A DNA stretch of 64,000 nt from a virus, in IMG/VR virus record IMGVR_UViG_3300042400_001600, positions 1 to 64,000 of that record; one strand, given 5' to 3'. Position 1 is the first letter of the stretch, and every line of letters starts with the position of its first letter. Below the pieces are notes generated by a model. That model searched no databases. It worked only from the letters and a program-made list of their open reading frames with translations, and had not been told where the DNA came from. This document shows positions 1-64,000 of the stretch, piece after piece. The translations under genes were made by a program, and so were the position numbers.

Positions 1-1014
1 GGTCGCGCGCTCTGTGTCGAAGACCAGCCCGGCGGCCTTCAGGCGTTCGTGGTCTGCCCATGCCGCGGACAGCGTATCCGCCCGCGTGATGAACGCGGAC
101 AGTTCACTGCATTCGGCCAGCAGCTTTGCGGCCGAGGCGTCGGCTTCTGCGAGCTTTGCCTCCGTGACGGCGAGGACGCTCTTCGGGTCTCCGCCGTCCA
201 GGTCGGCGAAGAATTCCTTCTCAACCGCCACGGAGGCCGCTTTCAGCTTGTCGTGTACGGAGGCACGCGCTGCCTCCGCCAGCGAAACTCCATTCAGCGC
301 CGCCTCCTGCGCCTTCACGGCATTCAGGTAAGTGCGATACCGCGTGATGGTCTCGGATGGATCCAGCAGCCCGGCGAGATTGGCGGACAGTGTGCTCTGC
401 TTTTCCTGCGAGTCGCGCAATTGCGTCCGCACCTCATCCATCACCGTGCCGCAATCCTGCAGCATGGCGGAGACGCTGGTGATTTGCGTATCCACAGCAT
501 TCTCCACGGTACCGAAATGCCCGATGAGCAGCAGGCGCATGAACAGCTTCTCGCGCTCGGGCTGGTCGCCGAAGAGCAGCTTGTCGAGGTAGCCCTGAGG
601 CAGGAAGATCGCATTGGCGATGGCTTGCTTGTCCGCACAGAAGATCGCCGCCAGTTGCTTGTCGATTTCCGCGGCCTTCGCGATGCGTTCCGGCTTGCCG
701 GTTGCGTCCACCATCGTGCTGAGTTCCAGCCAGCGCTTGGGTGATTTGCCCACGCGACGGTAGATCTTGCCGGTGATGCCGCTTTTCTCGAAGTCCATTT
801 CTACTTCTGCATTGGCGACAGAGCCATCCGCCGCCGAGCGCACGAAGGATTCCGCCTTTTCGTCCAGTCCGCCAGTCCATGCGAATTCCAGCGCCTTGAG
901 TACGGTCGATTTGCCCGTGAAGTTGGCGCCGAGGATTCCTACGCACCGACCATTGAGGTCGATGTCCAGAGACTCGTGGCCTCCGAAGTTTGTGAGTTTT
1001 AGTCGTTTGATCAA
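1..1014 (-). CDS. SbcC/Rad50/gp46-like recombination ATPase, N-terminal part
   Basis: The gene is cut by the left window edge; about 338 N-terminal residues are visible. It opens IKRLKLTNFGGHESL and has a Walker A-like GANFTGKST near residues 28-36, followed by a helical, coiled-coil-like stretch (repeated QEAAL, EAKLAEADASAAKLL). This is the N-terminal ATPase half of SMC-like SbcC/Rad50 proteins, which work with an SbcD/Mre11 nuclease on DNA ends. The partner is encoded at 4170-5354. The only start is a TTG that overlaps the stop of the upstream gene by 3 nt, with AAGAA about 12 nt before it. The usual second Gly-rich residues of the P-loop are replaced (NFTGKST instead of NGxGKST). Confidence 0.85.
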   Translation of the reverse strand, partial: MIKRLKLTNFGGHESLDIDLNGRCVGILGANFTGKSTVLKALEFAWTGGLDEKAESFVRSAADGSVANAEVEMDFEKSGITGKIYRRVGKSPKRWLELSTMVDATGKPERIAKAAEIDKQLAAIFCADKQAIANAIFLPQGYLDKLLFGDQPEREKLFMRLLLIGHFGTVENAVDTQITSVSAMLQDCGTVMDEVRTQLRDSQEKQSTLSANLAGLLDPSETITRYRTYLNAVKAQEAALNGVSLAEAARASVHDKLKAASVAVEKEFFADLDGGDPKSVLAVTEAKLAEADASAAKLLAECSELSAFITRADTLSAAWADHERLKAAGLVFDTERAT

Positions 1015-2147
1015 TTTGTGATATGTTCTTCGAGTAGGGCGAATCCCTGCTCCATTTCTTTTCTGTGTCGGATGGAAGCCGCAGTAATTGCCAGCCTCAC
1101 CCGCCCTGCTTCACCATTTGCCATGTCTAGCAGCACCGGCGCCGGGTAGTGCCTTGAGGCGCTGATATGATGCCGCTCCGCGAAGGCCAGGCAGCCGGCT
1201 TTGCAATTGCCCGCACGCAAAGCATCCGCGAGGCAGACCCAGACGCCTTCCACGTGCGCCTTCTCCGCAGCCATCTGCGCTTTCATCAGGTTGCGCCGAT
1301 TGGCATTGTCCTGCAGGTGCCTTACGATGTCGCCGACGGCATTTGCTCCCAATAAAATCGGAGCCGTCACATGGAAGTCATCCGGACCGCAGACTGCCTT
1401 CAGCCCGAGGCTGTCCTCCTGCCATTGGTATCCTTCCGGCAATTCCAAATGCAGTTCCGTGGTGTGGAATGCGTAATGGAGCAGCCTTGGATTTTTCCGA
1501 TCGATGATGCCGAAGGAGCGGACGTAGTTGCTGTGTGTTGCTCTTTCATATCCACTCCAGCGCCCACGATGATCACAGGTGCTTGGTGTGGCTTCGCAAT
1601 GAATTCCGTAGGAGGATTTCTTCGTGGCAGTCAGCGTGGCCTCTTTACCAACCATGCAGATGTTCGGCACTCCGCGCTTTCGGGCGAAGTCCGCATCGAA
1701 TCCAATGACTAGGGTGCCGGGGGCCTCTGCGATCAATTGCGGGATGGCGACGCCATGCCTTTTGATGATGGCGCGCAGCCGTGCAATCTCCCGCATCTCC
1801 GATTTCCGGGCATTGAAGGAGTCCATCCATGCGGTCACGCCTCTGAGTGTATGGGCTGTGCTGCGCTTGGCTTTCAGTTCCCGGCGGCGCAATTGTAGCA
1901 GGTATTTTTTCCTGAATTTCACATCATGTCTTGCACGCTTGGCTTCCGGATCTGTTGTGCGTTCACGCTCGGCCTTCAGGTATTGTTTCGTGGTCTGTTT
2001 GGGTAGGCGTTCCAGCCATCGCTGATACCTGGTGCCGTAACGGGAGGACAACCAGCGGCATATTCCTTTTGCCGTCTCTGCGGTTGAGCCTGAATCATGT
2101 GCTAGCTCACGGGCACGGGTGAGGCTGGGGTGTTCTGGGGTGGTCAT
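1011..2147 (-). CDS. Hypothetical protein, 378 aa, between the SbcC- and SbcD-like genes
   Basis: I do not recognise this family. The N-terminal 120 residues are very basic and helical (RTTDPEAKRARHDVKFRKKYLLQLRRRELKAKRS), which suggests nucleic acid binding. The middle has a beta-rich part (GTLVIGFDADFARKRG; LHLELPEGYQWQEDSLGLKAV). The C-terminal 80 residues contain several Cys and His (GNCKAGCLAFAERHH). It starts with ATG at an ATGA overlap with the upstream gene and its stop overlaps the TTG start of the SbcC-like gene, so it is translated together with the recombination genes. Confidence 0.75.
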   Translation of the reverse strand: MTTPEHPSLTRARELAHDSGSTAETAKGICRWLSSRYGTRYQRWLERLPKQTTKQYLKAERERTTDPEAKRARHDVKFRKKYLLQLRRRELKAKRSTAHTLRGVTAWMDSFNARKSEMREIARLRAIIKRHGVAIPQLIAEAPGTLVIGFDADFARKRGVPNICMVGKEATLTATKKSSYGIHCEATPSTCDHRGRWSGYERATHSNYVRSFGIIDRKNPRLLHYAFHTTELHLELPEGYQWQEDSLGLKAVCGPDDFHVTAPILLGANAVGDIVRHLQDNANRRNLMKAQMAAEKAHVEGVWVCLADALRAGNCKAGCLAFAERHHISASRHYPAPVLLDMANGEAGRVRLAITAASIRHRKEMEQGFALLEEHITN

Positions 2148-2434
2148 TCTGGTATTTCAGTTTTCTGGCGTTCTCGCAGGGCATCATCCAGTCCTTCAAT
2201 GATGAAGTATTTGACGGAGGAGGCCCGGTCGCAGCTATTGCAGATGCAGTCCGAGTCGTTGTCCCATTCATGATCTCCGGCTTCCTCAGTGCAGTCATCG
2301 TAAACAGTGCATGTGCCGGTAAATTGGATATTGAATCCTCCACGGGCGCCACACTGCGGGCATGCCATGTCCTGCAGGCAGTTCGCGTTGATCTCCGAGT
2401 CTGGGAATTTCTTGATGAATTGTTTCGTGGTCAT
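2144..2434 (-). CDS. Small zinc-ribbon-like protein, 96 aa
   Basis: Starts MTTKQFIKKF at an ATG; the reading frame is open further upstream but that part overlaps the neighbouring gene. It carries two Cys pairs, CPQCGARGG near residue 25 and CICNSC near residue 68, plus CTVYDDC between them, as in small zinc-binding proteins. Residues 50-65 are acidic. It overlaps the next gene by ATGA. Function unknown; a zinc ribbon is an inference from Cys spacing only. Confidence 0.7.
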   Translation of the reverse strand: MTTKQFIKKFPDSEINANCLQDMACPQCGARGGFNIQFTGTCTVYDDCTEEAGDHEWDNDSDCICNSCDRASSVKYFIIEGLDDALRERQKTEIPE

Positions 2435-2444
2435 TGGGTGTAGG

Positions 2445-3146
2445 TCATTCTCCGAACCAGAATTGCCGGGCATATTTGATGACGTCGTTCTCTTCTTCCT
2501 GATCCATGCAATAAGGTTCCCAGCGAGTGAACCAATCCTGATATTCCAGGCGTGCAGAGCAAGGCTCCCCACGATCCAAATTCCCGATGATCCGACAGGC
2601 AGGCCCACCCGTGCAAAGTAGGATCGTGTATTCCTCAGGCTCCATGTCCTCCTTGCTGTAGCACCACCCGGATCGCATTTGCACGGACAGCGGGTCTTCC
2701 TGAATTCGCTCTCGGGCCTCCTCCTCATCGAACTCGAAATCAGCCGGTTCAATGGTCTCGTCGATGATTTTATCCGTCAACTCCTCGCGCAGATCATCCT
2801 CATCTTTGATTAAGTCAATGATTTGGGTTTTGTTCAGTCCTTTGACGTAGGCCTTTGCCGCCGTCTCTCGGGCCTCCTCCTCCTCATCGAACTCGAAATC
2901 AGCCGGTTCAATGGTCTTGTCGGTGATTTTATCCGTCAGCTCCTCGCGCAGATCATCCTCATCGCGATCGTTATTGCAGCCCATTCCCTCCTCATCTTTG
3001 ATTAGGTCAATGATTTGGGCTTTGGTCAGTCCTTTGACGTAGGCCTTTGCCGCCGTCTCGCGGTCCAGCGCCGCGACCATTTCGCGGATGCTGGCCAATT
3101 GGGCCTTTGCCTGGTCTTTCGCTCGCTCGTCTTTTTTCTCACTCAT
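2445..3146 (-). CDS. Acidic protein with internal tandem duplication, 233 aa
   Basis: Residues 30-93 and 94-145 are near-identical copies of one segment (ETAAKAYVKGLxKxQIIDLIKDE ... TIEPADFEFDEEE); the first copy has an extra 11 residues including a Cys. The segment resembles a small helical SAP-like or helix-extended-loop-helix unit. The C-terminal part (EDPLSVQMRSGW ... LLCTGGPACRIIGNLDRGE ... RLEYQDWFT) matches a conserved domain of unknown function that I know from many phages. The start is ATG in the context caaaaacaaATGAGT, without a Shine-Dalgarno site. Confidence 0.8.
   Translation of the reverse strand: MSEKKDERAKDQAKAQLASIREMVAALDRETAAKAYVKGLTKAQIIDLIKDEEGMGCNNDRDEDDLREELTDKITDKTIEPADFEFDEEEEARETAAKAYVKGLNKTQIIDLIKDEDDLREELTDKIIDETIEPADFEFDEEEARERIQEDPLSVQMRSGWCYSKEDMEPEEYTILLCTGGPACRIIGNLDRGEPCSARLEYQDWFTRWEPYCMDQEEENDVIKYARQFWFGE
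2712..3059 (-). repeat. Imperfect tandem duplication inside the 233-aa gene
   Basis: Copy one occupies about 2868-3059 and copy two about 2712-2867. The shared nucleotide stretches are long and almost identical (for example both contain gcctttgccgccgtctc and tcgaactcgaaatcagccgg), so the duplication is recent. Copies differ by a 33-bp insertion and one extra Glu codon. Confidence 0.85.
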
Positions 3147-3158
3147 TTGTTTTTGATT

Positions 3159-3656
3159 TTAGGCTTCCTCGAATTCCGCCTTATCGCTCAGCGGACCGGG
3201 ATCGTGTTCGTCGTTCCATTCCTTGCACATCGCTCGCGCAATTGCGTAGCTCACATCCTCGGCGAGGTAATGCTTCTTTCCTGCGCCGGGCTCCCTGCCA
3301 TTCGGCCAGCTTGGATTTTCAATCCACCAGGTCCGATGGAAGACATTGTATTTGCGTGCGTCCTCTTCCTCCTCTGGTGGATTTGCGAGGAACTCCTTGT
3401 TGATCGCATGCGCCGCACGGGCCAGCTGTTGGGAGCAATAGGTCAAATCATCAATGGCTTTTTGCGCGTCGTCCGTTTCTAGGATGTCCAGGATTATGCC
3501 CCCAAGGATCGAATTGAGTCCTTCAATTGCCCAGTCTAAACGTCCGTGGTCGGTCGCCTGTTGAATTGCGCGATCTGGTCTTCCATCCTGAGATTCCACT
3601 ACGCAGGTAGCGATGCGGTCGCGGAGTCGTGCTTGTTTGTCTTTTTTGTCAGTCAT
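3159..3656 (-). CDS. Hypothetical protein, 165 aa
   Basis: Start chosen at MTDKKDKQARLRDR (context cacaccaaATGACT, the same A-rich leader as neighbours); 15 more codons are open upstream. The protein begins with a charged helical segment and has an acidic stretch NPPEEEEDARKYN near residue 100. The last third (NPSWPNGREPGAGKKHYLAEDVSYAIARAMCKEWN) has the look of a conserved phage domain with Tyr/Trp. No function can be assigned. Confidence 0.7.
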   Translation of the reverse strand: MTDKKDKQARLRDRIATCVVESQDGRPDRAIQQATDHGRLDWAIEGLNSILGGIILDILETDDAQKAIDDLTYCSQQLARAAHAINKEFLANPPEEEEDARKYNVFHRTWWIENPSWPNGREPGAGKKHYLAEDVSYAIARAMCKEWNDEHDPGPLSDKAEFEEA

Positions 3657-3669
3657 TTGGTGTGTTGGG

Positions 3670-4173
3670 TTACGCCCGAATCCAGTAATCCGTCCCGTCA
3701 AAGGAGACGAGGGTGTAGTCCTGGGTCAGTTCCGCTGCTGCCGCCTTCCAGTCGATGTGGTTCATCGGCCAGTTGGCATTTCGGTCAATTGCTCCGATGT
3801 CCGAGGCCAGCTCTTCGGCGTATTCCTCGAAGTAGTCGTCGCGGATGAGCGACTCTCCGTGTCGCCAGTCTCCATAATTGCACTGGCTTTGCAGGGCTTC
3901 CAAGGCGGCCAGCTCATGCGCTTCATCGCTTTTGTAGTAAGCACCGTACAGCTTTGGCGCAAAGGCGTCAATGTCCTCTGGTAGCTCGTCTACTGCGATA
4001 CCCAACCAGTCGGCGAGCGGCTCCCGTGCGGCTTCCCTATCCTCGGAGTTTGCCACCGAAGTCACACTGGAAACCAGCGCATCCAGTTCCCCGCGCAATT
4101 CATCAATTCGCGCAATGACGTCGCGCGAGTCGATGATCTTCTCGCCGGTGGTGATTTCTTTAGTAGGTTTCAT
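3670..4173 (-). CDS. Hypothetical acidic protein, 167 aa
   Basis: Starts MKPTKEITTGEKIID with ATG; the ATG overlaps the stop of the SbcD-like gene (ATGA), so the two are coupled. The sequence is mostly helical and acidic, with a hydrophobic C-terminus (WKAAAAELTQDYTLVSFDGTDYWIRA). No motif is recognised. Confidence 0.7.
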   Translation of the reverse strand: MKPTKEITTGEKIIDSRDVIARIDELRGELDALVSSVTSVANSEDREAAREPLADWLGIAVDELPEDIDAFAPKLYGAYYKSDEAHELAALEALQSQCNYGDWRHGESLIRDDYFEEYAEELASDIGAIDRNANWPMNHIDWKAAAAELTQDYTLVSFDGTDYWIRA

Positions 4174-5354
4174 TGTGCGTTCGATTTGCTGAGTTTTGCG
4201 CCGACGTAGTCCGTCAGCAGTGATGTGGCCTTCGCCTCCGGGTCCATGAGCTTCATTGCCAGCGTGTGCAGGTCTTTGAAGTTTGGAGGGACGAATTGCG
4301 TGAGCAGTCCCTCCAGATTTGCGCGGGTCTGCTCCTGGGTATAGGCCTGCGGGGCTTCTTCGTTCTCCCCGGTTTCAACATTTGGACGCGACACATCAAA
4401 TGCAATCGCCGTGCCGCGTACGATCGAATCCGGATTGGCTGCCGCAAATAGACGCGGCATGCAGTCCAGGATGTTTGGATTGTATTTGAAGAAGATCATG
4501 GGCTTCTCCGCCTTGGTCGGGATGACCTGCTCGACCAGCATCTTCTGGAAGATCTCCTCCGTGTCCGCACGCAGCGTCAGCACCTTCCGTGTCATGATGG
4601 GTAGCGTCTGCACTTCATGATGGCTGCAATCCGGACTGACGTAAACGAGACCGATGTATTTCTGCATCGCCTCCGTGGCGCTGCACAGCTCCGTGGAGCC
4701 GGGATAGCCGATGATGCCATGTTGCCCGAAGCGTCGGTAGTCCGTCACATGCACGTCCCCGAGCAGGATGGACTGGTAGCGCGGGCAGGCCTCAAAGTCC
4801 GCAATGGAGACGGTGTCCGCATTGGGGAAATCCGCGAATTCCTTCACCATCCCGTGCCATGCGAGGAAATCGGCTTTGGGGCCTTTGGGATCTGCCAGGA
4901 ATTCCCGCATGGCGTCGCCTGCGAGGCAGGAAATGCCATGGATGGTAATTGGACGATGCAGTCCGGCTTTGTCGATCGCTATGGACGTATCCACCAGCGC
5001 CCGCATGGGCAGTTCGCCCTCAAACATCCCGGCCGTCTGCTGAAGCACGGACAGCCAGCTTGGCTCGCAATGATCGTGGTTGCCAGGAATCACCCACATG
5101 GTCATGTGCTTTTTGTTCAGGTGCTGACAGATCCGCACGAGCTGGTTGATGACTGCCGATGCCGGGGTGCTGACGTCATGCAGATCTCCGGTGTTGATAA
5201 TGGTTTTGACGCCGGCTTCGTAAGCCACATCAATTGCTGAAATGACGGCGTTGAAGAAGTCTTCGCCTCGGTAAGTGCGTCCGTATTGGCTCGACCTGAG
5301 GTGGGTGTCCCCCATGACTGCCATGACAGGCAGCATTTGTGTATTGTTACTCAT
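4170..5354 (-). CDS. SbcD/Mre11/gp47-like metallophosphoesterase nuclease
   Basis: 394 aa from MSNNTQMLPVMAVMGDTH. The five metallophosphoesterase motifs are visible: GDTH (residues 15-18), NTGDLHD, VIPGNHDH, AWHGM and LGDVHV. This order fits the calcineurin-like nuclease SbcD/Mre11, T4 gp47. It should form an ATP-dependent end-processing nuclease with the SbcC-like protein at 1-1014. Start: ATG in accaaatcaaaATGAGT-like context; 28 upstream codons are open but lack that context. Its stop overlaps the next ATG. Confidence 0.88.
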   Translation of the reverse strand: MSNNTQMLPVMAVMGDTHLRSSQYGRTYRGEDFFNAVISAIDVAYEAGVKTIINTGDLHDVSTPASAVINQLVRICQHLNKKHMTMWVIPGNHDHCEPSWLSVLQQTAGMFEGELPMRALVDTSIAIDKAGLHRPITIHGISCLAGDAMREFLADPKGPKADFLAWHGMVKEFADFPNADTVSIADFEACPRYQSILLGDVHVTDYRRFGQHGIIGYPGSTELCSATEAMQKYIGLVYVSPDCSHHEVQTLPIMTRKVLTLRADTEEIFQKMLVEQVIPTKAEKPMIFFKYNPNILDCMPRLFAAANPDSIVRGTAIAFDVSRPNVETGENEEAPQAYTQEQTRANLEGLLTQFVPPNFKDLHTLAMKLMDPEAKATSLLTDYVGAKLSKSNAQ

Positions 5355-5367
5355 TTTGATTTGGTGT

Positions 5368-5604
5368 TTATTTTGCGAGGACAGCCGTGATTTCGTTGAA
5401 GGTTGTCGTGCGATGGTTATGTGTGCCGGAATTCTCATTTGGCCACGGATGGTTGTAGTCTTCGCGGATTCGCATCAGCAAGGCACACAACTCCTTTTCT
5501 TTCTTATCCGCAGCGATGCGCTCCTCGGCCAGTTGCCCAATTACCCAACCCTCTTCGCTCGGGCAGAGTTCCCGATAGTAGTCGAGGTAATAGGATTTAC
5601 TCAT
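5368..5604 (-). CDS. Hypothetical protein, 78 aa
   Basis: ATG in gaaaccaaATGAGT, no Shine-Dalgarno. Charged, mainly helical (LAEERIAADKKEKELCALLMRIRED), with a polar C-terminus. It sits between the sigma-like gene and the SbcD-like gene in the same direction with short gaps. Function unknown. Confidence 0.65.
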   Translation of the reverse strand: MSKSYYLDYYRELCPSEEGWVIGQLAEERIAADKKEKELCALLMRIREDYNHPWPNENSGTHNHRTTTFNEITAVLAK

Positions 5605-5614
5605 TTGGTTTCAT

Positions 5615-6277
5615 TCAGGATGGGCATTCCGCCGTCTCGTCAATTTTTTGCGCCTGCCTCATAAAGAAAGCCAACCGCGTTAAGAGTTTGCTTTCCAGTT
5701 GCCCGGCTCGTGCGCCCGTTACTCCGTATAGCATTCCGATCGCGACCAACGTGTGTGGATCTTTTCCGTCCATCCCGAATCGCAACGCGAGGAACTTTTG
5801 CTGCGACTCCGTGAGTTTCATTACACAATTCATTACAGTCGCTACGTCATCTGTTTTGAGCAACGCCTGCAACCCATCCACATTCTGCTCGTCGATCAAT
5901 TGATCCTCCAGGGGTATTCCTCCGTGTTCCGAATTGGACGTGTGCAAGCAAAGGTCGGGTCTTCCGCCTCCGCGCTTTTGCCGCCGACGGGCCGTATAGA
6001 CTTTACACATCTCACGGCGAATAGCTAGGCAGGCCATAGCGCTGAATTTGAATCCACGGCTGACATCAAACCGCCGGCTAACGTGGAACAATCCAAGCAT
6101 ACCCGCGGAGAACAAATCGTCATATTCCGAATCTCCACGCAACGCCCCCCATTCTTTCAGCATGTGGGAAACCAGGCGTATGTTCTCGGTTACTAGCTTC
6201 TCCACCAGCTCCGGGGGATTGTCAGGATGGTGTGGTTGGTCTTCTGGTAAATCATCAGGGACTTCAGTAGCGATCAT
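5615..6277 (-). CDS. Sigma-70-family RNA polymerase sigma factor-like protein
   Basis: 220 aa. Residues about 25-90 match sigma region 2: LVTENIRLVSHML, then YDDLFSAGMLGLFHVSRRFD and FKFSAMACLAIRREM. A short basic linker (TARRRQKRGGGRPD) follows. Residues about 165-210 look like region 4 (ESQQKFLALRFGMD ... VAIGMLYGVTGARAGQLESKLLTRL), a helix-turn-helix that would read a -35 box. Region 1 is lacking. It may direct host polymerase to phage promoters; the three 34-bp elements at 15.2-20.7 kb are candidate targets. A second sigma-like gene lies at 24664-25422. Confidence 0.82.
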   Translation of the reverse strand: MIATEVPDDLPEDQPHHPDNPPELVEKLVTENIRLVSHMLKEWGALRGDSEYDDLFSAGMLGLFHVSRRFDVSRGFKFSAMACLAIRREMCKVYTARRRQKRGGGRPDLCLHTSNSEHGGIPLEDQLIDEQNVDGLQALLKTDDVATVMNCVMKLTESQQKFLALRFGMDGKDPHTLVAIGMLYGVTGARAGQLESKLLTRLAFFMRQAQKIDETAECPS

Positions 6278-7074
6278 AACAATGGTTTGTTTGTTTTGTG
6301 CTGGCGCTCAATTGGCGCATTTGCAATTTCGTTCCGGGCGGTCTGCAAGACGATTGGATACACATCCGCGCCCAGGATCGCCAGCATCTGAGATTCCCTC
6401 TCGGCATCAATATGATCTATCGGCGTGAGCGCGGTGATCATGGCATCCACGTGCGTCTCGAACAATTCCGGCGCCTTCCATATTTTCTCGTAGCCGCTCA
6501 TCCATTTCAAATCCTGCGGCCAGGCTGCGGCATACCGCTGCATCATCTCGCGCATGTCCGAGGCCATCCGATCAATAAGGCGGAACACCGGCGTGGCATT
6601 GCGGGACTCGTAATGCGGCGTGATGCGGAACATCGCCTCATACCACTCGAACCGGGCCCATAGGTCAGGGGTGGATTTGCGGCGGTAGAAAGTGGAGCCG
6701 TCGGGCTTCCTGGCGACGGCCAGGGCCAGCGATTCTCTGTCCGTCAACCAATGCACCAGCGGACGCTTCATCCGCAGCATCTGGAAATCATCGCCATTGT
6801 CCCATTTGCAACGATTCATGATACCCTGCAGACCTGCCAGCAGCCCTTCAAACTCTGCTCTCTCCGTGTCCCCGCCGGACCATGCAATGGTGCTCAGATC
6901 GCAGAAGCAATGCTGAGGGCTGTAGACTATGACGGCCGCACCGGCGAAGCCGTCAATGTAGCCGCTGCCGTCGGAGAGGATGAAGAACTCGTGCTCTGGT
7001 TTTTGGGGGTAATTGGCGGCGATCTGCCGATGGCATTCAGTGGCGTGGGATTCTGTTGTTGGTGCTGCACTCAT
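6274..7074 (-). CDS. RNase H-fold protein (putative ribonuclease HI-like)
   Basis: 266 aa. The first half has the spacing of RNase HI: an Asp on strand 1 (ILSDGSGYIDGFAGAAVIVY, near residue 34), a Glu in the first helix (TERAEFEGLLAGL, near residue 74) and an Asp on strand 4 (VHWLTDRESLALAVARK, near residue 112). The final Asp/His of classic RNase HI is not obvious. The C-terminal 140 residues are extra and helical. It may remove RNA-DNA hybrids in replication. ATG start in aataaaacaaATGAGT; its stop overlaps the sigma gene start. Confidence 0.6.
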   Translation of the reverse strand: MSAAPTTESHATECHRQIAANYPQKPEHEFFILSDGSGYIDGFAGAAVIVYSPQHCFCDLSTIAWSGGDTERAEFEGLLAGLQGIMNRCKWDNGDDFQMLRMKRPLVHWLTDRESLALAVARKPDGSTFYRRKSTPDLWARFEWYEAMFRITPHYESRNATPVFRLIDRMASDMREMMQRYAAAWPQDLKWMSGYEKIWKAPELFETHVDAMITALTPIDHIDAERESQMLAILGADVYPIVLQTARNEIANAPIERQHKTNKPLL

Positions 7075-7246
7075 TTGTTTTATTCATTAGTTCAAAGGCT
7101 TTTGTGCGCAGATCGTCCAATTCGACATGCTGCGCTTCGGTTAATTCGTATCCGATACACCAATCCAGATTCCGCAATCCCTCGGCGATCTCTTCCAATT
7201 GAAGCAGCCGGGCTGCCCTTTCTTCAAGAGCCCAGAATTCTGTCAT
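7037..7246 (-). CDS. Hypothetical protein, 69 aa
   Basis: Helical, Leu/Glu-rich small protein (MTEFWALEERAARLLQLEEIAEGL). It overlaps the next gene by 38 nt and the previous one by 23 nt, which is long for this phage, but its N-terminal two thirds has no competing gene. Function unknown. Confidence 0.55.
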   Translation of the reverse strand: MTEFWALEERAARLLQLEEIAEGLRNLDWCIGYELTEAQHVELDDLRTKAFELMNKTNECSTNNRIPRH

Positions 7247-7718
7247 TCGGAGTTTGTTCGACTTGCACGCGGGCCTGCAGCAGCGACTGGAACCGCGTCT
7301 GTGTCGGGTTCACGGCGAGCTGATGCAGGATGACCTCGAAATTATTGACGGCCCCCGGCATTTGCATGACGGCGAAGATGTCCGGCAGGATGGTGTCGCC
7401 TTTGATGGTCTTGGTGGTGCCGTCTGCGGTGCGCAGGCTGATGCGGAAATCCAGATGCAGGTCGTCAGGCTCCAGGATAATGGAACTGACCGGCGGCGTG
7501 GCAGGATCCTCCGCGTAGCGCTTCATGGCAGCGCCGATGGCAGCCATCAGGCGTGGGTAGCGTTTGGCGATTTCCTTGGGGCGGGGCTTTCGAGGCCCCG
7601 GCGTCTTCCAGAGGTAATCCCAATTAGTTGTAGCGGTCGGCGCGCCGCTGGGCTGCGCTTCCTTCGGGTCTTGCGGGGACGGGCTCGGCGATGTGGTCGC
7701 CGGATTCGATGATGGCAT
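7224..7718 (-). CDS. Hypothetical protein, 164 aa, divergent from the terminase
   Basis: Start at ATG in aattgaaccaaATGCCA, the usual leader; an upstream TTG is possible. Residues 1-35 are a Ser/Pro/Thr-rich linker. A basic part (WKTPGPRKPRPKEIAKRYPRLMAAIGAAMKRYAED) and a beta-rich half (SSIILEPDDLHLDFRISLRTADG) follow. Its position beside the terminase large subunit would suit a small terminase subunit, but nothing in the sequence proves this. Confidence 0.65.
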   Translation of the reverse strand: MPSSNPATTSPSPSPQDPKEAQPSGAPTATTNWDYLWKTPGPRKPRPKEIAKRYPRLMAAIGAAMKRYAEDPATPPVSSIILEPDDLHLDFRISLRTADGTTKTIKGDTILPDIFAVMQMPGAVNNFEVILHQLAVNPTQTRFQSLLQARVQVEQTPNDRILGS

Positions 7719-7822
7719 TTGGTTCAATTGTTTTTGGTTTGAGTGTTGGGACGGTTCCGAAGCGGACGGCCGGGAATTGGCCGGGTTTGACTTTGCGGAG
7801 TGATTGCGGTGAGGTGGATGGC

Positions 7823-9742
7823 ATGTTCGACTTGTACCATGAATTACTGACGAATGCGAAGTTCGTCAATGAATTGGATCGTCTCAGTCAGGAGATGATC
7901 CAATTGGAGGCGCAGCTTGGCGATGGGGCTCCCTACAGCCCGGAGGCCGCCCGCATCATCCAGGACATCTTCCGCAAATGCGACTACAACTGCGGGCCGA
8001 TCCTGCCTTATTTCTTTCCGGAGGCGATTGAGTCTTTGCCTGAAGATCCAGATGCCGTGGAGTTGGGGACTCCCGCCGCTCCTCTGCGCAGGCCGCTGTC
8101 CCTTCTGAATCGACCATTTGCGTTCGTAATGACGGAGATCAACTCCGGTGGAGAGACCACGATTCGAGCAAGCCGGCAGGTTTCCAAGTCGACCACATTC
8201 AGTGCACGACAGCTGGTGCTGACCCATTTGCTTCCAGGATTTCGATCCATCTACGTGGCACCTCACACCCAGCACATGCGCACGTACGCGACCAAGCTGC
8301 GCGAGATGGAGCGCTGCTTTCGATACCATTCTACGCCCAAGGGGTATCGGTCTAATCTGAACCTGAAAGAGTATCCGAACCAGTCACTCATCGAGTTGGT
8401 GCGCGTGGCTACTACCGCCTCAGATGCGCGCGGAAAGACCGGATCTGATTTGCTTTTTGACGAATTTCAGGGGTTCGATGTGAATTTGCTGCCTGAAGTC
8501 GAGCAGGTGCTGAGATCGAAATCATTGAAGTGCAAGACGTTTGCAGGCACCTCACTCACGCTCGATTCCGCGCTCGAAACGAAGTTTCAGCAGGGCAGCA
8601 TGGGCACATGGCACGTCCGCTGTCCGGACGGGAAGCACTGGGTCAACTGCGGCGACCCGGAAGAAATCTTACCCATCATCCAGGTGGAAGGCCCCACCTG
8701 TCCGCACACAGGCAAGATACTCAACATGGAGGATGGTGAGTATGTGCATGCGCATCCCGGTCGCGCAGAGGCCGGATTCAAATCCTACCACATACCGCAG
8801 ATTCTGATTTCCGAGTTCGTAGTCGATCCCATCCAGTGGATCCCGCTGTTCCAGTCTCTGAAGGACTACACCCAGATGGGGCAGGTAAAGAAATGGATGC
8901 AGGAAGTAATGGGCATCCCCAGCGAGGACGGCCTGCGGGAAATCTCAGAGAAAGATTTGGAGGACATCTGCAATCCCGAGGAAACCTCGGAGCGCAGGCT
9001 GGCCCGTGCACAGCAGGGAGGATACCGCCATGTGGTTTCAGGAATTGACTGGGGCGGTAGCGACTGGAATCCCGCGGACAAGACCAAGCAGTCCTACACC
9101 GTGCACGTCATGCTCGGGCTGACGGCCTACAACAAGATGGAAATCATCAGCATGTCTAAATACGCAGGCATGGCCTACGACGTCATCCTCCATAAAATCG
9201 CCCAGGCCCACAAGCGCGGGCATGGCAGTTTCATCGCCTCGGATTTCTCGGCCGGCGCCACCTACAATCTGCTGCTCCGCAAGGAGGAGGGCGTGCTGGC
9301 ATCCAGCCATTACGCACTGGGCTACGCCCTTCCTCCCGGCTCCCCGATGGTCGCGCGGCCCGCCAGCACCTCGATGACGAACCACTACAGCATCAACCGC
9401 AATGAGAGCATCACGTTCCTGTTTGATGTCATCCGCAATGCTTCGCGCCTGAGCTGCTACCGATGGGAGGAGGCCAAGCCCTGCCTCTCCGATCTGCTGA
9501 ACATGTACCGCGCCCCTGGTGACCTCTCCGCCGGCCAGCAGTCCTTCCGCTACATCCGCTCCGGCTCAAAGCCCGACGACACCCTCCATGCCCTGAATTT
9601 CGCCATCGTGTTGGGGCGGCTGATTATGGGCGAGCCTCTGCTGCTCGACCGCGGGTTGCAATTGGAGATGCAGCGCAATTTCAAGACGGGCGTTCACTCG
9701 ACCGGGGCATTTGGGGGAGGGTCGCGGGTGATCTCGGGCTGA
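7823..9742 (+). CDS. terL: Terminase large subunit (DNA packaging ATPase/nuclease)
   Basis: 639 aa from MFDLYHELLT, preceded by GAGGTGG, one of few ribosome-site-like sequences here. ATPase half: a degenerate Walker A SRQVSKST (residues 117-124), adenine/coupling segment SIYVAPHTQH, and Walker B DLLFDEFQ (209-216) followed by a coupling motif AGTSLTLDS. A small insertion with Cys/His pairs (RCPDGKHWVNCGD ... CPHTGK) lies near residues 270-300. The nuclease half begins with SGIDWGGSD near residue 408, the first acidic residue of an RNase H-type nuclease. It packages DNA into proheads. It is one of only two large plus-strand genes and overlaps the convergent gene at its 3' end by 49 nt. Confidence 0.93.
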   Translation: MFDLYHELLTNAKFVNELDRLSQEMIQLEAQLGDGAPYSPEAARIIQDIFRKCDYNCGPILPYFFPEAIESLPEDPDAVELGTPAAPLRRPLSLLNRPFAFVMTEINSGGETTIRASRQVSKSTTFSARQLVLTHLLPGFRSIYVAPHTQHMRTYATKLREMERCFRYHSTPKGYRSNLNLKEYPNQSLIELVRVATTASDARGKTGSDLLFDEFQGFDVNLLPEVEQVLRSKSLKCKTFAGTSLTLDSALETKFQQGSMGTWHVRCPDGKHWVNCGDPEEILPIIQVEGPTCPHTGKILNMEDGEYVHAHPGRAEAGFKSYHIPQILISEFVVDPIQWIPLFQSLKDYTQMGQVKKWMQEVMGIPSEDGLREISEKDLEDICNPEETSERRLARAQQGGYRHVVSGIDWGGSDWNPADKTKQSYTVHVMLGLTAYNKMEIISMSKYAGMAYDVILHKIAQAHKRGHGSFIASDFSAGATYNLLLRKEEGVLASSHYALGYALPPGSPMVARPASTSMTNHYSINRNESITFLFDVIRNASRLSCYRWEEAKPCLSDLLNMYRAPGDLSAGQQSFRYIRSGSKPDDTLHALNFAIVLGRLIMGEPLLLDRGLQLEMQRNFKTGVHSTGAFGGGSRVISG

Positions 9743-9930
9743 GTTGTAGGGATCATGCGTTCCAGCTCTCCAGCCCAAAACTCCAGTGTCCCAGCAGACG
9801 CATCTCTCTGCGGTTGCAATTGCGGGAATGAGTATCCCTCTCCGCTTTTCAGTTCCGCCGCATTACGGCGCATGCATACCACAGCATGGCGTAAATTCAG
9901 GACTAGCTTTTGATTTTCTTCGTCAGTCAT
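9694..9930 (-). CDS. Hypothetical protein, 78 aa, antisense overlap with terminase end
   Basis: Starts MTDEENQKLVLNLRHAV with ATG; 14 upstream codons overlap the next gene. The C-terminus (TTQPEITRDPPPNAPVE) lies opposite the last 49 nt of the terminase gene. The body is helical with two Cys/Met (VVCMRRNAAELKSG, EFWAGELERMI). Function unknown. Confidence 0.6.
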   Translation of the reverse strand: MTDEENQKLVLNLRHAVVCMRRNAAELKSGEGYSFPQLQPQRDASAGTLEFWAGELERMIPTTQPEITRDPPPNAPVE

Positions 9931-9934
9931 TTGC

Positions 9935-10213
9935 TTATAATTCCTGCTTCTGCATTTCCTCCACCAGCGCATACGCCCATTTGGCTCCGTAGTCCGTGTG
10001 CCCGCATGCGTATCTCTCTGCCTTCTTCACCATTTCCATCGTGGGGACTGGCTTCCCATTTTGCTGCGCCCAGTCTCGGGCTGCGCGCCAGACGACCTCC
10101 CGCTCGTCCAAGATCCAATCTTCTACCGTCTTGTCTTTGCGGTGCTTTGCCTCTGCCTCGAATACATCATAAAGCAATTGCGCCGGCTGTCGATGCGGGC
10201 GGAAGATGCTCAC
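9935..10213 (-). CDS. Hypothetical protein, 92 aa
   Basis: GTG start that overlaps the upstream stop as GTGA, so coupled translation. Sequence is helical with Trp-rich part (EREVVWRAARDWAQQNGKPVPTMEMVKKAERYACGHTDYGAKWAYALVEEM). I do not recognise it; the C-terminal half looks like a small conserved phage protein of unknown role. Confidence 0.65.
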   Translation of the reverse strand: MSIFRPHRQPAQLLYDVFEAEAKHRKDKTVEDWILDEREVVWRAARDWAQQNGKPVPTMEMVKKAERYACGHTDYGAKWAYALVEEMQKQEL

Positions 10214-10410
10214 GCAGTCCTCTCAATCCACCCAGGAATACCAGGCTGCGAAGTCTGCTCGGCGAATTCCCTTACGGTTAGTCCCTCAAGTTTCTTCTCC
10301 ATCCGCTTCATCGTGTGGTGGTCCTTCTGCGAGACCAGTCCTGCGATTTCAAGGATGCCATCCTTCCGCTTGTGGGCGGTGCGATGGGATCCGGTCTTTT
10401 GTTTACTCAT
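10210..10410 (-). CDS. Hypothetical basic protein, 66 aa
   Basis: MSKQKTGSHRTAHKRKDGILEIAGLVSQ, with ATG in aaccaaATGAGT; 24 upstream codons are open but overlap the neighbour. Strongly basic N-terminus and helical C-terminal half (MKRMEKKLEGLTVREFAEQ). Possibly nucleic acid-binding; this is inference from charge. Confidence 0.6.
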   Translation of the reverse strand: MSKQKTGSHRTAHKRKDGILEIAGLVSQKDHHTMKRMEKKLEGLTVREFAEQTSQPGIPGWIERTA

Positions 10411-10427
10411 TTGGTTTGTTTGGTTTT

Positions 10428-10616
10428 TCACTTTCTGCGGTTGCAGCCCTTTCCAGGCAGGTGACCATACATATCGAGGCACAGTGTCGGTGTGTTGAAT
10501 CCGAGCCAGCCAAGTTCACGCGCTTTGGCATAGCGTCCGCACAGCGGACACTTGCGTCCTCCCTCAGTTGCCATCCATGTGCCCATGCTCATCGTGGGCT
10601 CACTCTTTTTGCTCAC
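10428..10616 (-). CDS. Small zinc-finger-like protein, 62 aa
   Basis: GTG start inside the GTGA overlap with the preceding 58-aa gene. Contains CPLCGRYAKARELGW, a CxxC pair as in a zinc knuckle; further Cys residues are C near positions 46 and 58 (TLCLDMYG, GKGCNRRK). So a four-Cys zinc site is possible. Function unknown. Confidence 0.6.
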   Translation of the reverse strand: MSKKSEPTMSMGTWMATEGGRKCPLCGRYAKARELGWLGFNTPTLCLDMYGHLPGKGCNRRK

Positions 10617-10789
10617 TCGCCCAGGATGTGCCGAATCACTGCGAGTTTGGCTTCCCGTGTCGCGTGTCCGTATTCATCACCAGCCTCCGCGTATTCTACC
10701 CGACGCCCTTGCATGATATCCCGCAGGGCGTAAAACAGATCCCCATCATTCAGTGCGCGCAATATAAGTACCGCGTCTTCTTTACTCAT
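10613..10789 (-). CDS. Small protein, 58 aa
   Basis: Short reading frame MSKEDAVLILRALNDGDLFY to the C-terminus HILGE. ATG lies in the typical context gataaataaaATGAGT and the stop overlaps the next GTG start as GTGA, which supports it despite its length. Helical, with YALRDIMQGRRVEYAEAGDEYG in the middle. Function unknown. Confidence 0.65.
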   Translation of the reverse strand: MSKEDAVLILRALNDGDLFYALRDIMQGRRVEYAEAGDEYGHATREAKLAVIRHILGE

Positions 10790-10800
10790 TTTATTTATCT

Positions 10801-11355
10801 TCAGGTTGCGGAAAGACCCAATCGCTTGAGCCAGTCCTTGATTTCACTGTCGTGCCGCTGCAGCACCTCCTGCAAATCCGCACCATCCTCATCATCATTC
10901 GCCTCCTCCTTCAATTCGCGATTGATGATCTCCTGCACCGCTGGCGCATATTCCGGATGCTCCTCGCCGCGCACCAAATCAATCTCATGCATTGCAATGG
11001 ACGCCTCCGCGCCGGAGATATCCGACAGACTCCCGTTGATGGCATCGTCCACATCCCCGTGGCAAATGGCCCCGGTGATGGATTTGAACATCTCCGGATT
11101 TTCGTAGTATAGGTCCGTCTCCACTGCCGTCAGCATCGCCATGATTTTGTTCTCGGCCTCCACCGACGTCACAATTCCGAATTGATGCCGCAGGGATGTC
11201 CAAATGGTGATGGCATCTACGGGCTCATGATCCGGGTTGTCCCCCGTGGGCAGGATCCAGGGATACGCCTTGCAGACGATTGCGAAAAGCACGATCGCCG
11301 GCGTGTCGTCGTGATCGAATGCCTCTTTGACAGTTTTGCTGTCGAGCTTCGCCAT
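10801..11355 (-). CDS. Hypothetical protein, 184 aa, beside a virion-like gene
   Basis: MAKLDSKTVKEAFDHDDTPA; helical and acidic (KEEANDDEDGADLQEV near the end). Phrases such as WILPTGDNPDHEPVDAITIWTSLRHQFGIV suggest a folded helical protein that I have seen next to KxA-motif structural genes in other large phages, but I cannot name a family. It lies 5 nt after the gene at 11361. Confidence 0.65.
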   Translation of the reverse strand: MAKLDSKTVKEAFDHDDTPAIVLFAIVCKAYPWILPTGDNPDHEPVDAITIWTSLRHQFGIVTSVEAENKIMAMLTAVETDLYYENPEMFKSITGAICHGDVDDAINGSLSDISGAEASIAMHEIDLVRGEEHPEYAPAVQEIINRELKEEANDDEDGADLQEVLQRHDSEIKDWLKRLGLSAT

Positions 11356-11360
11356 GTGCG

Positions 11361-12443
11361 TTACGCCGCTGAGGACAGGCCGCGCAGGGTCGTATGTGTC
11401 ACGACAAGCACCTCGCGCTGCACCTCCGCTGGCAGCAGCGCCAGCAGCGCCGATGCCTCGCCGGGATTGGTAGAAGCCAGCTTCACAGCCTGCATCACCG
11501 TGTCCGCCGTTTCCTTGCCCAGCGCCGAGCGCACGGACGCCTCATTGAGCGTGCTGAAATGAATCGCTGGGATCATGACCTGATCCAGGAACACCGACTG
11601 CGACGCCACCTTCTTCAATGCTTCCACCGAAGGGCCGCTGTGGAAGATGCGCCACGGATTCACGAACACCGTGCTGTATTTGATTCCCGATGCGCGATCC
11701 AGGGTTTCAATGAGCGAGACGGCCTCCTCCACTGTGATGCCGCCTTCGGCACCGGCGGATTTGACCGTGTCCCGATAGACCTCCAGCAATTCATCGCTGA
11801 CGCCGGCGAACTTCCGATGCCCGACGAGGTCCAGCGCCTTGTCGCGATCGAACACCCGAGGTTCCGCCATTTCCCGCACGTCCGCGGGCAATTCATCGGC
11901 AGCCAGCCCGAAGCTCGGGGCGACCCGCATGATGGTCTCGCTGGCCGATTTGAACCAATCCACAGGCAGCTCACCGGTGCCGGAATTGAAGTCCTTCACC
12001 AATTGGACCGCGGAGTCCTGAATCTGCACGGCGGACGTCAGCGGGTAGAAGCCCGTCGGTTCGCTGTCTTCCGCCGCCACCTTAACCGTCAGCGCAAAGC
12101 GCGGGAGCGATTCAGGGGCGGCGGCCGATTTGACCTGCGCGCGCAGGTTGCTGAGGATATCGGCGACCTCATGACCAATGCCAAACACTGCGGAGGCGGA
12201 TTTGACGGCCTGCAGCTCGGGGGCCGTGTCCGGCACGCCCTGCGCTCCCAAATATACGGCGCTCATGTAGGCCGCCACCTTGGAATGCATGGGATGCTTC
12301 CGATGCACCGGGTCCGCAAAGGCGGAGGCGTGCAGGTTTTTCACCTCGTCGTCGGAGATGACCTCGGCCTGTTTCACCCAGTCGGGGAGTTCGATGACCG
12401 TGAGGAAAGATGGGTTTTTGTCTGAGATGATGTCGCGCAGCAT
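11361..12443 (-). CDS. Probable virion structural protein rich in KxA motifs
   Basis: 360 aa. It contains at least seven hydrophobic-K-x-A motifs (WVKQAEV, AVKSASA, QVKSAAA, TVKVAAE, WFKSASE, TVKSAGA, AVKLAST), as do the head-module proteins at 45-61 kb. The middle has FYPLTSAVQIQDSAVQLVKDF ... LPVDWFKSASETIMRVAPSFGL, a pattern (YPL, then a helix, then an A/I-rich helix) that I associate with internal or structural proteins of large phages. The shared motif suggests processing by the phage protease. The gene lies far from the rest of the head module. Confidence 0.6.
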   Translation of the reverse strand: MLRDIISDKNPSFLTVIELPDWVKQAEVISDDEVKNLHASAFADPVHRKHPMHSKVAAYMSAVYLGAQGVPDTAPELQAVKSASAVFGIGHEVADILSNLRAQVKSAAAPESLPRFALTVKVAAEDSEPTGFYPLTSAVQIQDSAVQLVKDFNSGTGELPVDWFKSASETIMRVAPSFGLAADELPADVREMAEPRVFDRDKALDLVGHRKFAGVSDELLEVYRDTVKSAGAEGGITVEEAVSLIETLDRASGIKYSTVFVNPWRIFHSGPSVEALKKVASQSVFLDQVMIPAIHFSTLNEASVRSALGKETADTVMQAVKLASTNPGEASALLALLPAEVQREVLVVTHTTLRGLSSAA

Positions 12444-12452
12444 GTGGGGAGA

Positions 12453-12872
12453 TTACCCTGTGGGTTCTGGTTTCGCAATTGCGGAATCGCCTGCGGGCTT
12501 CTCGATGATGGAAATGAACGCCTCGTCTTTCGGCAATTCCAAATCCTTCAGCGATGCCGCGGTGATGATTTCCCGAAGATCCTTGTTCGGGAAATGCGTC
12601 AGGGAGGGATGTGGGTCTCCTGTTTCAATTACGCCGAAGTCAAGAATCGCAGGATGCATGATATTTGCCGCTGCCCGGATCGCGTCCTGCAATTCAGCCA
12701 CGGCGTGTTCGCATTCGGGCGCTTCGGTGTAGTAGTCTCCATTGGCGCAGATGATGCGCTCCATCGCTTCGCGCAGTTTCCCTAATGCGGACTTCAATGC
12801 ATCCCGCTCTGCCACAATGCAGCCTGCGTGCTCGTGCGCGGTGCTTCCACAGCAGACACATTTGATCAGCAT
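12453..12872 (-). CDS. Hypothetical protein with N-terminal Cys cluster, 139 aa
   Basis: MLIKCVCCGSTAHEHAGC gives Cys at 5, 7, 8 and 18 plus His, a likely zinc site. Then a helical segment (ERDALKSALGKLREAMERII) and an acidic/hydrophobic C-terminus. It overlaps the end of the GHKL ATPase gene by 7 nt, so the two are probably co-translated. Function unknown. Confidence 0.65.
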   Translation of the reverse strand: MLIKCVCCGSTAHEHAGCIVAERDALKSALGKLREAMERIICANGDYYTEAPECEHAVAELQDAIRAAANIMHPAILDFGVIETGDPHPSLTHFPNKDLREIITAASLKDLELPKDEAFISIIEKPAGDSAIAKPEPTG

Positions 12873-14860
12873 TTACCTTTGATGGTTGTTGCTTCCTTCT
12901 TGTGAAACGTAATCGTCATCTTGTTCTCTGAGTATTTGTAATGCTTCTCTCCGACCGGACGCTGATCGCCATATTCGAAGTCCACAGTCAACCCGATGAT
13001 TCCAGATTTGCGACGGGCCTTATTGAATTCATCCGAGCTGAGCAGCGATCGAACTTGACCCTCAATGGCCTCCTGAAACGCCTTCTCCGGGGACAGCAGC
13101 ACCTGTTTCATTTTCCGGCAGGTCCAGGTGCTTTGCGCATCAGCGGTGCTGTCCTCATGATCCGAATCATCCGGTGGATCGCAGAAGGCAATCAACATCC
13201 AGTTCTCCGCCTGGCTGCGGATGTCCCGCTCCTTGGTCTGCGCATTGTTCGCCTCGGCTCCGCTATCCGCCGGGAGTAACGCCTTTGCAAATGCCCAGCT
13301 TCCGTCCTCCACATGCGAGCAGTCGGCGGTGCGGAAATACGCCACTGTCTCCAGTTGCAGATTGATGTGTGCTCGCTTCTCGCCCATCCCCTTGTCCCTC
13401 ACCGGCTTTTCGATGATGAAATCCACCAGGATCTCCGAGGCCAGCTCATCCGGGCCCTGCGGCATATGCAGGGCGTCGCTTTGGCCTTCGCTCGTGTACA
13501 CTCCATGCTTGCCCTGCTTCACCGTGAACTTCACGGAGTCCTCCTCGATGAACGGCAGGCGGTCATACCAGGAATACCCGCTGAAATTGCCGTTGGCGCG
13601 GACGAATTGCATATTCAGGCAATCATCCAATTTGGGTAGTTCAAATGCACCGTCCACATCGAAACCACCTTCAGCTTTAATCTCGGGTGTGACAGAAACC
13701 GAATTACACGCAAAGGCAATTGCCATCGTCAGATTCAGCCCGTTGTCGTCCAGATTGGGAACCAGCACCGGATGGCCATGCCTTACATCCACGCGACGAT
13801 CCATGTCGTTGTCGAACTCCGGGTATTGCAGTTCCGAATAATGGTCACGGCATTTGATGCAGACTGCTTTCAAATACGACACTGCCTCGGGCAATTCGAC
13901 GCCGATGGCCTTGAAGCGCTGATACGTCGTAAACGGCATCCGGTGTTTCCCTTCGTGCCGCTTCAGTCCGTGCTCGACCAGCAGGCGCTCGATGTGCGTC
14001 TTGAGCAATTCCCAATTGGCATCCTGTAAGATCCCGTTGCGCGCCGGCAGGACCAGCTTGATGTGCTGGGTGTTCCGGATGTCCAAGATTGCGGCATATT
14101 TGCTTTTGCCGTCATTCCCGAAATCCCCGACTTCGGGCATTTTGGGTGTGGCGAGCACGCAGCCATGGAAGTTTGCGGTGTTCGCGTCATGGTCCAGTGA
14201 ATAGCCGCTCAGCTTCTGGCGATTGTGAATCCCAATACGGATACCGTTCCATTCCACCACCGCTTCTGCGTCCGCCAGGAAATCCTCCTGCTTTACGCGC
14301 TTATCGTTGATGCTGACTTTCAGCCCGCAGTATTTGGAGCATTTCTCCACAGCGTCCATCCATCGAGTTACCGCGGTATGGTGCGCGTAGTATTCCGACT
14401 TCTCCGCATTCGTGATGAATTCCAGCCGCATGCCTTTGATGGGCGACTTGGTGGCGCAGGGGAGCGTCTCCTTCCCGTGCGTGAAGATGGCCTTGTCGAG
14501 CGTCATACGCCAGTTGTGACTGGAGACATGCACGGCCCCGCTCAGACCACAGAGCGAAAAGAAACCGGCACCGGCGGGATCCTCGTCCGTCTGAATGCCT
14601 GCATCCCAACCTGATTCGCCGAGTGTGAGCAGCACTGCCGGATCTTCGACGCCGCAGCCGTCGTCGGTGACGGTGATGCTGCATTGCTCAGGGCCGGCGG
14701 GCTCGATGGTCCAGCGCATCTCCGTGGCTCCGGCACGTCGGGCATTCTGGATGAGTTCGACGATGATGGTCTCCTTGCTGTGGTTGAAATACCGATCGAC
14801 CTTCTCGATAAATTTCTTGCTGACGGTTCCTGTGATGGGTTTGAGTTCTTGAGTTTTCAT
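12866..14860 (-). CDS. GHKL-family ATPase (Hsp90/MutL/rIIA-like fold)
   Basis: 664 aa. The Bergerat ATP-binding fold is clear: N-box ELIQNARRAGA (Glu35, Asn39), DDGCG (residues 66-70) followed by LLTLGESGW, and the Gly-rich lid DPAGAGFFSL (94-103). The rest (residues 200-664) is unlike MutL, gyrase or Hsp90 in what I can see. T4 rIIA has the same N-terminal fold and similar length (about 725 aa), so an rIIA-like role is one option; an anti-defence role or DNA repair are others. ATG in aaccaaccaacccaaATG. It lies downstream of a long non-coding region with a promoter-like element. Confidence 0.75.
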   Translation of the reverse strand: MKTQELKPITGTVSKKFIEKVDRYFNHSKETIIVELIQNARRAGATEMRWTIEPAGPEQCSITVTDDGCGVEDPAVLLTLGESGWDAGIQTDEDPAGAGFFSLCGLSGAVHVSSHNWRMTLDKAIFTHGKETLPCATKSPIKGMRLEFITNAEKSEYYAHHTAVTRWMDAVEKCSKYCGLKVSINDKRVKQEDFLADAEAVVEWNGIRIGIHNRQKLSGYSLDHDANTANFHGCVLATPKMPEVGDFGNDGKSKYAAILDIRNTQHIKLVLPARNGILQDANWELLKTHIERLLVEHGLKRHEGKHRMPFTTYQRFKAIGVELPEAVSYLKAVCIKCRDHYSELQYPEFDNDMDRRVDVRHGHPVLVPNLDDNGLNLTMAIAFACNSVSVTPEIKAEGGFDVDGAFELPKLDDCLNMQFVRANGNFSGYSWYDRLPFIEEDSVKFTVKQGKHGVYTSEGQSDALHMPQGPDELASEILVDFIIEKPVRDKGMGEKRAHINLQLETVAYFRTADCSHVEDGSWAFAKALLPADSGAEANNAQTKERDIRSQAENWMLIAFCDPPDDSDHEDSTADAQSTWTCRKMKQVLLSPEKAFQEAIEGQVRSLLSSDEFNKARRKSGIIGLTVDFEYGDQRPVGEKHYKYSENKMTITFHKKEATTIKGKC

Positions 14861-14947
14861 TTGGGTTGGTTGTTGGGTTTAATTGACTGCTGTTCCAGAT
14901 CTGATACCGAAAACAAAAGCACACCTCATTGGTGGCTTTGTTTATTT

Positions 14948-15120
14948 GAAAAGGGCCGCAATGCGCGCCTGCTCGGGAATCTCTCCTTGTGTCGAATAAT
15001 AGACAACTGAGATCCGGAGAATCACCTACCCGCCTTGAAGGAGCGGGCGAGGCAGAGCACCGATACGTCCTGCTAGACCACAGGCGCGCACTGCGGAAGG
15101 TCGAAAGTTTCCGAACTTTC
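14948..15120 (-). ncRNA. Candidate structured non-coding RNA
   Basis: The 518 bp between 14861 and 15378 hold no credible gene. On the minus strand a perfect 7-bp hairpin (GAAAGTT, loop CGGA, AACTTTC; 15103-15120) is followed by a 16-bp arm CCGCAGTGCGCGCCTG (15096-15081) that pairs with CAGGCGCGCATTGCGG (14971-14956). The only non-Watson-Crick pair is G-U on the minus strand; on the plus strand it would be an A-C mismatch. The enclosed 109 nt can form at least two more stems (CCCGC/GCGGG; GGATCTC/GAGA-T-TCC with TGTC/GACA above). CCCTTTTC follows the closing stem, as in an intrinsic terminator. The promoter-like element at 15237-15270 points into it. No known RNA family is recognised. Confidence 0.5.
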
Positions 15121-15236
15121 TGAAACCCCTGCGCGAAATATTACAGCACATGAGACGCGTCCGTTCATGTGGGTTCATCGCTAAACCAGGAGCTTCAGGA
15201 AACTCGGAAGATGTCGGGGATATGAATCACCTTCTG

Positions 15237-15270
15237 CATTTCTATATGACGCGCTGCGTGTCCTTATTTC
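15237..15270 (-). promoter_or_regulatory. 34-bp repeated promoter-like element, copy 1
   Basis: On the minus strand it reads GAAATA, then AGG and a variable part, then GCGCGTCATATAGAAATG. GAAATA and TATAGA are separated by 18 bp, like -35 and -10 boxes. 24 of 34 positions are the same in all three copies (others at 15679 and 20705). It points toward the candidate RNA and the GHKL gene. A 14-codon mini-ORF (MQKVIHIPDIFRVS) starts at its end; I do not annotate this as a gene. Confidence 0.6.
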
Positions 15271-15329
15271 GCGTATCCCAGGTGTGCGGTATCCTGGGTT
15301 ACGCATGACCTGGGATAAAACTGCCAGCG

Positions 15330-15369
15330 AAAAAGGGGCACCTGCCCCTGCGGGGGATAACGCCCCCGC
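15330..15369 (-). terminator. Rho-independent terminator after the 83-aa membrane protein gene
   Basis: Minus strand: a first stem GCGGGGG/CCCCCGC around ATAACG-type loop, then GGGGC-aggt-GCCCC directly followed by TTTTT. It begins 10 nt after the stop of the gene at 15379. The sequence after it, CGCTGGCAGTT, recurs after T-run at 19100 (CGCTGGTAGTT). Confidence 0.75.
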
Positions 15370-15378
15370 GCGAGAATT

Positions 15379-15630
15379 TTACTCCAACGTGCCCCACTTG
15401 CCGAATGGCAAGCAGACCAATGTCAGGCTCTTCCACTCCGCGGTCTTGAAGACCACGTAGTCTTTGATGGTGGGTTTGATGACCACCAGCAGCAGCCGTG
15501 CGGCTGCCTGGTCCACCACACCGGCGCCTTTGCGGATGGCGAGGTTTTCGAACGTCACCTCCGTGGGGAGGCCGGTGCGGCAAATCAGAAACGCGACCGC
15601 GAGCAGGATTATAATCAGTAATTTTTTCAT
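15379..15630 (-). CDS. Small secreted or membrane-anchored protein, 83 aa
   Basis: MKKLLIIILLAVAFLICRTG is a typical signal peptide or N-terminal anchor. The remaining 63 residues are a small globular part (TFENLAIRKGAGVVDQA ... IKDYVVFKTAEWKSLTLVCLPFGKWGTLE), reminiscent of small host-type lipoprotein or DUF4359-like proteins, but I cannot assign it. It has its own promoter-like element (15679-15712), a hairpin in the leader and its own terminator, so it forms a separate one-gene unit, like a moron. It may act in the host envelope, for example in superinfection exclusion (inference). The frame is also open from an ATG at the end of the promoter element. Confidence 0.7.
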   Translation of the reverse strand: MKKLLIIILLAVAFLICRTGLPTEVTFENLAIRKGAGVVDQAAARLLLVVIKPTIKDYVVFKTAEWKSLTLVCLPFGKWGTLE

Positions 15631-15657
15631 TTGAGTTGTTTTGGTTGAGTTTGGTGT

Positions 15658-15676
15658 GAAAGCGAGAGTCGCTTTC
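15658..15676 (-). promoter_or_regulatory. Perfect hairpin in leader of the 83-aa gene
   Basis: GAAAGCGA-gag-TCGCTTTC, an 8-bp perfect inverted repeat with a 3-nt loop, directly downstream of promoter-like copy 2. It could be an operator or stabilise the 5' end of the RNA. Confidence 0.5.
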
Positions 15677-15678
15677 GT

Positions 15679-15712
15679 CATTTGTATATGGCGCGCAAAC
15701 GCCCCGTATTTC
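15679..15712 (-). promoter_or_regulatory. 34-bp repeated promoter-like element, copy 2
   Basis: Minus strand: GAAATA, CGG and variable part, then GCGCGCCATATACAAATG; GAAATA to TATACA spacing is 18 bp as in copies 1 and 3. It lies between the minus-strand 83-aa gene and the plus-strand primase-like gene, 49 nt before the first gene's ATG. Confidence 0.6.
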
Positions 15713-15758
15713 ATGGGGATTGCCCGTAAGCAATTTGAGGCGTAGGCTGACATCGAAC

Positions 15759-18236
15759 ATGCTCTCACCTGAGTTTCTCGAACGATCAATTACGATGCTC
15801 GAAGTGCTTCATGATTTCCACAAAGGGGAAGTCACGAGCGGCACGCGCAGCCTGCTGCTCAAATGCCCGTCCTGTGGAGGCGCCCTGCATGCCTTTTCCA
15901 CCTACGCCATTTGCGAACACAAGCGCTGCAAGTTCCGTGTAGGCACGGCGATGGACTTCATGGCCCTGCTGGATGGCGGATACAAAACCGCCGTCAAAAG
16001 CGTCCTCACGGCCTACCCTTCCCGCTTCGCCCACGACCCCGATCCGGACATCAGCCAGATTGCCCACCAATTGGAGGACCGCCGGGCCCTGATTCAATTC
16101 CTGCTGGAAGCCTCCGAGATGTCGGGCAATTCGATGATGATTGCAGAGGTGCAGACGGCAGGCTGGCTGCGCACCGCTGGCATCCAAATCGCAGCGCAGT
16201 CCGCTTCGTGTCTGGTGCTGAGCGGGGCGCGCTACAAGGAGTTCGTCAAAAAGGCGACCACGGCCTACCCGGACGCCACCCTCTCCCCGCTTCCCATTTC
16301 CAATTCCCAGGCCGCGGTGGTGATTCCGCTGTACTCCTCGCCGGCGGTGATTACGGGGTGGATGGCCTACCCTTCAGGACGGCCCGAGGATGTAATCGTC
16401 AACTGGCTCAATGAGTGCCGCTTCGCCTACACCGGCCTGCTGGACATTCACCCGCATTGTCAGCGCATCGAATTGCACACCAGCGACTCCATGGCGCTGG
16501 CTGCCAATTCGGTCAATGCCGTGGCCTTTCGGGACCGGTTCGCGGTCTGCGTGCATTACCGCCCCAAATGCTCGGAGAAGTTGTGGGAGCCGCAGGAAGT
16601 GACTTTTCATCTACGAAAGGAATCCGCGGCCGGGCTCTCGGGAGTGGCGGAGTTGGCCATCAATGGGAGGGTGAGCGTGAAGCGGGCGGAGGATGATCAA
16701 TTAGAAACCTGGGATGATTTTGTGGTGCGTCATGTGGCGGAGGCAGCACATGCGCGAAAGGGGGTGGACGCGGGCGTGGGGCTACTCATCAGCGCCCTGA
16801 GATACAGCGACCGGCATTACACCGCGCTAATCTCCGAGCTGCAGCAGGACGGGAAGCTGGACTGGGCCGCCACCGTCGAGCGTATCCGGCAGACCCGGCT
16901 CATCCACCAGGACGGCAGCCTTTCCTATTACCGCACCGCCCACGGCTATCATGTCATCCGGGATGATGGCTCGAAAGTGGACCTCACGAATTTCACCCTC
17001 GAATTGCGCAACAACGTGGTGTTCGTGGATTCCAAGGCGACCTGTCACATGGGCGTCCTGCAGTTTCAGGGGAAGGAATATCCGTTTTCGCTCACCAGTC
17101 AGCAATTGCAGGCACTCAGTACTTTGGAAGATGCGGCGCGTGTGTCGGAGCTGGCGAAGCCGGAAGATAATCCCGCCGGAAAACTTCCAACAATTCGCGA
17201 GCGCAATTATGCAAGGGAGCTTCTGGTCTATTTCCGATCCATCAGCGAGAACCTGCCGCGCGTGGAGGGGTTGGATGGCGTGGGCTGGACGGAGCGCCGC
17301 AAAGCCTTCATGACGCCATGGGGCAAGGTCACGGCGAAGGAATGGAATCCGGACATCCGCTACGGCAATCCACTTTGCGATTTCTGGAAAATTTACGATC
17401 TCACCCTGACCCCGGTGCCTGGCGAGAATACGACCGATGTGCCCGTGGCAGTGGCAGATTTGATCAGCCAGCTCGTTGGCATGGTCGGACGTGGCTACGC
17501 CGATTTCCCCACGAAACCGGTCTGTCTGATCTACACCCCGGAGGGCAATTACATCATGCGCAATTTGTTCCGGGCGCTTGGGCAATTGGAGCCATACTCG
17601 TTCTCCTCGCGGGAAGGATCCAGCGTGGAGATCAAAGGCTGCCGAGGATTCCCCATGCTCGTCACCGGCGCCTCACAGGGGCAGATGGAGAAATCAAAAC
17701 AGGCACTTGTGTCCTTGAGCGATTACGGGCAGGCGGTGCATTGTGCGGTGGACGATGCGACGATGAGCCGGGTGATGCTCATGGTGCCGCGGATTATGCA
17801 GCAATGTGTGCAATGGATTATGGGCACGCAGGGGTCGGCCCTGAAGGTATTCAGCAGCGTGAGCAATTCGGCGGCACTGGCGCGGGAGGGGGCCTCCATC
17901 ATACGCAATGCCACCGGCCTCGAATGGCCCATGTCCCAGCCGCTGCATCAGACCGTTGAGCGCCTGCTCAATCAGATCCCCTTTGCCCGAGGCACCGAAT
18001 TCTTCACGCAACACATCACCAACCAGACCATCTCCATCCGGCTGGGCACCATCAAGGACGTGGACCTGCAGGACCTGCTGCTGGAGATGACGCGTGAATG
18101 CCGCAGCGCCTCCATTGAGAACGGCATTTGCACGGCGGACGTGCACAGCATGATTGGGCTGCTGGAGAATTTCTACGGAGGCAAGACACCGCCGATGAAC
18201 TACGAGGGGCTGCCGAAGATTGTGGAGATGAGCTAG
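15759..18236 (+). CDS. Large primase-like or replication protein with N-terminal zinc ribbon
   Basis: 825 aa from the ATG of MLSPEFLERS; an ATG at 15795 and a TTG at 15720 are alternatives. Near the N-terminus KCPSCGG ... AICEHKRCKF forms a four-Cys zinc ribbon, as in DnaG-type primases. Residues about 170-270 (AAVVIPLYSSPAVITGWMAYP ... ELHTSDSMALAANS) recall the arrangement of a primase core/Toprim segment but lack a clear EGxxD motif. Residues about 510-600 (GVGWTERRKAFMTPWGKV) resemble DUF927-type helicase-associated sequence, without a convincing Walker A. So it may be a diverged primase-helicase; this is inference. It is in the opposite direction to its neighbours, and its stop lies in the palindrome CTAG shared with the convergent gene. 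Confidence 0.7.
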   Translation: MLSPEFLERSITMLEVLHDFHKGEVTSGTRSLLLKCPSCGGALHAFSTYAICEHKRCKFRVGTAMDFMALLDGGYKTAVKSVLTAYPSRFAHDPDPDISQIAHQLEDRRALIQFLLEASEMSGNSMMIAEVQTAGWLRTAGIQIAAQSASCLVLSGARYKEFVKKATTAYPDATLSPLPISNSQAAVVIPLYSSPAVITGWMAYPSGRPEDVIVNWLNECRFAYTGLLDIHPHCQRIELHTSDSMALAANSVNAVAFRDRFAVCVHYRPKCSEKLWEPQEVTFHLRKESAAGLSGVAELAINGRVSVKRAEDDQLETWDDFVVRHVAEAAHARKGVDAGVGLLISALRYSDRHYTALISELQQDGKLDWAATVERIRQTRLIHQDGSLSYYRTAHGYHVIRDDGSKVDLTNFTLELRNNVVFVDSKATCHMGVLQFQGKEYPFSLTSQQLQALSTLEDAARVSELAKPEDNPAGKLPTIRERNYARELLVYFRSISENLPRVEGLDGVGWTERRKAFMTPWGKVTAKEWNPDIRYGNPLCDFWKIYDLTLTPVPGENTTDVPVAVADLISQLVGMVGRGYADFPTKPVCLIYTPEGNYIMRNLFRALGQLEPYSFSSREGSSVEIKGCRGFPMLVTGASQGQMEKSKQALVSLSDYGQAVHCAVDDATMSRVMLMVPRIMQQCVQWIMGTQGSALKVFSSVSNSAALAREGASIIRNATGLEWPMSQPLHQTVERLLNQIPFARGTEFFTQHITNQTISIRLGTIKDVDLQDLLLEMTRECRSASIENGICTADVHSMIGLLENFYGGKTPPMNYEGLPKIVEMS

Positions 18237-18622
18237 CTCTCCGGCGGCACCCAAGGCCAAATAAATGCCGCCCGCTCCACATCCGTCGGCCCTGCCACCA
18301 TTTCAATCTGATCTCCTGATTTCAAAGTGACGAACACCTTGCATGGCGTCGGTGGGAATGTGCCGGCGGGGAATTGCTGGATGTACTCGGCGAGGCCTCC
18401 GGGTTGTGTGACCTCTAGCGTATGCGTGCCGGTATTGTCGCAATAGAGATGCACCCCCTTGGCATCGAACACGTCAATGATCGCCGGGCGTAGATTCTCG
18501 CCCGCGGATATTCCCAGGGACATGCGTGCCGATCCATCCCGTAATACAGGAAGCTGGGCATCCTTGTGGGGCGTGGCAGGCGGCATCATGCCGGGGATTG
18601 CAAATACGAATGGGGTGCTCAC
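18233..18622 (-). CDS. Hypothetical protein, 129 aa, tail-operon end
   Basis: GTG start in a GTGA overlap with the upstream gene. Beta-rich (PAIIDVFDAKGVHLYCDNTGTHTLEVTQPGG ... CKVFVTLKSGDQIEMVAG), with a Pro-rich N-terminus. Its stop shares the CTAG palindrome with the convergent primase-like gene. Could be a small virion protein. Confidence 0.6.
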   Translation of the reverse strand: MSTPFVFAIPGMMPPATPHKDAQLPVLRDGSARMSLGISAGENLRPAIIDVFDAKGVHLYCDNTGTHTLEVTQPGGLAEYIQQFPAGTFPPTPCKVFVTLKSGDQIEMVAGPTDVERAAFIWPWVPPES

Positions 18623-19056
18623 GGGATGGAAATGGTTTCGGTGGTCTGCAGGGACAGCAGGGAATTGTGCGCCTCGATCAAATCAGTCACGTCTGCCTGG
18701 ATGATCGCCCACAGATCATCGGCCTCGGTCGGGGAGGTGCAATGGAACGTCAGCGAGCTGAGCCGGTAGAACGGAATGGCGTAGTCATTGCCGGGCGTGT
18801 AGGAAGGGGCGTCCTCGGGCAAATCAGCCATTTGGTGGATGGAAGCAATTGCCTCGAAGCGATCCCCGGCTGATGCAGCATCCCGCAACAGCGCATGGAA
18901 CACGAACACCTTGGGCGACAAGGTACCGCCGATGTCCTGTGTCACGTCCACCTTCAAGGGCCAGGAATGCTGGGACGCGGAGGCGTCGTCGGCGGTGAAA
19001 TCTACGAGGGCTTGGCGGGCGAGTGTGAGCATGTCGAATTGCACCAAGCATGACAT
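18619..19056 (-). CDS. Hypothetical protein, 145 aa
   Basis: MSCLVQFDMLTLARQALVDF; a second ATG at residue 9 is possible. Mixed alpha/beta with SWPLKVDVTQDIGGTLSPKVFVFHALL and LSSLTFHCTSPTEADDLWAIIQADVTDLIEAHN, which resembles small tail-completion or tail-terminator proteins in layout, but similarity is not conclusive. Coupled to the following 129-aa gene. Confidence 0.6.
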   Translation of the reverse strand: MSCLVQFDMLTLARQALVDFTADDASASQHSWPLKVDVTQDIGGTLSPKVFVFHALLRDAASAGDRFEAIASIHQMADLPEDAPSYTPGNDYAIPFYRLSSLTFHCTSPTEADDLWAIIQADVTDLIEAHNSLLSLQTTETISIP

Positions 19057-19154
19057 CGTAATGCTGCAAAGCCAAATGTGAATCTTGGGGCGTGGGAACT
19101 ACCAGCGAAAAAAAAAGGGGCGCAGGTCCGCGGTCTGACAGGGATGCCACACCT

Positions 19155-19201
19155 AAAAGAAAGCGGGAACCGCCGGGGAATTACCCCCGGACAATTCCCG
19201 C
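19155..19201 (-). terminator. Two-tier rho-independent terminator
   Basis: Minus strand: outer arms GCGGGAA/TTCCCGC and inner arms CCGGGG/CCCCGG, followed by TTTCTTTT. It starts 10 nt after the stop of the gene at 19212. A run of nine T (19116-19108) follows farther down. Confidence 0.75.
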
Positions 19202-19211
19202 TGACGGACCG

Positions 19212-19475
19212 CTACTTCCACTCCCGCGGCGCACACGGGAAGAATGCGATCCACTGCCCCGCGACCACCTGCTTTGAGGTGGTAAAGACCCCCTGGGCCT
19301 TCAACCTCCCGATCATGTGCCCTCTTTTGCTAAAGGGCACTACGACCGGGCGGCCGGCGACGAGCTCTGCGATGTGATCATCGCAGGTTGCCGTTTCGGC
19401 GGGCAACTCCGCCACCAAGAACCGCCGTCCGTCGATTTCTTGGATTTCCGCCTTACCCACTGGTGGTTTTGTCAT
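19212..19475 (-). CDS. Hypothetical protein, 87 aa
   Basis: MTKPPVGKAEIQEIDGRRFLVAELPAE, then VVVPFSKRGHMIGRLKAQGVFTTSKQVVAGQWIAFFP: a small beta-rich protein. Unlike most genes here it has a purine-rich ribosome site (aaggcggcaagggg) before the ATG. It is the last gene of a unit that starts at the promoter-like element at 20705 and ends in the terminator at 19155-19201. Confidence 0.65.
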   Translation of the reverse strand: MTKPPVGKAEIQEIDGRRFLVAELPAETATCDDHIAELVAGRPVVVPFSKRGHMIGRLKAQGVFTTSKQVVAGQWIAFFPCAPREWK

Positions 19476-19683
19476 TAACCATCCCCTTGCCGCCTTTCAC
19501 GACTTTACAACCGCCGGTTCGGGATTCCGGGGAGGGCGGTGAGGCACTTCTTTTGACCATCACCTGAGACTTGGCCCGACGTAATTGTCGGTTTCTAGCA
19601 CCGCCACGAAGAGGCGTCTGTATGGTGCCGGGCGATTCTGTTGACAGGCTCGCCAGAGCCCCGCTTGCCAAATGCAGCAGCAC
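19453..19683 (-). CDS. Possible small basic protein, 76 aa
   Basis: Open frame from a GTG with an internal ATG (MVKRSASPPSPESRTGG, 35 codons before the stop). Basic and Ser/Arg-rich (RNRQLRRAKSQVMVKRS). It would overlap the next gene by 23 nt. A 33-codon frame (19595-19696), starting in a GTGA overlap, competes for the same DNA. I cannot tell which, if either, is used. Confidence 0.3.
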   Translation of the reverse strand: MLLHLASGALASLSTESPGTIQTPLRGGARNRQLRRAKSQVMVKRSASPPSPESRTGGCKVVKGGKGMVNDKTTSG

Positions 19684-19692
19684 ACGCCTCGG

Positions 19693-20007
19693 TCACGCGC
19701 GGACGAATCCGGGCACAGACTTGATCTGGCCCTTCTCGTCACGCTTCGTGTCCGGGTGCCCGGTGGCAGGCGACACTACGTCGCTCCGGTAACCGTCAAC
19801 CACTTGGCTGACCATTCCGGAGACGATGAGCATCGTTCCTTCCACCTTGTCGGGCAGGTTCTGGACTTCTCCGAACACAGCCTGACAGACACCGTCACCG
19901 TCGAACGGCGTGTAGGTCGAGCCGACCCTGGCCACCTGGCCAGAGGGTTCGAACACACGGCCGTCATTCAGGTGAATGGCGTGTGGTGTGAGATTGATGA
20001 ATTTCAT
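19693..20007 (-). CDS. Conserved small phage/plasmid protein of the NLTPH type, 104 aa
   Basis: MKFINLTPHAIHLNDGRVFEPSGQVARV, then GEVQNLPDKVEGTMLIVSGMVSQVV and DVVSPATGHPDTKRDEKGQIKSVPGFVRA. This is a small conserved family I know from many phages and plasmids, of unknown function. It has a good Shine-Dalgarno sequence (gatGAGGAAttttcATG), unlike the phage's other genes, which hints at a different origin. A 7-bp inverted repeat lies just upstream. Confidence 0.8.
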   Translation of the reverse strand: MKFINLTPHAIHLNDGRVFEPSGQVARVGSTYTPFDGDGVCQAVFGEVQNLPDKVEGTMLIVSGMVSQVVDGYRSDVVSPATGHPDTKRDEKGQIKSVPGFVRA

Positions 20008-20026
20008 GAAAATTCCTCATCTACAC

Positions 20027-20050
20027 AGTTTCCTTTTCACAGTGGAAACT
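20027..20050. promoter_or_regulatory. Inverted repeat upstream of the NLTPH gene
   Basis: AGTTTCC and GGAAACT, perfect 7-bp arms around a 10-nt loop, 20 nt before the ATG and immediately before its ribosome site. It could be an operator or a leader hairpin. Confidence 0.45.
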
Positions 20051-20132
20051 CAACGATTCGACCGCAGCTCTTTTTATGACTGCATCGTTGTAAATTCTGC
20101 CGTTTCTTTATCGGCTCACGGGGCCATTACTA

Positions 20133-20705
20133 CTACCAGCTGCCTCCCTCGAAGTCCTGCCCGTGGGCAAAACCCGAAGTATCGGGACCGTCCGCCTCCG
20201 GGAACTCCGCCGCCACCGTCCAGCACTCAGCGCGTGCTGATACGACTACCCGCGACTCACGCGGAGCCGCCTCCAGCCGACGCTCCAGTGCGGCAATGAA
20301 GCCGTGCGCCTCGCTACCGGCGCCATTGGAGGTTCCCTCCTCCAGGTCCGAGGCGAGACACTCGACGATTGAATCGAGTGTGCGCCCGCCACGCGCCCAA
20401 TACGACGCCTGAGCCCACGCCAGCGCCGCCCTCTCCTCGGAGGTGCCATCGCTGAGAATGGCGGCCTCAGCGACCCCCACCGCGGGGAAATCGCGGCGCT
20501 GTTCGGGGATTGCGTCGAGGTGGTGAACCTGCGCGGTGATAGCACCGCGCGTCAGGGCTTGCGCCTTCTGCGCCTCCGCTTCGGCGCGAGTGCCCACACA
20601 CCCGTAGGGCAGCGGCTCTGTCACGGGAGCACCCGAGGCGGATGGACCGCCCATATCCGGAGCGCACAACGCGCGCTGCGGGATGGAAGAGGAAGCCTTC
20701 TTCAC
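20133..20705 (-). CDS. Hypothetical Ala/Glu-rich protein, 190 aa
   Basis: The longest frame starts with a GTG that lies in the end of the promoter-like element. If transcription starts there, the first usable ATG is at 20654 (MGGPSASGAPVTEPL), giving 173 aa. The protein is acidic and helical (EERAALAWAQASYWARGGRTLDSIVECLASDLEEG) with a conserved-looking end (ESRVVVSARAECWTVAAEFPEADG). No family recognised. First gene of the small unit 20.7-19.2 kb. Confidence 0.55.
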   Translation of the reverse strand: MKKASSSIPQRALCAPDMGGPSASGAPVTEPLPYGCVGTRAEAEAQKAQALTRGAITAQVHHLDAIPEQRRDFPAVGVAEAAILSDGTSEERAALAWAQASYWARGGRTLDSIVECLASDLEEGTSNGAGSEAHGFIAALERRLEAAPRESRVVVSARAECWTVAAEFPEADGPDTSGFAHGQDFEGGSW

Positions 20706-20738
20706 ATTTGTATATGACGCGCTGGGCGTCCATATTTC
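20705..20738 (-). promoter_or_regulatory. 34-bp repeated promoter-like element, copy 3
   Basis: Minus strand: GAAATA, TGG and variable part, then GCGCGTCATATACAAATG; 18 bp between GAAATA and TATACA. It fills the gap between the end of the baseplate gene at 20759 and the genes at 20.7-19.2 kb. Confidence 0.6.
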
Positions 20739-20758
20739 ACCCCACCCACCCCCGGCTA

Positions 20759-22135
20759 TTACACGGCGGTATCGCGCACAATCACAATGGCACCCATTGG
20801 TTTCTCCCTCGACACAAAATTCTCAAATCGGGCGCGATTGCTGCCACTCCATTGCCCGACATTGCGGCGGGTGATGACGATGCCGCAGGCCCCGAGCAGG
20901 TATTCGAACATCAACCGCAGCGGGTTCACAAATTTGACGTCCGAGATGGAGGAGAGCCCGACAACCGAATTCAGGTAATTCCCGGTCAGCAATTCATTGC
21001 GCTTCACGGACGCCCAGAACAGATCCTGTTGATCTGTCGGACCATCCAAATCAATTCGCACATGCACGTCGTCATCCTCATCCACGGCATAGGCGCGGCG
21101 CGGTTCATTGGGGGCGGTCAGTCCAGGGAAGGCACACAGCCCGTCCAGCACCAGCCCATCGGACCAGTCCAAGGCTGCCCACCACGCCGAATTGCCGTTG
21201 GTGGCGCTGTGCATGGAGATCGGCTGTCCGATGATCTCGCCAGCGACTACGGAATCCCCGACATGCAATTCCTCGTGCGGGTAGTCGACCGCTACGAGTC
21301 CCCAGTCGAAGCCGTAAAAGAAACGACCGCCGCCGCGCATGACCTCGCGGACCATGCTCGCGGCCGGCGCCACTTGGAAATTGCAGGCACGGGCCAGCGC
21401 CCGCAGAAACGTGGAAGGAGTCTGCGCGCCGCGTTGGTAGGTGGCGATATCCTCGACGGAACCAAATACCGGATCCACCTGCAGGGTGTAATTGAACGGA
21501 TGGTCCTCGACCTTGAACGCACTCGCAACGTGCACGGTCTGCCCGGTGAAAATGGTATCGGGATGATGTAGGAATCCCAGCACGCCCACGCCGCAGACGT
21601 AATCCGCTCCGGCGAACAGCGCCCTTCCATCCGCTGCCCGTAATTTCAAGGGAGTCAAATTAAACGGAATCTTCAGCAGGTAGTTCACGGCCCAGTCCTC
21701 GGGCATGGGGATATTCAGCGTGCCACCTGGCATCAGCAGGATATCGTCCGTCTCCGTGGACAATAGGATGTCGTCCTCTCCTCCCGCTGGCGTGTGTCCT
21801 GTAAATGAGAACTCCCAAGAGCCCGCCGCTGGTCTGCGCCAGAAAGTGAACGCCGTGGTGCCGTCTGAAAAATTCACACGATTCCTGGTCTGCAGGTTGG
21901 CGCCGATCGGAATCACGTCCGTCTGCTTGTAATTCAAATCCAGGTTCTCCCGGATGGAGGTCGATTGCCCGGCGAGCAGTTGCATGCCGGAAATCAAATG
22001 CGCCTGGCTGGCGGTGTGCCGGGCGAGGGCAGTCAGATGCCGGGCCTTTTGCTGCTCTGCGCCTTTGACCTTTTGCGACCACAGATCTCCCAGCCGTCCG
22101 TAGAGGTCGTAGCGCTGTGAAAGCAGGGGGTCCAC
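20759..22135 (-). CDS. Tail/baseplate-associated protein, 458 aa
   Basis: GTG start sharing one base with the TAG stop of the baseplate J-like gene (taGtg), so coupled. N-terminal helical part (residues 1-60) then a long beta-rich part (FTFWRRPAAGSWEFSFTGHTP ... LLMPGGTLNIPMPEDW ... LQVDPVFGSVEDIATY). C-terminus: LRLMFEYLLGACGIVITRRNVGQWS. Position after baseplate J suggests the Mu gp48/T4 gp6-7 neighbourhood, a baseplate wedge or fibre-anchor role. No direct motif. Confidence 0.65.
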   Translation of the reverse strand: MDPLLSQRYDLYGRLGDLWSQKVKGAEQQKARHLTALARHTASQAHLISGMQLLAGQSTSIRENLDLNYKQTDVIPIGANLQTRNRVNFSDGTTAFTFWRRPAAGSWEFSFTGHTPAGGEDDILLSTETDDILLMPGGTLNIPMPEDWAVNYLLKIPFNLTPLKLRAADGRALFAGADYVCGVGVLGFLHHPDTIFTGQTVHVASAFKVEDHPFNYTLQVDPVFGSVEDIATYQRGAQTPSTFLRALARACNFQVAPAASMVREVMRGGGRFFYGFDWGLVAVDYPHEELHVGDSVVAGEIIGQPISMHSATNGNSAWWAALDWSDGLVLDGLCAFPGLTAPNEPRRAYAVDEDDDVHVRIDLDGPTDQQDLFWASVKRNELLTGNYLNSVVGLSSISDVKFVNPLRLMFEYLLGACGIVITRRNVGQWSGSNRARFENFVSREKPMGAIVIVRDTAV

Positions 22136-23916
22136 TATCTCAGCTCCTCCCGGAAGGTGATGGTCGAAGGCTGCAGCAACAGGGTGATATTCCTGGAGCC
22201 CGCCGTGGCAAATGTCTCACTGCCCGTGCCGAGCACCGGATCCACAAATGGCGCGGCCATCACCAGCCCTGCGGCGGAACCGGCAAAGACGGAGGGCGCG
22301 GCGCGGCGGTCAGCGATGGCCGCAGCCAAATCCTCCACTGGCGTGGATGCAGTCGCCGGTAGCACGTAGTTGGCAGCGCTCCATTGCAGGGATCCGGCAA
22401 TGGAAATTTCCCGCACATCCTGGGCTCCAGCATAAAGCATGGCGTCTCCGATCTTCGCATCCGAATACACGTCCGGGTAGGAGAGACCGCGCAGGTAATT
22501 GTAAATCTCGGTCCTGGCGGCATCCAGGGTCATGGTCATGCCTGCGCGCTTGGTGTAGACGACCTCAAACCGCGAAAGCACGATCGGGATGAAAGGACGA
22601 ACCAGGGCCGAAAAATTGACCGGCGCGACGTCCGGGTTGTCGAGATGCTGGGCGACCGGCTGCAGCAAAGGGTCGTGCACGTAGGTGATTTTGAAATTGG
22701 CATACTGGGAGCCGTCGGCCTCCGTGTTCAGCGGAACCAAAGCAACACCAGTCGTCGGATTGCGAGGCATCGGGAACACCGCCCACAACTGCTCAAGGGA
22801 GGTGCCGGCGCAGGTCAGCAGCGGGGCCTTTACGCTGTCCGAGGACTGCGAGTAGATGTCGCACTCAACACCTGGCGTGATAATCACCGAGGGCGCGTCC
22901 ACGCTGACAATGCTGCGCACGAGCGTCGGATTGCCCGAGACCAACAACGGGGTGATGAACTGGTTGACCGAGACCACCCCCTGGGTTGTGACGAAGGGAA
23001 CGCGAATGACTTGCGTGTCGTGGAAATCCCACGCCCTGGACTTGGCGTAAATGTCGGCCGCTGGTGCCGCAATGCCCAGCGCATTCACAGAAGCCCGCAG
23101 CATTTCCGCATCTCCGGGGAGCGTGACGCTGACGCCCCGCAGTTCAGGAAACTCCCGCTTCAGGTAATTGACGGATGCATTGCGGGTGACCAGCGCGCTG
23201 GCGGAGAACCGCTCGCGTGCTTGTGTGGCCAGAGTCGGTAGGGATGTCTCGGGACTGCCGGCCTCAAAATCCACGACGGCCGCGGCGCTCACCAATCCGG
23301 CGATGGTCATGTCGAGCGTTGCTGAATCGCCCTGGGTCACCAGCGCCCCCATGGTGCCGGTGACGTGAATGTCCACTGCGTAAACTCCGCCTCCGATGTC
23401 CACCAGGTTGAGGCTGTTGGTCGCGGGTGTGATGGCATTGCCGACGGGGCGAATCAGCATCTGTCCAGGAAACGGCAGCCGCATCGAGAACGTACCCGTT
23501 CCGATGGCAAATCGCAGTCGACGATCCAGGGTGACTTCCGCATCCGCATTGAACAGCAGCCGGATGACGCCGGTGCTCTTCAGTGAATCCTGCTCATACA
23601 CGGCGAAGTTTTTCAGGAAGGCAGTGACGAACTCACAATTGAAGATCGTGCCGCTGGCGACCTGCTCGAAATCCAAATCGGACATGAACCGACCCATGGA
23701 TGTTTCAAGTGCGACGACGAGATGCGCAAACGGACCCAATACCAAATCCCCAATGACCGAGCCGGGGCGCATGTCCACATCCGGCCACCCGACGAGCAGG
23801 TAGCTCTGAATGCGGGCACGCGCGGAGGCCAGCGCCACGGTGGACATCTCACCCAATGCAGGGAAGTAGGTGGAAATCAAATCGGGTTGCCAGACGGAAG
23901 TGGGTATTGTCGCCAT
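22135..23916 (-). CDS. Baseplate J-like wedge protein
   Basis: 593 aa. The N-terminus (RPGSVIGDLVLGPFAHLVVALETSM ... DLDFEQVASG) follows the baseplate_J pattern: a helical start with a PGSxxxDL-like motif. It continues with IRLLFNADAEVTLDRRLRFAIGTGTF, typical of the beta part of this family, and TGTMGALVTQGD. The order gp25-like, then J-like, as in Mu gp46/gp47 and P2 W/J, supports it. It builds the wedge of the contractile baseplate. Confidence 0.8.
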   Translation of the reverse strand: MATIPTSVWQPDLISTYFPALGEMSTVALASARARIQSYLLVGWPDVDMRPGSVIGDLVLGPFAHLVVALETSMGRFMSDLDFEQVASGTIFNCEFVTAFLKNFAVYEQDSLKSTGVIRLLFNADAEVTLDRRLRFAIGTGTFSMRLPFPGQMLIRPVGNAITPATNSLNLVDIGGGVYAVDIHVTGTMGALVTQGDSATLDMTIAGLVSAAAVVDFEAGSPETSLPTLATQARERFSASALVTRNASVNYLKREFPELRGVSVTLPGDAEMLRASVNALGIAAPAADIYAKSRAWDFHDTQVIRVPFVTTQGVVSVNQFITPLLVSGNPTLVRSIVSVDAPSVIITPGVECDIYSQSSDSVKAPLLTCAGTSLEQLWAVFPMPRNPTTGVALVPLNTEADGSQYANFKITYVHDPLLQPVAQHLDNPDVAPVNFSALVRPFIPIVLSRFEVVYTKRAGMTMTLDAARTEIYNYLRGLSYPDVYSDAKIGDAMLYAGAQDVREISIAGSLQWSAANYVLPATASTPVEDLAAAIADRRAAPSVFAGSAAGLVMAAPFVDPVLGTGSETFATAGSRNITLLLQPSTITFREELR

Positions 23917-23919
23917 TGC

Positions 23920-24312
23920 TTAAAGTGAGGTTTGCGTGGCCGAGGTCACGCCGTTGCTGAATACCATGCTGGCCTGAAATTGCAGGCGGCCAACCTCAAT
24001 GACGCGGAGGTTCAATTGCAATGTTTCCAGGGTGCTCTGGCTTTGCGATGCGTATTCGTGATCGCGCAAAAATGTGACGGTGTCGAGAGCGGCAAAATTG
24101 GCGGCGTGCTGTGCGCTCTGGATGTCGTAGATGACACCACCTACCGCGGCCTTGAAAAGGTCGGTGCCTTTATCCGGAAAGATGGCGTCGCTGCCCTTGG
24201 ATGTGCCGATATTGACCAGCGCGTTCTGCTGGATGCACTCCAGATCCGTCACCGCATCGCCGTTCAAGCTGATGGGTCCTTCCTGTGAGAATGTGAGTCG
24301 GAGTCCCCTCAT
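23920..24312 (-). CDS. gp25/W-like baseplate protein
   Basis: 130 aa. LRLTFSQEGPISLNGDAVTDLECIQQNALVNIGTSKGSD ... PDKGTDLFKAAVGG matches the compact gp25/W family (lysozyme-like baseplate wedge proteins): a conserved query helix then a GTxxGSxxxxPxxGxD/G pattern. It directly precedes the baseplate J-like gene. ATGA overlap with the previous gene. Confidence 0.75.
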   Translation of the reverse strand: MRGLRLTFSQEGPISLNGDAVTDLECIQQNALVNIGTSKGSDAIFPDKGTDLFKAAVGGVIYDIQSAQHAANFAALDTVTFLRDHEYASQSQSTLETLQLNLRVIEVGRLQFQASMVFSNGVTSATQTSL

Positions 24313-24659
24313 TTGAAACCGAAGATGTTGGCGATTCGGGAAGGCCGGTAGGTGCGGAGCATGGCATCATGATACCCGAGCGCGTAGAGCTTGCGACGCC
24401 GCACATTGGCATAATCCAAATCGCGCTTCAGTGCTGCCACGTGAATCAGCTTCAATTGCTCGACCGCGGCTTGCAGCGTGTCGGCATTCTGCGCCGTTTC
24501 ATTCTGCGCCTCCACTTCCGACTGCAACTCTTTCAGATCGAAATCCGCGAAGGCCTCGCTGGCCATCGGCAGGCTTTCCTTCTGCTTGAGCACGTCCAGA
24601 ATCCCCTGCATGGCAGGGAATCGTGAATCGCGATTGATGCGGGTGGTGTCGGCGAACAT
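24309..24659 (-). CDS. Hypothetical baseplate-operon protein, 116 aa
   Basis: Helical (LKELQSEVEAQNETAQNADTLQAAVEQLKLIHVAALKRDLDYANVRRRKLYALGY) with a basic C-terminus. Sits between the second sigma-like gene and gp25. May be a small baseplate chaperone or structural protein; not recognised. Confidence 0.65.
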   Translation of the reverse strand: MFADTTRINRDSRFPAMQGILDVLKQKESLPMASEAFADFDLKELQSEVEAQNETAQNADTLQAAVEQLKLIHVAALKRDLDYANVRRRKLYALGYHDAMLRTYRPSRIANIFGFK

Positions 24660-24663
24660 CGGG

Positions 24664-25422
24664 TTAATTGACGGTTTGCAGTGCGGTCCTCAATTCCTCC
24701 AGCTTGGTGGCCAGCTTGGCCGACCGCCGGCTCAATTGCACCGGGGACAGGTTTAGCTTTCTAGCAATCTCATGCGGAAGCATCGGCTCGTGGGCTCCGC
24801 CATACCCGGTTTTCATCTCCAGAATCTTCCGGTCAATCAGATCGGATTCATGGTGCACGTAGTGCAGCGCCTCATCGGAATGATCGGACTGGGTGTCCGA
24901 GGGCATTGCCGCATTCTCCCCGAAGGAAGATTGCGAGGCCATCCGCCGGAAAGATTTGCGGATGCCTGCAATTCGGTGCACGGGCAATTTGGAATGGTCC
25001 GCCAACTCTTCGACGTCCGGATCGCGACCAAGGGAATCGCGCAGCTCATTCTCGGACTGCATCAGATGAAAGGCGTCCAATTGGATCTTCTCAGGCACAT
25101 GGACCGGATGCGCCAGGTTCATCCGGCGAAACCTACGCAGGGGCTGCAATTGCTGGGACACCCACGTGGGCAGCGCGGCCCCGTAGGTTGGGTCGTAGGA
25201 TTTGACGGCGCGGGATGTGAGGATGCGCGCCTGCAGAGTCAGGGCTGGATCCTGGGCGGCATTCATGGAACGCAACACCCCCTGAATGGTAGGTTCCAAA
25301 TGCTTCACCGTCGCAGACAGATTGGTGGGCGAGGCGTCAGCCATCCACGCAGCATGCGCAGCCATGTGGGGAGGCGGCTCCTTTAATGGCTTGTCATCTT
25401 CGCTGGGATTTGGCGCAGTCAC
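24664..25422 (-). CDS. Second sigma-70-like protein, in the baseplate operon
   Basis: 252 aa, GTG start (second choice: Met20). The middle (TLQARILTSRAVKSYDPTYGAALPTWVSQQLQPLRRFRRMN) is like a diverged sigma region 2 with the YDPxxGAxLxTWV pattern. Residues 115-160 (MQSENELRDSLGRDPDVEELADHSKLPVHRIAGIRKSFRR) fit region 3, and LPHEIARKLNLSPVQLSRRSAKLATKL near the end fits the helix-turn-helix of region 4. This family occurs in several large phages. It may switch on late genes or be a structural derivative; its place among baseplate genes leaves both open. Confidence 0.7.
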   Translation of the reverse strand: MTAPNPSEDDKPLKEPPPHMAAHAAWMADASPTNLSATVKHLEPTIQGVLRSMNAAQDPALTLQARILTSRAVKSYDPTYGAALPTWVSQQLQPLRRFRRMNLAHPVHVPEKIQLDAFHLMQSENELRDSLGRDPDVEELADHSKLPVHRIAGIRKSFRRMASQSSFGENAAMPSDTQSDHSDEALHYVHHESDLIDRKILEMKTGYGGAHEPMLPHEIARKLNLSPVQLSRRSAKLATKLEELRTALQTVN

Positions 25423-25437
25423 CAGAGGACGATACCA

Positions 25438-25620
25438 CTACTTGGGCTTTGCGGCAATCGCCGCCAGCCGCTGATATTTGCGAACGACCGCAGACATCTC
25501 ACCGCCGCAATCTCCGCAACCAGCCCGGCTGCGCAATTTAAGTTCATGCAGTTCGAACTCCATGCGCTGCCGCAAATTGGCAGGCATCTGCAATCCGGGA
25601 ATGTCAATTGGTTGCGGCAT
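25438..25620 (-). CDS. Small Cys-containing protein, 60 aa
   Basis: MPQPIDIPGLQMPANLRQRM, then CGDCGGEMSAVVRKYQRLAAIAAKPK. A CxxC pair suggests a zinc or redox site. The first 17 nt overlap the end of the membrane protein gene, the usual tight packing. The frame continues upstream but that part overlaps the neighbour. Confidence 0.6.
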   Translation of the reverse strand: MPQPIDIPGLQMPANLRQRMEFELHELKLRSRAGCGDCGGEMSAVVRKYQRLAAIAAKPK

Positions 25621-26395
25621 TGGATTCGCGGACCGCATGTAGCGCCAGCAATGCGTACTTCCGATACACATGTGCCAGCTCGCAGCCTTCGCATTTCGCA
25701 TCTCCCTTTTTTGTCTCCGCCGCATACCTGGCGCGCAATTCCTCGCAGCCTGCAAACCAGCAGGGTGTGTCGTCTGAGAAAAACAGAGTCATCTTTTTAT
25801 ACTCATCGGTGATGGAAGTTGGGTCGATGGTCGTGCCGTTGCCGGTCTTGATCATCCGCAATCCATAAGCCTGCTGGTATTGGGCGAGCCGGGCAGACGG
25901 CTTTTCCTCGATGTGCAATTCAGGCGCGGGCGGCTCAATTTCCTTTTCCGCCATTTCCGCCATTTGCGGCGGAGCTGCCGCAGCAACTTGATTGGGGGTG
26001 GGGGATTCCGGTTGCGACGTTGCACGATACAACCAGAGCCCCAGCCCGAGGCTGAGGCATGCCGCGGGCAGCAGTGGCAGCAATGGAATCCCCATCACCG
26101 CAAAAATGACCGCAGTCGGCAGGTAGAGCAGTGCGGTCCACCACGGCGATTGGCAAATGTGGCATAGCGCCCATTCTGAAAACCAGGCCGGCGCGTAAGC
26201 CAGCAGCCAGAATTGCCAATCCTTTCGGGTCTGGGTGTGCCGCACACCATACATGTGCGAGTCGGTGATAGCAGCGGCGGCTTTGCACAGCCGCAGCGGC
26301 ATGGTGGTGTGATTCCACACGGTCAGGATGTAAAAGAGCAGGCAACCGAGACTGGACGCCAGCACCGCAATCAGCAGGAAGGTTTCAATATGCAT
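25604..26395 (-). CDS. Multi-pass membrane protein, 263 aa
   Basis: Hydrophobic segments at residues about 4-26, 62-80, 85-105 and 107-125 (for example WWTALLYLPTAVIFAVMGIPLL), then a Pro/Ala/Glu-rich linker and a cytoplasmic-like domain. The C-terminal region has CWFAGCEELRARY and CEGCEL, two Cys pairs. A membrane protein inside a tail operon could be a holin-like or host-envelope factor; no family is recognised. Confidence 0.65.
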   Translation of the reverse strand: MHIETFLLIAVLASSLGCLLFYILTVWNHTTMPLRLCKAAAAITDSHMYGVRHTQTRKDWQFWLLAYAPAWFSEWALCHICQSPWWTALLYLPTAVIFAVMGIPLLPLLPAACLSLGLGLWLYRATSQPESPTPNQVAAAAPPQMAEMAEKEIEPPAPELHIEEKPSARLAQYQQAYGLRMIKTGNGTTIDPTSITDEYKKMTLFFSDDTPCWFAGCEELRARYAAETKKGDAKCEGCELAHVYRKYALLALHAVRESNAATN

Positions 26396-26472
26396 GGAAG
26401 TTTTTTACCGCACGGCGCGCAATTGGCAACTCCGGATTCTAAATTCCCAATCCTGATGGCAGGAGAACATGG

Positions 26473-26491
26473 CTCTCGTGTTACACGAGAG
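26473..26491 (-). other. Inverted repeat across the stop codon of the fibre-like gene
   Basis: CTCTCGTG-TTA-CACGAGAG, perfect 8-bp arms. On the minus strand the loop is the TAA stop of the gene at 26481. There is no T-run after it, so it may stabilise the 3' end or act with translation termination rather than be a classic terminator. Confidence 0.5.
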
Positions 26492-27056
26492 TGAAGTTTC
26501 CATCAGAGTCAATCGTGATGGTGCCAACGTGGGTCACGATCATTGAAACAGGGCCGATAACGAAATCACCAAGCACTGTTATTGCACTAGGGTTGATTAT
26601 TAGTGTCCGAGTTACGCCGTTGTAAGCCGCCGTTATCGTCAGCGAGTCTCCAGCTAGTCCGTTAGGAGAGTAGGGCGGAAAATTCCCAGACCACCAATCC
26701 GCTTTGAGATCTATTGTTGCGGTTGCTGCCCCCCACGCTCCATCTTCGTATGATTTTTCTACATCGACGGTGCATTTCTCATACCCGCCTGAATACGCTG
26801 TCTCGTAGGGATTCCAAGTTAAGTAACCAGCACTGTTTCCGTAAGCATACCAACCCAAGGAAGTGCCCAAGAACGTGGTTTCTGTAAATAAATCCGCACC
26901 GTGACCGGGACTGCCGGGACTGCCGGGACTGCCGGCGGAACCAGTCCATGTGTAGCGAATCTCCATCTTCGGGCAGTTCTTTAGCAGAGAGTTGCCTGAG
27001 CAATTCGTCAAAAGGGATGTCCCGGCACAATTCGTCAGTAGCTTTGCTAGGGGCAT
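26481..27056 (-). CDS. Tail-fibre-like protein with collagen-like GSP repeat, 191 aa
   Basis: The N-terminus has three short repeats: AKLLTNCAG, SLLTNCSG, SLLKNCPK (LLxNC units), then GSAGSPGSPGSPG, a collagen-like run typical of phage fibres. The rest is a beta-rich Tyr/Trp-rich domain (LGWYAYGNSAGYLTWNPYETAYSGGYEKC ... ITVLGDFVIGPVSMIVTHVG). It is probably a surface-exposed fibre or receptor-binding part. It follows the Cys-repeat protein with a 3-nt gap. Confidence 0.65.
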   Translation of the reverse strand: MPLAKLLTNCAGTSLLTNCSGNSLLKNCPKMEIRYTWTGSAGSPGSPGSPGHGADLFTETTFLGTSLGWYAYGNSAGYLTWNPYETAYSGGYEKCTVDVEKSYEDGAWGAATATIDLKADWWSGNFPPYSPNGLAGDSLTITAAYNGVTRTLIINPSAITVLGDFVIGPVSMIVTHVGTITIDSDGNFTLV

Positions 27057-27059
27057 GTC

Positions 27060-30050
27060 TTATGGGCATGTTGCGGGAGAGCTGGTCATCGTCGTGACCA
27101 TATCTCTCCATTCGGGCGAGGCAGCCACCGAAGCGGCCACAGTCACCGTTTTGTATTTCCCCTGCAGCTTTCCGCCCGACAACCGCAAATCCACGAGCAC
27201 ATCCACGGTGACATCCGCTTCACAGCTGGTGTTGGCCAAGAGAAAATCCGAGGCCAGCGTGTCGGCCTCCGCTACAGTGTCGGCCTTGAAGGTGCCGGCG
27301 GGAATTTTGGTCAATCCGACACGGTGGCTATTTGAGAATACACCGTAGCCGAGGTAGATCGGGGTGCAGGCAGCGGGCGACTGCTCCGTATTGCCTGCGC
27401 TGGCGGCATTCGCTTCGCAGATGGTGTTGGCCTCGATGAAGTCGGTGGCCATTTTATCGGCGGCGGTTTTCGTAGAGGCCTTGAAGGTGTTCTTGGGGAC
27501 GTTCATCATCCCGACACTGTGACGACCTTCCCCGCAATCGCCGGCTACATATTCATCATTACCCACCAATCCCAAATCAAACTCATTCCCGAAATTAAAA
27601 CAATCCGGTATCCCATAGGCCACGGCGTAGGCTGTGGATGATGCGGCCTTGATTGATATATCGCTGATGAAAGCACCTGCGGGCACATGTCCGATGGCCG
27701 ATATTCCCAGCCCGACGGAGATGGGAGCGCCCAGTGCATTGCCTGGCACCCACGGCATTTGCGCGGGGGCGCCGCAAGTCACGCGCACGTCCACGTTCGA
27801 CCAAAAACAATTCAAGGAATTCAGACCCAGCGTAAGCGCCGCCTGATCCGCGTCACGCTGGCTGTGCCAGTCCAGGATCGTATCCGCTTCCACCTGCACA
27901 GGATTTCCCACAGCGCCCATAGACTGCGCATCCACGGCGACCTTTGGTGAGCTGCCGTCTTTCGGGGTCATGGACCCGGTGCCGTATGTGATTGCGATCC
28001 GATCACCTGTGTCGCTGTATCCCCCGCCACGGAATTCATCGGCGGGAGAGTCCCCACAGAGAACCGTCATCCGTCGGTTCATGTAAAAGCACAGCAATTG
28101 GGACATGCCGTAAGCCTGAGTCTCGGCGTCGACCTCGGCTTGGGAGTTCAGGGAGGTAAACTGCCCCGCTGGAATTACCAAGGGGGCGGAATCCAAACCA
28201 AGCGAGTTCGGATGCACGTGGGGCATCCCCTTGTCCTGCGAGCAGGTAAATGAGCGTGCTGCGTTCTGGAAGCTGCAAGCCAGGGTGGAAATACCGAACG
28301 CCGCGGCCTGCGCATTCGCAAAGGCCTTTTCCCTATCCGTCTCCCCAGGTCGGAACGTGGGCGGCACATCCGCCACGGACACGACAAAAGTACCGACGGG
28401 AACGATGAACACGCCCGACAAATCCTCCGCCCCTGCGGCAACCATCCCGGATGGGCAGTGCAGGGTCTGTGCATCGTTGCCGTATTTGCAGTCGTTGGTG
28501 GGAATTGCAGCAGGCACCACCAGAGCGCTTCCGGCCGTCATCTCCACCACCGAGGCGTCCGTGTCGCAGTAGGTGTTGGCCGCCAGGCCCAGCGTGGCAT
28601 CTGAGGACCAGGCCGAGGTGACCATCGCCGCGGGGATGGGCAATGGGATGACACCCTCCCGCACCTGCTGGGCAATTCCCTCCGGCACGCAGGTCGGAGC
28701 GATGTCCTGGTTGCAGTACATGCAGTTCAATTGCGCCAGCGCAGCATCCATGGCCTGCTGGTCTGCGTCCACCTGGGACACCTCGGAGTAGTAAGATCCG
28801 GCCGCCATTTGAAACTGGATGCCTGGCGATTTGTCCGAGGGATCCAAAAGCACGGTGGCTCCTGGATTACGCGGATCCGGCACGGATTGAACGGGGCACT
28901 GTACGACAATCTCGGAATTGGTCCATCGGCATTGGAGCAGGGACATGGCCAACGCATGGGCCAATGCATTTGCGTCCGCGGTGGAAGTCGTGGAGGTCAG
29001 GTATCCTTGCGGAACCTCAACGGAATTGCCGGGGATTCCCAAAGTCAAATCGCTGACAATGGTGTCGTCTGTGCCTGGCTTTCCGCTCGCGCTGCAGCTC
29101 ACCTTGACGAACTCATTGATGGCGAAACAGGAAAGCTGCGAGAGACCCAGCGCGCGGGCTTGCTGATCAGCGTCTGCGGCGGAATCCGAGGACAGGACCC
29201 GACCAGCCGGCACGGTGATTATCCCAACTCGCATCTGGTCGAGTGCAGGCCACGGCGTAGCATCCACCGGAACTTCCTCCCCAAACCCAGCATCCAGACA
29301 CGTGACGGTCTGCTCCGTGTTCGGATACACGCACACCATGGCAGAAAAAGCGGCAGCCAAGGCCTGCGCATTTGCCGTGTTCTGACTCTGCGTGGAGAAC
29401 GAGGAGCCTGCGGAAATGACGGAGGGATTGATGGCAACGTGGTCGGGATCTTCCGGCGTGCGATAGGCGCCCGCGGCACAATTGGTCTCCTGCCGTTCAT
29501 TGACCCATCCGCAAGTCAGGGTTGCGACCGCAATGGCGCGGGCCTGTGCATTGGCAGCGGCAAGGGCTGTCAGGGCTGCCGTCCGCGCAATGACCGCCTG
29601 CTCCAAGGCCAGGCGGAACGCGCCGGCGACGGCCTCCGCCGTGGATTGCGTGAGAATTGTGGTAACGTCCAGCGGATTGAGCGTGGCGATGAATGCCAGT
29701 TGCGACGCTGAGATTCCCGCAAATGAATGCCAGGAAATATCCCTGGCGATCTGCCCGGCATTTATCGTGACGGACTCACCCACCGGACCGGCCCCCTCCA
29801 CATCGGAGCAATTGACCGTGACGGCCGCGCTGGTGATATGAATCAGCGGGATGTCAGTGGAGATGTCTGTTGCGGTGACCGTGGCTCCGGGGGTGTCGAA
29901 AGCATCCGCGGCAATGGCAGGAGGTACGTCGCAATTCGATACGGGCCGCGTGGGTGGTGTGATGGCGGTCGCCGGAACTGCAGCCGGAACTGCGCACCCA
30001 GGATTCAGGTTGCGGCGCTTGGCCCTTTCGATGTCGCGTGGATCAGTCAT
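27060..30050 (-). CDS. Large Cys-rich repeat protein (DUF5977-like), probable tail adhesin
   Basis: 996 aa. About ten copies of a unit of roughly 70 aa with the core VPAGxxxSxxSxADADxxAxALGxSxLxCxxxNxxVxVxC, for example VPAGRVLSSDSAADADQQA, IPAGTFKADTVAEADTLAS. This resembles DUF5977 repeats known from Bacteroidota surface proteins and phage tail proteins. Paired Cys in each unit may form disulfides outside the cell. N-terminus (MTDPRDIERAKRRNLNPGC) is short and basic. Position downstream of the baseplate hub suggests a fibre or adhesin. Confidence 0.75.
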   Translation of the reverse strand: MTDPRDIERAKRRNLNPGCAVPAAVPATAITPPTRPVSNCDVPPAIAADAFDTPGATVTATDISTDIPLIHITSAAVTVNCSDVEGAGPVGESVTINAGQIARDISWHSFAGISASQLAFIATLNPLDVTTILTQSTAEAVAGAFRLALEQAVIARTAALTALAAANAQARAIAVATLTCGWVNERQETNCAAGAYRTPEDPDHVAINPSVISAGSSFSTQSQNTANAQALAAAFSAMVCVYPNTEQTVTCLDAGFGEEVPVDATPWPALDQMRVGIITVPAGRVLSSDSAADADQQARALGLSQLSCFAINEFVKVSCSASGKPGTDDTIVSDLTLGIPGNSVEVPQGYLTSTTSTADANALAHALAMSLLQCRWTNSEIVVQCPVQSVPDPRNPGATVLLDPSDKSPGIQFQMAAGSYYSEVSQVDADQQAMDAALAQLNCMYCNQDIAPTCVPEGIAQQVREGVIPLPIPAAMVTSAWSSDATLGLAANTYCDTDASVVEMTAGSALVVPAAIPTNDCKYGNDAQTLHCPSGMVAAGAEDLSGVFIVPVGTFVVSVADVPPTFRPGETDREKAFANAQAAAFGISTLACSFQNAARSFTCSQDKGMPHVHPNSLGLDSAPLVIPAGQFTSLNSQAEVDAETQAYGMSQLLCFYMNRRMTVLCGDSPADEFRGGGYSDTGDRIAITYGTGSMTPKDGSSPKVAVDAQSMGAVGNPVQVEADTILDWHSQRDADQAALTLGLNSLNCFWSNVDVRVTCGAPAQMPWVPGNALGAPISVGLGISAIGHVPAGAFISDISIKAASSTAYAVAYGIPDCFNFGNEFDLGLVGNDEYVAGDCGEGRHSVGMMNVPKNTFKASTKTAADKMATDFIEANTICEANAASAGNTEQSPAACTPIYLGYGVFSNSHRVGLTKIPAGTFKADTVAEADTLASDFLLANTSCEADVTVDVLVDLRLSGGKLQGKYKTVTVAASVAASPEWRDMVTTMTSSPATCP

Positions 30051-30052
30051 GG

Positions 30053-31570
30053 CTATTCTTTGGCGATCTCCGGTGGCTTCGGCAATGCATTAAATGGAGC
30101 GCCCTTGTTGGGCAGCACGAACCCCTCACATTCCACATGCGTGAACACGAGGCTGGTGGTGGCGTCGCCGGTTGCGGATTTCTCGCTGTCCTCACCCACC
30201 ACCACGGAATGCGCGATGTGTGCCAGGAAGCCAGTAAACATCTTCTTCTTGTTGCGGTCGGTCACAGCATATCGGTATCCGAGCTGCGCCCTAAAATCCA
30301 ACGGAATGTCCAGGCTCAGCGTATCCCGTCCCAAGGCTATGTCCAAATACGCAAGCCGAGCCCACCACGCCAGGATGCTCCTCTGCGCCGTCTGCTGCTT
30401 ATCCATGCTGTCTTTGCGCGGCTTGTGTTTTGTGCGCATGTATTCATTCGCATCCAACCCCATCGCGTTGGCCTCCTTGACCGCGTCATCCATATCCAAC
30501 GGACCGTAAATGGCAGGCAACCAGACGGGCAATGGGATTTGCTCGAATCGCCCGTTTGATTTTTCCGGCAGCGGATTCGGCCACGTAGCATACACCGGGG
30601 CCGTTGGCATTCCTTTATCCGACCCGGACTCCTTCACATTCTCCGTGCCCTGCCCGACGACCACCACGGCAGCCAGGGGCACCACATCGTAGGCCCCAAG
30701 CCTGGATGTGAAATGGGTCGCAGAAATAATACCGGGCGCAGTCTCTCCCATCACCGCGTCCTTTGAGATTAAACGCCCATAGGGTGCGTCTGTTCCCCCG
30801 ACGTCGGGAATATAGAGCAGGTTAAACATTTCGCAGAGCGTCAGGATCTGCTGAAAGAAATCCCGTCCCTGCGTCAGAAACACCTGTCGGATGGTATCCT
30901 GAATCTTCTCATTTATGTCCTGCGTCATGTCCGGCATAAACGGCAGCTTGGTGGTTGCCGTGCTGTCGCTGAACAGACGCTGCCATTTGGTCTTGTGCTG
31001 CTCGTTGATTGCATGCATCTGATCCATAATCTTCGCGTCCAGCTTTGCCATTGTGACAGTCCGCGCGTTCGCCTTCTCAATCCATTTTTTGATCAGCCGG
31101 TCGAGCACCAGGCTGAACATCTCCGCCATGCTGGTCGCATGCAGCAGCTCATCGTCGTCCTTTGCCTCGTTGCCCTCCGTCCGGTAAATGTGGGTGCGCA
31201 GAGCCTGCAAATAGGCCGCATTCGTCGCCAGTGCCAGATGCACCTCAAATGAGCTTTTTGACGCTTCGTAAGCGGACGTCGTGAGCAGCCCGGCGGTAGT
31301 CAGATAATTCCGGGATCCAGAATCCTGATACACATTGACGGTGGTCAGGTCCGTGAACTTCTGGGTCTGATTCTGGGCGAGCCATTTGGTAATGTCGGGA
31401 GAACTCAGGTCCACCAGGTCGCCTGATCTGACTCCCTGCGGATGCACAGAAAGTGCCAACGACGGCATCTCATTGATCGTCATCGTCGTCTGCGCTCCGG
31501 ATATGCGCAGCTTGATTCCGCCCACATCCCCGCTGACCTTTGGCTCCCTGAATGAGATATTACTGCTCAT
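30053..31570 (-). CDS. Baseplate/tail hub-like protein, 505 aa
   Basis: Mixed beta/alpha protein with a long helical middle (EMFSLVLDRLIKKWIEKANARTVTMAKLDAKIMDQMHAINEQ ... FFQQILTLCEMFNLLYIPDVGG) and a hub-like end. Position between tape measure and baseplate wedge genes, and overlap with the 245-aa gene by 11 nt, fit a baseplate component. No specific family is recognised. Confidence 0.6.
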   Translation of the reverse strand: MSSNISFREPKVSGDVGGIKLRISGAQTTMTINEMPSLALSVHPQGVRSGDLVDLSSPDITKWLAQNQTQKFTDLTTVNVYQDSGSRNYLTTAGLLTTSAYEASKSSFEVHLALATNAAYLQALRTHIYRTEGNEAKDDDELLHATSMAEMFSLVLDRLIKKWIEKANARTVTMAKLDAKIMDQMHAINEQHKTKWQRLFSDSTATTKLPFMPDMTQDINEKIQDTIRQVFLTQGRDFFQQILTLCEMFNLLYIPDVGGTDAPYGRLISKDAVMGETAPGIISATHFTSRLGAYDVVPLAAVVVVGQGTENVKESGSDKGMPTAPVYATWPNPLPEKSNGRFEQIPLPVWLPAIYGPLDMDDAVKEANAMGLDANEYMRTKHKPRKDSMDKQQTAQRSILAWWARLAYLDIALGRDTLSLDIPLDFRAQLGYRYAVTDRNKKKMFTGFLAHIAHSVVVGEDSEKSATGDATTSLVFTHVECEGFVLPNKGAPFNALPKPPEIAKE

Positions 31571-32297
31571 ATGGAATACGCATGCGGGTGTCCCGAATCA
31601 AAGCCAGCGCGACCAGGGCCATCCGCTCTGTCACATCCACACCGGCACCCATGTAATGCTGAAGCAGGTTCTGTTTCTCAAGAAGCGTCAGCCACGCGGT
31701 GGTCTTTTGCAGGGCCGCCAATGCCGCCCTCGTCGGATAATTGGCAGGGATGTTTTTGAACGCAATGACGTAGGAGGGAGTCCAGTGCTTAACGCCGTCC
31801 AGGAACCGCAATGCCCCTTTGAGTCCAACCCAGGAAGGCCATTCCACAAACAGGTCCTCATTGGTAAAGAACGCATGCACTTGCTCCGATCGGCCGCCGC
31901 AGGAAATACGCGCGGCCTTCGGCTCGACGCATAGCAATTGAAAATCTACAGACACAGGCCAGTCGGACACCTGCCTGTTTGCTTCCGGTGCGCCGTTCCT
32001 GTCGGGCATCAATGTGATGGTCTGCGGAAGCTGCAGTCGCGGATTGCGGTAGAGCTGCCACGCCATTGACGTAGCAGACTCAATTCCGAATTCATGCAGC
32101 AATGTCGGAGTGCCTACCAGACACCGCAGCACGCTCATTGCAAAATAGTCCGAGGTGGCGTCGGTGATCTTCAGGAGGTCCCGAACCGCCGTCGCCTCCT
32201 CGGAGGCAGTCACAGGGTCAAATGGGGTGACTGGCGTAAACCACGGACTCGCGGGAACATCACCATTGACCAGCAATTGAAGTAGTTCGCATCTCAT
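31560..32297 (-). CDS. Hypothetical tail-operon protein, 245 aa
   Basis: MRCELLQLLVNGDVPASPWFTPVTPFDP; alpha/beta with VEWPSWVGLKGALRFLDGVKHWTPSYVIAFKNIP. Overlaps the 505-aa gene. Presumed baseplate or tail assembly component from its position only. Confidence 0.6.
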   Translation of the reverse strand: MRCELLQLLVNGDVPASPWFTPVTPFDPVTASEEATAVRDLLKITDATSDYFAMSVLRCLVGTPTLLHEFGIESATSMAWQLYRNPRLQLPQTITLMPDRNGAPEANRQVSDWPVSVDFQLLCVEPKAARISCGGRSEQVHAFFTNEDLFVEWPSWVGLKGALRFLDGVKHWTPSYVIAFKNIPANYPTRAALAALQKTTAWLTLLEKQNLLQHYMGAGVDVTERMALVALALIRDTRMRIPYEQ

Positions 32298-32310
32298 GGT
32301 TTTTAAGAGT

Positions 32311-32841
32311 TTAGGACAAGGACGAGGTGGTCAGGCTTCCGGTGGTCAGGCCGGTGAAGCCATCCTTGCGTCCGGCTGCGGGGCCGGAAGAAGTCTCCGC
32401 GACAATACCACCCAAGACAAACTGTTGCGTGTGAAATTTGGGGTCAATCTGCCCGACTACGAGCCCCGAAATGTACACATTGTAGGCCACCTTGCCGGGA
32501 AGGGAGAGCTGCACTGGTTTCTTCAAATTTGATGCCCGGTTCTTCTGGAACCATTTCACCACCTCCGCAAAACTTTTGCCGCCGGACTTCTCATTTCCCA
32601 GCAGGGCAACGCCCATGATGTTCACCGAACCGAAGCCGGCACCGAAGCTGTAAAGCACATGGAAATTATCAAGGGTGTTCTTGGGGACCAGCACGTCCGG
32701 GTCCTGCAGGCTGGCCCCCATGATGAGCACCGGTGCTGCGTTGCTGCTGGTGATGGGAGGATTCAGGGCATAGAAGCCCACGGAATTGCCCTGCTGCTGG
32801 AATGCGTAGATGCATCCGCGGGATGGGAAAATGTTGGTCAT
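32311..32841 (-). CDS. Tail-operon protein, 176 aa
   Basis: Follows the tape measure gene with an ATGA overlap. Beta-rich (VGFYALNPPITSSNAAPVLIMGASL ... VQLSLPGKVAYNVYISGLVVGQIDPKFHTQQFVLGGIVAE), with KSFAEVVKWFQKNRAS in the middle. The layout suits a small baseplate or tail-tip protein, such as those after tape measure genes; not identified. Confidence 0.6.
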   Translation of the reverse strand: MTNIFPSRGCIYAFQQQGNSVGFYALNPPITSSNAAPVLIMGASLQDPDVLVPKNTLDNFHVLYSFGAGFGSVNIMGVALLGNEKSGGKSFAEVVKWFQKNRASNLKKPVQLSLPGKVAYNVYISGLVVGQIDPKFHTQQFVLGGIVAETSSGPAAGRKDGFTGLTTGSLTTSSLS

Positions 32842-35465
32842 GTTAAGTTTAAGCGGAGCAGATCCAGAATCTTCTTTGTATTGTCCGCGGTTTTTTGATC
32901 GGGTGTGGCTTTTGCCTCTTTCATCTTGTCCTCAAGGGCGGCCAAATTCTTGCGGGCGGCTGCATGTGCTCCTTTGGTTTCTGCGCTGTCCCCTGTCTTG
33001 TCTGCGAGATCTTCCTTCGCCTTTTTCAAATCCTTTTCAAATCCTTTTGGATCTGCAAGCGACCGCTTCATCACCATGTCGAATGCCGTATTTCCATCGC
33101 CTTCCTTCAGTGCATTCGCCATCCAACCTCCGGTGCCTTCCAGCGCTCCGGTCCACAGCGCGCTGCTGGCATCCATCCGTTCTTTCATGATCTCCGCGCG
33201 GTTATTATCGTTAATTGCGCGTTCGTTGTAGGTTTTGTTCTTGGCATCCGCCTCCTTCTTATTTGCCAGCGCTTCTATTTCCGCAGCGCCAGCCGCCCCA
33301 CCCACACCTTTCAGTGACAATTCTTGTGCTGCTTCAGAAAGAAACTGGTCGTGGTCCAAAATGCTCTTTTTTTTCCCCGCATTGACTGCGGTCCCGGTCT
33401 TTTTTGCAATATCCACAGAAAAAGCCACTCCCTTGTTCTCCAAGTAGCGCCGCATGATGTCATTTTTTTCTACAACGCTTTTTCCTCTTATCGCATCTGA
33501 AAATTCCGTCCCTGGCTTGCCGTCTTTTCCTGGCGCTCCGTAGGTATTCAGCAAAGCCTCCAAATTCGGTGCAATTACCGGCATTTTGGTTTCCGGGTCA
33601 ATTGCGAATGTCTCGACATCGGCGCCTGCCTGCATCAGGACAGTTTGATTGTCCGTCTTCACGCCATTCACCAGCCCCTGGTAGAACTGCTCCCCCATGT
33701 CCGGCTTGCTGCGGTCGTCCGCATCGCCCACCACGTTTTCTGCGTAAAATCTCATCGCTGCGGCTTCTTTGGCCTCCCTGACTAATCTCGGATGTACAAT
33801 CCCCTGCAGGCGCGGATCCCCGGCGAGGATGCTGCGACCTTTGTTCAGAAATGCACCCGAATCCGCCCCGCCGGCCAGAATCTTACCGAGCCCCGATATG
33901 GCTTCCTTCGAAATACCACCCACTTGCAAATCCTTGGACGCAGCAGTCAGCGCCTCCTGCGCTCCGACAGTGTTGCCGGCATGCAGCTTGTCTATAATAT
34001 CCTGCTGCTCGTCGGGAGCCAGGCTCATGAAAGCATGCATCGAACCCCCCATCTGCTTAGCGCCCAGCCCGCCAACTGCCCCCGACCCGAAATTGTTATT
34101 CTCGGCCATCTGCTTTGCGATGACGTTCTTGTTCATCGACTGGTCCATGCCGCTCAGTGCATTGTGCAGGTTTTCTTGCTGTTCAGGGCCGATGGTATTG
34201 AGCATACGCTGCGTGCTGTATTGCCTGCTGTAAGTGCCTGTGGTGACGCCCGATGTCTGTTCAAATACTTTGCGCAGATTGGCGCTGGCAGCAATGCGCT
34301 CCTCGCGGCTGGACACCTTGGAGAAAGCACCAATCGCGGCATTCAGCTTACTCTTGTTGTCGTCGGTCATGTTCTGGGCCGCAAATGATGCTTCGAGCAA
34401 TTGCGGATTCTCGCTCATCATCTGAAGCTGGCTTTGCATGCCCTGCGCTGCTATTTCGCCCGTCGAAAAATTGGCGATGTGTTCGCCTCGGGCAGCCGCC
34501 GCTCCAACCATTTGAGTCCGCCCCATGCTGGCAATGCCGGAGGTCTCACCAGCGCGCAGGGCCATCACAGAGGCCATTGGACGTCCCACCAATGGGGCTA
34601 CCATCCCCATGAGCTGCTCGTGCGCCCCCATATAGGACTCCACATCCAGATTCAGCATTGATGCATTGTTGCGCACACGATTGAGACGCTCGCCCAGCTT
34701 CGCCGGATTGGCATTGCGCAGAGACAGACCGGTCAGACTCTCCGCGGCGCGAGCCAGTTCAGTGACGTGCCGATCTCCCACCAAGTCCCGGACGTTTGCC
34801 AGCATCTTGCTCACGCCTTCGAATTGCTGCAGCACGCGGTTCATGGATCCCTTGTCCTCAAGAAACGACAGCTTACCATTCGCCATTTCAAATCCCCCCA
34901 TCTTCATCCCGCTCATCATTCCCCGTTGGCCCATCAATTTGAATATGTCCCCCATCTGGTCCTTGTTGAATCCGTTCGTGACGTTCAGGTTGGCAGCCCC
35001 CGTAGAGGTAAATGCATGATTCTGAAACGCAGAATACATCTGCTTGGTAATCATGTCCGCCATCATGCCGCCGCCGGCTAACGCGGACATCCCACCACCG
35101 GGCCCGCCCACCCGGAATTGATTCATCCCATTTGCGGAGGCCATGCCTGCTATGAGCGCCACTGGATTGCCACCACCTAGCGCGCCATGCGAGGCCGCAA
35201 GGCCGATCAAGTCACGGCTGACTCGTCCGGTGTCTGATCTCGCCCACGCCTCAGTAGTCTGACTACCCCCTTTGAATGCCCCCGCCATCGTCGAATTGAC
35301 CATGTTGACGCGGCGGTCCGTGGCGAGCGCGTAGCGCTGCAAGTCGTAATACCGCTCCGTCGCCTTGAAACGACGCATCGCCTCGCCAGGGCTGGGGCTA
35401 TTGCCGCCACTCTGGTAAGGTGCGATGTCTTCGGGAGTGATGTATCCGCCGTCAGTGAAGGCCAT
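32838..35465 (-). CDS. Probable tail tape measure protein
   Basis: 875 aa, helical, rich in Gly, Met, Ala and Asn, with long stretches lacking Pro. Its place directly after two small chaperone-like genes with a frameshift site is the classic position of the tape measure. Tape measure length sets the tail length: at about 1.5 Angstrom per residue this gives about 130 nm (rough estimate). Central part: GGGMMADMITKQMYSAFQNHAF; C-terminus is charged (KKAKEDLADKTGDSAETKGAH). No lytic enzyme domain is seen. Confidence 0.7.
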   Translation of the reverse strand: MAFTDGGYITPEDIAPYQSGGNSPSPGEAMRRFKATERYYDLQRYALATDRRVNMVNSTMAGAFKGGSQTTEAWARSDTGRVSRDLIGLAASHGALGGGNPVALIAGMASANGMNQFRVGGPGGGMSALAGGGMMADMITKQMYSAFQNHAFTSTGAANLNVTNGFNKDQMGDIFKLMGQRGMMSGMKMGGFEMANGKLSFLEDKGSMNRVLQQFEGVSKMLANVRDLVGDRHVTELARAAESLTGLSLRNANPAKLGERLNRVRNNASMLNLDVESYMGAHEQLMGMVAPLVGRPMASVMALRAGETSGIASMGRTQMVGAAAARGEHIANFSTGEIAAQGMQSQLQMMSENPQLLEASFAAQNMTDDNKSKLNAAIGAFSKVSSREERIAASANLRKVFEQTSGVTTGTYSRQYSTQRMLNTIGPEQQENLHNALSGMDQSMNKNVIAKQMAENNNFGSGAVGGLGAKQMGGSMHAFMSLAPDEQQDIIDKLHAGNTVGAQEALTAASKDLQVGGISKEAISGLGKILAGGADSGAFLNKGRSILAGDPRLQGIVHPRLVREAKEAAAMRFYAENVVGDADDRSKPDMGEQFYQGLVNGVKTDNQTVLMQAGADVETFAIDPETKMPVIAPNLEALLNTYGAPGKDGKPGTEFSDAIRGKSVVEKNDIMRRYLENKGVAFSVDIAKKTGTAVNAGKKKSILDHDQFLSEAAQELSLKGVGGAAGAAEIEALANKKEADAKNKTYNERAINDNNRAEIMKERMDASSALWTGALEGTGGWMANALKEGDGNTAFDMVMKRSLADPKGFEKDLKKAKEDLADKTGDSAETKGAHAAARKNLAALEDKMKEAKATPDQKTADNTKKILDLLRLNLT

Positions 35466-35471
35466 ATCGAA

Positions 35472-35849
35472 TTACCCTCCAGTGTCGCCGGAATCAGCCT
35501 CCGAGTCGATGGCGTCTTGCAATACCCCGCCTTTTTCCAGTGCCTCGTAAAGTTTGATCAGGCTCTCGGCGCCGATGTTGTCGGGCGCCTTGGCATAGAG
35601 ATCAAATGCCTTCAATTGGGCAAGCCAGCGCCCACGGGCCATTTTCCGACGCATGACGTCGGCGGCCTTTTGCGGGTCGAGCAATGAGGCGAATTGTGTC
35701 TCAATTAACAGCAGCTCGATTTGCGTCGCGGCGGCCGCGGATTTACCCACCGCCTCCAGCAAAAGCGATTCACGGATGACACTCCGCATCGCGTGCGGGT
35801 AATCGGGCCTGACGATTTCTGGACGCCCCCCAAGGTATGCAGTCAGCAT
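35472..35849 (-). CDS. Tail assembly chaperone-like protein, downstream frame (T part)
   Basis: 125 aa if started at its own ATG, which shares one base with the upstream TAA (taATG). The frame continues open upstream to the slippery heptamer, so it can also be made as the C-terminal part of a fusion of about 381 aa. Helical: ESLLLEAVGKSAAAATQIELLLIETQFASLL, RWLAQLKAFDLYAK. The position immediately before the tape measure gene fits a lambda T-like domain. Confidence 0.65.
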   Translation of the reverse strand: MLTAYLGGRPEIVRPDYPHAMRSVIRESLLLEAVGKSAAAATQIELLLIETQFASLLDPQKAADVMRRKMARGRWLAQLKAFDLYAKAPDNIGAESLIKLYEALEKGGVLQDAIDSEADSGDTGG

Positions 35850-36616
35850 TAAACGGAACCTTGGGGACGCCAAAAACCCTGGTTGTCCTCCCGATTCACG
35901 ATGTTCTCATTGCACAGCTTTTGTTTGATTTCGAAAATGCAGACGGCCTTGATGAGCATGTTCAGCCGGGCGGCGCTCATGCTTCCGATGTGGGTCTGGA
36001 CTGATGCGCGGATGGCGTCCCGCAGCGCCTCCACCGATTGCGGGGGCGTGGTGACTTCAACACGCGGGGCGAACAGAGCGTTGCCGACGGACTGCACCTG
36101 CAGCACCAGGCAATACTGCTGCATCGCGGACCACATGGACGCGGTGCCCTGGACCAGCTTCTCCTCCTCATCCTTGGCGATGGCTGCGGAAATGGCCCGC
36201 TCCATCAGGATGGTCAGGTTGTTCACGCGAACCTTCGGCTTCAGGCTGCCCACCTGGAATTCAATATCGAAGCAAAGGTTTGAGTCATGAAGGAATGCCT
36301 TCTCGTAAATGGCCTTCTCCTGCGCGGTGACCTCAATCTTCCCGACGGACTCCTGCTTGAAGGCCCAATCAAGCATCGTGCTCGTGGTGTCCACATCGGA
36401 CTGCCATTGATCCGGGATGGGCAAATGCGTCTTTGGTGTGGGCTCTTTCTTTTCCGCATTGAGGGCCGCCCGGACTTCTGCGGTGGTGTCGTCATCCAGC
36501 TCAATGGCCTTTGGGGTTGTATCCTCGGCAGCCAGCAATTCCTGTATGGCGGCCTGGTCGATGGCGTCGTCGGGCTTTGGTTCGTGCGCGGGATCGGGTG
36601 TGTTGATGTCGGTCAT
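35849..36616 (-). CDS. Tail assembly chaperone-like protein, upstream frame (G part)
   Basis: 255 aa. Acidic N-terminus (TPDPAHEPKPDDAIDQAAIQELLAAED) and a helical/beta body (VQGTASMWSAMQQYCLVLQVQSVGNALF ... IRASVQTHIGSMSAARLNMLIKAVCIFEIKQKLCNEN). Its last codons contain CAG GGT TTT TGG, with the heptamer GGGTTTT in the correct frame for -1 slippage. ATGA overlap with the spike gene. Function inferred from order and the slip site. Confidence 0.65.
   Translation of the reverse strand: MTDINTPDPAHEPKPDDAIDQAAIQELLAAEDTTPKAIELDDDTTAEVRAALNAEKKEPTPKTHLPIPDQWQSDVDTTSTMLDWAFKQESVGKIEVTAQEKAIYEKAFLHDSNLCFDIEFQVGSLKPKVRVNNLTILMERAISAAIAKDEEEKLVQGTASMWSAMQQYCLVLQVQSVGNALFAPRVEVTTPPQSVEALRDAIRASVQTHIGSMSAARLNMLIKAVCIFEIKQKLCNENIVNREDNQGFWRPQGSV
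35873..35879 (-). promoter_or_regulatory. -1 ribosomal frameshift slippery heptamer GGGTTTT
   Basis: Reads G-GGT-TTT in the frame of the 255-aa gene, so it fits X-XXY-YYZ. After -1 slippage translation continues LASPRFRLMLTAYLGG into the next gene. It sits 21 nt before the TAA stop, just before the tape measure gene, as the lambda G/GT slip site does. A stimulatory stem downstream is not evident to me. Confidence 0.65.
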
Positions 36617-38994
36617 GGTGTGAGGTATTTGGCTCCGGTTTTGAGAAATGTAAATGTGAATGGCACCGTAACCAGGTCGGTGGTCTTGTTCAAGTCCGCT
36701 CCGGATTTGGCAGACGGCTTGTGCAGGCTCTCGCCACCATTGTGCTGGCGGAATTGCGCGCCTGATCCAGGAAACGCGGAAGTGCTGCTGTCCACATTGT
36801 CGGCCGGCTTGAGTCTCTCAGATTGGTTTTCGATTTCCGTATAGGAACCCGCCCAATTCAATGCCGTCTTCCCCGGCATATCCAACCGCAGAAATTGCTG
36901 GGCCGGGCTTTCCATGAAGGTATATGGATCGGGGATGTATTCTTCCTTTTTCGAGAATGCGAATTTCAATTTGCCCTCGGCGGTGCTCTCCCAATCAACC
37001 GGCTCGGATTCCAATTCCAATGGCTCCGGTCTCCAATCGGGCTCGTCGCCCATCAGCTTGAGGATGTGGTTGTGATGCGGCTTTCCCCCTGGGCTCGGAC
37101 CAGGAATCTTTGGGCCCTTGATGGCTCCGTGCGAGATCACCTGCGCGGTGTTCACCTGTGAGACCTTTAGGCCGGTGACGCCAAGCTCCGCGTATTTGCC
37201 CACTTGGAACTTCTGCCCGGCGAGCAGCATGTTGGGGCCTTTGAACAGGAAGCCCTTTCCGCGTGCGGTCGCATGGAACAGTTTCTGTGTGGTGAATTGG
37301 ATGTCCTTCTTTGCATCCACGATGAATCCTCCGCTCTCCGTCTTTACCGAGAAGGAGGGATCCGGCTCCTCGGGACATTTGCCGATATCCACAAAGACGG
37401 TGCCTTTGCTGGCAACCTTCACTCCGCCTTTTGTGGTCTCAAATACAATGGCCGCCGGCCCCACAATCGGCGCCGGATCTTCCTCGGTGTTCTCGGCCTT
37501 CTCCGGCTTGGCGGTATTGGCGTCGCTCTTGAACCACATGGTCCCCCATTCACACAAGGCCTGCCATGCTGCCCTGGCTTTCAGTTTCATCCAGCCGGTC
37601 GTTGCGGAAATCTCCACGTTCTTCCGGGCCTTCATGTAGAGGCTGCCCCCTGCAATGATTCTCACGTCCCCGGCGGCTTCCAGCGTCAGGTGTCGGGTGG
37701 CCGCCACATGCACGTCTCCGTGCGACATCACCACGCAACTACCCGTGCCGTCCCAATGAATGATGGACCCGTCACGCATGATACGCATGCAGGCGTAGGT
37801 GTCGTAAGATGTCGAATTATCATAGCCATTGGCTTCCTCAGTGTCGGTCTGTTTGCCCCGCCAGTCCGGTGCCGGGGTCTCCTCTTCGGAAGGGACGTGA
37901 TACTCCCCCTTGGTCGCCATTTGGTGGAATCTGGACAGCCCCTGGAATTGATCCAGGAATCGCGAGTATTCCCGCAGTTGGTAGGTCGTCTCAAATATCT
38001 TCCGCGGATCCTTGGGATATTTCCACAGCTTCAGGAACTCCTTGTTCAATTGGGCGTAGCCATCGACCAACACCCCGGTGGGATCCTCCGGGTGCTTCAG
38101 TTGAATTGGGACTACGATGCGCACCTTGCGTTCGAGCACAATGTCCCCAACCGATCCAATCAGTAACGATCCATCCATATCCACATGGGCGCTGAACTTG
38201 CCAGATCGCAAAGCTGTCTTGCTCATCTCCCCGAGCACGGAAGTCGGGTCTGTCACGAATACGTGGATGAAATTGCCGAGGAAACCGATGTACTGCGAGA
38301 ACCTGTTTCGGCTGGCGCTGGTCAGGTCATCCGTCAGGCTGTCGAAGTCCACACCATTGTTGTCGGCCGGGAACTTCTTGTCGGTGGGATTTACCAGACC
38401 AGCAGCCTCATGTGGGTAGCTGGTGCCATTCCAAATCACATTCAACCGTCCGTCATTGGTGATTTGGAAATCCCCAAAGGATGAATGATGGCGGTAGCAG
38501 TCGCTCACGATGCGCACCATGTCATTGAGGACATGGCATTCCACCTTGGCCAGCTCACCGGCGGAGAGCTTTGCGAAATGAGTCATGATCTGGATGCCCA
38601 CGCTGAACGCATTCTGCATCACAAGCTCGCCCGGTAATTGATCGCTCAGTGGATCGCATTCATCGTAGATTTGCCGTCCGGTGGCATTCTGAGAAGACAG
38701 GCCGGTGAGTGTGGTATTAAGCCCGAAGGCACCCGTGGCAGCCTGGCGGTCCCTGGTTGCGGGATCTCCGTATGGGCCTGGGACAACACCAAGAATCAAA
38801 CCTGGGGAGCTACCCATCACGACCACGCGCGCCGCCACGGGAAGGGTGTATTTGAGATGCACTCCGCTCATTGCGGCCAATGCGCCACCCACCCAGATAC
38901 AGTCCTGCAGGAGCGTGCGGTCGTCCAGCGCTACGGCGTAAGTGCCGGTGTGGCGGTATTCGACGATACGCCCGAATGAGTAGGCATCACTCAT
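36613..38994 (-). CDS. Baseplate spike (VgrG/gp5-like) with N-terminal OB-fold
   Basis: 793 aa. Residues 5-85 (SFGRIVEYRHTGTYAVALDD ... VKLPVAARVVVMGSSPGLILGVVPG type) look like the OB-fold of gp5/VgrG. Around residues 410-465 short beta repeats occur (GSIIHWDGTGSCVVMSHGDV, HLTLEAAGDVRIIAGGSL, YMKARKNVEISATTGW), as in the beta-helix of membrane-puncturing spikes, with more such repeats up to residue about 610. The C-terminal tail is Pro/Ser-rich. No lysozyme or peptidase domain is seen. Confidence 0.7.
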   Translation of the reverse strand: MSDAYSFGRIVEYRHTGTYAVALDDRTLLQDCIWVGGALAAMSGVHLKYTLPVAARVVVMGSSPGLILGVVPGPYGDPATRDRQAATGAFGLNTTLTGLSSQNATGRQIYDECDPLSDQLPGELVMQNAFSVGIQIMTHFAKLSAGELAKVECHVLNDMVRIVSDCYRHHSSFGDFQITNDGRLNVIWNGTSYPHEAAGLVNPTDKKFPADNNGVDFDSLTDDLTSASRNRFSQYIGFLGNFIHVFVTDPTSVLGEMSKTALRSGKFSAHVDMDGSLLIGSVGDIVLERKVRIVVPIQLKHPEDPTGVLVDGYAQLNKEFLKLWKYPKDPRKIFETTYQLREYSRFLDQFQGLSRFHQMATKGEYHVPSEEETPAPDWRGKQTDTEEANGYDNSTSYDTYACMRIMRDGSIIHWDGTGSCVVMSHGDVHVAATRHLTLEAAGDVRIIAGGSLYMKARKNVEISATTGWMKLKARAAWQALCEWGTMWFKSDANTAKPEKAENTEEDPAPIVGPAAIVFETTKGGVKVASKGTVFVDIGKCPEEPDPSFSVKTESGGFIVDAKKDIQFTTQKLFHATARGKGFLFKGPNMLLAGQKFQVGKYAELGVTGLKVSQVNTAQVISHGAIKGPKIPGPSPGGKPHHNHILKLMGDEPDWRPEPLELESEPVDWESTAEGKLKFAFSKKEEYIPDPYTFMESPAQQFLRLDMPGKTALNWAGSYTEIENQSERLKPADNVDSSTSAFPGSGAQFRQHNGGESLHKPSAKSGADLNKTTDLVTVPFTFTFLKTGAKYLTP

Positions 38995-39178
38995 TTCCGG
39001 AATGCCACGACAAATGCTGACGCTGATGTTCGACCCATCGGGCTGAATTCAATTCCTTCCGCAACTTCCGATACACGGCGTAGGCGGCGTCTTGTTCCTC
39101 GGGAATGCTCTGCGTCCAACGCTCGCGTGCAAGTCGCATTTCTTCGGCCATTTGTTCGAGGTCAGGTGCGGCGGGCAT
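38987..39178 (-). CDS. Hypothetical helical protein, 63 aa
   Basis: MPAAPDLEQMAEEMRLARERWTQSIPEEQDAAYAVYRKL; acidic and basic residues alternate, a single coiled-coil-like unit. Overlaps the spike gene by 8 nt. It lies between the tail tube terminator and the spike gene. Function unknown. Confidence 0.6.
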   Translation of the reverse strand: MPAAPDLEQMAEEMRLARERWTQSIPEEQDAAYAVYRKLRKELNSARWVEHQRQHLSWHSGNE

Positions 39179-39225
39179 ATTTGGTATGAGAAATTCCAGC
39201 TATTGTGGCGATAGTCAGACCCTTG

Positions 39226-39266
39226 GAAAGAAGAAAGCGTGGGTCGGTATGCACTCCGACCCACGC
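39226..39266 (-). terminator. Rho-independent terminator after the tail tube gene
   Basis: GCGTGGGTCGG and CCGACCCACGC, a perfect 11-bp stem with an 8-nt loop, followed on the minus strand by TTTCTTCTTT. It lies 43 nt after the tube stop and separates the abundant tube and sheath messages from the rest of the tail operon. Confidence 0.9.
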
Positions 39267-39309
39267 CTCTAGGAACCCCGCGCCAACAAACGCGGTAACC
39301 AAACGAAAA

Positions 39310-39759
39310 TCAGCGGATATTCATCGAGCCGACGCGGATCTGCGCACCCTCGGTGACTGCCATCGGGCCGGCCTGGTAGGCGATATTGAATCCCTCAGCC
39401 AGCCCACCCGAGAAGGTGATGCCGCCGCTTCCACCCACGGCGCATTTGCTTCCGGAAAGAATGTCGATGGACAGCTTGTTGATGGCGCCGCACGACTGCG
39501 CAATGTCGCGGAAGTTTTTGAAAAAGCCGCTCTTGCCGACCGCACCGTTGATCGTTATCTGCCCCTCGCTGTTGCCGTTGAGGTAATAGAGGGTGCTGGA
39601 TCCCGCCTCGAACATCGAGATGATCTGACGGTTGTAGGAGGCATTGACCGACTGCACGAGAGCCATTGCGCCATTGGCGCTGATGCTCGCGAAATTGCCG
39701 GTGATGATTTGTCCGTCGGTTTTGACGGTCTTGTCGAAGCCAAAGAAGTCGGTCGCCAT
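39310..39759 (-). CDS. Tail tube protein
   Basis: 149 aa: MATDFFGFDKTVKTDGQIITGNFASISANGAMALVQS, then a beta-rich core. It follows the tail sheath gene directly (30 nt) and has its own strong terminator, both as expected of an abundant tube protein in a contractile tail. Size is within the tube family's range (about 140-170 aa). No Shine-Dalgarno (cactaacATG). Confidence 0.75.
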   Translation of the reverse strand: MATDFFGFDKTVKTDGQIITGNFASISANGAMALVQSVNASYNRQIISMFEAGSSTLYYLNGNSEGQITINGAVGKSGFFKNFRDIAQSCGAINKLSIDILSGSKCAVGGSGGITFSGGLAEGFNIAYQAGPMAVTEGAQIRVGSMNIR

Positions 39760-39789
39760 GTTAGTGTGGGTAGTTGAGTTGGGTTAGAA

Positions 39790-42654
39790 TTAGGCGACGA
39801 TGACCGTGGTGAGTGTGCGGTCCTGGTCAAAGTTGATGATGGTCTCCGCAATGTTGAACGGCAGAGCGACAACCGCGGTGAAGGTGATTTTGACGCGATC
39901 CTTGATGATGGGATTCGGGGTAATCTTCAGACTGTTGAAGCTGACCAGCAGCGGGCCGGCCTGCACCCCGTAATCGGACTGCGTATTGGCGTTCAACTCA
40001 TCTTGCAGCGCATTGCGCAGATCCACGAGTGTGGCGTTGGTGACGTTACGTTTGCCGATGTAGGCGTCGACGATGGCGTCAATTCGGAAGGACAGATAAT
40101 CCGCGACCACGCCAATGGAATCCTCGTAAGCCAGCGCCCCGTTGGCGCTGTCTGTGGTGAGCTGATGACGGATGTAAATCGCGCCGCTCTCCGCATCCTG
40201 CGTGATGATCATGGTGCCATCGGCTGCCACGGCATCCAGCGTGTCGTCGTCGTAGCGCAGGCTCATGGCCGGGGCCGCGTCGAAGGTGCTGACTTCCGTG
40301 CGGGTCAGGCCCTGCTGCGGAAGCATGGCGCAGCGTAGGCCGGCGATGTGGGCCGCCGCGTAGCGATTGGGGATGATGACGCCATTTGCGGTGCCATTCT
40401 CCGTCCAGACATTTACGGCCCGGCGATTGCCAATGAGCTTCGAGTGGTTGCGGACGTAAAGGGCCTGACTGGCTGGCGTGTCAGCATACCAGATCTCAAT
40501 GACGACCGCGGCACCCACCGGGCTTCCGGGACCGGATTGAAGGACGAGTTCGGTGGCGCTGATGACGGAATCCACCAGGTAGGACGTACCGGCGACGATG
40601 AGTTTGACGATATCCCCGCTGGCGAGTCCGAGCAGCGTAAAATCCACGCCGGCAGTGGCGGTGGTCACCAGCAAGTTGCCGCCACCATTGTAAGCACTGA
40701 CCGTCGCCGTGACATTGCCGGAGGTTCCGGTCCTGAGCGCGACGTAAGAGCCGGGGCTGTCCGTGCCGACGTAGCAGCGACGGAAGCGTTTCTTGGTCGG
40801 GCCGGATGTGGTGGTGCAATGAGTGGCGACGGCCTGCTGGATGGTCACATCCGTGGTCATCGGCGCAATGGCGTAAACCAGCTTGGTCGTCTGAATCTTT
40901 GCAAGCGCCGTATTGTAATCGGCGAGCGTGGTGCCGCCGGTGCGCAGGACGTAGCCCGAGACAGCGCCAAGAGTGCCGTTGAGCATTTCATTCGCACCCA
41001 TGGCCAAATCGTTATCCACGTCCACAGTGCCAAGCAGCGTCGTGATGTCGTCGGTGCTCGCAATTGCAATACGACCTTCGCCGTATGCGGGCGGCTGGAG
41101 GGAACGCTGCCAGACCGACAGGGTGCCGACGTCGTCCACAAACGGAACCCACTCATAACCCGTGGATCGGGTGCTGAGGTAATGGGACAACCCGGAGTCA
41201 ATGGTCACCCCATCTTCGAGGTCCGCAACCCATGCGACATCATCGGCCGCCGCGGTGGAAAGAATCTCACCGGTGACGGGGAGGCGGAATTCCACCTCCA
41301 CGTGCGTCGCGTAATTGGTGAACACCGTGGCGTCCACAGCCGGACCATCGAGCACCACCTTGTCGAAGACTGTGGTCGAGGGCGCCTCCGCGACGCAATT
41401 GACGTAATAGACATCACCCACGCGCATGCCGCCCTGCGGGCACACGCCGAGCGAGAGATCGAATTTCATCTGCAGACCGGAGGTGCCGAGATCGAACAGC
41501 GTGTTGTCCGTCAATGTGACCGAAGCCGGGGCATCAAGGCCCGCGGTGTCGCTGATGCGGACCACCGCACCGGTGGCGACGGGAGCGCCGGAATTGTAGG
41601 TGCCGGTCGTGACTTCGATGAGGTAGGTGGTGTCCGCCGTGCCGGTGTAGGTTCCGGTCACGGGAGCCGTGGCAGTACTGACGCGGGTGTATTGGCTGGT
41701 GACGGTGAAGGTGTAAACCCAACCCAAAGTAAGGGAGCTAGTCGTCTCGGTGTGATCCAGCTTCACGGTGAGCCCGGCCATGATGTTGCTGGACCCGCTG
41801 TTGGTGAATGTATGGAAACCCGCGTTTGCGCTGGTGGATGTGAGGGTGCCGCCGTAGCGTCCGCTGGCTGATGTCACCGTCACGACTGCGGTCGTGTTGT
41901 TGCCGCCGGTGGTGACCGTCAGCGTGAATGTCTCGCCGTAGGCTCCATTGAGAAGCGCGCCCTGGAGGGTGCCTTGGAAATCATCCGGGTTGGTGACGAT
42001 CAGCGCCACGCCGTTGTCCTCAGTGCCAACATCCTGACTGCCGGGAGCAGTGAGGCAGGTGTAGTGCGAGGCTGCGGCCGTCGCCGGATTGTAGGTGCTG
42101 CCGCTCATGTAACCATTATCGTTGTCCGGCGTATTGACGCCGAAGGTGGCGGCGGTCGTCTTGCCAAGCAAGCCGGTGACTGTGCGCTTGATCGTACCGT
42201 AGGCGGAGGTGACGTAGGCGATGTCGCCGACGGCCACGGGGCGGTCTTTCAGCTTGGCGCACAGAGTGCCGCCGCTGACATCCGCTGCCGTCATCTTCAG
42301 TGTCTGGGTATTGGAGGCATCGAGAACCTGGAAATACTCGGAGTCGCCGGTGAGGATCGTCGCGAGCGAAGCTTCGAGGCCGTTGCCGAAAAGCCGGGTG
42401 TAGGCCAAATCAGGAATCTCCGTGCCGGGTAGATTGGTGGTGACGCCCGCCGCATTGCTGTATTGCCACGGAATGACCTGGGCGCCGGAGGCCGCCGCGT
42501 ACGTGTATGCGGGCACCGTCTCCTTGCCAAATCGGCTGAGGCGGTATTGCGGGCCAATGACCAGCGGATTGAGAATGGCGGTCGCCGGCGAACTGACATT
42601 GGTCAGGAACTGCTTCAGCGTGGATTGTGGGTGGACGTAGTTGGCGATCGACAT
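39790..42654 (-). CDS. Tail sheath protein
   Basis: 954 aa, longer than most sheaths (400-700 aa). The N-terminus (HPQSTLKQFLTNVSSPATAILNPLVIGPQYR) and C-terminus (YLSFRIDAIVDAYIGKRNVTNATLVDLRNALQDELNANTQ ... KITPNPIIKDRVKITFTAVVALPFNIAETIINFDQ) show the conserved sheath pattern. The middle carries Thr/Gly-rich beta repeats (VTGTYTGTADTTYLIEVTTGTY), probably extra domains on the outside. It makes the tail contractile. Confidence 0.88.
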   Translation of the reverse strand: MSIANYVHPQSTLKQFLTNVSSPATAILNPLVIGPQYRLSRFGKETVPAYTYAAASGAQVIPWQYSNAAGVTTNLPGTEIPDLAYTRLFGNGLEASLATILTGDSEYFQVLDASNTQTLKMTAADVSGGTLCAKLKDRPVAVGDIAYVTSAYGTIKRTVTGLLGKTTAATFGVNTPDNDNGYMSGSTYNPATAAASHYTCLTAPGSQDVGTEDNGVALIVTNPDDFQGTLQGALLNGAYGETFTLTVTTGGNNTTAVVTVTSASGRYGGTLTSTSANAGFHTFTNSGSSNIMAGLTVKLDHTETTSSLTLGWVYTFTVTSQYTRVSTATAPVTGTYTGTADTTYLIEVTTGTYNSGAPVATGAVVRISDTAGLDAPASVTLTDNTLFDLGTSGLQMKFDLSLGVCPQGGMRVGDVYYVNCVAEAPSTTVFDKVVLDGPAVDATVFTNYATHVEVEFRLPVTGEILSTAAADDVAWVADLEDGVTIDSGLSHYLSTRSTGYEWVPFVDDVGTLSVWQRSLQPPAYGEGRIAIASTDDITTLLGTVDVDNDLAMGANEMLNGTLGAVSGYVLRTGGTTLADYNTALAKIQTTKLVYAIAPMTTDVTIQQAVATHCTTTSGPTKKRFRRCYVGTDSPGSYVALRTGTSGNVTATVSAYNGGGNLLVTTATAGVDFTLLGLASGDIVKLIVAGTSYLVDSVISATELVLQSGPGSPVGAAVVIEIWYADTPASQALYVRNHSKLIGNRRAVNVWTENGTANGVIIPNRYAAAHIAGLRCAMLPQQGLTRTEVSTFDAAPAMSLRYDDDTLDAVAADGTMIITQDAESGAIYIRHQLTTDSANGALAYEDSIGVVADYLSFRIDAIVDAYIGKRNVTNATLVDLRNALQDELNANTQSDYGVQAGPLLVSFNSLKITPNPIIKDRVKITFTAVVALPFNIAETIINFDQDRTLTTVIVA

Positions 42655-42672
42655 TGGAGTGGAGTGATAATG

Positions 42673-43332
42673 CTAGGTTGCGGACGAAAGGTCAATACCG
42701 TCGGCTTCGATGGTGGCAGATTGATCCACCTTCTTGAGTCGGTGGCTGTGGGTGAGAACGGTCATCGCATGACTGTAAATGATCGTCCCCTTCAAGTCCA
42801 CGCGATAGAACATTTGTCCGCCTTCCACTTTTTCCAAATGGGGCTCGGCCAAATCCGCGATGTGGAAGAATTGCAATTGCAGACGGTGCATCAGCATAGA
42901 GCGGATGCCGGTGAAAAATGAAAGCGTGGTCTCGGCGAGATTGGCGGCCAAATCCGCGGTACGTGCGCAATGGGCCCAAATCAAAGGGGCACTGGCGGTG
43001 CAAATGGAATTCTCGCCCGAGTAGTCCTCGTTGAAGCCGGCATGGTCGTTCACCACCGTCTGCTGAAAATCCGTGCTGCCCAGTCCGTAGTGGATTGCCG
43101 GCAATTTACCGGCGACATCCTTCGGGTCGTAATTAAAATGCAGACCGATATGCAGTTTGCGATCATCGGCCTTGGGAGCCCAAAGGCAGTCCTTCAAATC
43201 CTCTTCCAGCAATCCGAAGTTGGCCGGGTGGGAATAATGCAGCTGCGTGAGGAGCAGGAACATGCGCCTCAGATTTACCGCGGTCAACGGCTGTCCGGCG
43301 AGCACTTCCCATTCTTCGAGTTCGGTAAGCAT
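42673..43332 (-). CDS. Neck/tail-terminator-region protein, 219 aa
   Basis: MLTELEEWEVLAGQPLTAVNLRRMFLLLTQLHYS; alpha/beta with AETTLSFFTGIRSMLMHRLQLQFFHIADLAEPHLEKVEGGQMFYRVDLKGTIIYSHAM. It lies just before the sheath gene in transcript order, where neck or tail-completion proteins occur. Not identified further. Confidence 0.6.
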   Translation of the reverse strand: MLTELEEWEVLAGQPLTAVNLRRMFLLLTQLHYSHPANFGLLEEDLKDCLWAPKADDRKLHIGLHFNYDPKDVAGKLPAIHYGLGSTDFQQTVVNDHAGFNEDYSGENSICTASAPLIWAHCARTADLAANLAETTLSFFTGIRSMLMHRLQLQFFHIADLAEPHLEKVEGGQMFYRVDLKGTIIYSHAMTVLTHSHRLKKVDQSATIEADGIDLSSAT

Positions 43333-43335
43333 AGG

Positions 43336-44163
43336 TCAGAGCGGTTGATACATCCTCGGCGGCATCTCGGGCAGCGGGACCAGGTAGCGATCATCGTTTT
43401 TCTGGATGGGGTTCAATGTGACCTCGTAGCCAATTGGGAGGATGCTGCGAAACAGGAATGGTTGAATGACTTCACCAATTACAAAACGCTCATCCATCCG
43501 CGGGAATACGACCATGTAGTTTGGCATCGGTCGCGGAAAGGCGAGCATCCTGCCGTTTACCTGCTGCGTGTCCGAGGTGCCGCCGCCGTCCGGATCTTTG
43601 ACGAAACCCGTGACCATGCTGCCCATGCGCATCACCCAGGTGACGGCCGGTGCGCCGAAGCCGCCCACAAAGGCCTCTCCGTAGCTTTCCTTTCCTGGCA
43701 CCTGCATGCCGGTGCTGCGCATCTGGTAGGTCTCGAAATCAAATCCAGGGGCAGGCAGGCCATGCGTCAGCGGAGCAAAGATGAATACTGGTTCGCCGTT
43801 ACCTCCGCGCATATTTCGCAATTCCGCCATCATGATGTCGCGGACAATGATTTGCTCCTTTGGGGTGATGGTTATATTTAGGCTGATGATGGGTGAATCA
43901 AATTGCTGACCATCCGCCAATTCCAGCAGCAGCCGGTAATGAATGGCTCCCAGATTCGTATTGAGGATGAACTCCCCGCGATCCACATAATATCCCACGG
44001 AAGCCGGCGTTCCCGCGTCACGAATCAATTGCCACGGAGGCAGGCCCGAGATGGACCGGTAGATGTACACCTGCCCGCGCTGAGCCGCCGCCGGGACATT
44101 CCAGGTGATGGCGCAGGTGTGGCGTCCGTAACCGGGTTGGATGCTGACGGCATTGAACTGCAT
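43336..44163 (-). CDS. Neck-region structural protein, 275 aa
   Basis: Begins with a fibronectin III-like beta segment (VSIQPGYGRHTCAITWNVP ... GQVYIYRSISGLPPWQLIRDAGTPASVGYYVDRG), then a second domain with GFDFETYQMRSTGMQVPGKESYGEAFVGGF. Ig/FN3-like domains are common on phage virion surfaces. Position before the sheath suggests a neck or collar role. Confidence 0.6.
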   Translation of the reverse strand: MQFNAVSIQPGYGRHTCAITWNVPAAAQRGQVYIYRSISGLPPWQLIRDAGTPASVGYYVDRGEFILNTNLGAIHYRLLLELADGQQFDSPIISLNITITPKEQIIVRDIMMAELRNMRGGNGEPVFIFAPLTHGLPAPGFDFETYQMRSTGMQVPGKESYGEAFVGGFGAPAVTWVMRMGSMVTGFVKDPDGGGTSDTQQVNGRMLAFPRPMPNYMVVFPRMDERFVIGEVIQPFLFRSILPIGYEVTLNPIQKNDDRYLVPLPEMPPRMYQPL

Positions 44164-44169
44164 GGTGAA

Positions 44170-44898
44170 TTACCCAACCCGCCCGGACATCAGTGTGTAA
44201 TTGGCAAGGCGCTTGTGCTGTTTTGCGACACCGAAAAAGCGCTCGTTGAACATTTTGATGGCTCCCTCGTAATGCGCAATCCGCCGGGCTGCGATATCCA
44301 CTTCAACGCTGCCGGCCTTGTAAGGCACATCATGCCGCTTTTCGTGCTGCAGCGCGCGCAGGTAGAGGAAATAGGCAATGCCGTCGAAGAACAGGTTGGA
44401 ATTCTTTGGCAGCGCAGTGGGGCGCACATTGCTGATCCGCGGAGGGAGTCCGTTGTATTCGCGGGCGCATGCCTGCATGGCGGAGAGGATGGCCTTGGGT
44501 GCGAAGTCGTAGTCCACCTTCCCGAGCATGCCCTGCTCGGTGTCGTAATCCTCCACGTATTCGCGCACCTCCTGCTCGGTGATGTAGCAGGAGGAGCAGG
44601 AGACCGCCTCTGGCGTGCTGGTCGTTACCGATGGCGTCGCCGGTAGATCGACTGGTCCTTCGGCCTCATACGCCAGCTTGTAATTGGCAGTGTCGGGAGG
44701 CGCGCTGAGTTGATACGTGAACCCGCTCAGTGTGATCCCTGTGATGAGGCAGAACAGGATCAGCTTCGGATTATCAGCCGATGTGTTTTGTATGCTGGGC
44801 GAATCAATTACCGGCAGCGCCACAAACGACAGCGGGAAAGTCACGGACCCGGTGGTCTCCGCGATGGCAAGGCTGACGGTGCCGGTTTGCGAGGCCAT
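44170..44898 (-). CDS. Neck-region protein, 242 aa
   Basis: First 90 residues beta-rich (VSLAIAETTGSVTFPLSFVALPVI), a Cys pair CSSC near residue 100, then an all-helical domain (TEQEVREYVEDYDTEQG ... APKAILSAMQACAREYNGLPPRI ... FFDGIAYFLYLRALQHEKRHDVPYKAGSVEVDIAARRIAHYEGAIKMF). The helical part resembles head-tail connector proteins of the gp6/gp15 kind in layout. Probable connector; inference from place and fold. Confidence 0.6.
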   Translation of the reverse strand: MASQTGTVSLAIAETTGSVTFPLSFVALPVIDSPSIQNTSADNPKLILFCLITGITLSGFTYQLSAPPDTANYKLAYEAEGPVDLPATPSVTTSTPEAVSCSSCYITEQEVREYVEDYDTEQGMLGKVDYDFAPKAILSAMQACAREYNGLPPRISNVRPTALPKNSNLFFDGIAYFLYLRALQHEKRHDVPYKAGSVEVDIAARRIAHYEGAIKMFNERFFGVAKQHKRLANYTLMSGRVG

Positions 44899-44903
44899 GT
44901 GAC

Positions 44904-45230
44904 TTAGGCAGCGGACGGAAACTGCAATTGCGCCAACATGGAAGCGGCGGAATCAATCTCCCTTCGGTTGTTGGATTCCGTGTGGGAAAACAGACGGTCC
45001 ATAAATTTGACCGCGGAAGTCTTCGTTGTCGTCGGCACCTTGAAACTGACACCACCGTTCATCGCCGATTTGAATCCATCCCGATAAGCAGGAGATTCCG
45101 CAAACAGCTCCTCCCGCTGCCTGGTTTGCAGCAGTGTCGCGGAGGCGTCGGCGTCGAGATTCAAATCAGCGCAGGTTTTGATGAAGCCTTCCATGTAGGC
45201 ATTTGAGCAGGTCACTGGGAATTGATTCAT
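44904..45230 (-). CDS. Hypothetical protein with KxA motif, 108 aa
   Basis: MNQFPVTCSNAYMEGFIKTCADLNLDADASATLLQTRQ; helical, contains FKSAMNG. The middle TCADLNL...LLQTRQREELFAESPAYRDGF recalls small head or scaffold-associated proteins. It lies just after the major capsid terminator in transcript order. Confidence 0.55.
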   Translation of the reverse strand: MNQFPVTCSNAYMEGFIKTCADLNLDADASATLLQTRQREELFAESPAYRDGFKSAMNGGVSFKVPTTTKTSAVKFMDRLFSHTESNNRREIDSAASMLAQLQFPSAA

Positions 45231-45272
45231 GGGGTGAGTGTAATTGGTTCGGGAGAAAAGACAATGCTGGGC

Positions 45273-45313
45273 AAAAACAAAACCGCCGGCTCCCTTTCGA
45301 GAACCGGCGGTTT
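45273..45313 (-). terminator. Rho-independent terminator after the major capsid gene
   Basis: AAACCGCCGG and CCGGCGGTTT, a perfect 10-bp stem with a 14-nt loop; minus-strand T-run TTTTGTTTTT follows. It starts 24 nt after the capsid stop. Confidence 0.92.
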
Positions 45314-45336
45314 GTGAATTATTTTCTGCGCTTCTG

Positions 45337-46287
45337 CTACAGAACGTGAGTGGACTTGCTCACGCCCTTCACGTTTGCGATCGTAAGGCCGATGACCTCC
45401 ATCGCTTGCATCGTGAGGATGTGCTTCTCCTTCTTCACGTAGGTCGTGATATCCTGCAGACGATATGCACGGCCCAGGTAGCCCGGCTCGGCGAACTTGT
45501 ACACCACGTAGTCGGGAACGATCGTGCTCTTGATCGTCGCGATGTGCGGGATGTTCCAAATGCTGTACTCTTCGAGCGCTTCGAGGCCCTTGAGGACAAA
45601 CTTCTCCGAGAGGTCACCACCGGCTTCGTCACGACGCCATTTCAGGAATTGTCTGGACGAAAATCTATTGGTGACCCAACAGCCATTATTGAGCGACATA
45701 TTCTCCAATTCGGAGATGTTGTCCACGTAGAGTTCGCGGCTGATACGGCCGAGACGCTCGAAGTTCTGCTGGAGACCCGACGCGCCGACGCCCGAGGGGC
45801 TGCCGACGATCTGGTCCACAGTGCCGAAGAACTTGCTGTCTTCCTTCGTGTGGATCTCCTTCAGCGCATTGGCCGTGGTGATCTCACGAATGTCAGTCTT
45901 GTAGTTCATCAGCTCGAACGTGTTCTTTTGGAACTCGTTGGTCTGGACGACGTAGAAGATGACAGCGAATTTTTCCCCGCGGAAGAATTCAGTATCACCG
46001 GTGTCGTCGAAGTTCACCGCGGACGAGCCGAGGATGTCACCTTCCATCTCTTCGATGATCCAGGGCTTGCTGTCCGCGTAGAGGCTGTCGCTCAGATTGC
46101 TCTGATTGACGTCCTCGAACGGAAGCACGCGGCGCTGGATTCCGTTTTCACGGAGCTTGCGGCGGATGAGGCGCGAAGAAAGGTCGGACGCCGTCTTGAG
46201 CTGCCCTTCGGGCGCGCGGACGATGGCATCGACGAGTTCCTCGTTGAGAACTTCGGGTTCCTGAATCTGGTCTTGATTGATATTCAT
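45337..46287 (-). CDS. Major capsid protein (HK97-fold candidate)
   Basis: 316 aa. LPFEDVNQSNLSDSLYADSKPWIIEEME, a glycine-poor alpha/beta body and a C-terminal part GYLGRAYRLQDITTYVKKEKHILTMQAMEVIGLTIANVKGVSK look like the P and A domains of HK97-type capsid proteins of large myoviruses. One KxA site, LKTAS at residues 30-34, would release a 33-residue propeptide and leave about 283 aa. Neighbours are a scaffold-like gene, a protease gene and a strong terminator. AAGGAAAA lies 13 nt before the ATG. Confidence 0.8.
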   Translation of the reverse strand: MNINQDQIQEPEVLNEELVDAIVRAPEGQLKTASDLSSRLIRRKLRENGIQRRVLPFEDVNQSNLSDSLYADSKPWIIEEMEGDILGSSAVNFDDTGDTEFFRGEKFAVIFYVVQTNEFQKNTFELMNYKTDIREITTANALKEIHTKEDSKFFGTVDQIVGSPSGVGASGLQQNFERLGRISRELYVDNISELENMSLNNGCWVTNRFSSRQFLKWRRDEAGGDLSEKFVLKGLEALEEYSIWNIPHIATIKSTIVPDYVVYKFAEPGYLGRAYRLQDITTYVKKEKHILTMQAMEVIGLTIANVKGVSKSTHVL

Positions 46288-46311
46288 TGTGATATGTTTT
46301 CCTTAAAAAGA

Positions 46312-46866
46312 CTAGGCGGAGGCCCCGTTGGTTTCGAAGTTGGTGGCGATGGTCAGCACGAGGACCTGGCCGCTTCCATCCGGCGTGACGCCAGGATTGG
46401 AGGCTGCGATGTCCACAGGGCCGGTGCCGCGGGAAAGATACCCGAGGGTGGCGCGATCCGTGGTGAGGGCCGTGGTGACGTCTCCCGTGGTGCCGTCGGC
46501 CTTGAGGCGCACTCCGTGGGAGTAGGCGACCGTGTCGGGGCTGGCTTTGAAGAACGCGGTCTGCAGTTCGTTCTGATCGAGCGTGGAGACGCCGGTCAGA
46601 CCACCAGATGCGACGACATCGAAATCGTCAGAATCCTGATAGGCGAAGAAGGGGATCTGGGTCGAGGACGAGACCCCGATCTGCCAGACTTCTGCGCTGC
46701 TCACGATATTGACGCTGATCACCTGACCAGACGCGATGGTTAGCCCATTGGTGGGAAGCGATTTGTTGCGGTTGAGGCCCGGATTGAGCGGGTTCCAACC
46801 ACGCAGCATCTTCATGTGCGGTTTCGCGCTCTGAACGATGCCATAGGCGGGTACTGTTTGGCCCAT
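46312..46866 (-). CDS. Capsid decoration-like protein, 184 aa
   Basis: Beta-rich, Thr/Ser/Gly-rich: LTIASGQVISVNIVSSAEVWQIGVSSSTQIPFFAYQDSDDFDV ... VLVLTIATNFETNGASA. Located between the scaffold-like genes and the capsid gene, where decoration or stabilising proteins are usual. It lacks the KxA motif of its neighbours, as expected for a protein added outside the capsid. Inference. Confidence 0.6.
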   Translation of the reverse strand: MGQTVPAYGIVQSAKPHMKMLRGWNPLNPGLNRNKSLPTNGLTIASGQVISVNIVSSAEVWQIGVSSSTQIPFFAYQDSDDFDVVASGGLTGVSTLDQNELQTAFFKASPDTVAYSHGVRLKADGTTGDVTTALTTDRATLGYLSRGTGPVDIAASNPGVTPDGSGQVLVLTIATNFETNGASA

Positions 46867-46906
46867 AATGTTTTGTGCTTCTTGTTTTAGGTTTTGTGTT
46901 TACTGC

Positions 46907-47428
46907 TCACGCACCTTTGCGGACCATCTCAGACCAGTCCTCTTTGTCGGAGGCCTGGGCATTGACGGGCAGCGCGGATGCGCGTTTCACCGAACGTCCC
47001 GCTGTCGGGGCATTCGTCGAAAGATTTGCCGAGAGGTGCTGGAGCACATCGAGGGCGTAAGAGGGATCGGAACGGAGGCTGCCTGCCATCTTCACGGCGA
47101 AGTCGGGCGAGCAGAGATTGGCGGATTGCAATGCCGCCACGGTTTCGATGATGGCATTCTCCGAGAAGACATTCCGCGGCGCATTGTTTGCGCTGGCGAT
47201 CTTCTCCAGCCGCACCTTCTCCAATTCAATGACGCGACCATTGGCTTCCGCCAGCTTGGCGCGGACGCCGGACAATTCATTGCGCACGCCAGTCAATTCC
47301 TGGTCCTGTGCGGCAATGCGGGCCTCGGCGGCTTTCACCATACCAAGCACCTCGGCAACCTGCCCGAGGGATTCATCCACGATGTTGCGGACTTCCTCGT
47401 CTGGTAGTTGGGTATTCGGGTCGGACAT
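46907..47428 (-). CDS. Coiled-coil head protein, probable scaffold component, 173 aa
   Basis: Heptad-like helix over residues 20-80 (ARIAAQDQELTGVRNELSGVRAKLAEANGRVIELEKVRLEKIAS). KxA-type sites at VKAAEAR (K32) and SVKRASALP. C-terminal part is flexible. Coiled coil, acidic start and place before the capsid gene fit a scaffolding-core protein. Confidence 0.6.
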   Translation of the reverse strand: MSDPNTQLPDEEVRNIVDESLGQVAEVLGMVKAAEARIAAQDQELTGVRNELSGVRAKLAEANGRVIELEKVRLEKIASANNAPRNVFSENAIIETVAALQSANLCSPDFAVKMAGSLRSDPSYALDVLQHLSANLSTNAPTAGRSVKRASALPVNAQASDKEDWSEMVRKGA

Positions 47429-47449
47429 GGTGATTGTGAATGGAAAGGA

Positions 47450-48637
47450 TTAGCGTTTGATTCCGAGGAGGGCTGCGGCCTTTTTGGCGATCTCTTCGCC
47501 TTCGGGTTCCATGGCCTCTTCAGCGTCGCCTTCGGTCGGAGGAGGACCACCAGCGCCTGCGCCGGCATCCAGCGGAGGCGTGCCGCCTTCACCGCCACCA
47601 GCACCGCCCATGAGGGCCTCGACGACCTGCTGCGCCTCTTCCAGCGGAATCTTGCCTTCCTGGACGAGCTGTTCGAGGACGGCGATGATCTCCTCAGGAG
47701 ATGCCTGCGCCTCGGGCTCCGCTGCGCCGGGGAATTCCTCGGTCGGGATTGCCTCGGGGCCTGCCGCTTCCGGCGGCATACCAGCTTCCGGCGGCATACC
47801 GGCGGCCGATTTGGTCGTGCGGCTGAGAATGAAATCCGCATCGAGGATGCCCTGGTTGTAGGCGTCGTTCAATTCGGGATTGAGACCATTGCGCGCCGCC
47901 TCATGGGCATTGGCGAATTTGATGGCCTGCTTCTGGTCGGCGGGCGAGAGCTGGTCAAATGCCTGCTTGATCATTGCATTCTCGTAAGCGGCCTGCTTTT
48001 CCCACTGGTCCTGCTGACCGGCAGCTTCGATGAATTGCGCATGGGCGACGTAGGCGTTCTTGATAGCGCCGAGGGCCTCATCCGCGCCGAGCTTGCGCTC
48101 CATGGCTTCCTGCACACCGGCGAGCACTTCCTCATTCTCCAGCACGAAGCTGGCGAGCTTGAAATGGAATTGCGGGTCGCGGGGATTGATGAGGTTGTCC
48201 ACGGAACTGCCGGCGACCTTGGCGGCCGGAGCGGCGGCTGCGGAGGCCGCTGCGGTTTTGTTCATGAGGGCCGCTGCACGCTTTGCGAGTTCCGCGGCTT
48301 TGCCGGCGAGCTTCTTCGTATTGAAATCGGGGTTCGGGTCAATTGCGGGCTGTGTGGTTGTCGAAGGCACGTTCTCGCCAACCGACGAAGGCTTGGTGTC
48401 TTTGGTCGCAATGTCCGTCGGCGCTTTGCCCTGCTCGCCATCCCTCGGGAGCATCAGCTTCTTTTTGTCATCGCCGTCCTGCTTGGGGGCCGATGCGCTG
48501 CCTTCCGAGAAAATGGCATCAGTCGGACCCGAGTCCGGATTGGTGCCACCACCCATTGGGGAGCTGGCGGATTTGGGCTGCAAAAGCGCAGAAGCGTTTT
48601 TGACGAGGTCGGCGTAGGATTTAATGGCGGTGCTCAT
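47450..48637 (-). CDS. Scaffold-like head protein, acidic and Ala/Pro-rich, 395 aa
   Basis: Start at MSTAIKSYADLV (ATG 48637); 36 further codons are open upstream but look unlike coding sequence. KxA sites are dense: LVKNASALL (K13), KLAGKAAELAKRAAALMNKTAAAS, FKLASFVL, TTKSAAG and AKKAAALLG near the C-terminus. Two Pro/Glu/Ala-rich linkers (GMPPEAGMPPEAAGPE; GAGAGGPPPTEGDAEE). Between protease and capsid genes. A core scaffold that is cut up by the protease would look like this. Confidence 0.65.
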   Translation of the reverse strand: MSTAIKSYADLVKNASALLQPKSASSPMGGGTNPDSGPTDAIFSEGSASAPKQDGDDKKKLMLPRDGEQGKAPTDIATKDTKPSSVGENVPSTTTQPAIDPNPDFNTKKLAGKAAELAKRAAALMNKTAAASAAAAPAAKVAGSSVDNLINPRDPQFHFKLASFVLENEEVLAGVQEAMERKLGADEALGAIKNAYVAHAQFIEAAGQQDQWEKQAAYENAMIKQAFDQLSPADQKQAIKFANAHEAARNGLNPELNDAYNQGILDADFILSRTTKSAAGMPPEAGMPPEAAGPEAIPTEEFPGAAEPEAQASPEEIIAVLEQLVQEGKIPLEEAQQVVEALMGGAGGGEGGTPPLDAGAGAGGPPPTEGDAEEAMEPEGEEIAKKAAALLGIKR

Positions 48638-48689
48638 TGGATTGATTGGATTGGATGTTGAGTGATTTGGGATTTGATTGCAAGAAGGA

Positions 48690-50192
48690 TTACTGTGCGC
48701 AGAAATTATTGTGGGCGGCAACTGCCAATTCCTGCTTCGCATCAATTCCCTTGGGGTGGTTGGTGCGGATGGCGGAGAGGGCGGCGAGCTTGTAGAGACC
48801 GTAGAGACCTGCCATGCGTTCAGCGGCGGACTTCAATTCAGTTGGCACCGCGGCGAGCAATTGCAGCTGAGGCAATTCGCTGGCGGATTTGATGATCGTG
48901 ATTTTCAGGATGCGCCGGCGGGCCGGGGCTTCCTCAATTGAAAATTTCTTTTCGGCGGAATCCAGCAGGCCTTCCACCGGGTCGGTCACTCCACCATCCA
49001 CCCCGGTCACTCCGGGCGTGCTGCCCTCAAATAGATCAGGGCTGATTCCACCGCAGCCGCAGCCATCGCTGAGCAGGCGGTTGAACACATCTGGCAGCAA
49101 TGAGCAGGCGGATTTGACGACGGGGTCATTGCTGACCTCGACAATTGAACGGTTGGTGGTGTAGGCCAGGAAACTGCGGAAGGGAAGGATGGACGCGCGC
49201 TTCGCCAATTCACCGAAGAACGTGCCGGGGCGCAGGGTGCGGACGGTGGTCAGCTCGGCATCGCTCAATTCACCATCGAGCAGTTTGGATCCCATCTCGT
49301 AGGCGTAGGCCAGCTTGGGATTGCCGGAGAGGGTACGCAGGTCTGTGTGTTTGAAGGCATCATTGAGCCAGGTCTCGTGCTCTGCCATGCGCTGCAATTG
49401 CGCCTGCTTCTCAAATCCCAATTGCAGGCCGCCAGTGTTTTCATTGAGTCCATAGAACGCAGCCCAATCCGTGCCGGTGATGATTTGGGGCTTTGCGCTG
49501 GCGGCTTTCTTCATGCCCTCGTCGCCGTGGAACATGTATTGCAGGTAATGCGCTGTGCGGTCCGCCGGGTATTTGACGTCGCTGATGTCGAAGAAGGTCG
49601 GGTGGTCGTTCCAGACGAAGGCGTACTTGTTGAACTCAGGCATCCACTGGTTCATGTGATTCTTGGCGTGATCGCAATACTCAGTCGGACTGGGGGCGAG
49701 ATTACCACAGCAGTTGCAGCGATCATTGGGAACGCGCGCAGACATTGAATCGCTGCGGGCACTGCCCTTCTTTATGCTCTCGTAGATATCCTCGCATTTG
49801 GAAATCTCCCCATGAACGATCAACTCGATGCGGGACATCGTCGGATTGTAGCGGGCGCATTTGACGGAGCCGATGGCCAGCCGGCGATTGGCGTGGTTGT
49901 GCTCCCGGAAATAGGCGCCATGCGAAACGAACGTCGGATGGTATTTGGTGTTGGCGTCCTTGGACCAACCGTCAGCATTGCGGTTCTGCCCGTAGATCTC
50001 GGTGTCACCCATTGCCACCAAATGCTGTGCGAAGAATCCCTTCGGCGGTCGGTATTGTTCCAGCAGGCTGCGCGGCATCACCTCCGAGGCGGCGGACTTC
50101 ACCCTGGCGTCGAAATCCAGAAAGCGGGACATCACGCCTCCGCAGGCTTTGAAGAGGGCGTCCTGATCGTCTTGGTGGTGGGTCTTGATCAT
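48690..50192 (-). CDS. Prohead maturation protease with Cys/His cluster
   Basis: 500 aa. Residues 60-180 match a prohead serine protease family of large phages: NRNADGW, FVSHGAYFREHNH (catalytic His candidate H98 or H100), LAIGSVKCARYNPTMSRIELIVHGEI, then SDSMSARVP (catalytic Ser candidate S149 or S151) and CNCCGN...YCDH, a zinc-like Cys/His cluster at residues 159-175. A long C-terminal part (about 300 aa) has many KxA motifs (MKKAASA, VVKSACS, IIKSASE, ELKSAAE), which suggests self-processing. It lies just upstream of scaffold and capsid genes. Confidence 0.75.
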   Translation of the reverse strand: MIKTHHQDDQDALFKACGGVMSRFLDFDARVKSAASEVMPRSLLEQYRPPKGFFAQHLVAMGDTEIYGQNRNADGWSKDANTKYHPTFVSHGAYFREHNHANRRLAIGSVKCARYNPTMSRIELIVHGEISKCEDIYESIKKGSARSDSMSARVPNDRCNCCGNLAPSPTEYCDHAKNHMNQWMPEFNKYAFVWNDHPTFFDISDVKYPADRTAHYLQYMFHGDEGMKKAASAKPQIITGTDWAAFYGLNENTGGLQLGFEKQAQLQRMAEHETWLNDAFKHTDLRTLSGNPKLAYAYEMGSKLLDGELSDAELTTVRTLRPGTFFGELAKRASILPFRSFLAYTTNRSIVEVSNDPVVKSACSLLPDVFNRLLSDGCGCGGISPDLFEGSTPGVTGVDGGVTDPVEGLLDSAEKKFSIEEAPARRRILKITIIKSASELPQLQLLAAVPTELKSAAERMAGLYGLYKLAALSAIRTNHPKGIDAKQELAVAAHNNFCAQ

Positions 50193-50198
50193 TTGAAA

Positions 50199-51350
50199 TT
50201 ACGGGGCGACGTGCGTGGGAAGACCACCGAAGGTTTTGTCCAATATGTCCGGAAGATAATAGCCCACGCCAGCGGCTGCCAGGCCTTTGGTCAGGCGGCC
50301 TTTGGCCAGGCGTTCAAATCCGCCGCGCGCTCCAACGCGGGCGCGTTCGGTGGCTGCGCTGAGTGCATCACGTAGTGATGGGGCAGATGCACCGATGACC
50401 CCAGCACCCCCACTAGCTCCGCTCATTCCGGAGATGTCAGGCATGCGCCCGAACAAAGATTTGCTCCAGTCTTTCAATGGGCCGAAGTCCGTCTTTCCGT
50501 AATTGATTCCAGCACCACGCAGTTTGCCGAGCAGCCCGCGGGTTTCATCATGCCCCAATGCCCCACCTGCGAGATTCTGCATTTCGCTTTTCGCGAATAC
50601 ACGACCCTTGCCGGTTAATTTGTCTTTCAAATTGTCCAAGATGCTTTGCTTGGCTTCCACGAAGACTTGCGGGTTAGCTGTTGCACCTCCCTGAGTCAGC
50701 CCATTGGCACCAGGGCGAATGCCGGGGAGCTTTTCCGAGATGTGCACGATATCCCTTAATGGGTCTTTCATGAATGGGGTCTTGCGTGTCGTCCACCCAT
50801 AGCCTCCGAGTCCGAACAATGCTCTAATTTGCGGACTATGAAAGAGTGTCGATCCTGGGGATTTGTCATTCTTGGGCAGCGCATTCATGATTTTGTCTAC
50901 CCCGTGGCTCAGCGCTGCGGCAGAGCCTCCGCCAAGCAATCCTGCGAGCAGCGCATTGCGTCCGACACGCATCGTCTTGCCTCCAAATCCCTCACCAGGG
51001 CGGCGATCGGTCATCATGGTGCCGATGCCGCCGGCAGCCGCAGAGCCCAGCCCGGCGAGCACTGCGGGGTCTTCGTAGGTCTTCGAGTCCATGACCTTGT
51101 TTCCCACCTGCGTGGCTTTATCCTTCACCCAACCTGCACCATCGGAGAGATTCTTTTTGAGGGAGTCCATCCACCCAGCATGTTTGACGCCGACGGAAAT
51201 GAGGCGGTGCCGTTCGGCAATTGAATCCGCAAAGGGAAGCTCACGCGCTTCACCGACTTTTACGCCGTGCTCCGCAGCCGCTGCAGTGCAATGGGCAAGG
51301 ACGGCGCTGGCGGCTTTGATGAACAGGGAATTGATTTCAGTTGGTGCCAT
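50199..51350 (-). CDS. Gly/Ala-rich internal virion protein, 383 aa
   Basis: N-terminal KxA site FIKAASAVL (K12). Several Gly/Ala-rich hydrophobic stretches (VLAGLGSAAAGGIGTMM, NALLAGLLGGGSAAALSHG, LTKGLAAAGVGYYLP) that could insert into a membrane, as in ejected proteins of other phages. Lies between the protease gene and further KxA proteins. Probable internal or ejected protein; inference. Confidence 0.6.
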   Translation of the reverse strand: MAPTEINSLFIKAASAVLAHCTAAAAEHGVKVGEARELPFADSIAERHRLISVGVKHAGWMDSLKKNLSDGAGWVKDKATQVGNKVMDSKTYEDPAVLAGLGSAAAGGIGTMMTDRRPGEGFGGKTMRVGRNALLAGLLGGGSAAALSHGVDKIMNALPKNDKSPGSTLFHSPQIRALFGLGGYGWTTRKTPFMKDPLRDIVHISEKLPGIRPGANGLTQGGATANPQVFVEAKQSILDNLKDKLTGKGRVFAKSEMQNLAGGALGHDETRGLLGKLRGAGINYGKTDFGPLKDWSKSLFGRMPDISGMSGASGGAGVIGASAPSLRDALSAATERARVGARGGFERLAKGRLTKGLAAAGVGYYLPDILDKTFGGLPTHVAP

Positions 51351-51360
51351 TGGAAAAATG

Positions 51361-51732
51361 TTAATCGGTGGCGATGGTGGTGGAATTACGGCCGGTAGTG
51401 CCAGCAGAAAGACCGCGCTTGCCTGCCACTCCGGCGGTAATGCGCGTGGTCAGTGTGGAATTGAACAGCAACGCATAGTCATTGGCCTGCTCATCGTCGG
51501 CAATTGAAAACGTGTGCTTCACCGGGAATTGAGAGGGGAAGCGAAGGTCATTGGCCGCAAGCGTAAAAGTGGTGCCACCCGAACCGAACACTCCCCCACA
51601 TGCGATGGTGGGCTCTCCGAATTGTTCGAGGGCTTCCTTTTCGGCGGTGCTCAATGCGTCGTCCGCGGGATTGAGTCCGATCTGCGCGTGGTAGGTCCCT
51701 TTTTCCAGCGTTACTTTGGTGTCGAGGATCAT
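51361..51732 (-). CDS. Beta-rich head-module protein, 123 aa
   Basis: MILDTKVTLEKGTYHAQIGLNP ... TTFTLAANDLRFPSQFPVKHTFSIADDEQANDYALLFNSTLTTRITAGVAGKRG. Compact beta protein without KxA sites, possibly a head decoration, fibre or completion protein. Function not known. Confidence 0.6.
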   Translation of the reverse strand: MILDTKVTLEKGTYHAQIGLNPADDALSTAEKEALEQFGEPTIACGGVFGSGGTTFTLAANDLRFPSQFPVKHTFSIADDEQANDYALLFNSTLTTRITAGVAGKRGLSAGTTGRNSTTIATD

Positions 51733-51738
51733 GGTGAA

Positions 51739-53244
51739 TTAGGCGTAGCGAGCGTCTTCAGTTCTGGCTCGGGTCTCTTCGGCCTGCGAATGGGATTTGT
51801 CGATATCGGCGAGCGTCTTATGTGTCTGGATGGGCACACCGCCGTATTGCAGCGCCTCACGCAGGGCGAAGCGTAGCTGATTGGGATTGTGCGCAATGCG
51901 CGGGTCGCCCTTCTGCAAATCATTGGCGAGGTCCACGAGATGCTGCGGATCGGCCTCCCCGAGAATCGGGTCGGTCATGATCAGGCGCTGCAGGTTGGAC
52001 ACGAAGCTCACATCCCGGACGGCATGGTCAATTCCCTTCTGGCGAAACTTGGGTGCATATTTGCTGTCGCCGGTGGCCTTCATCTTGTCGAGGATGCCGG
52101 GCATTGCACCGACCGTCTTGCCAACGCTCCCCTTGGGGATGAAGTCATTGATGGCGTCGATGATTTGGCTGGCCGTGTCCTTCTTCGCCGACCCTCTAGG
52201 GGTGGGCGCATCGCGCTCGGGCTGTCGGCTGTTTCTAGGGGTGGGCGCATCGCGCTCGGGCTGTCGGGTGTTCTGCTGTCGGGTGCGCTGGGCTTGCTGC
52301 TGCATGGTTTCCACGCGACCACCTATCGAAGCAGCAGGACTCTGTTCCGTCTGGGTCCAGTCCGCGGCAGGTGCTGCATCGTCCCGCTCTCCCGTATCAT
52401 CCACATCTGGGACCTGCGGCTCTCTGGTAAATGCCAGCTTCTCAAACTCCTCCGTCTCCTGCTTGGCGAGCAGCGCATAGGCATTGTGCAATTGTAGGGC
52501 ATCGGCGGCCGTCTTGATGAGCGGCAGGACATTGGTGCGATCGTGGAGCAGGCTGCGCTTGGTAGCCACCTTCGTCCAGGGCGTCAATTGCACCGAGACA
52601 TGCGCTGTGGCCTGCTTGACTGCCGCTTTGAAAATCATCTGCCCCTCGGCGTCTGCCAATTGCGAGACGTCCTCTTCCATTTGGGCGAAGAAGGGCTTGT
52701 TGGCGCCGATGTATTTGGCGAGCTTGGTCACCGCAGTGCGATACAGTGCGCTCTGGTCCTCCTGCAAATCACCCAGCCGGGCGACATTGATTTCCGTGAC
52801 GCGGCGGGCAGCAATGAGGGCGGCGGCCTTTTCGCCGGGAGTCGGGGGCTTTGCTGCGGGCTCCGCAAATGCCATCTTCTCAACCGGATTGTTTAGGGGC
52901 TTCTTGCCGGTCGCGCCGGACATGAAACGGGGAATTGGTTTGTGCTCCGCCGGCTTGGTGTCGGGCTTCTTGTCCTTGGCCGCCGCCGGAGCCTTGTAGG
53001 TGCCGTAGTCCGAGGCCAGCTTCACGGTATCGATGAGGGGAATTGAAGCGCCGCGCTGATCGGGGTTGTTGTCCATCCAGGCCACGGAGCGCGCCGTATT
53101 CAAAGTCATCGCCATCTTCGTGAGCTGCTCAGGGGCGAGATTGTTCTCCCGTGCGTAATTGATGAGGATGTCCTCGGCGCTGGCAGATTTCTGAATCTGA
53201 GGCAGGAGGCTTTCAATGACTTCGAGCACGCGACTTGGTGACAT
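51739..53244 (-). CDS. KxA-rich internal virion protein, 501 aa
   Basis: N-terminus MSPSRVLEVIESLLPQIQKSA ends in a KxA site at K19; at least eight more follow (TVKLASD, VEKMAFA, GEKAAAL, VTKLAKY, FKAAVKQ, WTKVATK, LIKTAAD, EKLAFTR). Residues about 310-350 are a repeated linker (QPERDAPTPR, twice). The rest is helical. Probable core or internal protein processed in the prohead. Confidence 0.6.
   Translation of the reverse strand: MSPSRVLEVIESLLPQIQKSASAEDILINYARENNLAPEQLTKMAMTLNTARSVAWMDNNPDQRGASIPLIDTVKLASDYGTYKAPAAAKDKKPDTKPAEHKPIPRFMSGATGKKPLNNPVEKMAFAEPAAKPPTPGEKAAALIAARRVTEINVARLGDLQEDQSALYRTAVTKLAKYIGANKPFFAQMEEDVSQLADAEGQMIFKAAVKQATAHVSVQLTPWTKVATKRSLLHDRTNVLPLIKTAADALQLHNAYALLAKQETEEFEKLAFTREPQVPDVDDTGERDDAAPAADWTQTEQSPAASIGGRVETMQQQAQRTRQQNTRQPERDAPTPRNSRQPERDAPTPRGSAKKDTASQIIDAINDFIPKGSVGKTVGAMPGILDKMKATGDSKYAPKFRQKGIDHAVRDVSFVSNLQRLIMTDPILGEADPQHLVDLANDLQKGDPRIAHNPNQLRFALREALQYGGVPIQTHKTLADIDKSHSQAEETRARTEDARYA
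52195..52267 (-). repeat. Tandem repeat of 39-bp period in the 501-aa gene
   Basis: Two identical stretches of about 34 bp, spaced 39 bp, encode the linker QPERDAPTPR twice. Identical DNA sequence indicates a recent duplication. Confidence 0.85.
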
Positions 53245-53294
53245 ATGGGAATGCTGAACGATTTGTGCGGCGGTCGCAAGCCTGCGTTGCGAAA

Positions 53295-54548
53295 TCAGCG
53301 CTTTGCCAACCGACGGGCCAGTTCCCGCAATGAGGCAGTCTTGTTGATCTCCTGTCCGTTCTGCACAATGCCCGGAACCACAGTGCGCTGCCAGTTACGG
53401 ATGTTGTCGTAGATTTCCGGGCTGCGCTGATTTGTTTTGCGCATCTGCCGGAACATGCGCTGGGCATCCAGTGGGTATTGCTGAATCCCCTTCTCGAATT
53501 GCGACTCATCGGGTTGCGTGGGATTTACTCCCTGTAAAAACTTGTCGTAATCCTGCGGGCTTTCAAATCGCTTCCCGGTGTTCTGGTATTGATGCTCCTG
53601 CAATTGCGACATGTAATCCCGCATCTCGGCAGAGTGCACATCATGATGCAGGTTGCCATACACAGGCAATTTGTTCTGTTGCTTCAGCGTCTCGCGGAAA
53701 TGCACCGGACGTTCTCCAGAAGGACGCCTCGACCAATGCAGCCCACTTCCCATGCGCGGCTGATCAGGATATGGGGTCGCATACGTGGGGACATATTTGT
53801 CTGGATGCTCCAGGCGTAAAGCTGCAGTGTCGTAAGCATCCACCCCGGTACCCGGCGGACTTGCAAGCGCTCCGTGATACGCCTCATGCTTCAGCGAATC
53901 CTCATCATCCATTAACGATTTAGCCGCCTGCCTGGCTGTCATGTTCGAATCTCGTAGACCCTCTGGATCCTTGAGGACGCTGTCTGTAAACTTCCGTCTC
54001 TCGTCCGAACCCCACATGTGGACGCTGTCAGCGAGCGGGTCGTAATGTGGCCCGAAAACTGCGGCATCCGCATCATTGCGCAACACCGGCACCGGCTGCG
54101 TCCATTTATTTTGATCTCCTGGCAAACCGGATGCTGTATTGTAGGCATGCGCCTTTTCCATTTCGCTTTGCAGGTTATTTCCGTAATACGGTTGCTTGTA
54201 ATATGCTGGGGTCACGGAGGACAGCGTAGGCCCGGCAAATGCGGAGGGAATTGGCTTCACAGCGGGGGCGCCTGTTGCTTGCGGCGCGACGCCTGCCCTA
54301 AAACCACCGCCTACCACCTGACTTGTTGGCGGTGGTGGGGTGGGTGTGGGAGGCTGTGGTAATTGACTTGGTCCCGTAAGGAATGAGGGTGGTGGAGTCT
54401 TACCTGTCACGCGGTCCCATACGTCACCGATTGATTTTGGCCATTTGAATGCGGACCGTCCTGCTGGTGGTGAAGAGACAGAAGGCAGAGCCGGAGCAGC
54501 CAGCTTCACCATGCTCATCCGTGCTCCCAATATGCCGGGCGTCATCAT
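53295..54548 (-). CDS. Internal virion protein with capsid-targeting-like N-terminus, 417 aa
   Basis: Begins MMTPGILGARMSMVKLA, a relative of the tag MNPRLFGAYLSTIKSA of two other genes; the site after it is KLA (K15-A17). A Pro-rich linker (SQLPQPPTPTPPPPTSQ) follows at residues 58-75, then a polar Tyr/Pro-rich body with HEAYHGALASPPG. The HEAYHG motif is reminiscent of a zinc-peptidase HExxH, though the second His spacing (HEAYH) fits exactly HExxH. The end LRELARRLAKR is basic. A protein packaged with the DNA and possibly a peptidase; both inferred. Confidence 0.6.
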   Translation of the reverse strand: MMTPGILGARMSMVKLAAPALPSVSSPPAGRSAFKWPKSIGDVWDRVTGKTPPPSFLTGPSQLPQPPTPTPPPPTSQVVGGGFRAGVAPQATGAPAVKPIPSAFAGPTLSSVTPAYYKQPYYGNNLQSEMEKAHAYNTASGLPGDQNKWTQPVPVLRNDADAAVFGPHYDPLADSVHMWGSDERRKFTDSVLKDPEGLRDSNMTARQAAKSLMDDEDSLKHEAYHGALASPPGTGVDAYDTAALRLEHPDKYVPTYATPYPDQPRMGSGLHWSRRPSGERPVHFRETLKQQNKLPVYGNLHHDVHSAEMRDYMSQLQEHQYQNTGKRFESPQDYDKFLQGVNPTQPDESQFEKGIQQYPLDAQRMFRQMRKTNQRSPEIYDNIRNWQRTVVPGIVQNGQEINKTASLRELARRLAKR

Positions 54549-54563
54549 TGCTGGTATTTCAAA

Positions 54564-55076
54564 TCAGAGCTGCGCGATCAATGCGCCGAAGATGCGGGGG
54601 TTGATGGATGCCACTTTCTTGAGCTTCGCGCGCCGCGCCTTTTCCTCATCCTGTTTAATTGCATGCCCGGAGGAAATACCTTGATGAGCCGATTTGACAG
54701 TGGAAAGGTAGGCGCCGAAAAGACGCGGGCTGATGGACGCCTTCTTTTTACTTTCCTGCTCTTCGCGTAAATCCTGCATCACCTGCTTTGGGAGGATCAA
54801 ACCATGCAAACCCGACAGTCCCGCACCTGTCACGGAACCAATCCCTGCCCCGGCGACCGGCAGCGCCAGAAGATGCAACAGGATTTCTTTTGTATCCATA
54901 TTTGCGTAACCCTTGCGCGCAATACGGTTGAGGCCCACACCCAGACCCACAGCAGCGCCGCCCAAGGCATTTCCTCCCGCATGTCGCGCGATATTGGACC
55001 CGGCGGCTTCGAGTCTCGAAGACATATCAGCTGATTTGACTGTGGAGAGATACGCACCAAAAAGACGAGGATTCAT
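54564..55076 (-). CDS. Protein carrying three copies of the MNPRLFGAYLS tag, 170 aa
   Basis: Copy 1: MNPRLFGAYLSTVKSA at residues 1-16. Copy 2: SPRLFGAYLSTVKSA at about 119-133. Copy 3: INPRIFGALIAQL at the very C-terminus. Between copies 1 and 2 is a Gly/Ala-rich, membrane-like stretch (ALGGAAVGLGVGL ... LLALPVAGAGIGSVTGAGLSGLHGL). Repetition of the tag argues that it is a real functional unit such as a capsid-targeting or scaffold-binding element. Confidence 0.6.
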   Translation of the reverse strand: MNPRLFGAYLSTVKSADMSSRLEAAGSNIARHAGGNALGGAAVGLGVGLNRIARKGYANMDTKEILLHLLALPVAGAGIGSVTGAGLSGLHGLILPKQVMQDLREEQESKKKASISPRLFGAYLSTVKSAHQGISSGHAIKQDEEKARRAKLKKVASINPRIFGALIAQL

Positions 55077-55120
55077 ACTCCCGTCAGTCTAAACGAGAGA
55101 GAGAGCAAGTCGATTCCAAA

Positions 55121-56062
55121 TCAGTTCACCCCAGCCCCAGACACTTCCATCGTCGGCTTCCCGCGGTAGAACTCCGTGGTGCGCTTGGCGTGGGCTGCGG
55201 CTTTGACCCGCTGCATTTCCGCCATGAGCACCTGACCGCCCGAGTTCTGGAACGGAGAGGCCTTCTCATCCTGCCCGCCTGCCTTGGCGGCCGAGATAAG
55301 CCGCAGGGCTGAATTGACCCCATGCCCGGCCTCGGGCCCCTGGTTGAGCCAGCCGTTCATCGCGAGGATGAGCCCGTTGGCCATGACGAAAGATTCCAAC
55401 CGCTGCACGGTATCGGCACTGAGGTATTTGGTCACGAGCTGGGAGGAGAAGCCGGCCAGATGCAATACATGCGCCGCGCCATTGTTGAAGCCAGCCCGGA
55501 GCAATTGCACGTCGAGCCCCTCGTTGGTGGTGTAGCCATTGAAGAATTCCACCGCGCGACCGTTCGGGTAAATGATCGAACTGAGGAATAATTCGTCCGC
55601 CTTCCGATCCCAGATGTTGAAGAAGAGGATCTCGTAAGCGGAAATTACCTCCTGCTTTTTGTTCAGCACTTTGGCGATCTTGTCCAAATCCATATCGCCC
55701 GAGACCAGCAGCGCATTTGCGACGGACCGCTCCTTGGCGTAATCGGCACCCATCCATGTGATGGCTTCGGCCAATGCCTTGTCCTTGTATTTGATCGGAT
55801 TGATGGCGTAGAGGTAGGCCCGCCACACCCATTCATCCCGTCCGTTCAATGGCACCTGCATGGGTCGTCGGTTGAACGCCATGGTCCTGGCGAAGTTCCA
55901 GCCGAAAGACAGATCCTTGTAGGCAGTGGCGAACCGACCAATCTCCGGGTCCGTAATGCCCACCTGCGTATCCGCGGCACGGATGCGGAAGTTGTCGCGA
56001 ACGATGTCCTCTTCCGGTGCGGGCAATATCCGGCACATTTGATTGATGCGGTCGGCTTTCAT
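55121..56062 (-). CDS. Conserved large-phage protein, 313 aa
   Basis: Start MKADRINQMCRILP at an ATGA overlap. Helical; the segment DLDKIAKVLNKKQEVISAYEILFFNIWDRKADELFLSSIIYPNGR is a pattern I know from hypothetical proteins of several large phages and looks like a helix-turn-helix followed by a helical repeat. The C-terminal third contains GHGVNSALRLISAAKAGGQ and VKAAAHAKRTTEF. No function known. Confidence 0.65.
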   Translation of the reverse strand: MKADRINQMCRILPAPEEDIVRDNFRIRAADTQVGITDPEIGRFATAYKDLSFGWNFARTMAFNRRPMQVPLNGRDEWVWRAYLYAINPIKYKDKALAEAITWMGADYAKERSVANALLVSGDMDLDKIAKVLNKKQEVISAYEILFFNIWDRKADELFLSSIIYPNGRAVEFFNGYTTNEGLDVQLLRAGFNNGAAHVLHLAGFSSQLVTKYLSADTVQRLESFVMANGLILAMNGWLNQGPEAGHGVNSALRLISAAKAGGQDEKASPFQNSGGQVLMAEMQRVKAAAHAKRTTEFYRGKPTMEVSGAGVN

Positions 56063-56331
56063 AAAAGATTCGAGGCCTCTGATTTGAATTCCGACAGGGC
56101 ATCCTGCATATGGGCCGCATTGATGGCGCCTCTGCCAGCGCCGGACAATTGCTCGCTCACGCAGCCACCCACCTCGACAATGATTTCCCGCAGGGATTCC
56201 GGATGCTTCTGTGCGAACAGGAATGCCGCCCAACGCCAGAGCTGATCGCGCAGGCATTGCGTATGCATCTCGTCCATTACGCTTTCCATTTCGGTGAGGG
56301 CGTCTTCGATTGTGGGTGTGGGGGACTTCAT
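56059..56331 (-). CDS. Hypothetical protein, 90 aa
   Basis: MKSPTPTIEDALTEMESVMDEMHTQCLRDQLWRWAAFLFAQKHPESLREIIVEVGG; helical with a hydrophobic Trp cluster. ATGA overlaps on both sides place it in a tight cluster with the 42-aa membrane peptide and the 313-aa gene. Function unknown. Confidence 0.65.
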   Translation of the reverse strand: MKSPTPTIEDALTEMESVMDEMHTQCLRDQLWRWAAFLFAQKHPESLREIIVEVGGCVSEQLSGAGRGAINAAHMQDALSEFKSEASNLL

Positions 56332-56456
56332 TGGGCGATAGCCAATTCGACGATATACCACCCCAGCCGAAGGAAACAGCCGAAGAAAATGGCAGTGACT
56401 GCGACGACAACAGCGTCACCGACATTTCCCTTTGTGCGTTCAGGTCTGGGTTCCAT
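56328..56456 (-). CDS. Small single-span membrane protein, 42 aa
   Basis: Short frame MEPRPERTKGNVGDAVVVAV then TAIFFGCFLRLGWYIVELAIAQ: a polar N-terminus and one membrane span. Its TGA overlaps the next ATG (ATGA), the packing used across this phage, which supports it. Possible holin-like or virion membrane peptide; unknown. Confidence 0.5.
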   Translation of the reverse strand: MEPRPERTKGNVGDAVVVAVTAIFFGCFLRLGWYIVELAIAQ

Positions 56457-56503
56457 ATGAGAACCAGCATTCAACACCCCACACCGCGCGTCCAGCGCAA
56501 ATG

Positions 56504-59500
56504 TTACGCCATCGGGGCCGAGCCCTGATCCGCGTTCGGCGATTTGCGCATCAGATTGAGCACCATGTCGCCAAAGGATTTGAAGTTGGAAATCAATTCC
56601 TGCTCGATATCAGGCGTATCGTCCTGGCCGTATGCCTTTTCAAAGTCAGCCGGCTTCCAGAAGAACAGGAACAGCGAACGCCCGATAGCATCGAGGCCCT
56701 CCTCCATCTTGGGAATGTAGCGCTCCATGCTGGCCGCGGCGTCGAACGTCTTGATGAGCGAGCCGATGAGCTTGTGCTCAAATACATTGGGCAGGTTCTG
56801 AGACTTCTGGATGTCCGCCAATTGCATTGGGTCCTTGGTCAGCATGTCTTCCATGCCGACATGATCTTTGATTTCGTGGCGATCGGAATTCATGGAGCCG
56901 CCCATGGACGGGTCGTGCACCTCGTTGATACTGATGCTGCGAATTGGTGGCGCGTCCGTGCGGGTGCCTAGCTCGAAGCTCTGTGGCTCCTGCTCGCGCG
57001 CCATCACCTGGCTATCGTAGCCTTCCGTGAAGCGTGGACGATCAATCAGGCGCGTGACGGCCATTGCATGCTTCTCCTGCGGCTGCATGATGAACGAGAC
57101 CGACTTGCCCGATGCGACATTACCGACCAGCTCCATCGCGGCATCCGCGGCGATATGGCAGCCACCGGCGAGGAAGGCAACGGCTGCAGCCTTGGTGTGC
57201 GTGGTGGCGTATTTCCGGCCGCCGAAATTGAGGGAGATCTTTCCGCTCTCATCGAGCATGGAGATTTGCCCCTTGAAGAGTTTCCCATACAGCAGCGAAT
57301 CCCACACCACTTTTTGCGGCATGAGGGAAGGCGCGGCGACGAGGCGCTTGCAGGGGATCTCCACAGTGCCCAGCGAGGAACCTCCGCCGGCTGCCGCGCG
57401 ATGATTGGCGTTCTCGGGGAGCTCCTCCAAATCCATTTCGATGAAGCGGACCTCTCTATTGAGGATGCCATGCTGCCAGTCGCATTTGGGGGCATCGGGA
57501 TTCAGGAGCAATTCCATCTCGCCGTAGCCGGAGATGTTGTAGGTATCGACGCTGTTGCAAATCAGCGTCTTGGTGCCCGACGGATTCTTGATGACTCCCG
57601 AGATGAACACTGCCGTGTCCGCGCAATTGCCGGACTTGGGATTGTAAATGACGTAGGCCTTGCCGGCGGTCGGGCTCTCCACGCCCACGCTGCTGACGCC
57701 GGCCTGTTCTTCCGGAATCACCTTGCCCACATATGCGCCGACCTCGACCCGCTTCATCGTATTCACCGGGGAGGTGAAGATGAAGGCGAGGCTTTGCGTC
57801 GACGAGCCAGGGTGGCAATTGAAGATCGAAGACCGCGTATTACCAACGCCGCACAATTCCACAGGCGTGGCCGCAATGACCTTGCCGTTCTTGCCGTCCA
57901 TTGAGGGCATCTCGTAAACGCCATTGCCCGTCACCGACTCCATGGAGTGGTGGGCGTCTTCATATACAGCCGTCAATTCATCGGAGGGGCGCACATCGGT
58001 CATGGAGAAGCCATGCTTCACCGTCTGGGCGTAAAGCGCAGGGGTGACGCTGGCATTCTTCACGCCACCGAAATGCATGACGAGCTGCGGGACGTAGGCG
58101 GCTTTTTTTACCTGCGTGATCTCCAGGGCCTCCGCGGGGAGGAATTGCTCCATGTCGCCATTGGTGGCGGTCATCAGCGCTTCAGCAAAGGCGGCCGATT
58201 TGGTCAGCGCGCCATGAATGGCGAGACACGCAGGACGCTTGCCGTCGGTGACGAGGTATTCCCTCAGGGCACCGGCGGATTTGAAAGGGTTGGTGGTGTC
58301 CACCGGAAGCATCTCGCCCACGTAGGAGGTCCACCAGTCGGAGGCTTCCTTTTCCATGCGCGGGATGAAGCCGGCGGACAATTTGGTGACCGGTAGGCGT
58401 GATGTTTTACCATAGGCGCGCGGACTGCGCGGACCACCGCCACCGCCACTACCGACCATAGGCCTTTGAGCCATCGGCGCTTTGGACACCGTATTCGGTG
58501 TCTTCTTGAGGCTAGCCCGGTATTGTGCCGGGGTGTAGGTGTTCATGCTATCCAGCCGGGAATGCCCCGGACCGGATCCTGCCAGCATCTTTTGCATGCT
58601 GGCCACGTCGCCGGGAGAACGGGCGTTGAATGTGGATTTGGTGGCTGCGTAAAAGCGCGCCTTGTCTGCGTCCGACACCTGGTTCGGATTGAATGGAAGC
58701 GATGGTGCATGTTCTCCGGGCTGGGGCGGCCTTGCCGAAACAGGCGACTGCTGTAGGTAGCTGGGCGTGGGTTCTTGGGGAGGGGCGGGAGCCGGATCTG
58801 CTGAGGCTTCATTCTCCACCTCAGCGTTGACCGCTGGTTCCACCGGAAGAGAGAAGGCCCGTGCATTCGCGGCTGCAGAGTCGAGGGGTGCGAAGTCAGA
58901 GGCGGGCTGGTTATTCCCGCGCTCTTGCGTGGGGTGCCCGAACCGTCCATTGCCACCCCCGTAGAACTGAGTCGGCTCCGCCATATAATTCACCTTAGCG
59001 TCGAGGGGTGCGAAGCCAGAGGAGGACGGGGTGCTGGGTGCTGCTGGCGTGATGGGAGGCGGAGGCAACGTCGAAGCACCGGGTGCGGGTGTCGCAGGGG
59101 ACTGGGGCAAATTCGCGCTGCTGGTTGCTTGCGAGGCGGGAGTCGGAGGCAACGTCGAATCGCCAACTGCGGGAATAGGCGAGGGATCAGCGGTAACTTC
59201 CGGCACGGTGGGCGACTTGCCCAGCTGCGTTGTAAGGTCGCCAAACTTAGCTCGCTTCTCCCGCATATCCTCAAATGCCAGAGCCCGCGTAAATGCATCC
59301 TCCACGAATTGTCCGGCATCTTCGCCATGCTCTTCGCGCGCCATCTTGATGAATTCGGAATTGCCCATGCTGGAGGCAATCTTGTTGCGCATCGGCATGA
59401 TGAGCGGTTTCAAATCCGTGCCGGTATTGAGGCGGTCGAGTCGGGTGCGGGCGATGCCCGTGCCGGGCTCGGAGATGGCCTTCTCCATCAAATAGGAAAT

Positions 59501-59839
59501 CCATTCCTCCGTGCACGGCTTCATCTTCTTCTGCTTCACCTGGTAGAGCAGCTCCTGGCCTTTGACCTGTCCATTGAGGAAGAAGCTCGGAATGTAAATG
59601 AGATCCTTGTTGATGCGGAAGGCGAAGATGCCCACAAGGCGCGTCTTGTCCTCATTGGCGTAGATCATCTCGAAGCCGAGGAAATACGGCGGCTGCATCA
59701 GCTTTTGGGCGCGCTGGGCGCAGCGGCTGTACGCCTGATCGCCGAACGCTCTTTCGATCTCTGGAGTGGAGAGAACTGCGCTGGCATGCTTCTCCCAGTC
59801 GTATTGAACGGACGGGTCCTGCAAAGTGGGTGTCTTCAT
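56504..59839 (-). CDS. Large virion structural protein, 1111 aa
   Basis: Start ATG in attcgaataccaaATGAAGAC. KxA site WEKHASAVL at K17. Residues 35-170 (YFLGFEMIYANEDKTRLVGIFAFRINKDLIYIPSFFLNGQVKGQELLYQ ... TEEWISYLMEKA) belong to a conserved domain of structural proteins in large phages. Residues 230-480 are a Pro/Ser/Ala-rich, repeat-like linker. Then a KxA-rich body (TKSAAFAEAL, VKKAAYVPQ, VKNASVT) and a beta-rich C-terminal half. The longest gene of the window; could be portal-linked or an internal-core protein. Portal identity is not shown. Confidence 0.65.
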   Translation of the reverse strand: MKTPTLQDPSVQYDWEKHASAVLSTPEIERAFGDQAYSRCAQRAQKLMQPPYFLGFEMIYANEDKTRLVGIFAFRINKDLIYIPSFFLNGQVKGQELLYQVKQKKMKPCTEEWISYLMEKAISEPGTGIARTRLDRLNTGTDLKPLIMPMRNKIASSMGNSEFIKMAREEHGEDAGQFVEDAFTRALAFEDMREKRAKFGDLTTQLGKSPTVPEVTADPSPIPAVGDSTLPPTPASQATSSANLPQSPATPAPGASTLPPPPITPAAPSTPSSSGFAPLDAKVNYMAEPTQFYGGGNGRFGHPTQERGNNQPASDFAPLDSAAANARAFSLPVEPAVNAEVENEASADPAPAPPQEPTPSYLQQSPVSARPPQPGEHAPSLPFNPNQVSDADKARFYAATKSTFNARSPGDVASMQKMLAGSGPGHSRLDSMNTYTPAQYRASLKKTPNTVSKAPMAQRPMVGSGGGGGPRSPRAYGKTSRLPVTKLSAGFIPRMEKEASDWWTSYVGEMLPVDTTNPFKSAGALREYLVTDGKRPACLAIHGALTKSAAFAEALMTATNGDMEQFLPAEALEITQVKKAAYVPQLVMHFGGVKNASVTPALYAQTVKHGFSMTDVRPSDELTAVYEDAHHSMESVTGNGVYEMPSMDGKNGKVIAATPVELCGVGNTRSSIFNCHPGSSTQSLAFIFTSPVNTMKRVEVGAYVGKVIPEEQAGVSSVGVESPTAGKAYVIYNPKSGNCADTAVFISGVIKNPSGTKTLICNSVDTYNISGYGEMELLLNPDAPKCDWQHGILNREVRFIEMDLEELPENANHRAAAGGGSSLGTVEIPCKRLVAAPSLMPQKVVWDSLLYGKLFKGQISMLDESGKISLNFGGRKYATTHTKAAAVAFLAGGCHIAADAAMELVGNVASGKSVSFIMQPQEKHAMAVTRLIDRPRFTEGYDSQVMAREQEPQSFELGTRTDAPPIRSISINEVHDPSMGGSMNSDRHEIKDHVGMEDMLTKDPMQLADIQKSQNLPNVFEHKLIGSLIKTFDAAASMERYIPKMEEGLDAIGRSLFLFFWKPADFEKAYGQDDTPDIEQELISNFKSFGDMVLNLMRKSPNADQGSAPMA

Positions 59840-59881
59840 TTGGTATTCGTTGACTCTATTGGAATTGTGTGTCGTTGGCAA

Positions 59882-61612
59882 TCAGCGACCCATCATTTTG
59901 CTCACGAATTTCGGATCGCGCATTTCCTTTGCCGTATTGCGCAGGAACTCCGGGTCGGACATTTTGTAGGCCATGCCGATGCGGTCGATGATGGAACCAT
60001 CAGCCTTTCCGGCGAGATCGTCGAGCATGTTTGAGGCATAGCCGGCGGCACCCTGCACGCCGAGCTGCGCACCGTCATACATCCCTATGCCATGACCAGC
60101 CTTCCCCGCACCCCAGAGTGAGGTACCTGCACCTAGCATTCCGCCCAACCCTTTGCCGGTACCCGCCCCGCCCGCAAGCACATTCCCACCAAAACGCCCG
60201 ACGCTACCCAGCGCTCCCAGCGTCTTCTGCCCCCATTGCGGAAGCTGGTTGAAGGCGCGCATCATTGGTGCCACGCGATTGGTCTGGAATGCAGAATTGG
60301 CTGCGTTGGTGGCGTTGGTTGCAGTGCCGCGAATTTTACGGCCCCAGTCGAACAAGCGGTTTCTCCATGTGCCTGCAGCGGCAGGAGCAGCAGCCCCCAG
60401 GCCGGCAACTTGTGGATTTTCTTTTCCGAGGAACTTCGCCGCGCTGCCAAGCATTTTAGGGATCGCGCGCACTTTATTAGCAATGGCCTTGCCGCCCCAG
60501 CTCAGTGCCGCCGGGAACGCTTTTGCCAGCAAACTGAGGGCATCCTTCTCCATCGCCGCCGACTTCTGCATATTCAAATGCCAGCCGCTATTGCCGGAAT
60601 CATCCGAGTAGGCCGTCGGGTCCAGTTGATTCCAATTCTTCAAACCGCTGATGTCGACTTTGGGGGCCTTCAGGGTTTCGAATTGGGAATTGGAGGCAGT
60701 TTTCTTTTTGTCCGTTTTGGTGCGCGTCTTGTCTGCTGGATAAATCGAGTTTTCAAATATGTCCTCATTACCAAGAGGACTGTCGCCCTCTTGTTTATAT
60801 CGGTCCGGATGCATGGCTGGTAGCATAAGGGAGGCCACAACTCCACGCCCCATTGGCGAAGAACCAAGTTCTCGATCTTCGGGATCCATATTACCAAGTT
60901 CATCTTTCATCCATGCCTGCAGACGATCATAATCCTTTCTCGGAGACGAGAATAACCGAGTCAGAAGTCTGGGCTCCATTGTGCGCTCGGCGTCTAATCG
61001 CACGGAGGATGCACCATCGGAGGGACCCCAGAGAGACTTAATTCCAACGGGGGTCTTCAGCTTTTTCCAGAATAGATTTGCGTTCTTCTCCTGCGCCTTT
61101 TCCTTGTCCGTTTTGGTGAGCGCCTTGCCGGCGCGGTAGCCCGCATAGGCACCGCCTCCGTAGCCGAGAATCGGCAGCAGGGAGCGCAATGCCGGGCTCT
61201 GTATGCCCGCGTGTTCCAGGGCCTCGGAGGCTTCTGCTCCCAGCATGTGGCCGAGATTGCCGCCCACCCCCGCCGTCATGCCGCGTAACGTGCCGGGCAC
61301 CATTCCGGAATTGCCGGGCAGTGCACCCCCGAGACCACCAAGGGCTGCCGGACCAAACAGCCCCACCATGGAGTTCAGTCCGGCTGCACCCACAGGCATC
61401 GGTGTTTCAGGCATTTTCTGTTTACTCACGCTGTCCATGACTTTGTCGGCCTCTGATTTACCTGGGGATCCGGACGGCTGTGACATGAAAGCTTTGGCCT
61501 TCTCCTCCAACATAGCCGTATCAGCGGCATCCTCCGCGGCGGTTGGTTTTGTAGTCCTAGTGACCGCAGATTTGATCGTGGAAAGGTAGGCACCAAAAAG
61601 ACGAGGATTCAT
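59882..61612 (-). CDS. Internal virion protein with capsid-targeting-like N-terminus, 576 aa
   Basis: Begins MNPRLFGAYLSTIKSA, sharing the first 23 bp of coding DNA with the gene at 54564. Gly/Ala-rich membrane-like stretches (MVGLFGPAALGGLGGALPG, LPILGYGGGAYAGYRAGKAL, GKGLGGMLGAGTSLWGAGKAG) and more KxA sites (KKTASNS, MQKSAAMEK, LLAKAFP). Probably an ejected or core protein that passes the host membrane; inference. Confidence 0.6.
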   Translation of the reverse strand: MNPRLFGAYLSTIKSAVTRTTKPTAAEDAADTAMLEEKAKAFMSQPSGSPGKSEADKVMDSVSKQKMPETPMPVGAAGLNSMVGLFGPAALGGLGGALPGNSGMVPGTLRGMTAGVGGNLGHMLGAEASEALEHAGIQSPALRSLLPILGYGGGAYAGYRAGKALTKTDKEKAQEKNANLFWKKLKTPVGIKSLWGPSDGASSVRLDAERTMEPRLLTRLFSSPRKDYDRLQAWMKDELGNMDPEDRELGSSPMGRGVVASLMLPAMHPDRYKQEGDSPLGNEDIFENSIYPADKTRTKTDKKKTASNSQFETLKAPKVDISGLKNWNQLDPTAYSDDSGNSGWHLNMQKSAAMEKDALSLLAKAFPAALSWGGKAIANKVRAIPKMLGSAAKFLGKENPQVAGLGAAAPAAAGTWRNRLFDWGRKIRGTATNATNAANSAFQTNRVAPMMRAFNQLPQWGQKTLGALGSVGRFGGNVLAGGAGTGKGLGGMLGAGTSLWGAGKAGHGIGMYDGAQLGVQGAAGYASNMLDDLAGKADGSIIDRIGMAYKMSDPEFLRNTAKEMRDPKFVSKMMGR

Positions 61613-61637
61613 GAGTGTGTGGAATGATGGCTGAGAT

Positions 61638-61799
61638 TCAAATGAATTGCAATTGCCGAAAACGACGGTTGCGTTTTACCTGTCGGATTGGCTTGGACTT
61701 CCTGCGTCGATGGACCGGCTCATCCCGCACGCTACCAGACCCAAGCAGCCAGGACTCCCCATATTCCTCATCGTCAATAACGGGAAAAAAGCGGCGCAT
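61638..61799 (-). CDS. Small basic protein, 53 aa
   Basis: Short frame MRRFFPVIDDEEYGESWLLG to QLQFI. Acidic first third, then strongly basic (HRRRKSKPIRQVKRNRRFRQ). Possibly nucleic acid-binding. It is placed between the 82-aa gene and the 576-aa gene in the same direction. Confidence 0.5.
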   Translation of the reverse strand: MRRFFPVIDDEEYGESWLLGSGSVRDEPVHRRRKSKPIRQVKRNRRFRQLQFI

Positions 61800-61811
61800 G
61801 CTGATCGCCTT

Positions 61812-62060
61812 TCATGCCTTTTTTTTCTTCCAGTCATCGCCGTCATCAGATTCTTCCTCCTCATCGCCCGCCTCCAGCTCCCCGTTGCAGAACATGCCCC
61901 CGTAGTCGCACAGCGAAGCGGCGGCCAGACAGGATCCACTGTAGCGCACCTCGGCATCTGGCTTCTGCGGGTCCGGCTGGACCACGATGACGGCGTTGTC
62001 GAAGAACTCCCCGATGAGTTCAATTGCCCTGTCCAGTGCCGTGGTCTGCTCGGGAGTCAT
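61812..62060 (-). CDS. Hypothetical acidic protein, 82 aa
   Basis: MTPEQTTALDRAIELIGEFFDNAVIVVQPDPQKPDAEVRYSGSCLAAASLCDYG, then an acidic end (EAGDEEEESDDGDDWKKKKA). The phrase IELIGEFFDNAVIVVQ ... EVRYSGS looks like a small conserved phage protein. Function unknown. Confidence 0.65.
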   Translation of the reverse strand: MTPEQTTALDRAIELIGEFFDNAVIVVQPDPQKPDAEVRYSGSCLAAASLCDYGGMFCNGELEAGDEEEESDDGDDWKKKKA

Positions 62061-62124
62061 GCGAGGATGATCCACTACGCCACGCACCCCCGTCAATCTG
62101 ACAAAAGAAACAATCGATCTGCGG

Positions 62125-62502
62125 TCAGAGCGCCTTCTGTGCCCGGCGCTGCGCAATCATCTCGGCATTCCTGGCGTAGCCACAGACGTCCACCAAGTTG
62201 TCCCGCTTGGGGGCGTGGGCTTCCCGGCTGAGCTTCTGCATCATGTTGAAAGTGCAGATGTCCTCGGCCGTCAATTGCGGCACCGCAGCCCCGTATTTGC
62301 GACGCAGCCATACGGTGAGCAGGTCCGCGGTGCATTGATGGTTGTCGAGGGGATGTCCGTAGGCGGCATTGCGATCGGCGGATGTGATTCGCTGCGCCTC
62401 CTCCGTGACGGTCTCCGGGTAGAGTTCGGTGGGCTTGGCAAAATCAGACACGTCCAGCGGCTGCACTGTGAAAGGGAGGGGGTGTAGTGTGCGGGGCTTC
62501 AT
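62125..62502 (-). CDS. DUF6378-like protein
   Basis: 125 aa. EEAQRITSADRNAAYGHPLDNHQCTADLLTVWLRRK ... LTAEDICTFNMMQKLSREAHAPKRDNLVDVCGYARNAEMI matches the DUF6378 pattern (R-x-YG-x-P-x-DN, a Dxx-helix, then K-x-SR and DN-x-D-x-CGYA), a helical phage family that resembles MazG-like all-alpha NTP pyrophosphohydrolases in layout. Exact role unknown. ATGA overlap with the 32-aa membrane peptide. Confidence 0.8.
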   Translation of the reverse strand: MKPRTLHPLPFTVQPLDVSDFAKPTELYPETVTEEAQRITSADRNAAYGHPLDNHQCTADLLTVWLRRKYGAAVPQLTAEDICTFNMMQKLSREAHAPKRDNLVDVCGYARNAEMIAQRRAQKAL

Positions 62503-62597
62503 GGGGTCGGCTTGTTGCGGTTGAGCAGGGCGAGCAAAGGCAGGATGATGCAGGCGCATATGGCGAGCACGATACGCAGGACAAGGGGGCGGTGCAT
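62499..62597 (-). CDS. Small single-span membrane peptide, 32 aa
   Basis: MHRPLVLRIVLAICACIILPLLALLNRNKPTP: almost only one hydrophobic helix. Its TGA overlaps the DUF6378 gene start. Together with the 57-aa membrane protein upstream it could form a lysis or membrane pair. No supporting enzyme gene is seen next to it. Confidence 0.45.
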   Translation of the reverse strand: MHRPLVLRIVLAICACIILPLLALLNRNKPTP

Positions 62598-62599
62598 GG

Positions 62600-62773
62600 T
62601 CAGCGCTTGTATCCGAAAGTCACAGTCGCAGTGATCGCCAGTGCGGAGAGCCAGTAGCAGGCATCCGCCCATTTTCGGTGAAGGGCCCACCAGATGGCGG
62701 CCATGCAATACAGCGCCATGATGATGAAATTGAAAAGGCGCGGCTCGCCGAAAATGGCCTGGATGATTTTCAC
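62600..62773 (-). CDS. Small two-span membrane protein, 57 aa
   Basis: GTG start (GTGA overlap with the phosphoesterase gene). MKIIQAIFGEPRLFNF, then IIMALYCMAAIWWALHRKW and YWLSALAITATVTFGYKR, two membrane spans with a short charged turn. Size and topology fit a pinholin or class II holin; not proven. Confidence 0.55.
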   Translation of the reverse strand: MKIIQAIFGEPRLFNFIIMALYCMAAIWWALHRKWADACYWLSALAITATVTFGYKR

Positions 62774-63816
62774 GCGCAGAAGACCGGCATGCGCTGCGCC
62801 ACCATCCGCCTGGATGCGTCGAGCAGGAGGAATGTCTGCAGCGGCTCCTGGTAAGGGAAGCCGAAGCTCGCGGCGTACTCATCCCATCCTTTGAGCGATC
62901 CGTTCATCGTCGTCCGGGTGTTTGGCTCCGAGTACTGATGGAAGTGCCCCATGATGTTGTGATGGGCCTTCCGGGTCTGGTCTTGCTTGGCCTCCCATTT
63001 GTTGAGCGAGATCGAGACACCACCCACGCCATCGTTGTATTTGACCTGATGCCCGTGGAAGCAGCGCAACCGCCAGTCCTTCAGCAAATCCACGTAATGC
63101 ACATCTGCCTTGGGGATCTCCCATTGAATGTGATCCGCCTTGATGGAGCCGGCGAGTGCGGCATACACCATGGTCTCGTGTGAGGTTTCGAAATCGTTTT
63201 TGAATTGCATCTTTTTCGTCGTCCTTCCGTGATTGCCCCGCTGGCAGACGATGTGCAATTTCTTGATGCTCTTCTCCTGGGCCAGCATCCCGATGCATTG
63301 CGTGAGCAGTTCCACAGCGAACAACGATTCCTCCACCGGGCCCATGAAGTTCGTCTGCTCCAATTCAGGATGCAAATACCCAGTGACGAAATCCCCACCC
63401 AGCCACAGCACCATCGTGGAGGCGTCGTAGCTCTTCACGGTATGACGCTGCAGGCGGATAATGCTCTCCATGCAATGCACTGCGCGTTTGCGGCAAATGG
63501 CCGGCGAGTAGCTGTTGAGGCCGCGCACCTTGGCCTTGTCGATTTTCTCTGCCACATGCCAGTCGCTCAGGCCGACGAGGGACACACCGCGGCGCTCCTC
63601 CTGCTGGGACGAGGACGCTAGCAGTGGCTGGATGTTCTGAGGTTCCATGATGGCCAGCGCCTCATCGTATTTCTCCTGCCACAAATCCGCCTCGGTGCGT
63701 GCCCGCGCCACGCTTTTGCGCAAATCCGCAATTTGCACCTTGTTCCCCCGGAGCTGCTGCTCCAACCGGATTATTTCTTCTTCGTGCGGGGTTGGGGTGT
63801 GGATGCGTCTGGACAT
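62770..63816 (-). CDS. Calcineurin-like metallophosphoesterase, phage type
   Basis: 348 aa. An N-terminal coiled coil (residues 10-65: EEEIIRLEQQLRGNKVQIADLRKSVARARTEADLWQEKYDEAL) is followed by phosphoesterase motifs: SLVGLSDWHVAE, LWLGGDFVTGYLH, CQRGNHGRTTKK, CFHGHQV and GHFHQYSEP. The NGSLKGWDEYA segment is typical of this phage family, often next to DNA-metabolism genes; substrate unknown, possibly DNA or nucleotides. Confidence 0.8.
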   Translation of the reverse strand: MSRRIHTPTPHEEEIIRLEQQLRGNKVQIADLRKSVARARTEADLWQEKYDEALAIMEPQNIQPLLASSSQQEERRGVSLVGLSDWHVAEKIDKAKVRGLNSYSPAICRKRAVHCMESIIRLQRHTVKSYDASTMVLWLGGDFVTGYLHPELEQTNFMGPVEESLFAVELLTQCIGMLAQEKSIKKLHIVCQRGNHGRTTKKMQFKNDFETSHETMVYAALAGSIKADHIQWEIPKADVHYVDLLKDWRLRCFHGHQVKYNDGVGGVSISLNKWEAKQDQTRKAHHNIMGHFHQYSEPNTRTTMNGSLKGWDEYAASFGFPYQEPLQTFLLLDASRRMVAQRMPVFCA

Positions 63817-63977
63817 GTGATTAGAATGACGGGTTTATGATATCCGGCGACACGCGCGATGCGCCTGTTCTCCTTCGGCGTGATCCGCTTCATCGTGTCA
63901 TGCGAGATGCCGAGTTCCTCAGCCAGCTCCAGCAGGACGTATGACTGCCCCGGTTTGAGTTTCGCGATGAGGGCCAT
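63771..63977 (-). CDS. Small HTH-type protein, 68 aa or longer
   Basis: KLKPGQSYVLLELAEELGISHDTMKRITPKENRRIARVAGYH: a helix-turn-helix (LLELAEELGISHDTMKRI). The frame is open to the window edge (DPKPKL before the ATG), so the true start may lie outside. Its end overlaps the phosphoesterase start by 46 nt. May be a DNA-binding regulator. Confidence 0.6.
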   Translation of the reverse strand: MALIAKLKPGQSYVLLELAEELGISHDTMKRITPKENRRIARVAGYHKPVILITCPDASTPQPRTKKK

Positions 63978-64000
63978 GAGCTTCGGCTTGGGATCCTGCA

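Follow-up and report, generated by a model that had tools for sequence, protein, structure and literature searches.

A candidate gene for a structured non-coding RNA behind a repeated promoter motif in a phage genome

What occupies the 518-bp gap, free of genes, that separates a GHKL-type ATPase gene from a small 83-aa gene in a virus? Phage-encoded structured RNAs are, to our knowledge, few and mostly without known function, and a preliminary description of this locus had proposed a new one of about 165 nt at positions 14948-15120 of the 64,000-nucleotide stretch of DNA analysed here (the window). The gap is as described, running from the GHKL start codon to the stop codon of the 83-aa gene (14861-15378). 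Its content could be the product of an RNA gene, the leader of the gene that follows, ordinary intergenic DNA or a DNA element.

The window is a section of G000, a virus contig of 81.6 kb, which matches IMG/VR contig 3300044715_001611 (G001; 185,656 bp) at 100% identity over two pieces of 69,985 bp and 11,709 bp, and the 95-bp overlap of both pieces at the ends of G001 suggests a circular genome. Window positions equal 69986 minus the G001 position; G- and L-numbers label the virus records and loci compared in the analysis. G001 encodes part of an RNA polymerase beta subunit (Pfam RNA_pol_Rpb2_6, 6.2e-54), a DnaB-like helicase, a DNA polymerase (PHROG 17, 1.3e-33) and a terminase with distant likeness (20-24% identity) to those of Salmonella phage Arash and Vibrio phages D69, D148 and D181. 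ARAGORN found no tRNA in the whole genome.

A folded, non-coding unit upstream of the GHKL gene

The features of the locus, in window coordinates, are as follows.

12866-14860, minus strand: GHKL-type ATPase gene, 664 aa, downstream of the RNA
14908-15236, minus strand: structured non-coding RNA of 329 nt, predicted from fold and codon scores
14908-14943, minus strand: terminator-like hairpin (14943-14931 / 14925-14911), its 3' side ending in UUUUGUUUU
14956-15096, minus strand: 3' domain, a 16-bp helix around 109 nt with inner hairpins
15103-15120, minus strand: 7-bp hairpin GAAAGTT-CGGA-AACTTTC, mutually exclusive with the 22-bp helix
15109-15209, minus strand: 5' domain, closed by the 22-bp helix 15209-15187 / 15131-15109
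15143-15174, minus strand: inner hairpin of the 5' domain in the predicted fold (15174-15162 / 15157-15143)
15243-15271, minus strand: promoter motif CGAAATAA-N14-TCATATA, with a predicted start near 15236
15274-15317, no strand assigned: 10-bp inverted repeat TATCCCAGGT / ACCTGGGATA, 3 bp upstream of the RNA's promoter
15379-15630, minus strand: 83-aa gene, upstream of the RNA and in the same direction, codon score 0.46
15685-15713, minus strand: second promoter motif, ahead of the 83-aa gene

The inverted repeat on which the original proposal was built is present: 15096-15081 pairs with 14971-14956 over 16 bp, with CCCTTTTC beside it as claimed, and the sole deviation is indeed a G-U pair on the minus strand that becomes an A-C mismatch on the plus strand. 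Extended by one pair, this helix ranks second in length among the 17 uninterrupted helices of at least 14 bp that the genome (185,656 bp) contains, and first among the five whose loop is 60 nt or longer. Helices of 16 bp or more around a loop of that size numbered 0, 0 and 1 in three simulated genomes, which places this one above chance, though not overwhelmingly by itself.

The fold first drawn around this repeat was incomplete, having missed the 22-bp helix that closes the 5' domain, and the coordinates 14948-15120 are too narrow. The evidence speaks well for a minus-strand structured non-coding RNA, but for one of about 329 nt rather than 165 nt, with ends that we infer from the promoter and U-run positions (15236 and 14908), which set the fold limits. 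Promoter motif, 22-bp helix, 16-bp helix and terminator-like hairpin appear to form one larger minus-strand unit at about 15271-14908. The 329-nt RNA has a minimum free energy (MFE) of -127.0 kcal/mol against a shuffle mean of -99.4 kcal/mol (z -5.22; none of 200 shuffles as stable), and after composition correction only 10 of 3370 segments of this length in G001, both strands included, are more stable. At a scale of 160 nt, the best segment of the gap ranks 75th among 9276 if taken from the RNA strand and 58th if taken from the opposite one, so single hairpins this strong are common in the phage and it is the full 329-nt unit that is unusual. Mean pair probability reaches 0.92 for the 22-bp helix, 0.90 for the inner hairpin of the 5' domain and 0.93 for the best-supported inner hairpin of the 3' domain (15053-15042 / 15034-15024). 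The 7-bp hairpin with the CGGA loop exists as first noted, but its 5' half is recruited into the 22-bp helix in the longer fold.

The pairing does lend modest weight to the minus-strand direction. Five G-U pairs in the two long helices favour that strand, although one position favours the plus strand, and helix energies are -33.7 (minus) against -29.8 kcal/mol (plus) for the 16-bp helix and -28.2 against -21.6 kcal/mol for the 22-bp helix. Compared with shuffles, 14948-15120 alone gives z -4.08 on the plus strand and -3.53 on the minus strand, and the opposite strand of the 329-nt stretch folds at -120.9 kcal/mol, so that energy alone leaves the strand unsettled.

Codon scores in the six frames of the 329 nt lie between -0.33 and -0.49, whereas the genes average 0.24 and score no lower than -0.20; they give no sign of a hidden gene in 14908-15236. 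The terminator-like hairpin (14940-14908, -10.3 kcal/mol) is bulged, A-U rich and placed 49 nt upstream of the GHKL start; a simple terminator scan permitting no bulges did not list it (14943-14908). None of the Rfam 15 covariance models matched the window at gathering score, and the sub-threshold matches in 14700-15700 are at chance level (best E 2.1 and 2.7). ARAGORN likewise returned no tRNA in the window, in line with the earlier statement that none folds there; the resemblance to a tRNA D-arm proposed alongside it was unsupported.

Searches for homologues of the window's RNA yielded none beyond the phage itself. Viral contigs retrieved with the GHKL, terminase and 838-aa proteins of the window belonged in each case to the same phage, and a two-sequence GHKL profile found only itself among viral contigs. 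By DNA, the RNA had no match in phage records or in a plasmid collection, and 48 related virus records gave short, chance-like matches at best (E 0.005); the GHKL protein matched none of these 48, an empty answer that weighs little. Covariance models of the two RNA domains recovered only the phage itself (69 and 59 sources) and gave noise, with E from 1.2 up, in 36 loci encoding GHKL proteins.

The neighbouring GHKL protein matches Pfam HATPase_c at 6.5e-05 and 23.8 bits, slightly under the cut-off of 26.4. Relatives occur at no fewer than 36 bacterial loci, with roughly 25-35% identity among the matches listed; 23 of the 36 listed loci belong, by record title, to what we take to be sphingomonads, the order being our own assignment. 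A human faecal phage record contains one further relative. PADLOC had no match among the five proteins flanking the gap.

A promoter motif repeated in the phage and its relatives

Compared with its own genome, the gap contains a single repeated piece, 34 bp at 88%, which is the promoter-like motif TGAAATAC-N14-TCATATA. The promoter-like element that had been noticed upstream of the RNA therefore holds up, as one of seven genomic copies of a phage motif with fixed spacing; a generic sigma-70 scan did not list it. The seven spacer-14 sites in G001 with at most 2 mismatches (49247, 54273, 54715, 102329, 126193, 134451 and 139772, of which the first three correspond to window positions 20739, 15713 and 15271) all lie on the RNA's strand. 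Admitting spacers of 14-22 adds two rows on that strand, an offset of a listed site and one site at spacer 18; the opposite strand has no site, and five simulated genomes gave 1, 1, 1, 0 and 1. In the form TG[AC]AATA-N17-ATATA with up to 1 mismatch, G001 has 7 sites against 0, 1 and 0 in simulated genomes, and the RNA's own promoter differs from this form at one position. The remaining sites precede genes, some nearly at the start codon.

Related phages carry the motif to varying degrees and in lineage-specific variants. TGAAATA-N17-ATATA with at most 1 mismatch gave 18 matches, eight of them of the TGCAATA form, in 12 of 30 loci against 6.7 expected, a count in which L168 repeats G003 and L158 and L159 share one sequence. 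Over whole records, TG[AC]AATA sites numbered 7 in G003 (2-5 simulated) and 1 in G004 (0 simulated), and there was no clear excess in G009, G005, G002 or 22-kb stretches of Arash and D69. An ATAGA variant occurs at 9 sites with at most 2 mismatches in G004 (2-3 simulated; 4 sites at up to 1 mismatch), and this phage seems to use ATAGA as its promoter box.

Either the phage's multisubunit RNA polymerase or the host polymerase together with a phage factor probably recognises the promoter. Phage AR9 (PMC5312081, PMC9209446) offers a parallel in its combination of polymerase subunit genes and a repeated promoter motif; the motif of the window's phage has two boxes at fixed spacing. If correctly assigned, the motif would give a concrete promoter candidate for a little-studied group of phage RNA polymerases. 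The inverted repeat at 15274-15317 is perhaps an operator; it has a third half-site inside, and its hairpin was also found by a local covariance-model search.

Outside the window, about 190 nt behind the promoter site at 134451, G001 134675-134732 forms a 26-bp uninterrupted hairpin, the longest of the genome, in a region with the genome's most outlying folds.

An accessory insert and structured RNAs of related phages

Related loci were collected with a beta-subunit profile (186 stretches, of which 80 were kept) and a terminase profile (35 loci). In most of these, the genes corresponding to the window's 838-aa and 360-aa genes lie side by side and point away from each other; G003 has its 838-aa counterpart in opposite orientation. 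The two lie 18-196 bp apart in 17 of 20 syntenic loci (a few 838-aa starts extrapolated, some loci near-duplicates), and inserts are found in three: L155 (921 bp), G004 (1705 bp) and the window (3277 bp). Given the short spacing elsewhere, the RNA, the 83-aa gene, the GHKL gene and a 139-aa gene constitute an accessory insert.

The L155 and G004 inserts each begin with a promoter of this type, at a distance of 72 bp (L155) or about 60 bp (G004) from the 838-aa counterpart; in the window, the first promoter of the insert serves the 83-aa gene and the second the RNA. Behind its promoter L155 has a 437-nt noncoding stretch (5730-6166, minus strand; z -6.06, none of 100 shuffles as stable, 3 of 426 segments of the locus more stable), followed by a T-run and a 65-aa gene. 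It has no Rfam match, and nhmmer found only the stretch itself among the loci compared. The noncoding 559 nt of G004, also followed by a small gene, fold weakly (z -2.86; 2 of 100 shuffles as stable; 26 of 496 segments more stable). In codon score both stretches fall below the genes used, and neither is matched by the models built from the window's RNA domains. By eye, G004 11472-11577 resembled a homologue (closing helix and two hairpins), but it scored 7.3 bits, below simple hairpins there, and homology is not claimed.

A different noncoding RNA, here called the sibling RNA, stands behind the promoter in L151, L152, L154 and L160, and L153 was added by sequence likeness. A pattern scan of viral contigs found six contigs with it, one of them new (L224). 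The cores are located as follows.

L151:4234-4363, minus strand: sibling RNA core
L160:5515-5642, minus strand: sibling RNA core
L154:4914-5042, minus strand: sibling RNA core
L153:4411-4534, minus strand: sibling RNA core
L152:5565-5672, minus strand: sibling RNA core
L224:5757-5885, plus strand: sibling RNA core, from the pattern scan

On its own, the core of about 130 nt folds into an identical multi-branch junction in five sequences and a shorter form of it in L152, and shuffles as stable numbered 0 of 200 in five sequences and 2 of 200 in L154. Among the five sequences with the full junction, 10 of 44 pairs changed on both sides, a number reached by none of 500 column shuffles; L152 is outside this count, as the aligner could not place it. 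Sliding the partners gave 0-3, a control that favours the sibling structure because these very sequences were used to build it; the sample is also small, with five related sequences. The L151 and L224 forms differ from each other by compensated changes. The sibling model found L152 at 31.2 bits. A further candidate, L030 (26.7 bits, E 0.0005), was taken as chance, being apparently coding DNA with no Rfam match; E-values of the model are thus rough, and L152 is the least certain sibling.

Promoters with 0-1 mismatch precede all six cores by 53-213 nt (510 in L224, where a possible small gene lies between promoter and core), and a terminator-like end, defined by pattern, is present in five of the six loci. 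An opposite-strand gene reaches to about 10 nt or less from this terminator in L151, L160 and L224, so in these loci the sibling RNA is no leader. A small gene on the RNA's strand comes first after it in L152 and L154, and in L153 an opposite gene ends some 500 bp beyond. Rfam gave nothing at gathering score for six of the sibling-related loci plus L155 (L224 left out), and the sub-threshold matches in L151 and L224 fell mainly at the terminator.

The window's RNA shares with the sibling RNA the promoter type, a terminator-like end and the lack of a coding signal. By the tests applied it is not a member of that family: the sibling model (R2), run against 64 sources including the window, left the window unmatched, and a local unfiltered search scored 11.1 bits on the closing stem alone.

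T-arm-like hairpins (GGTTCAA..CC) were seen between promoter and core in L151, L160 and L153; ARAGORN called no tRNA there, and the Rfam tRNA model was sub-threshold in L151 (15.1 bits). L118:9355-9601, from the relative G003, contains a Group I intron (80.8 bits) beside tRNA-Lys in a phage tRNA cluster.

An RNA gene weighed against other readings

Our best explanation, to which we assign a probability of roughly 0.55, is that the stretch is an RNA gene of the phage, with its own promoter and terminator, and that its product is a structured non-coding RNA some 330 nt long. Its computed basis consists of the fold, the absent coding signal, the promoter motif and the arrangement in relatives, from which we infer that the stretch is transcribed, where transcription begins and stops, which polymerase is used and whatever function the RNA may have. 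Transcription would begin near 15236 from the phage promoter type, read by either polymerase considered above; the transcript would adopt two helical domains, and the U-rich hairpin near 14910 would halt most transcripts. The GHKL gene would then be expressed by leaky read-through or from an unrecognised promoter. The product would be the folded RNA, alone or with bound proteins, as is thought for ROOL and GOLLD. Packaging-type, decoy and sponge roles, offered as options in the preliminary description, are without specific evidence.

The main rival, a serious one though less probable, takes the stretch for a long, structured, attenuator-bearing leader at the 5' end of the GHKL gene, in which the domains would sense some signal and so determine whether transcription halts at the hairpin near 14910, ahead of the start codon at 14860. 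The hairpin with its U-rich end, which precedes the GHKL start by 49 nt, the lack of a motif promoter between the two, the small genes that follow the L155 T-run and the G004 noncoding stretch, and the mutually exclusive 22-bp helix and CGGA hairpin are all consistent with this. Yet the folds show no alternative pairing that breaks the terminator, the exclusive pairings being confined to the 5' domain, and the genes downstream in the window, L155 and G004 are by eye unrelated, leaving no conserved regulated gene. Riboswitch and T-box attenuator leaders similarly combine a folded RNA and a terminator-like hairpin ahead of a gene, but here there is no family match, no antiterminator is seen and no gene association is conserved between phages. 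An RNA gene is favoured over a GHKL leader because the relatives' RNAs behind this promoter are not leaders in at least three loci, where sibling RNAs abut a convergent gene (3 of 6), and because the terminator-like hairpin separates the RNA from the GHKL gene.

That the gap is ordinary intergenic DNA, with hairpins belonging to terminators and an operator-like repeat and no functional RNA, we consider unlikely. Hairpins are many in this phage, higher-scoring 160-nt segments occur elsewhere (the strongest at G001 134675-134732), and the window's RNA has no homologue found; against this, the 329-nt unit as a whole is unusual, follows a promoter motif and lacks a coding signal, and relatives carry, behind promoters of the same type, an RNA that shows covariation. 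A DNA element, either a miniature inverted-repeat transposon or a replication origin, is suggested by the 16-bp inverted ends flanking 109 bp and by the insertion site among relatives, but is very improbable: the element is single-copy in the phage, absent from the phage and plasmid collections and without a clean target duplication, and the cumulative GC skew is lowest at G001 31747 and highest at 172245, neither of them close to 54.9 kb, with no repeat of at least 10 bp in the region.

As a phage RNA gene, the stretch would best be read as a new one that stands broadly beside ROOL and GOLLD. According to PMC12286853, these are large phage or prophage RNAs of unknown function, with a ROOL of 659 nt and GOLLD often above 800 nt, the latter with a less conserved 5' region that sometimes contains tRNAs; ROOL, GOLLD and OLE profiles are included in Rfam. 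The window's RNA is similar in being phage-encoded, long, elaborately folded and without a protein product, and the GOLLD 5' region recalls the variable 5' part of the sibling RNA with its T-arm-like hairpins, but the window's RNA has only about 330 nt and no Rfam match, and its phage has no tRNA found.

More speculatively, and with low confidence, phages of this RNA-polymerase-encoding group may carry structured RNA genes under a common promoter type that are replaced or re-invented between lineages and perform one shared job, the components being the multi-branch-junction RNA in one branch and unrelated folds, the window's RNA among them, at the insertion site elsewhere. If so, quickly diverging RNA sequences would serve a common purpose. 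The promoter motif offers a handle to candidate RNA genes of this phage group that Rfam misses. The sibling branch, with its covariation and clear ends, makes such an RNA directly testable.

Elsewhere in G001, outside the window, 102974-107179 encodes a protein of 1401 aa, one domain of which resembles the anti-CBASS protein Acb1 (27.3 bits, cut-off 27); an alternative likeness is to 2'-5' RNA ligase (PHROG 755).
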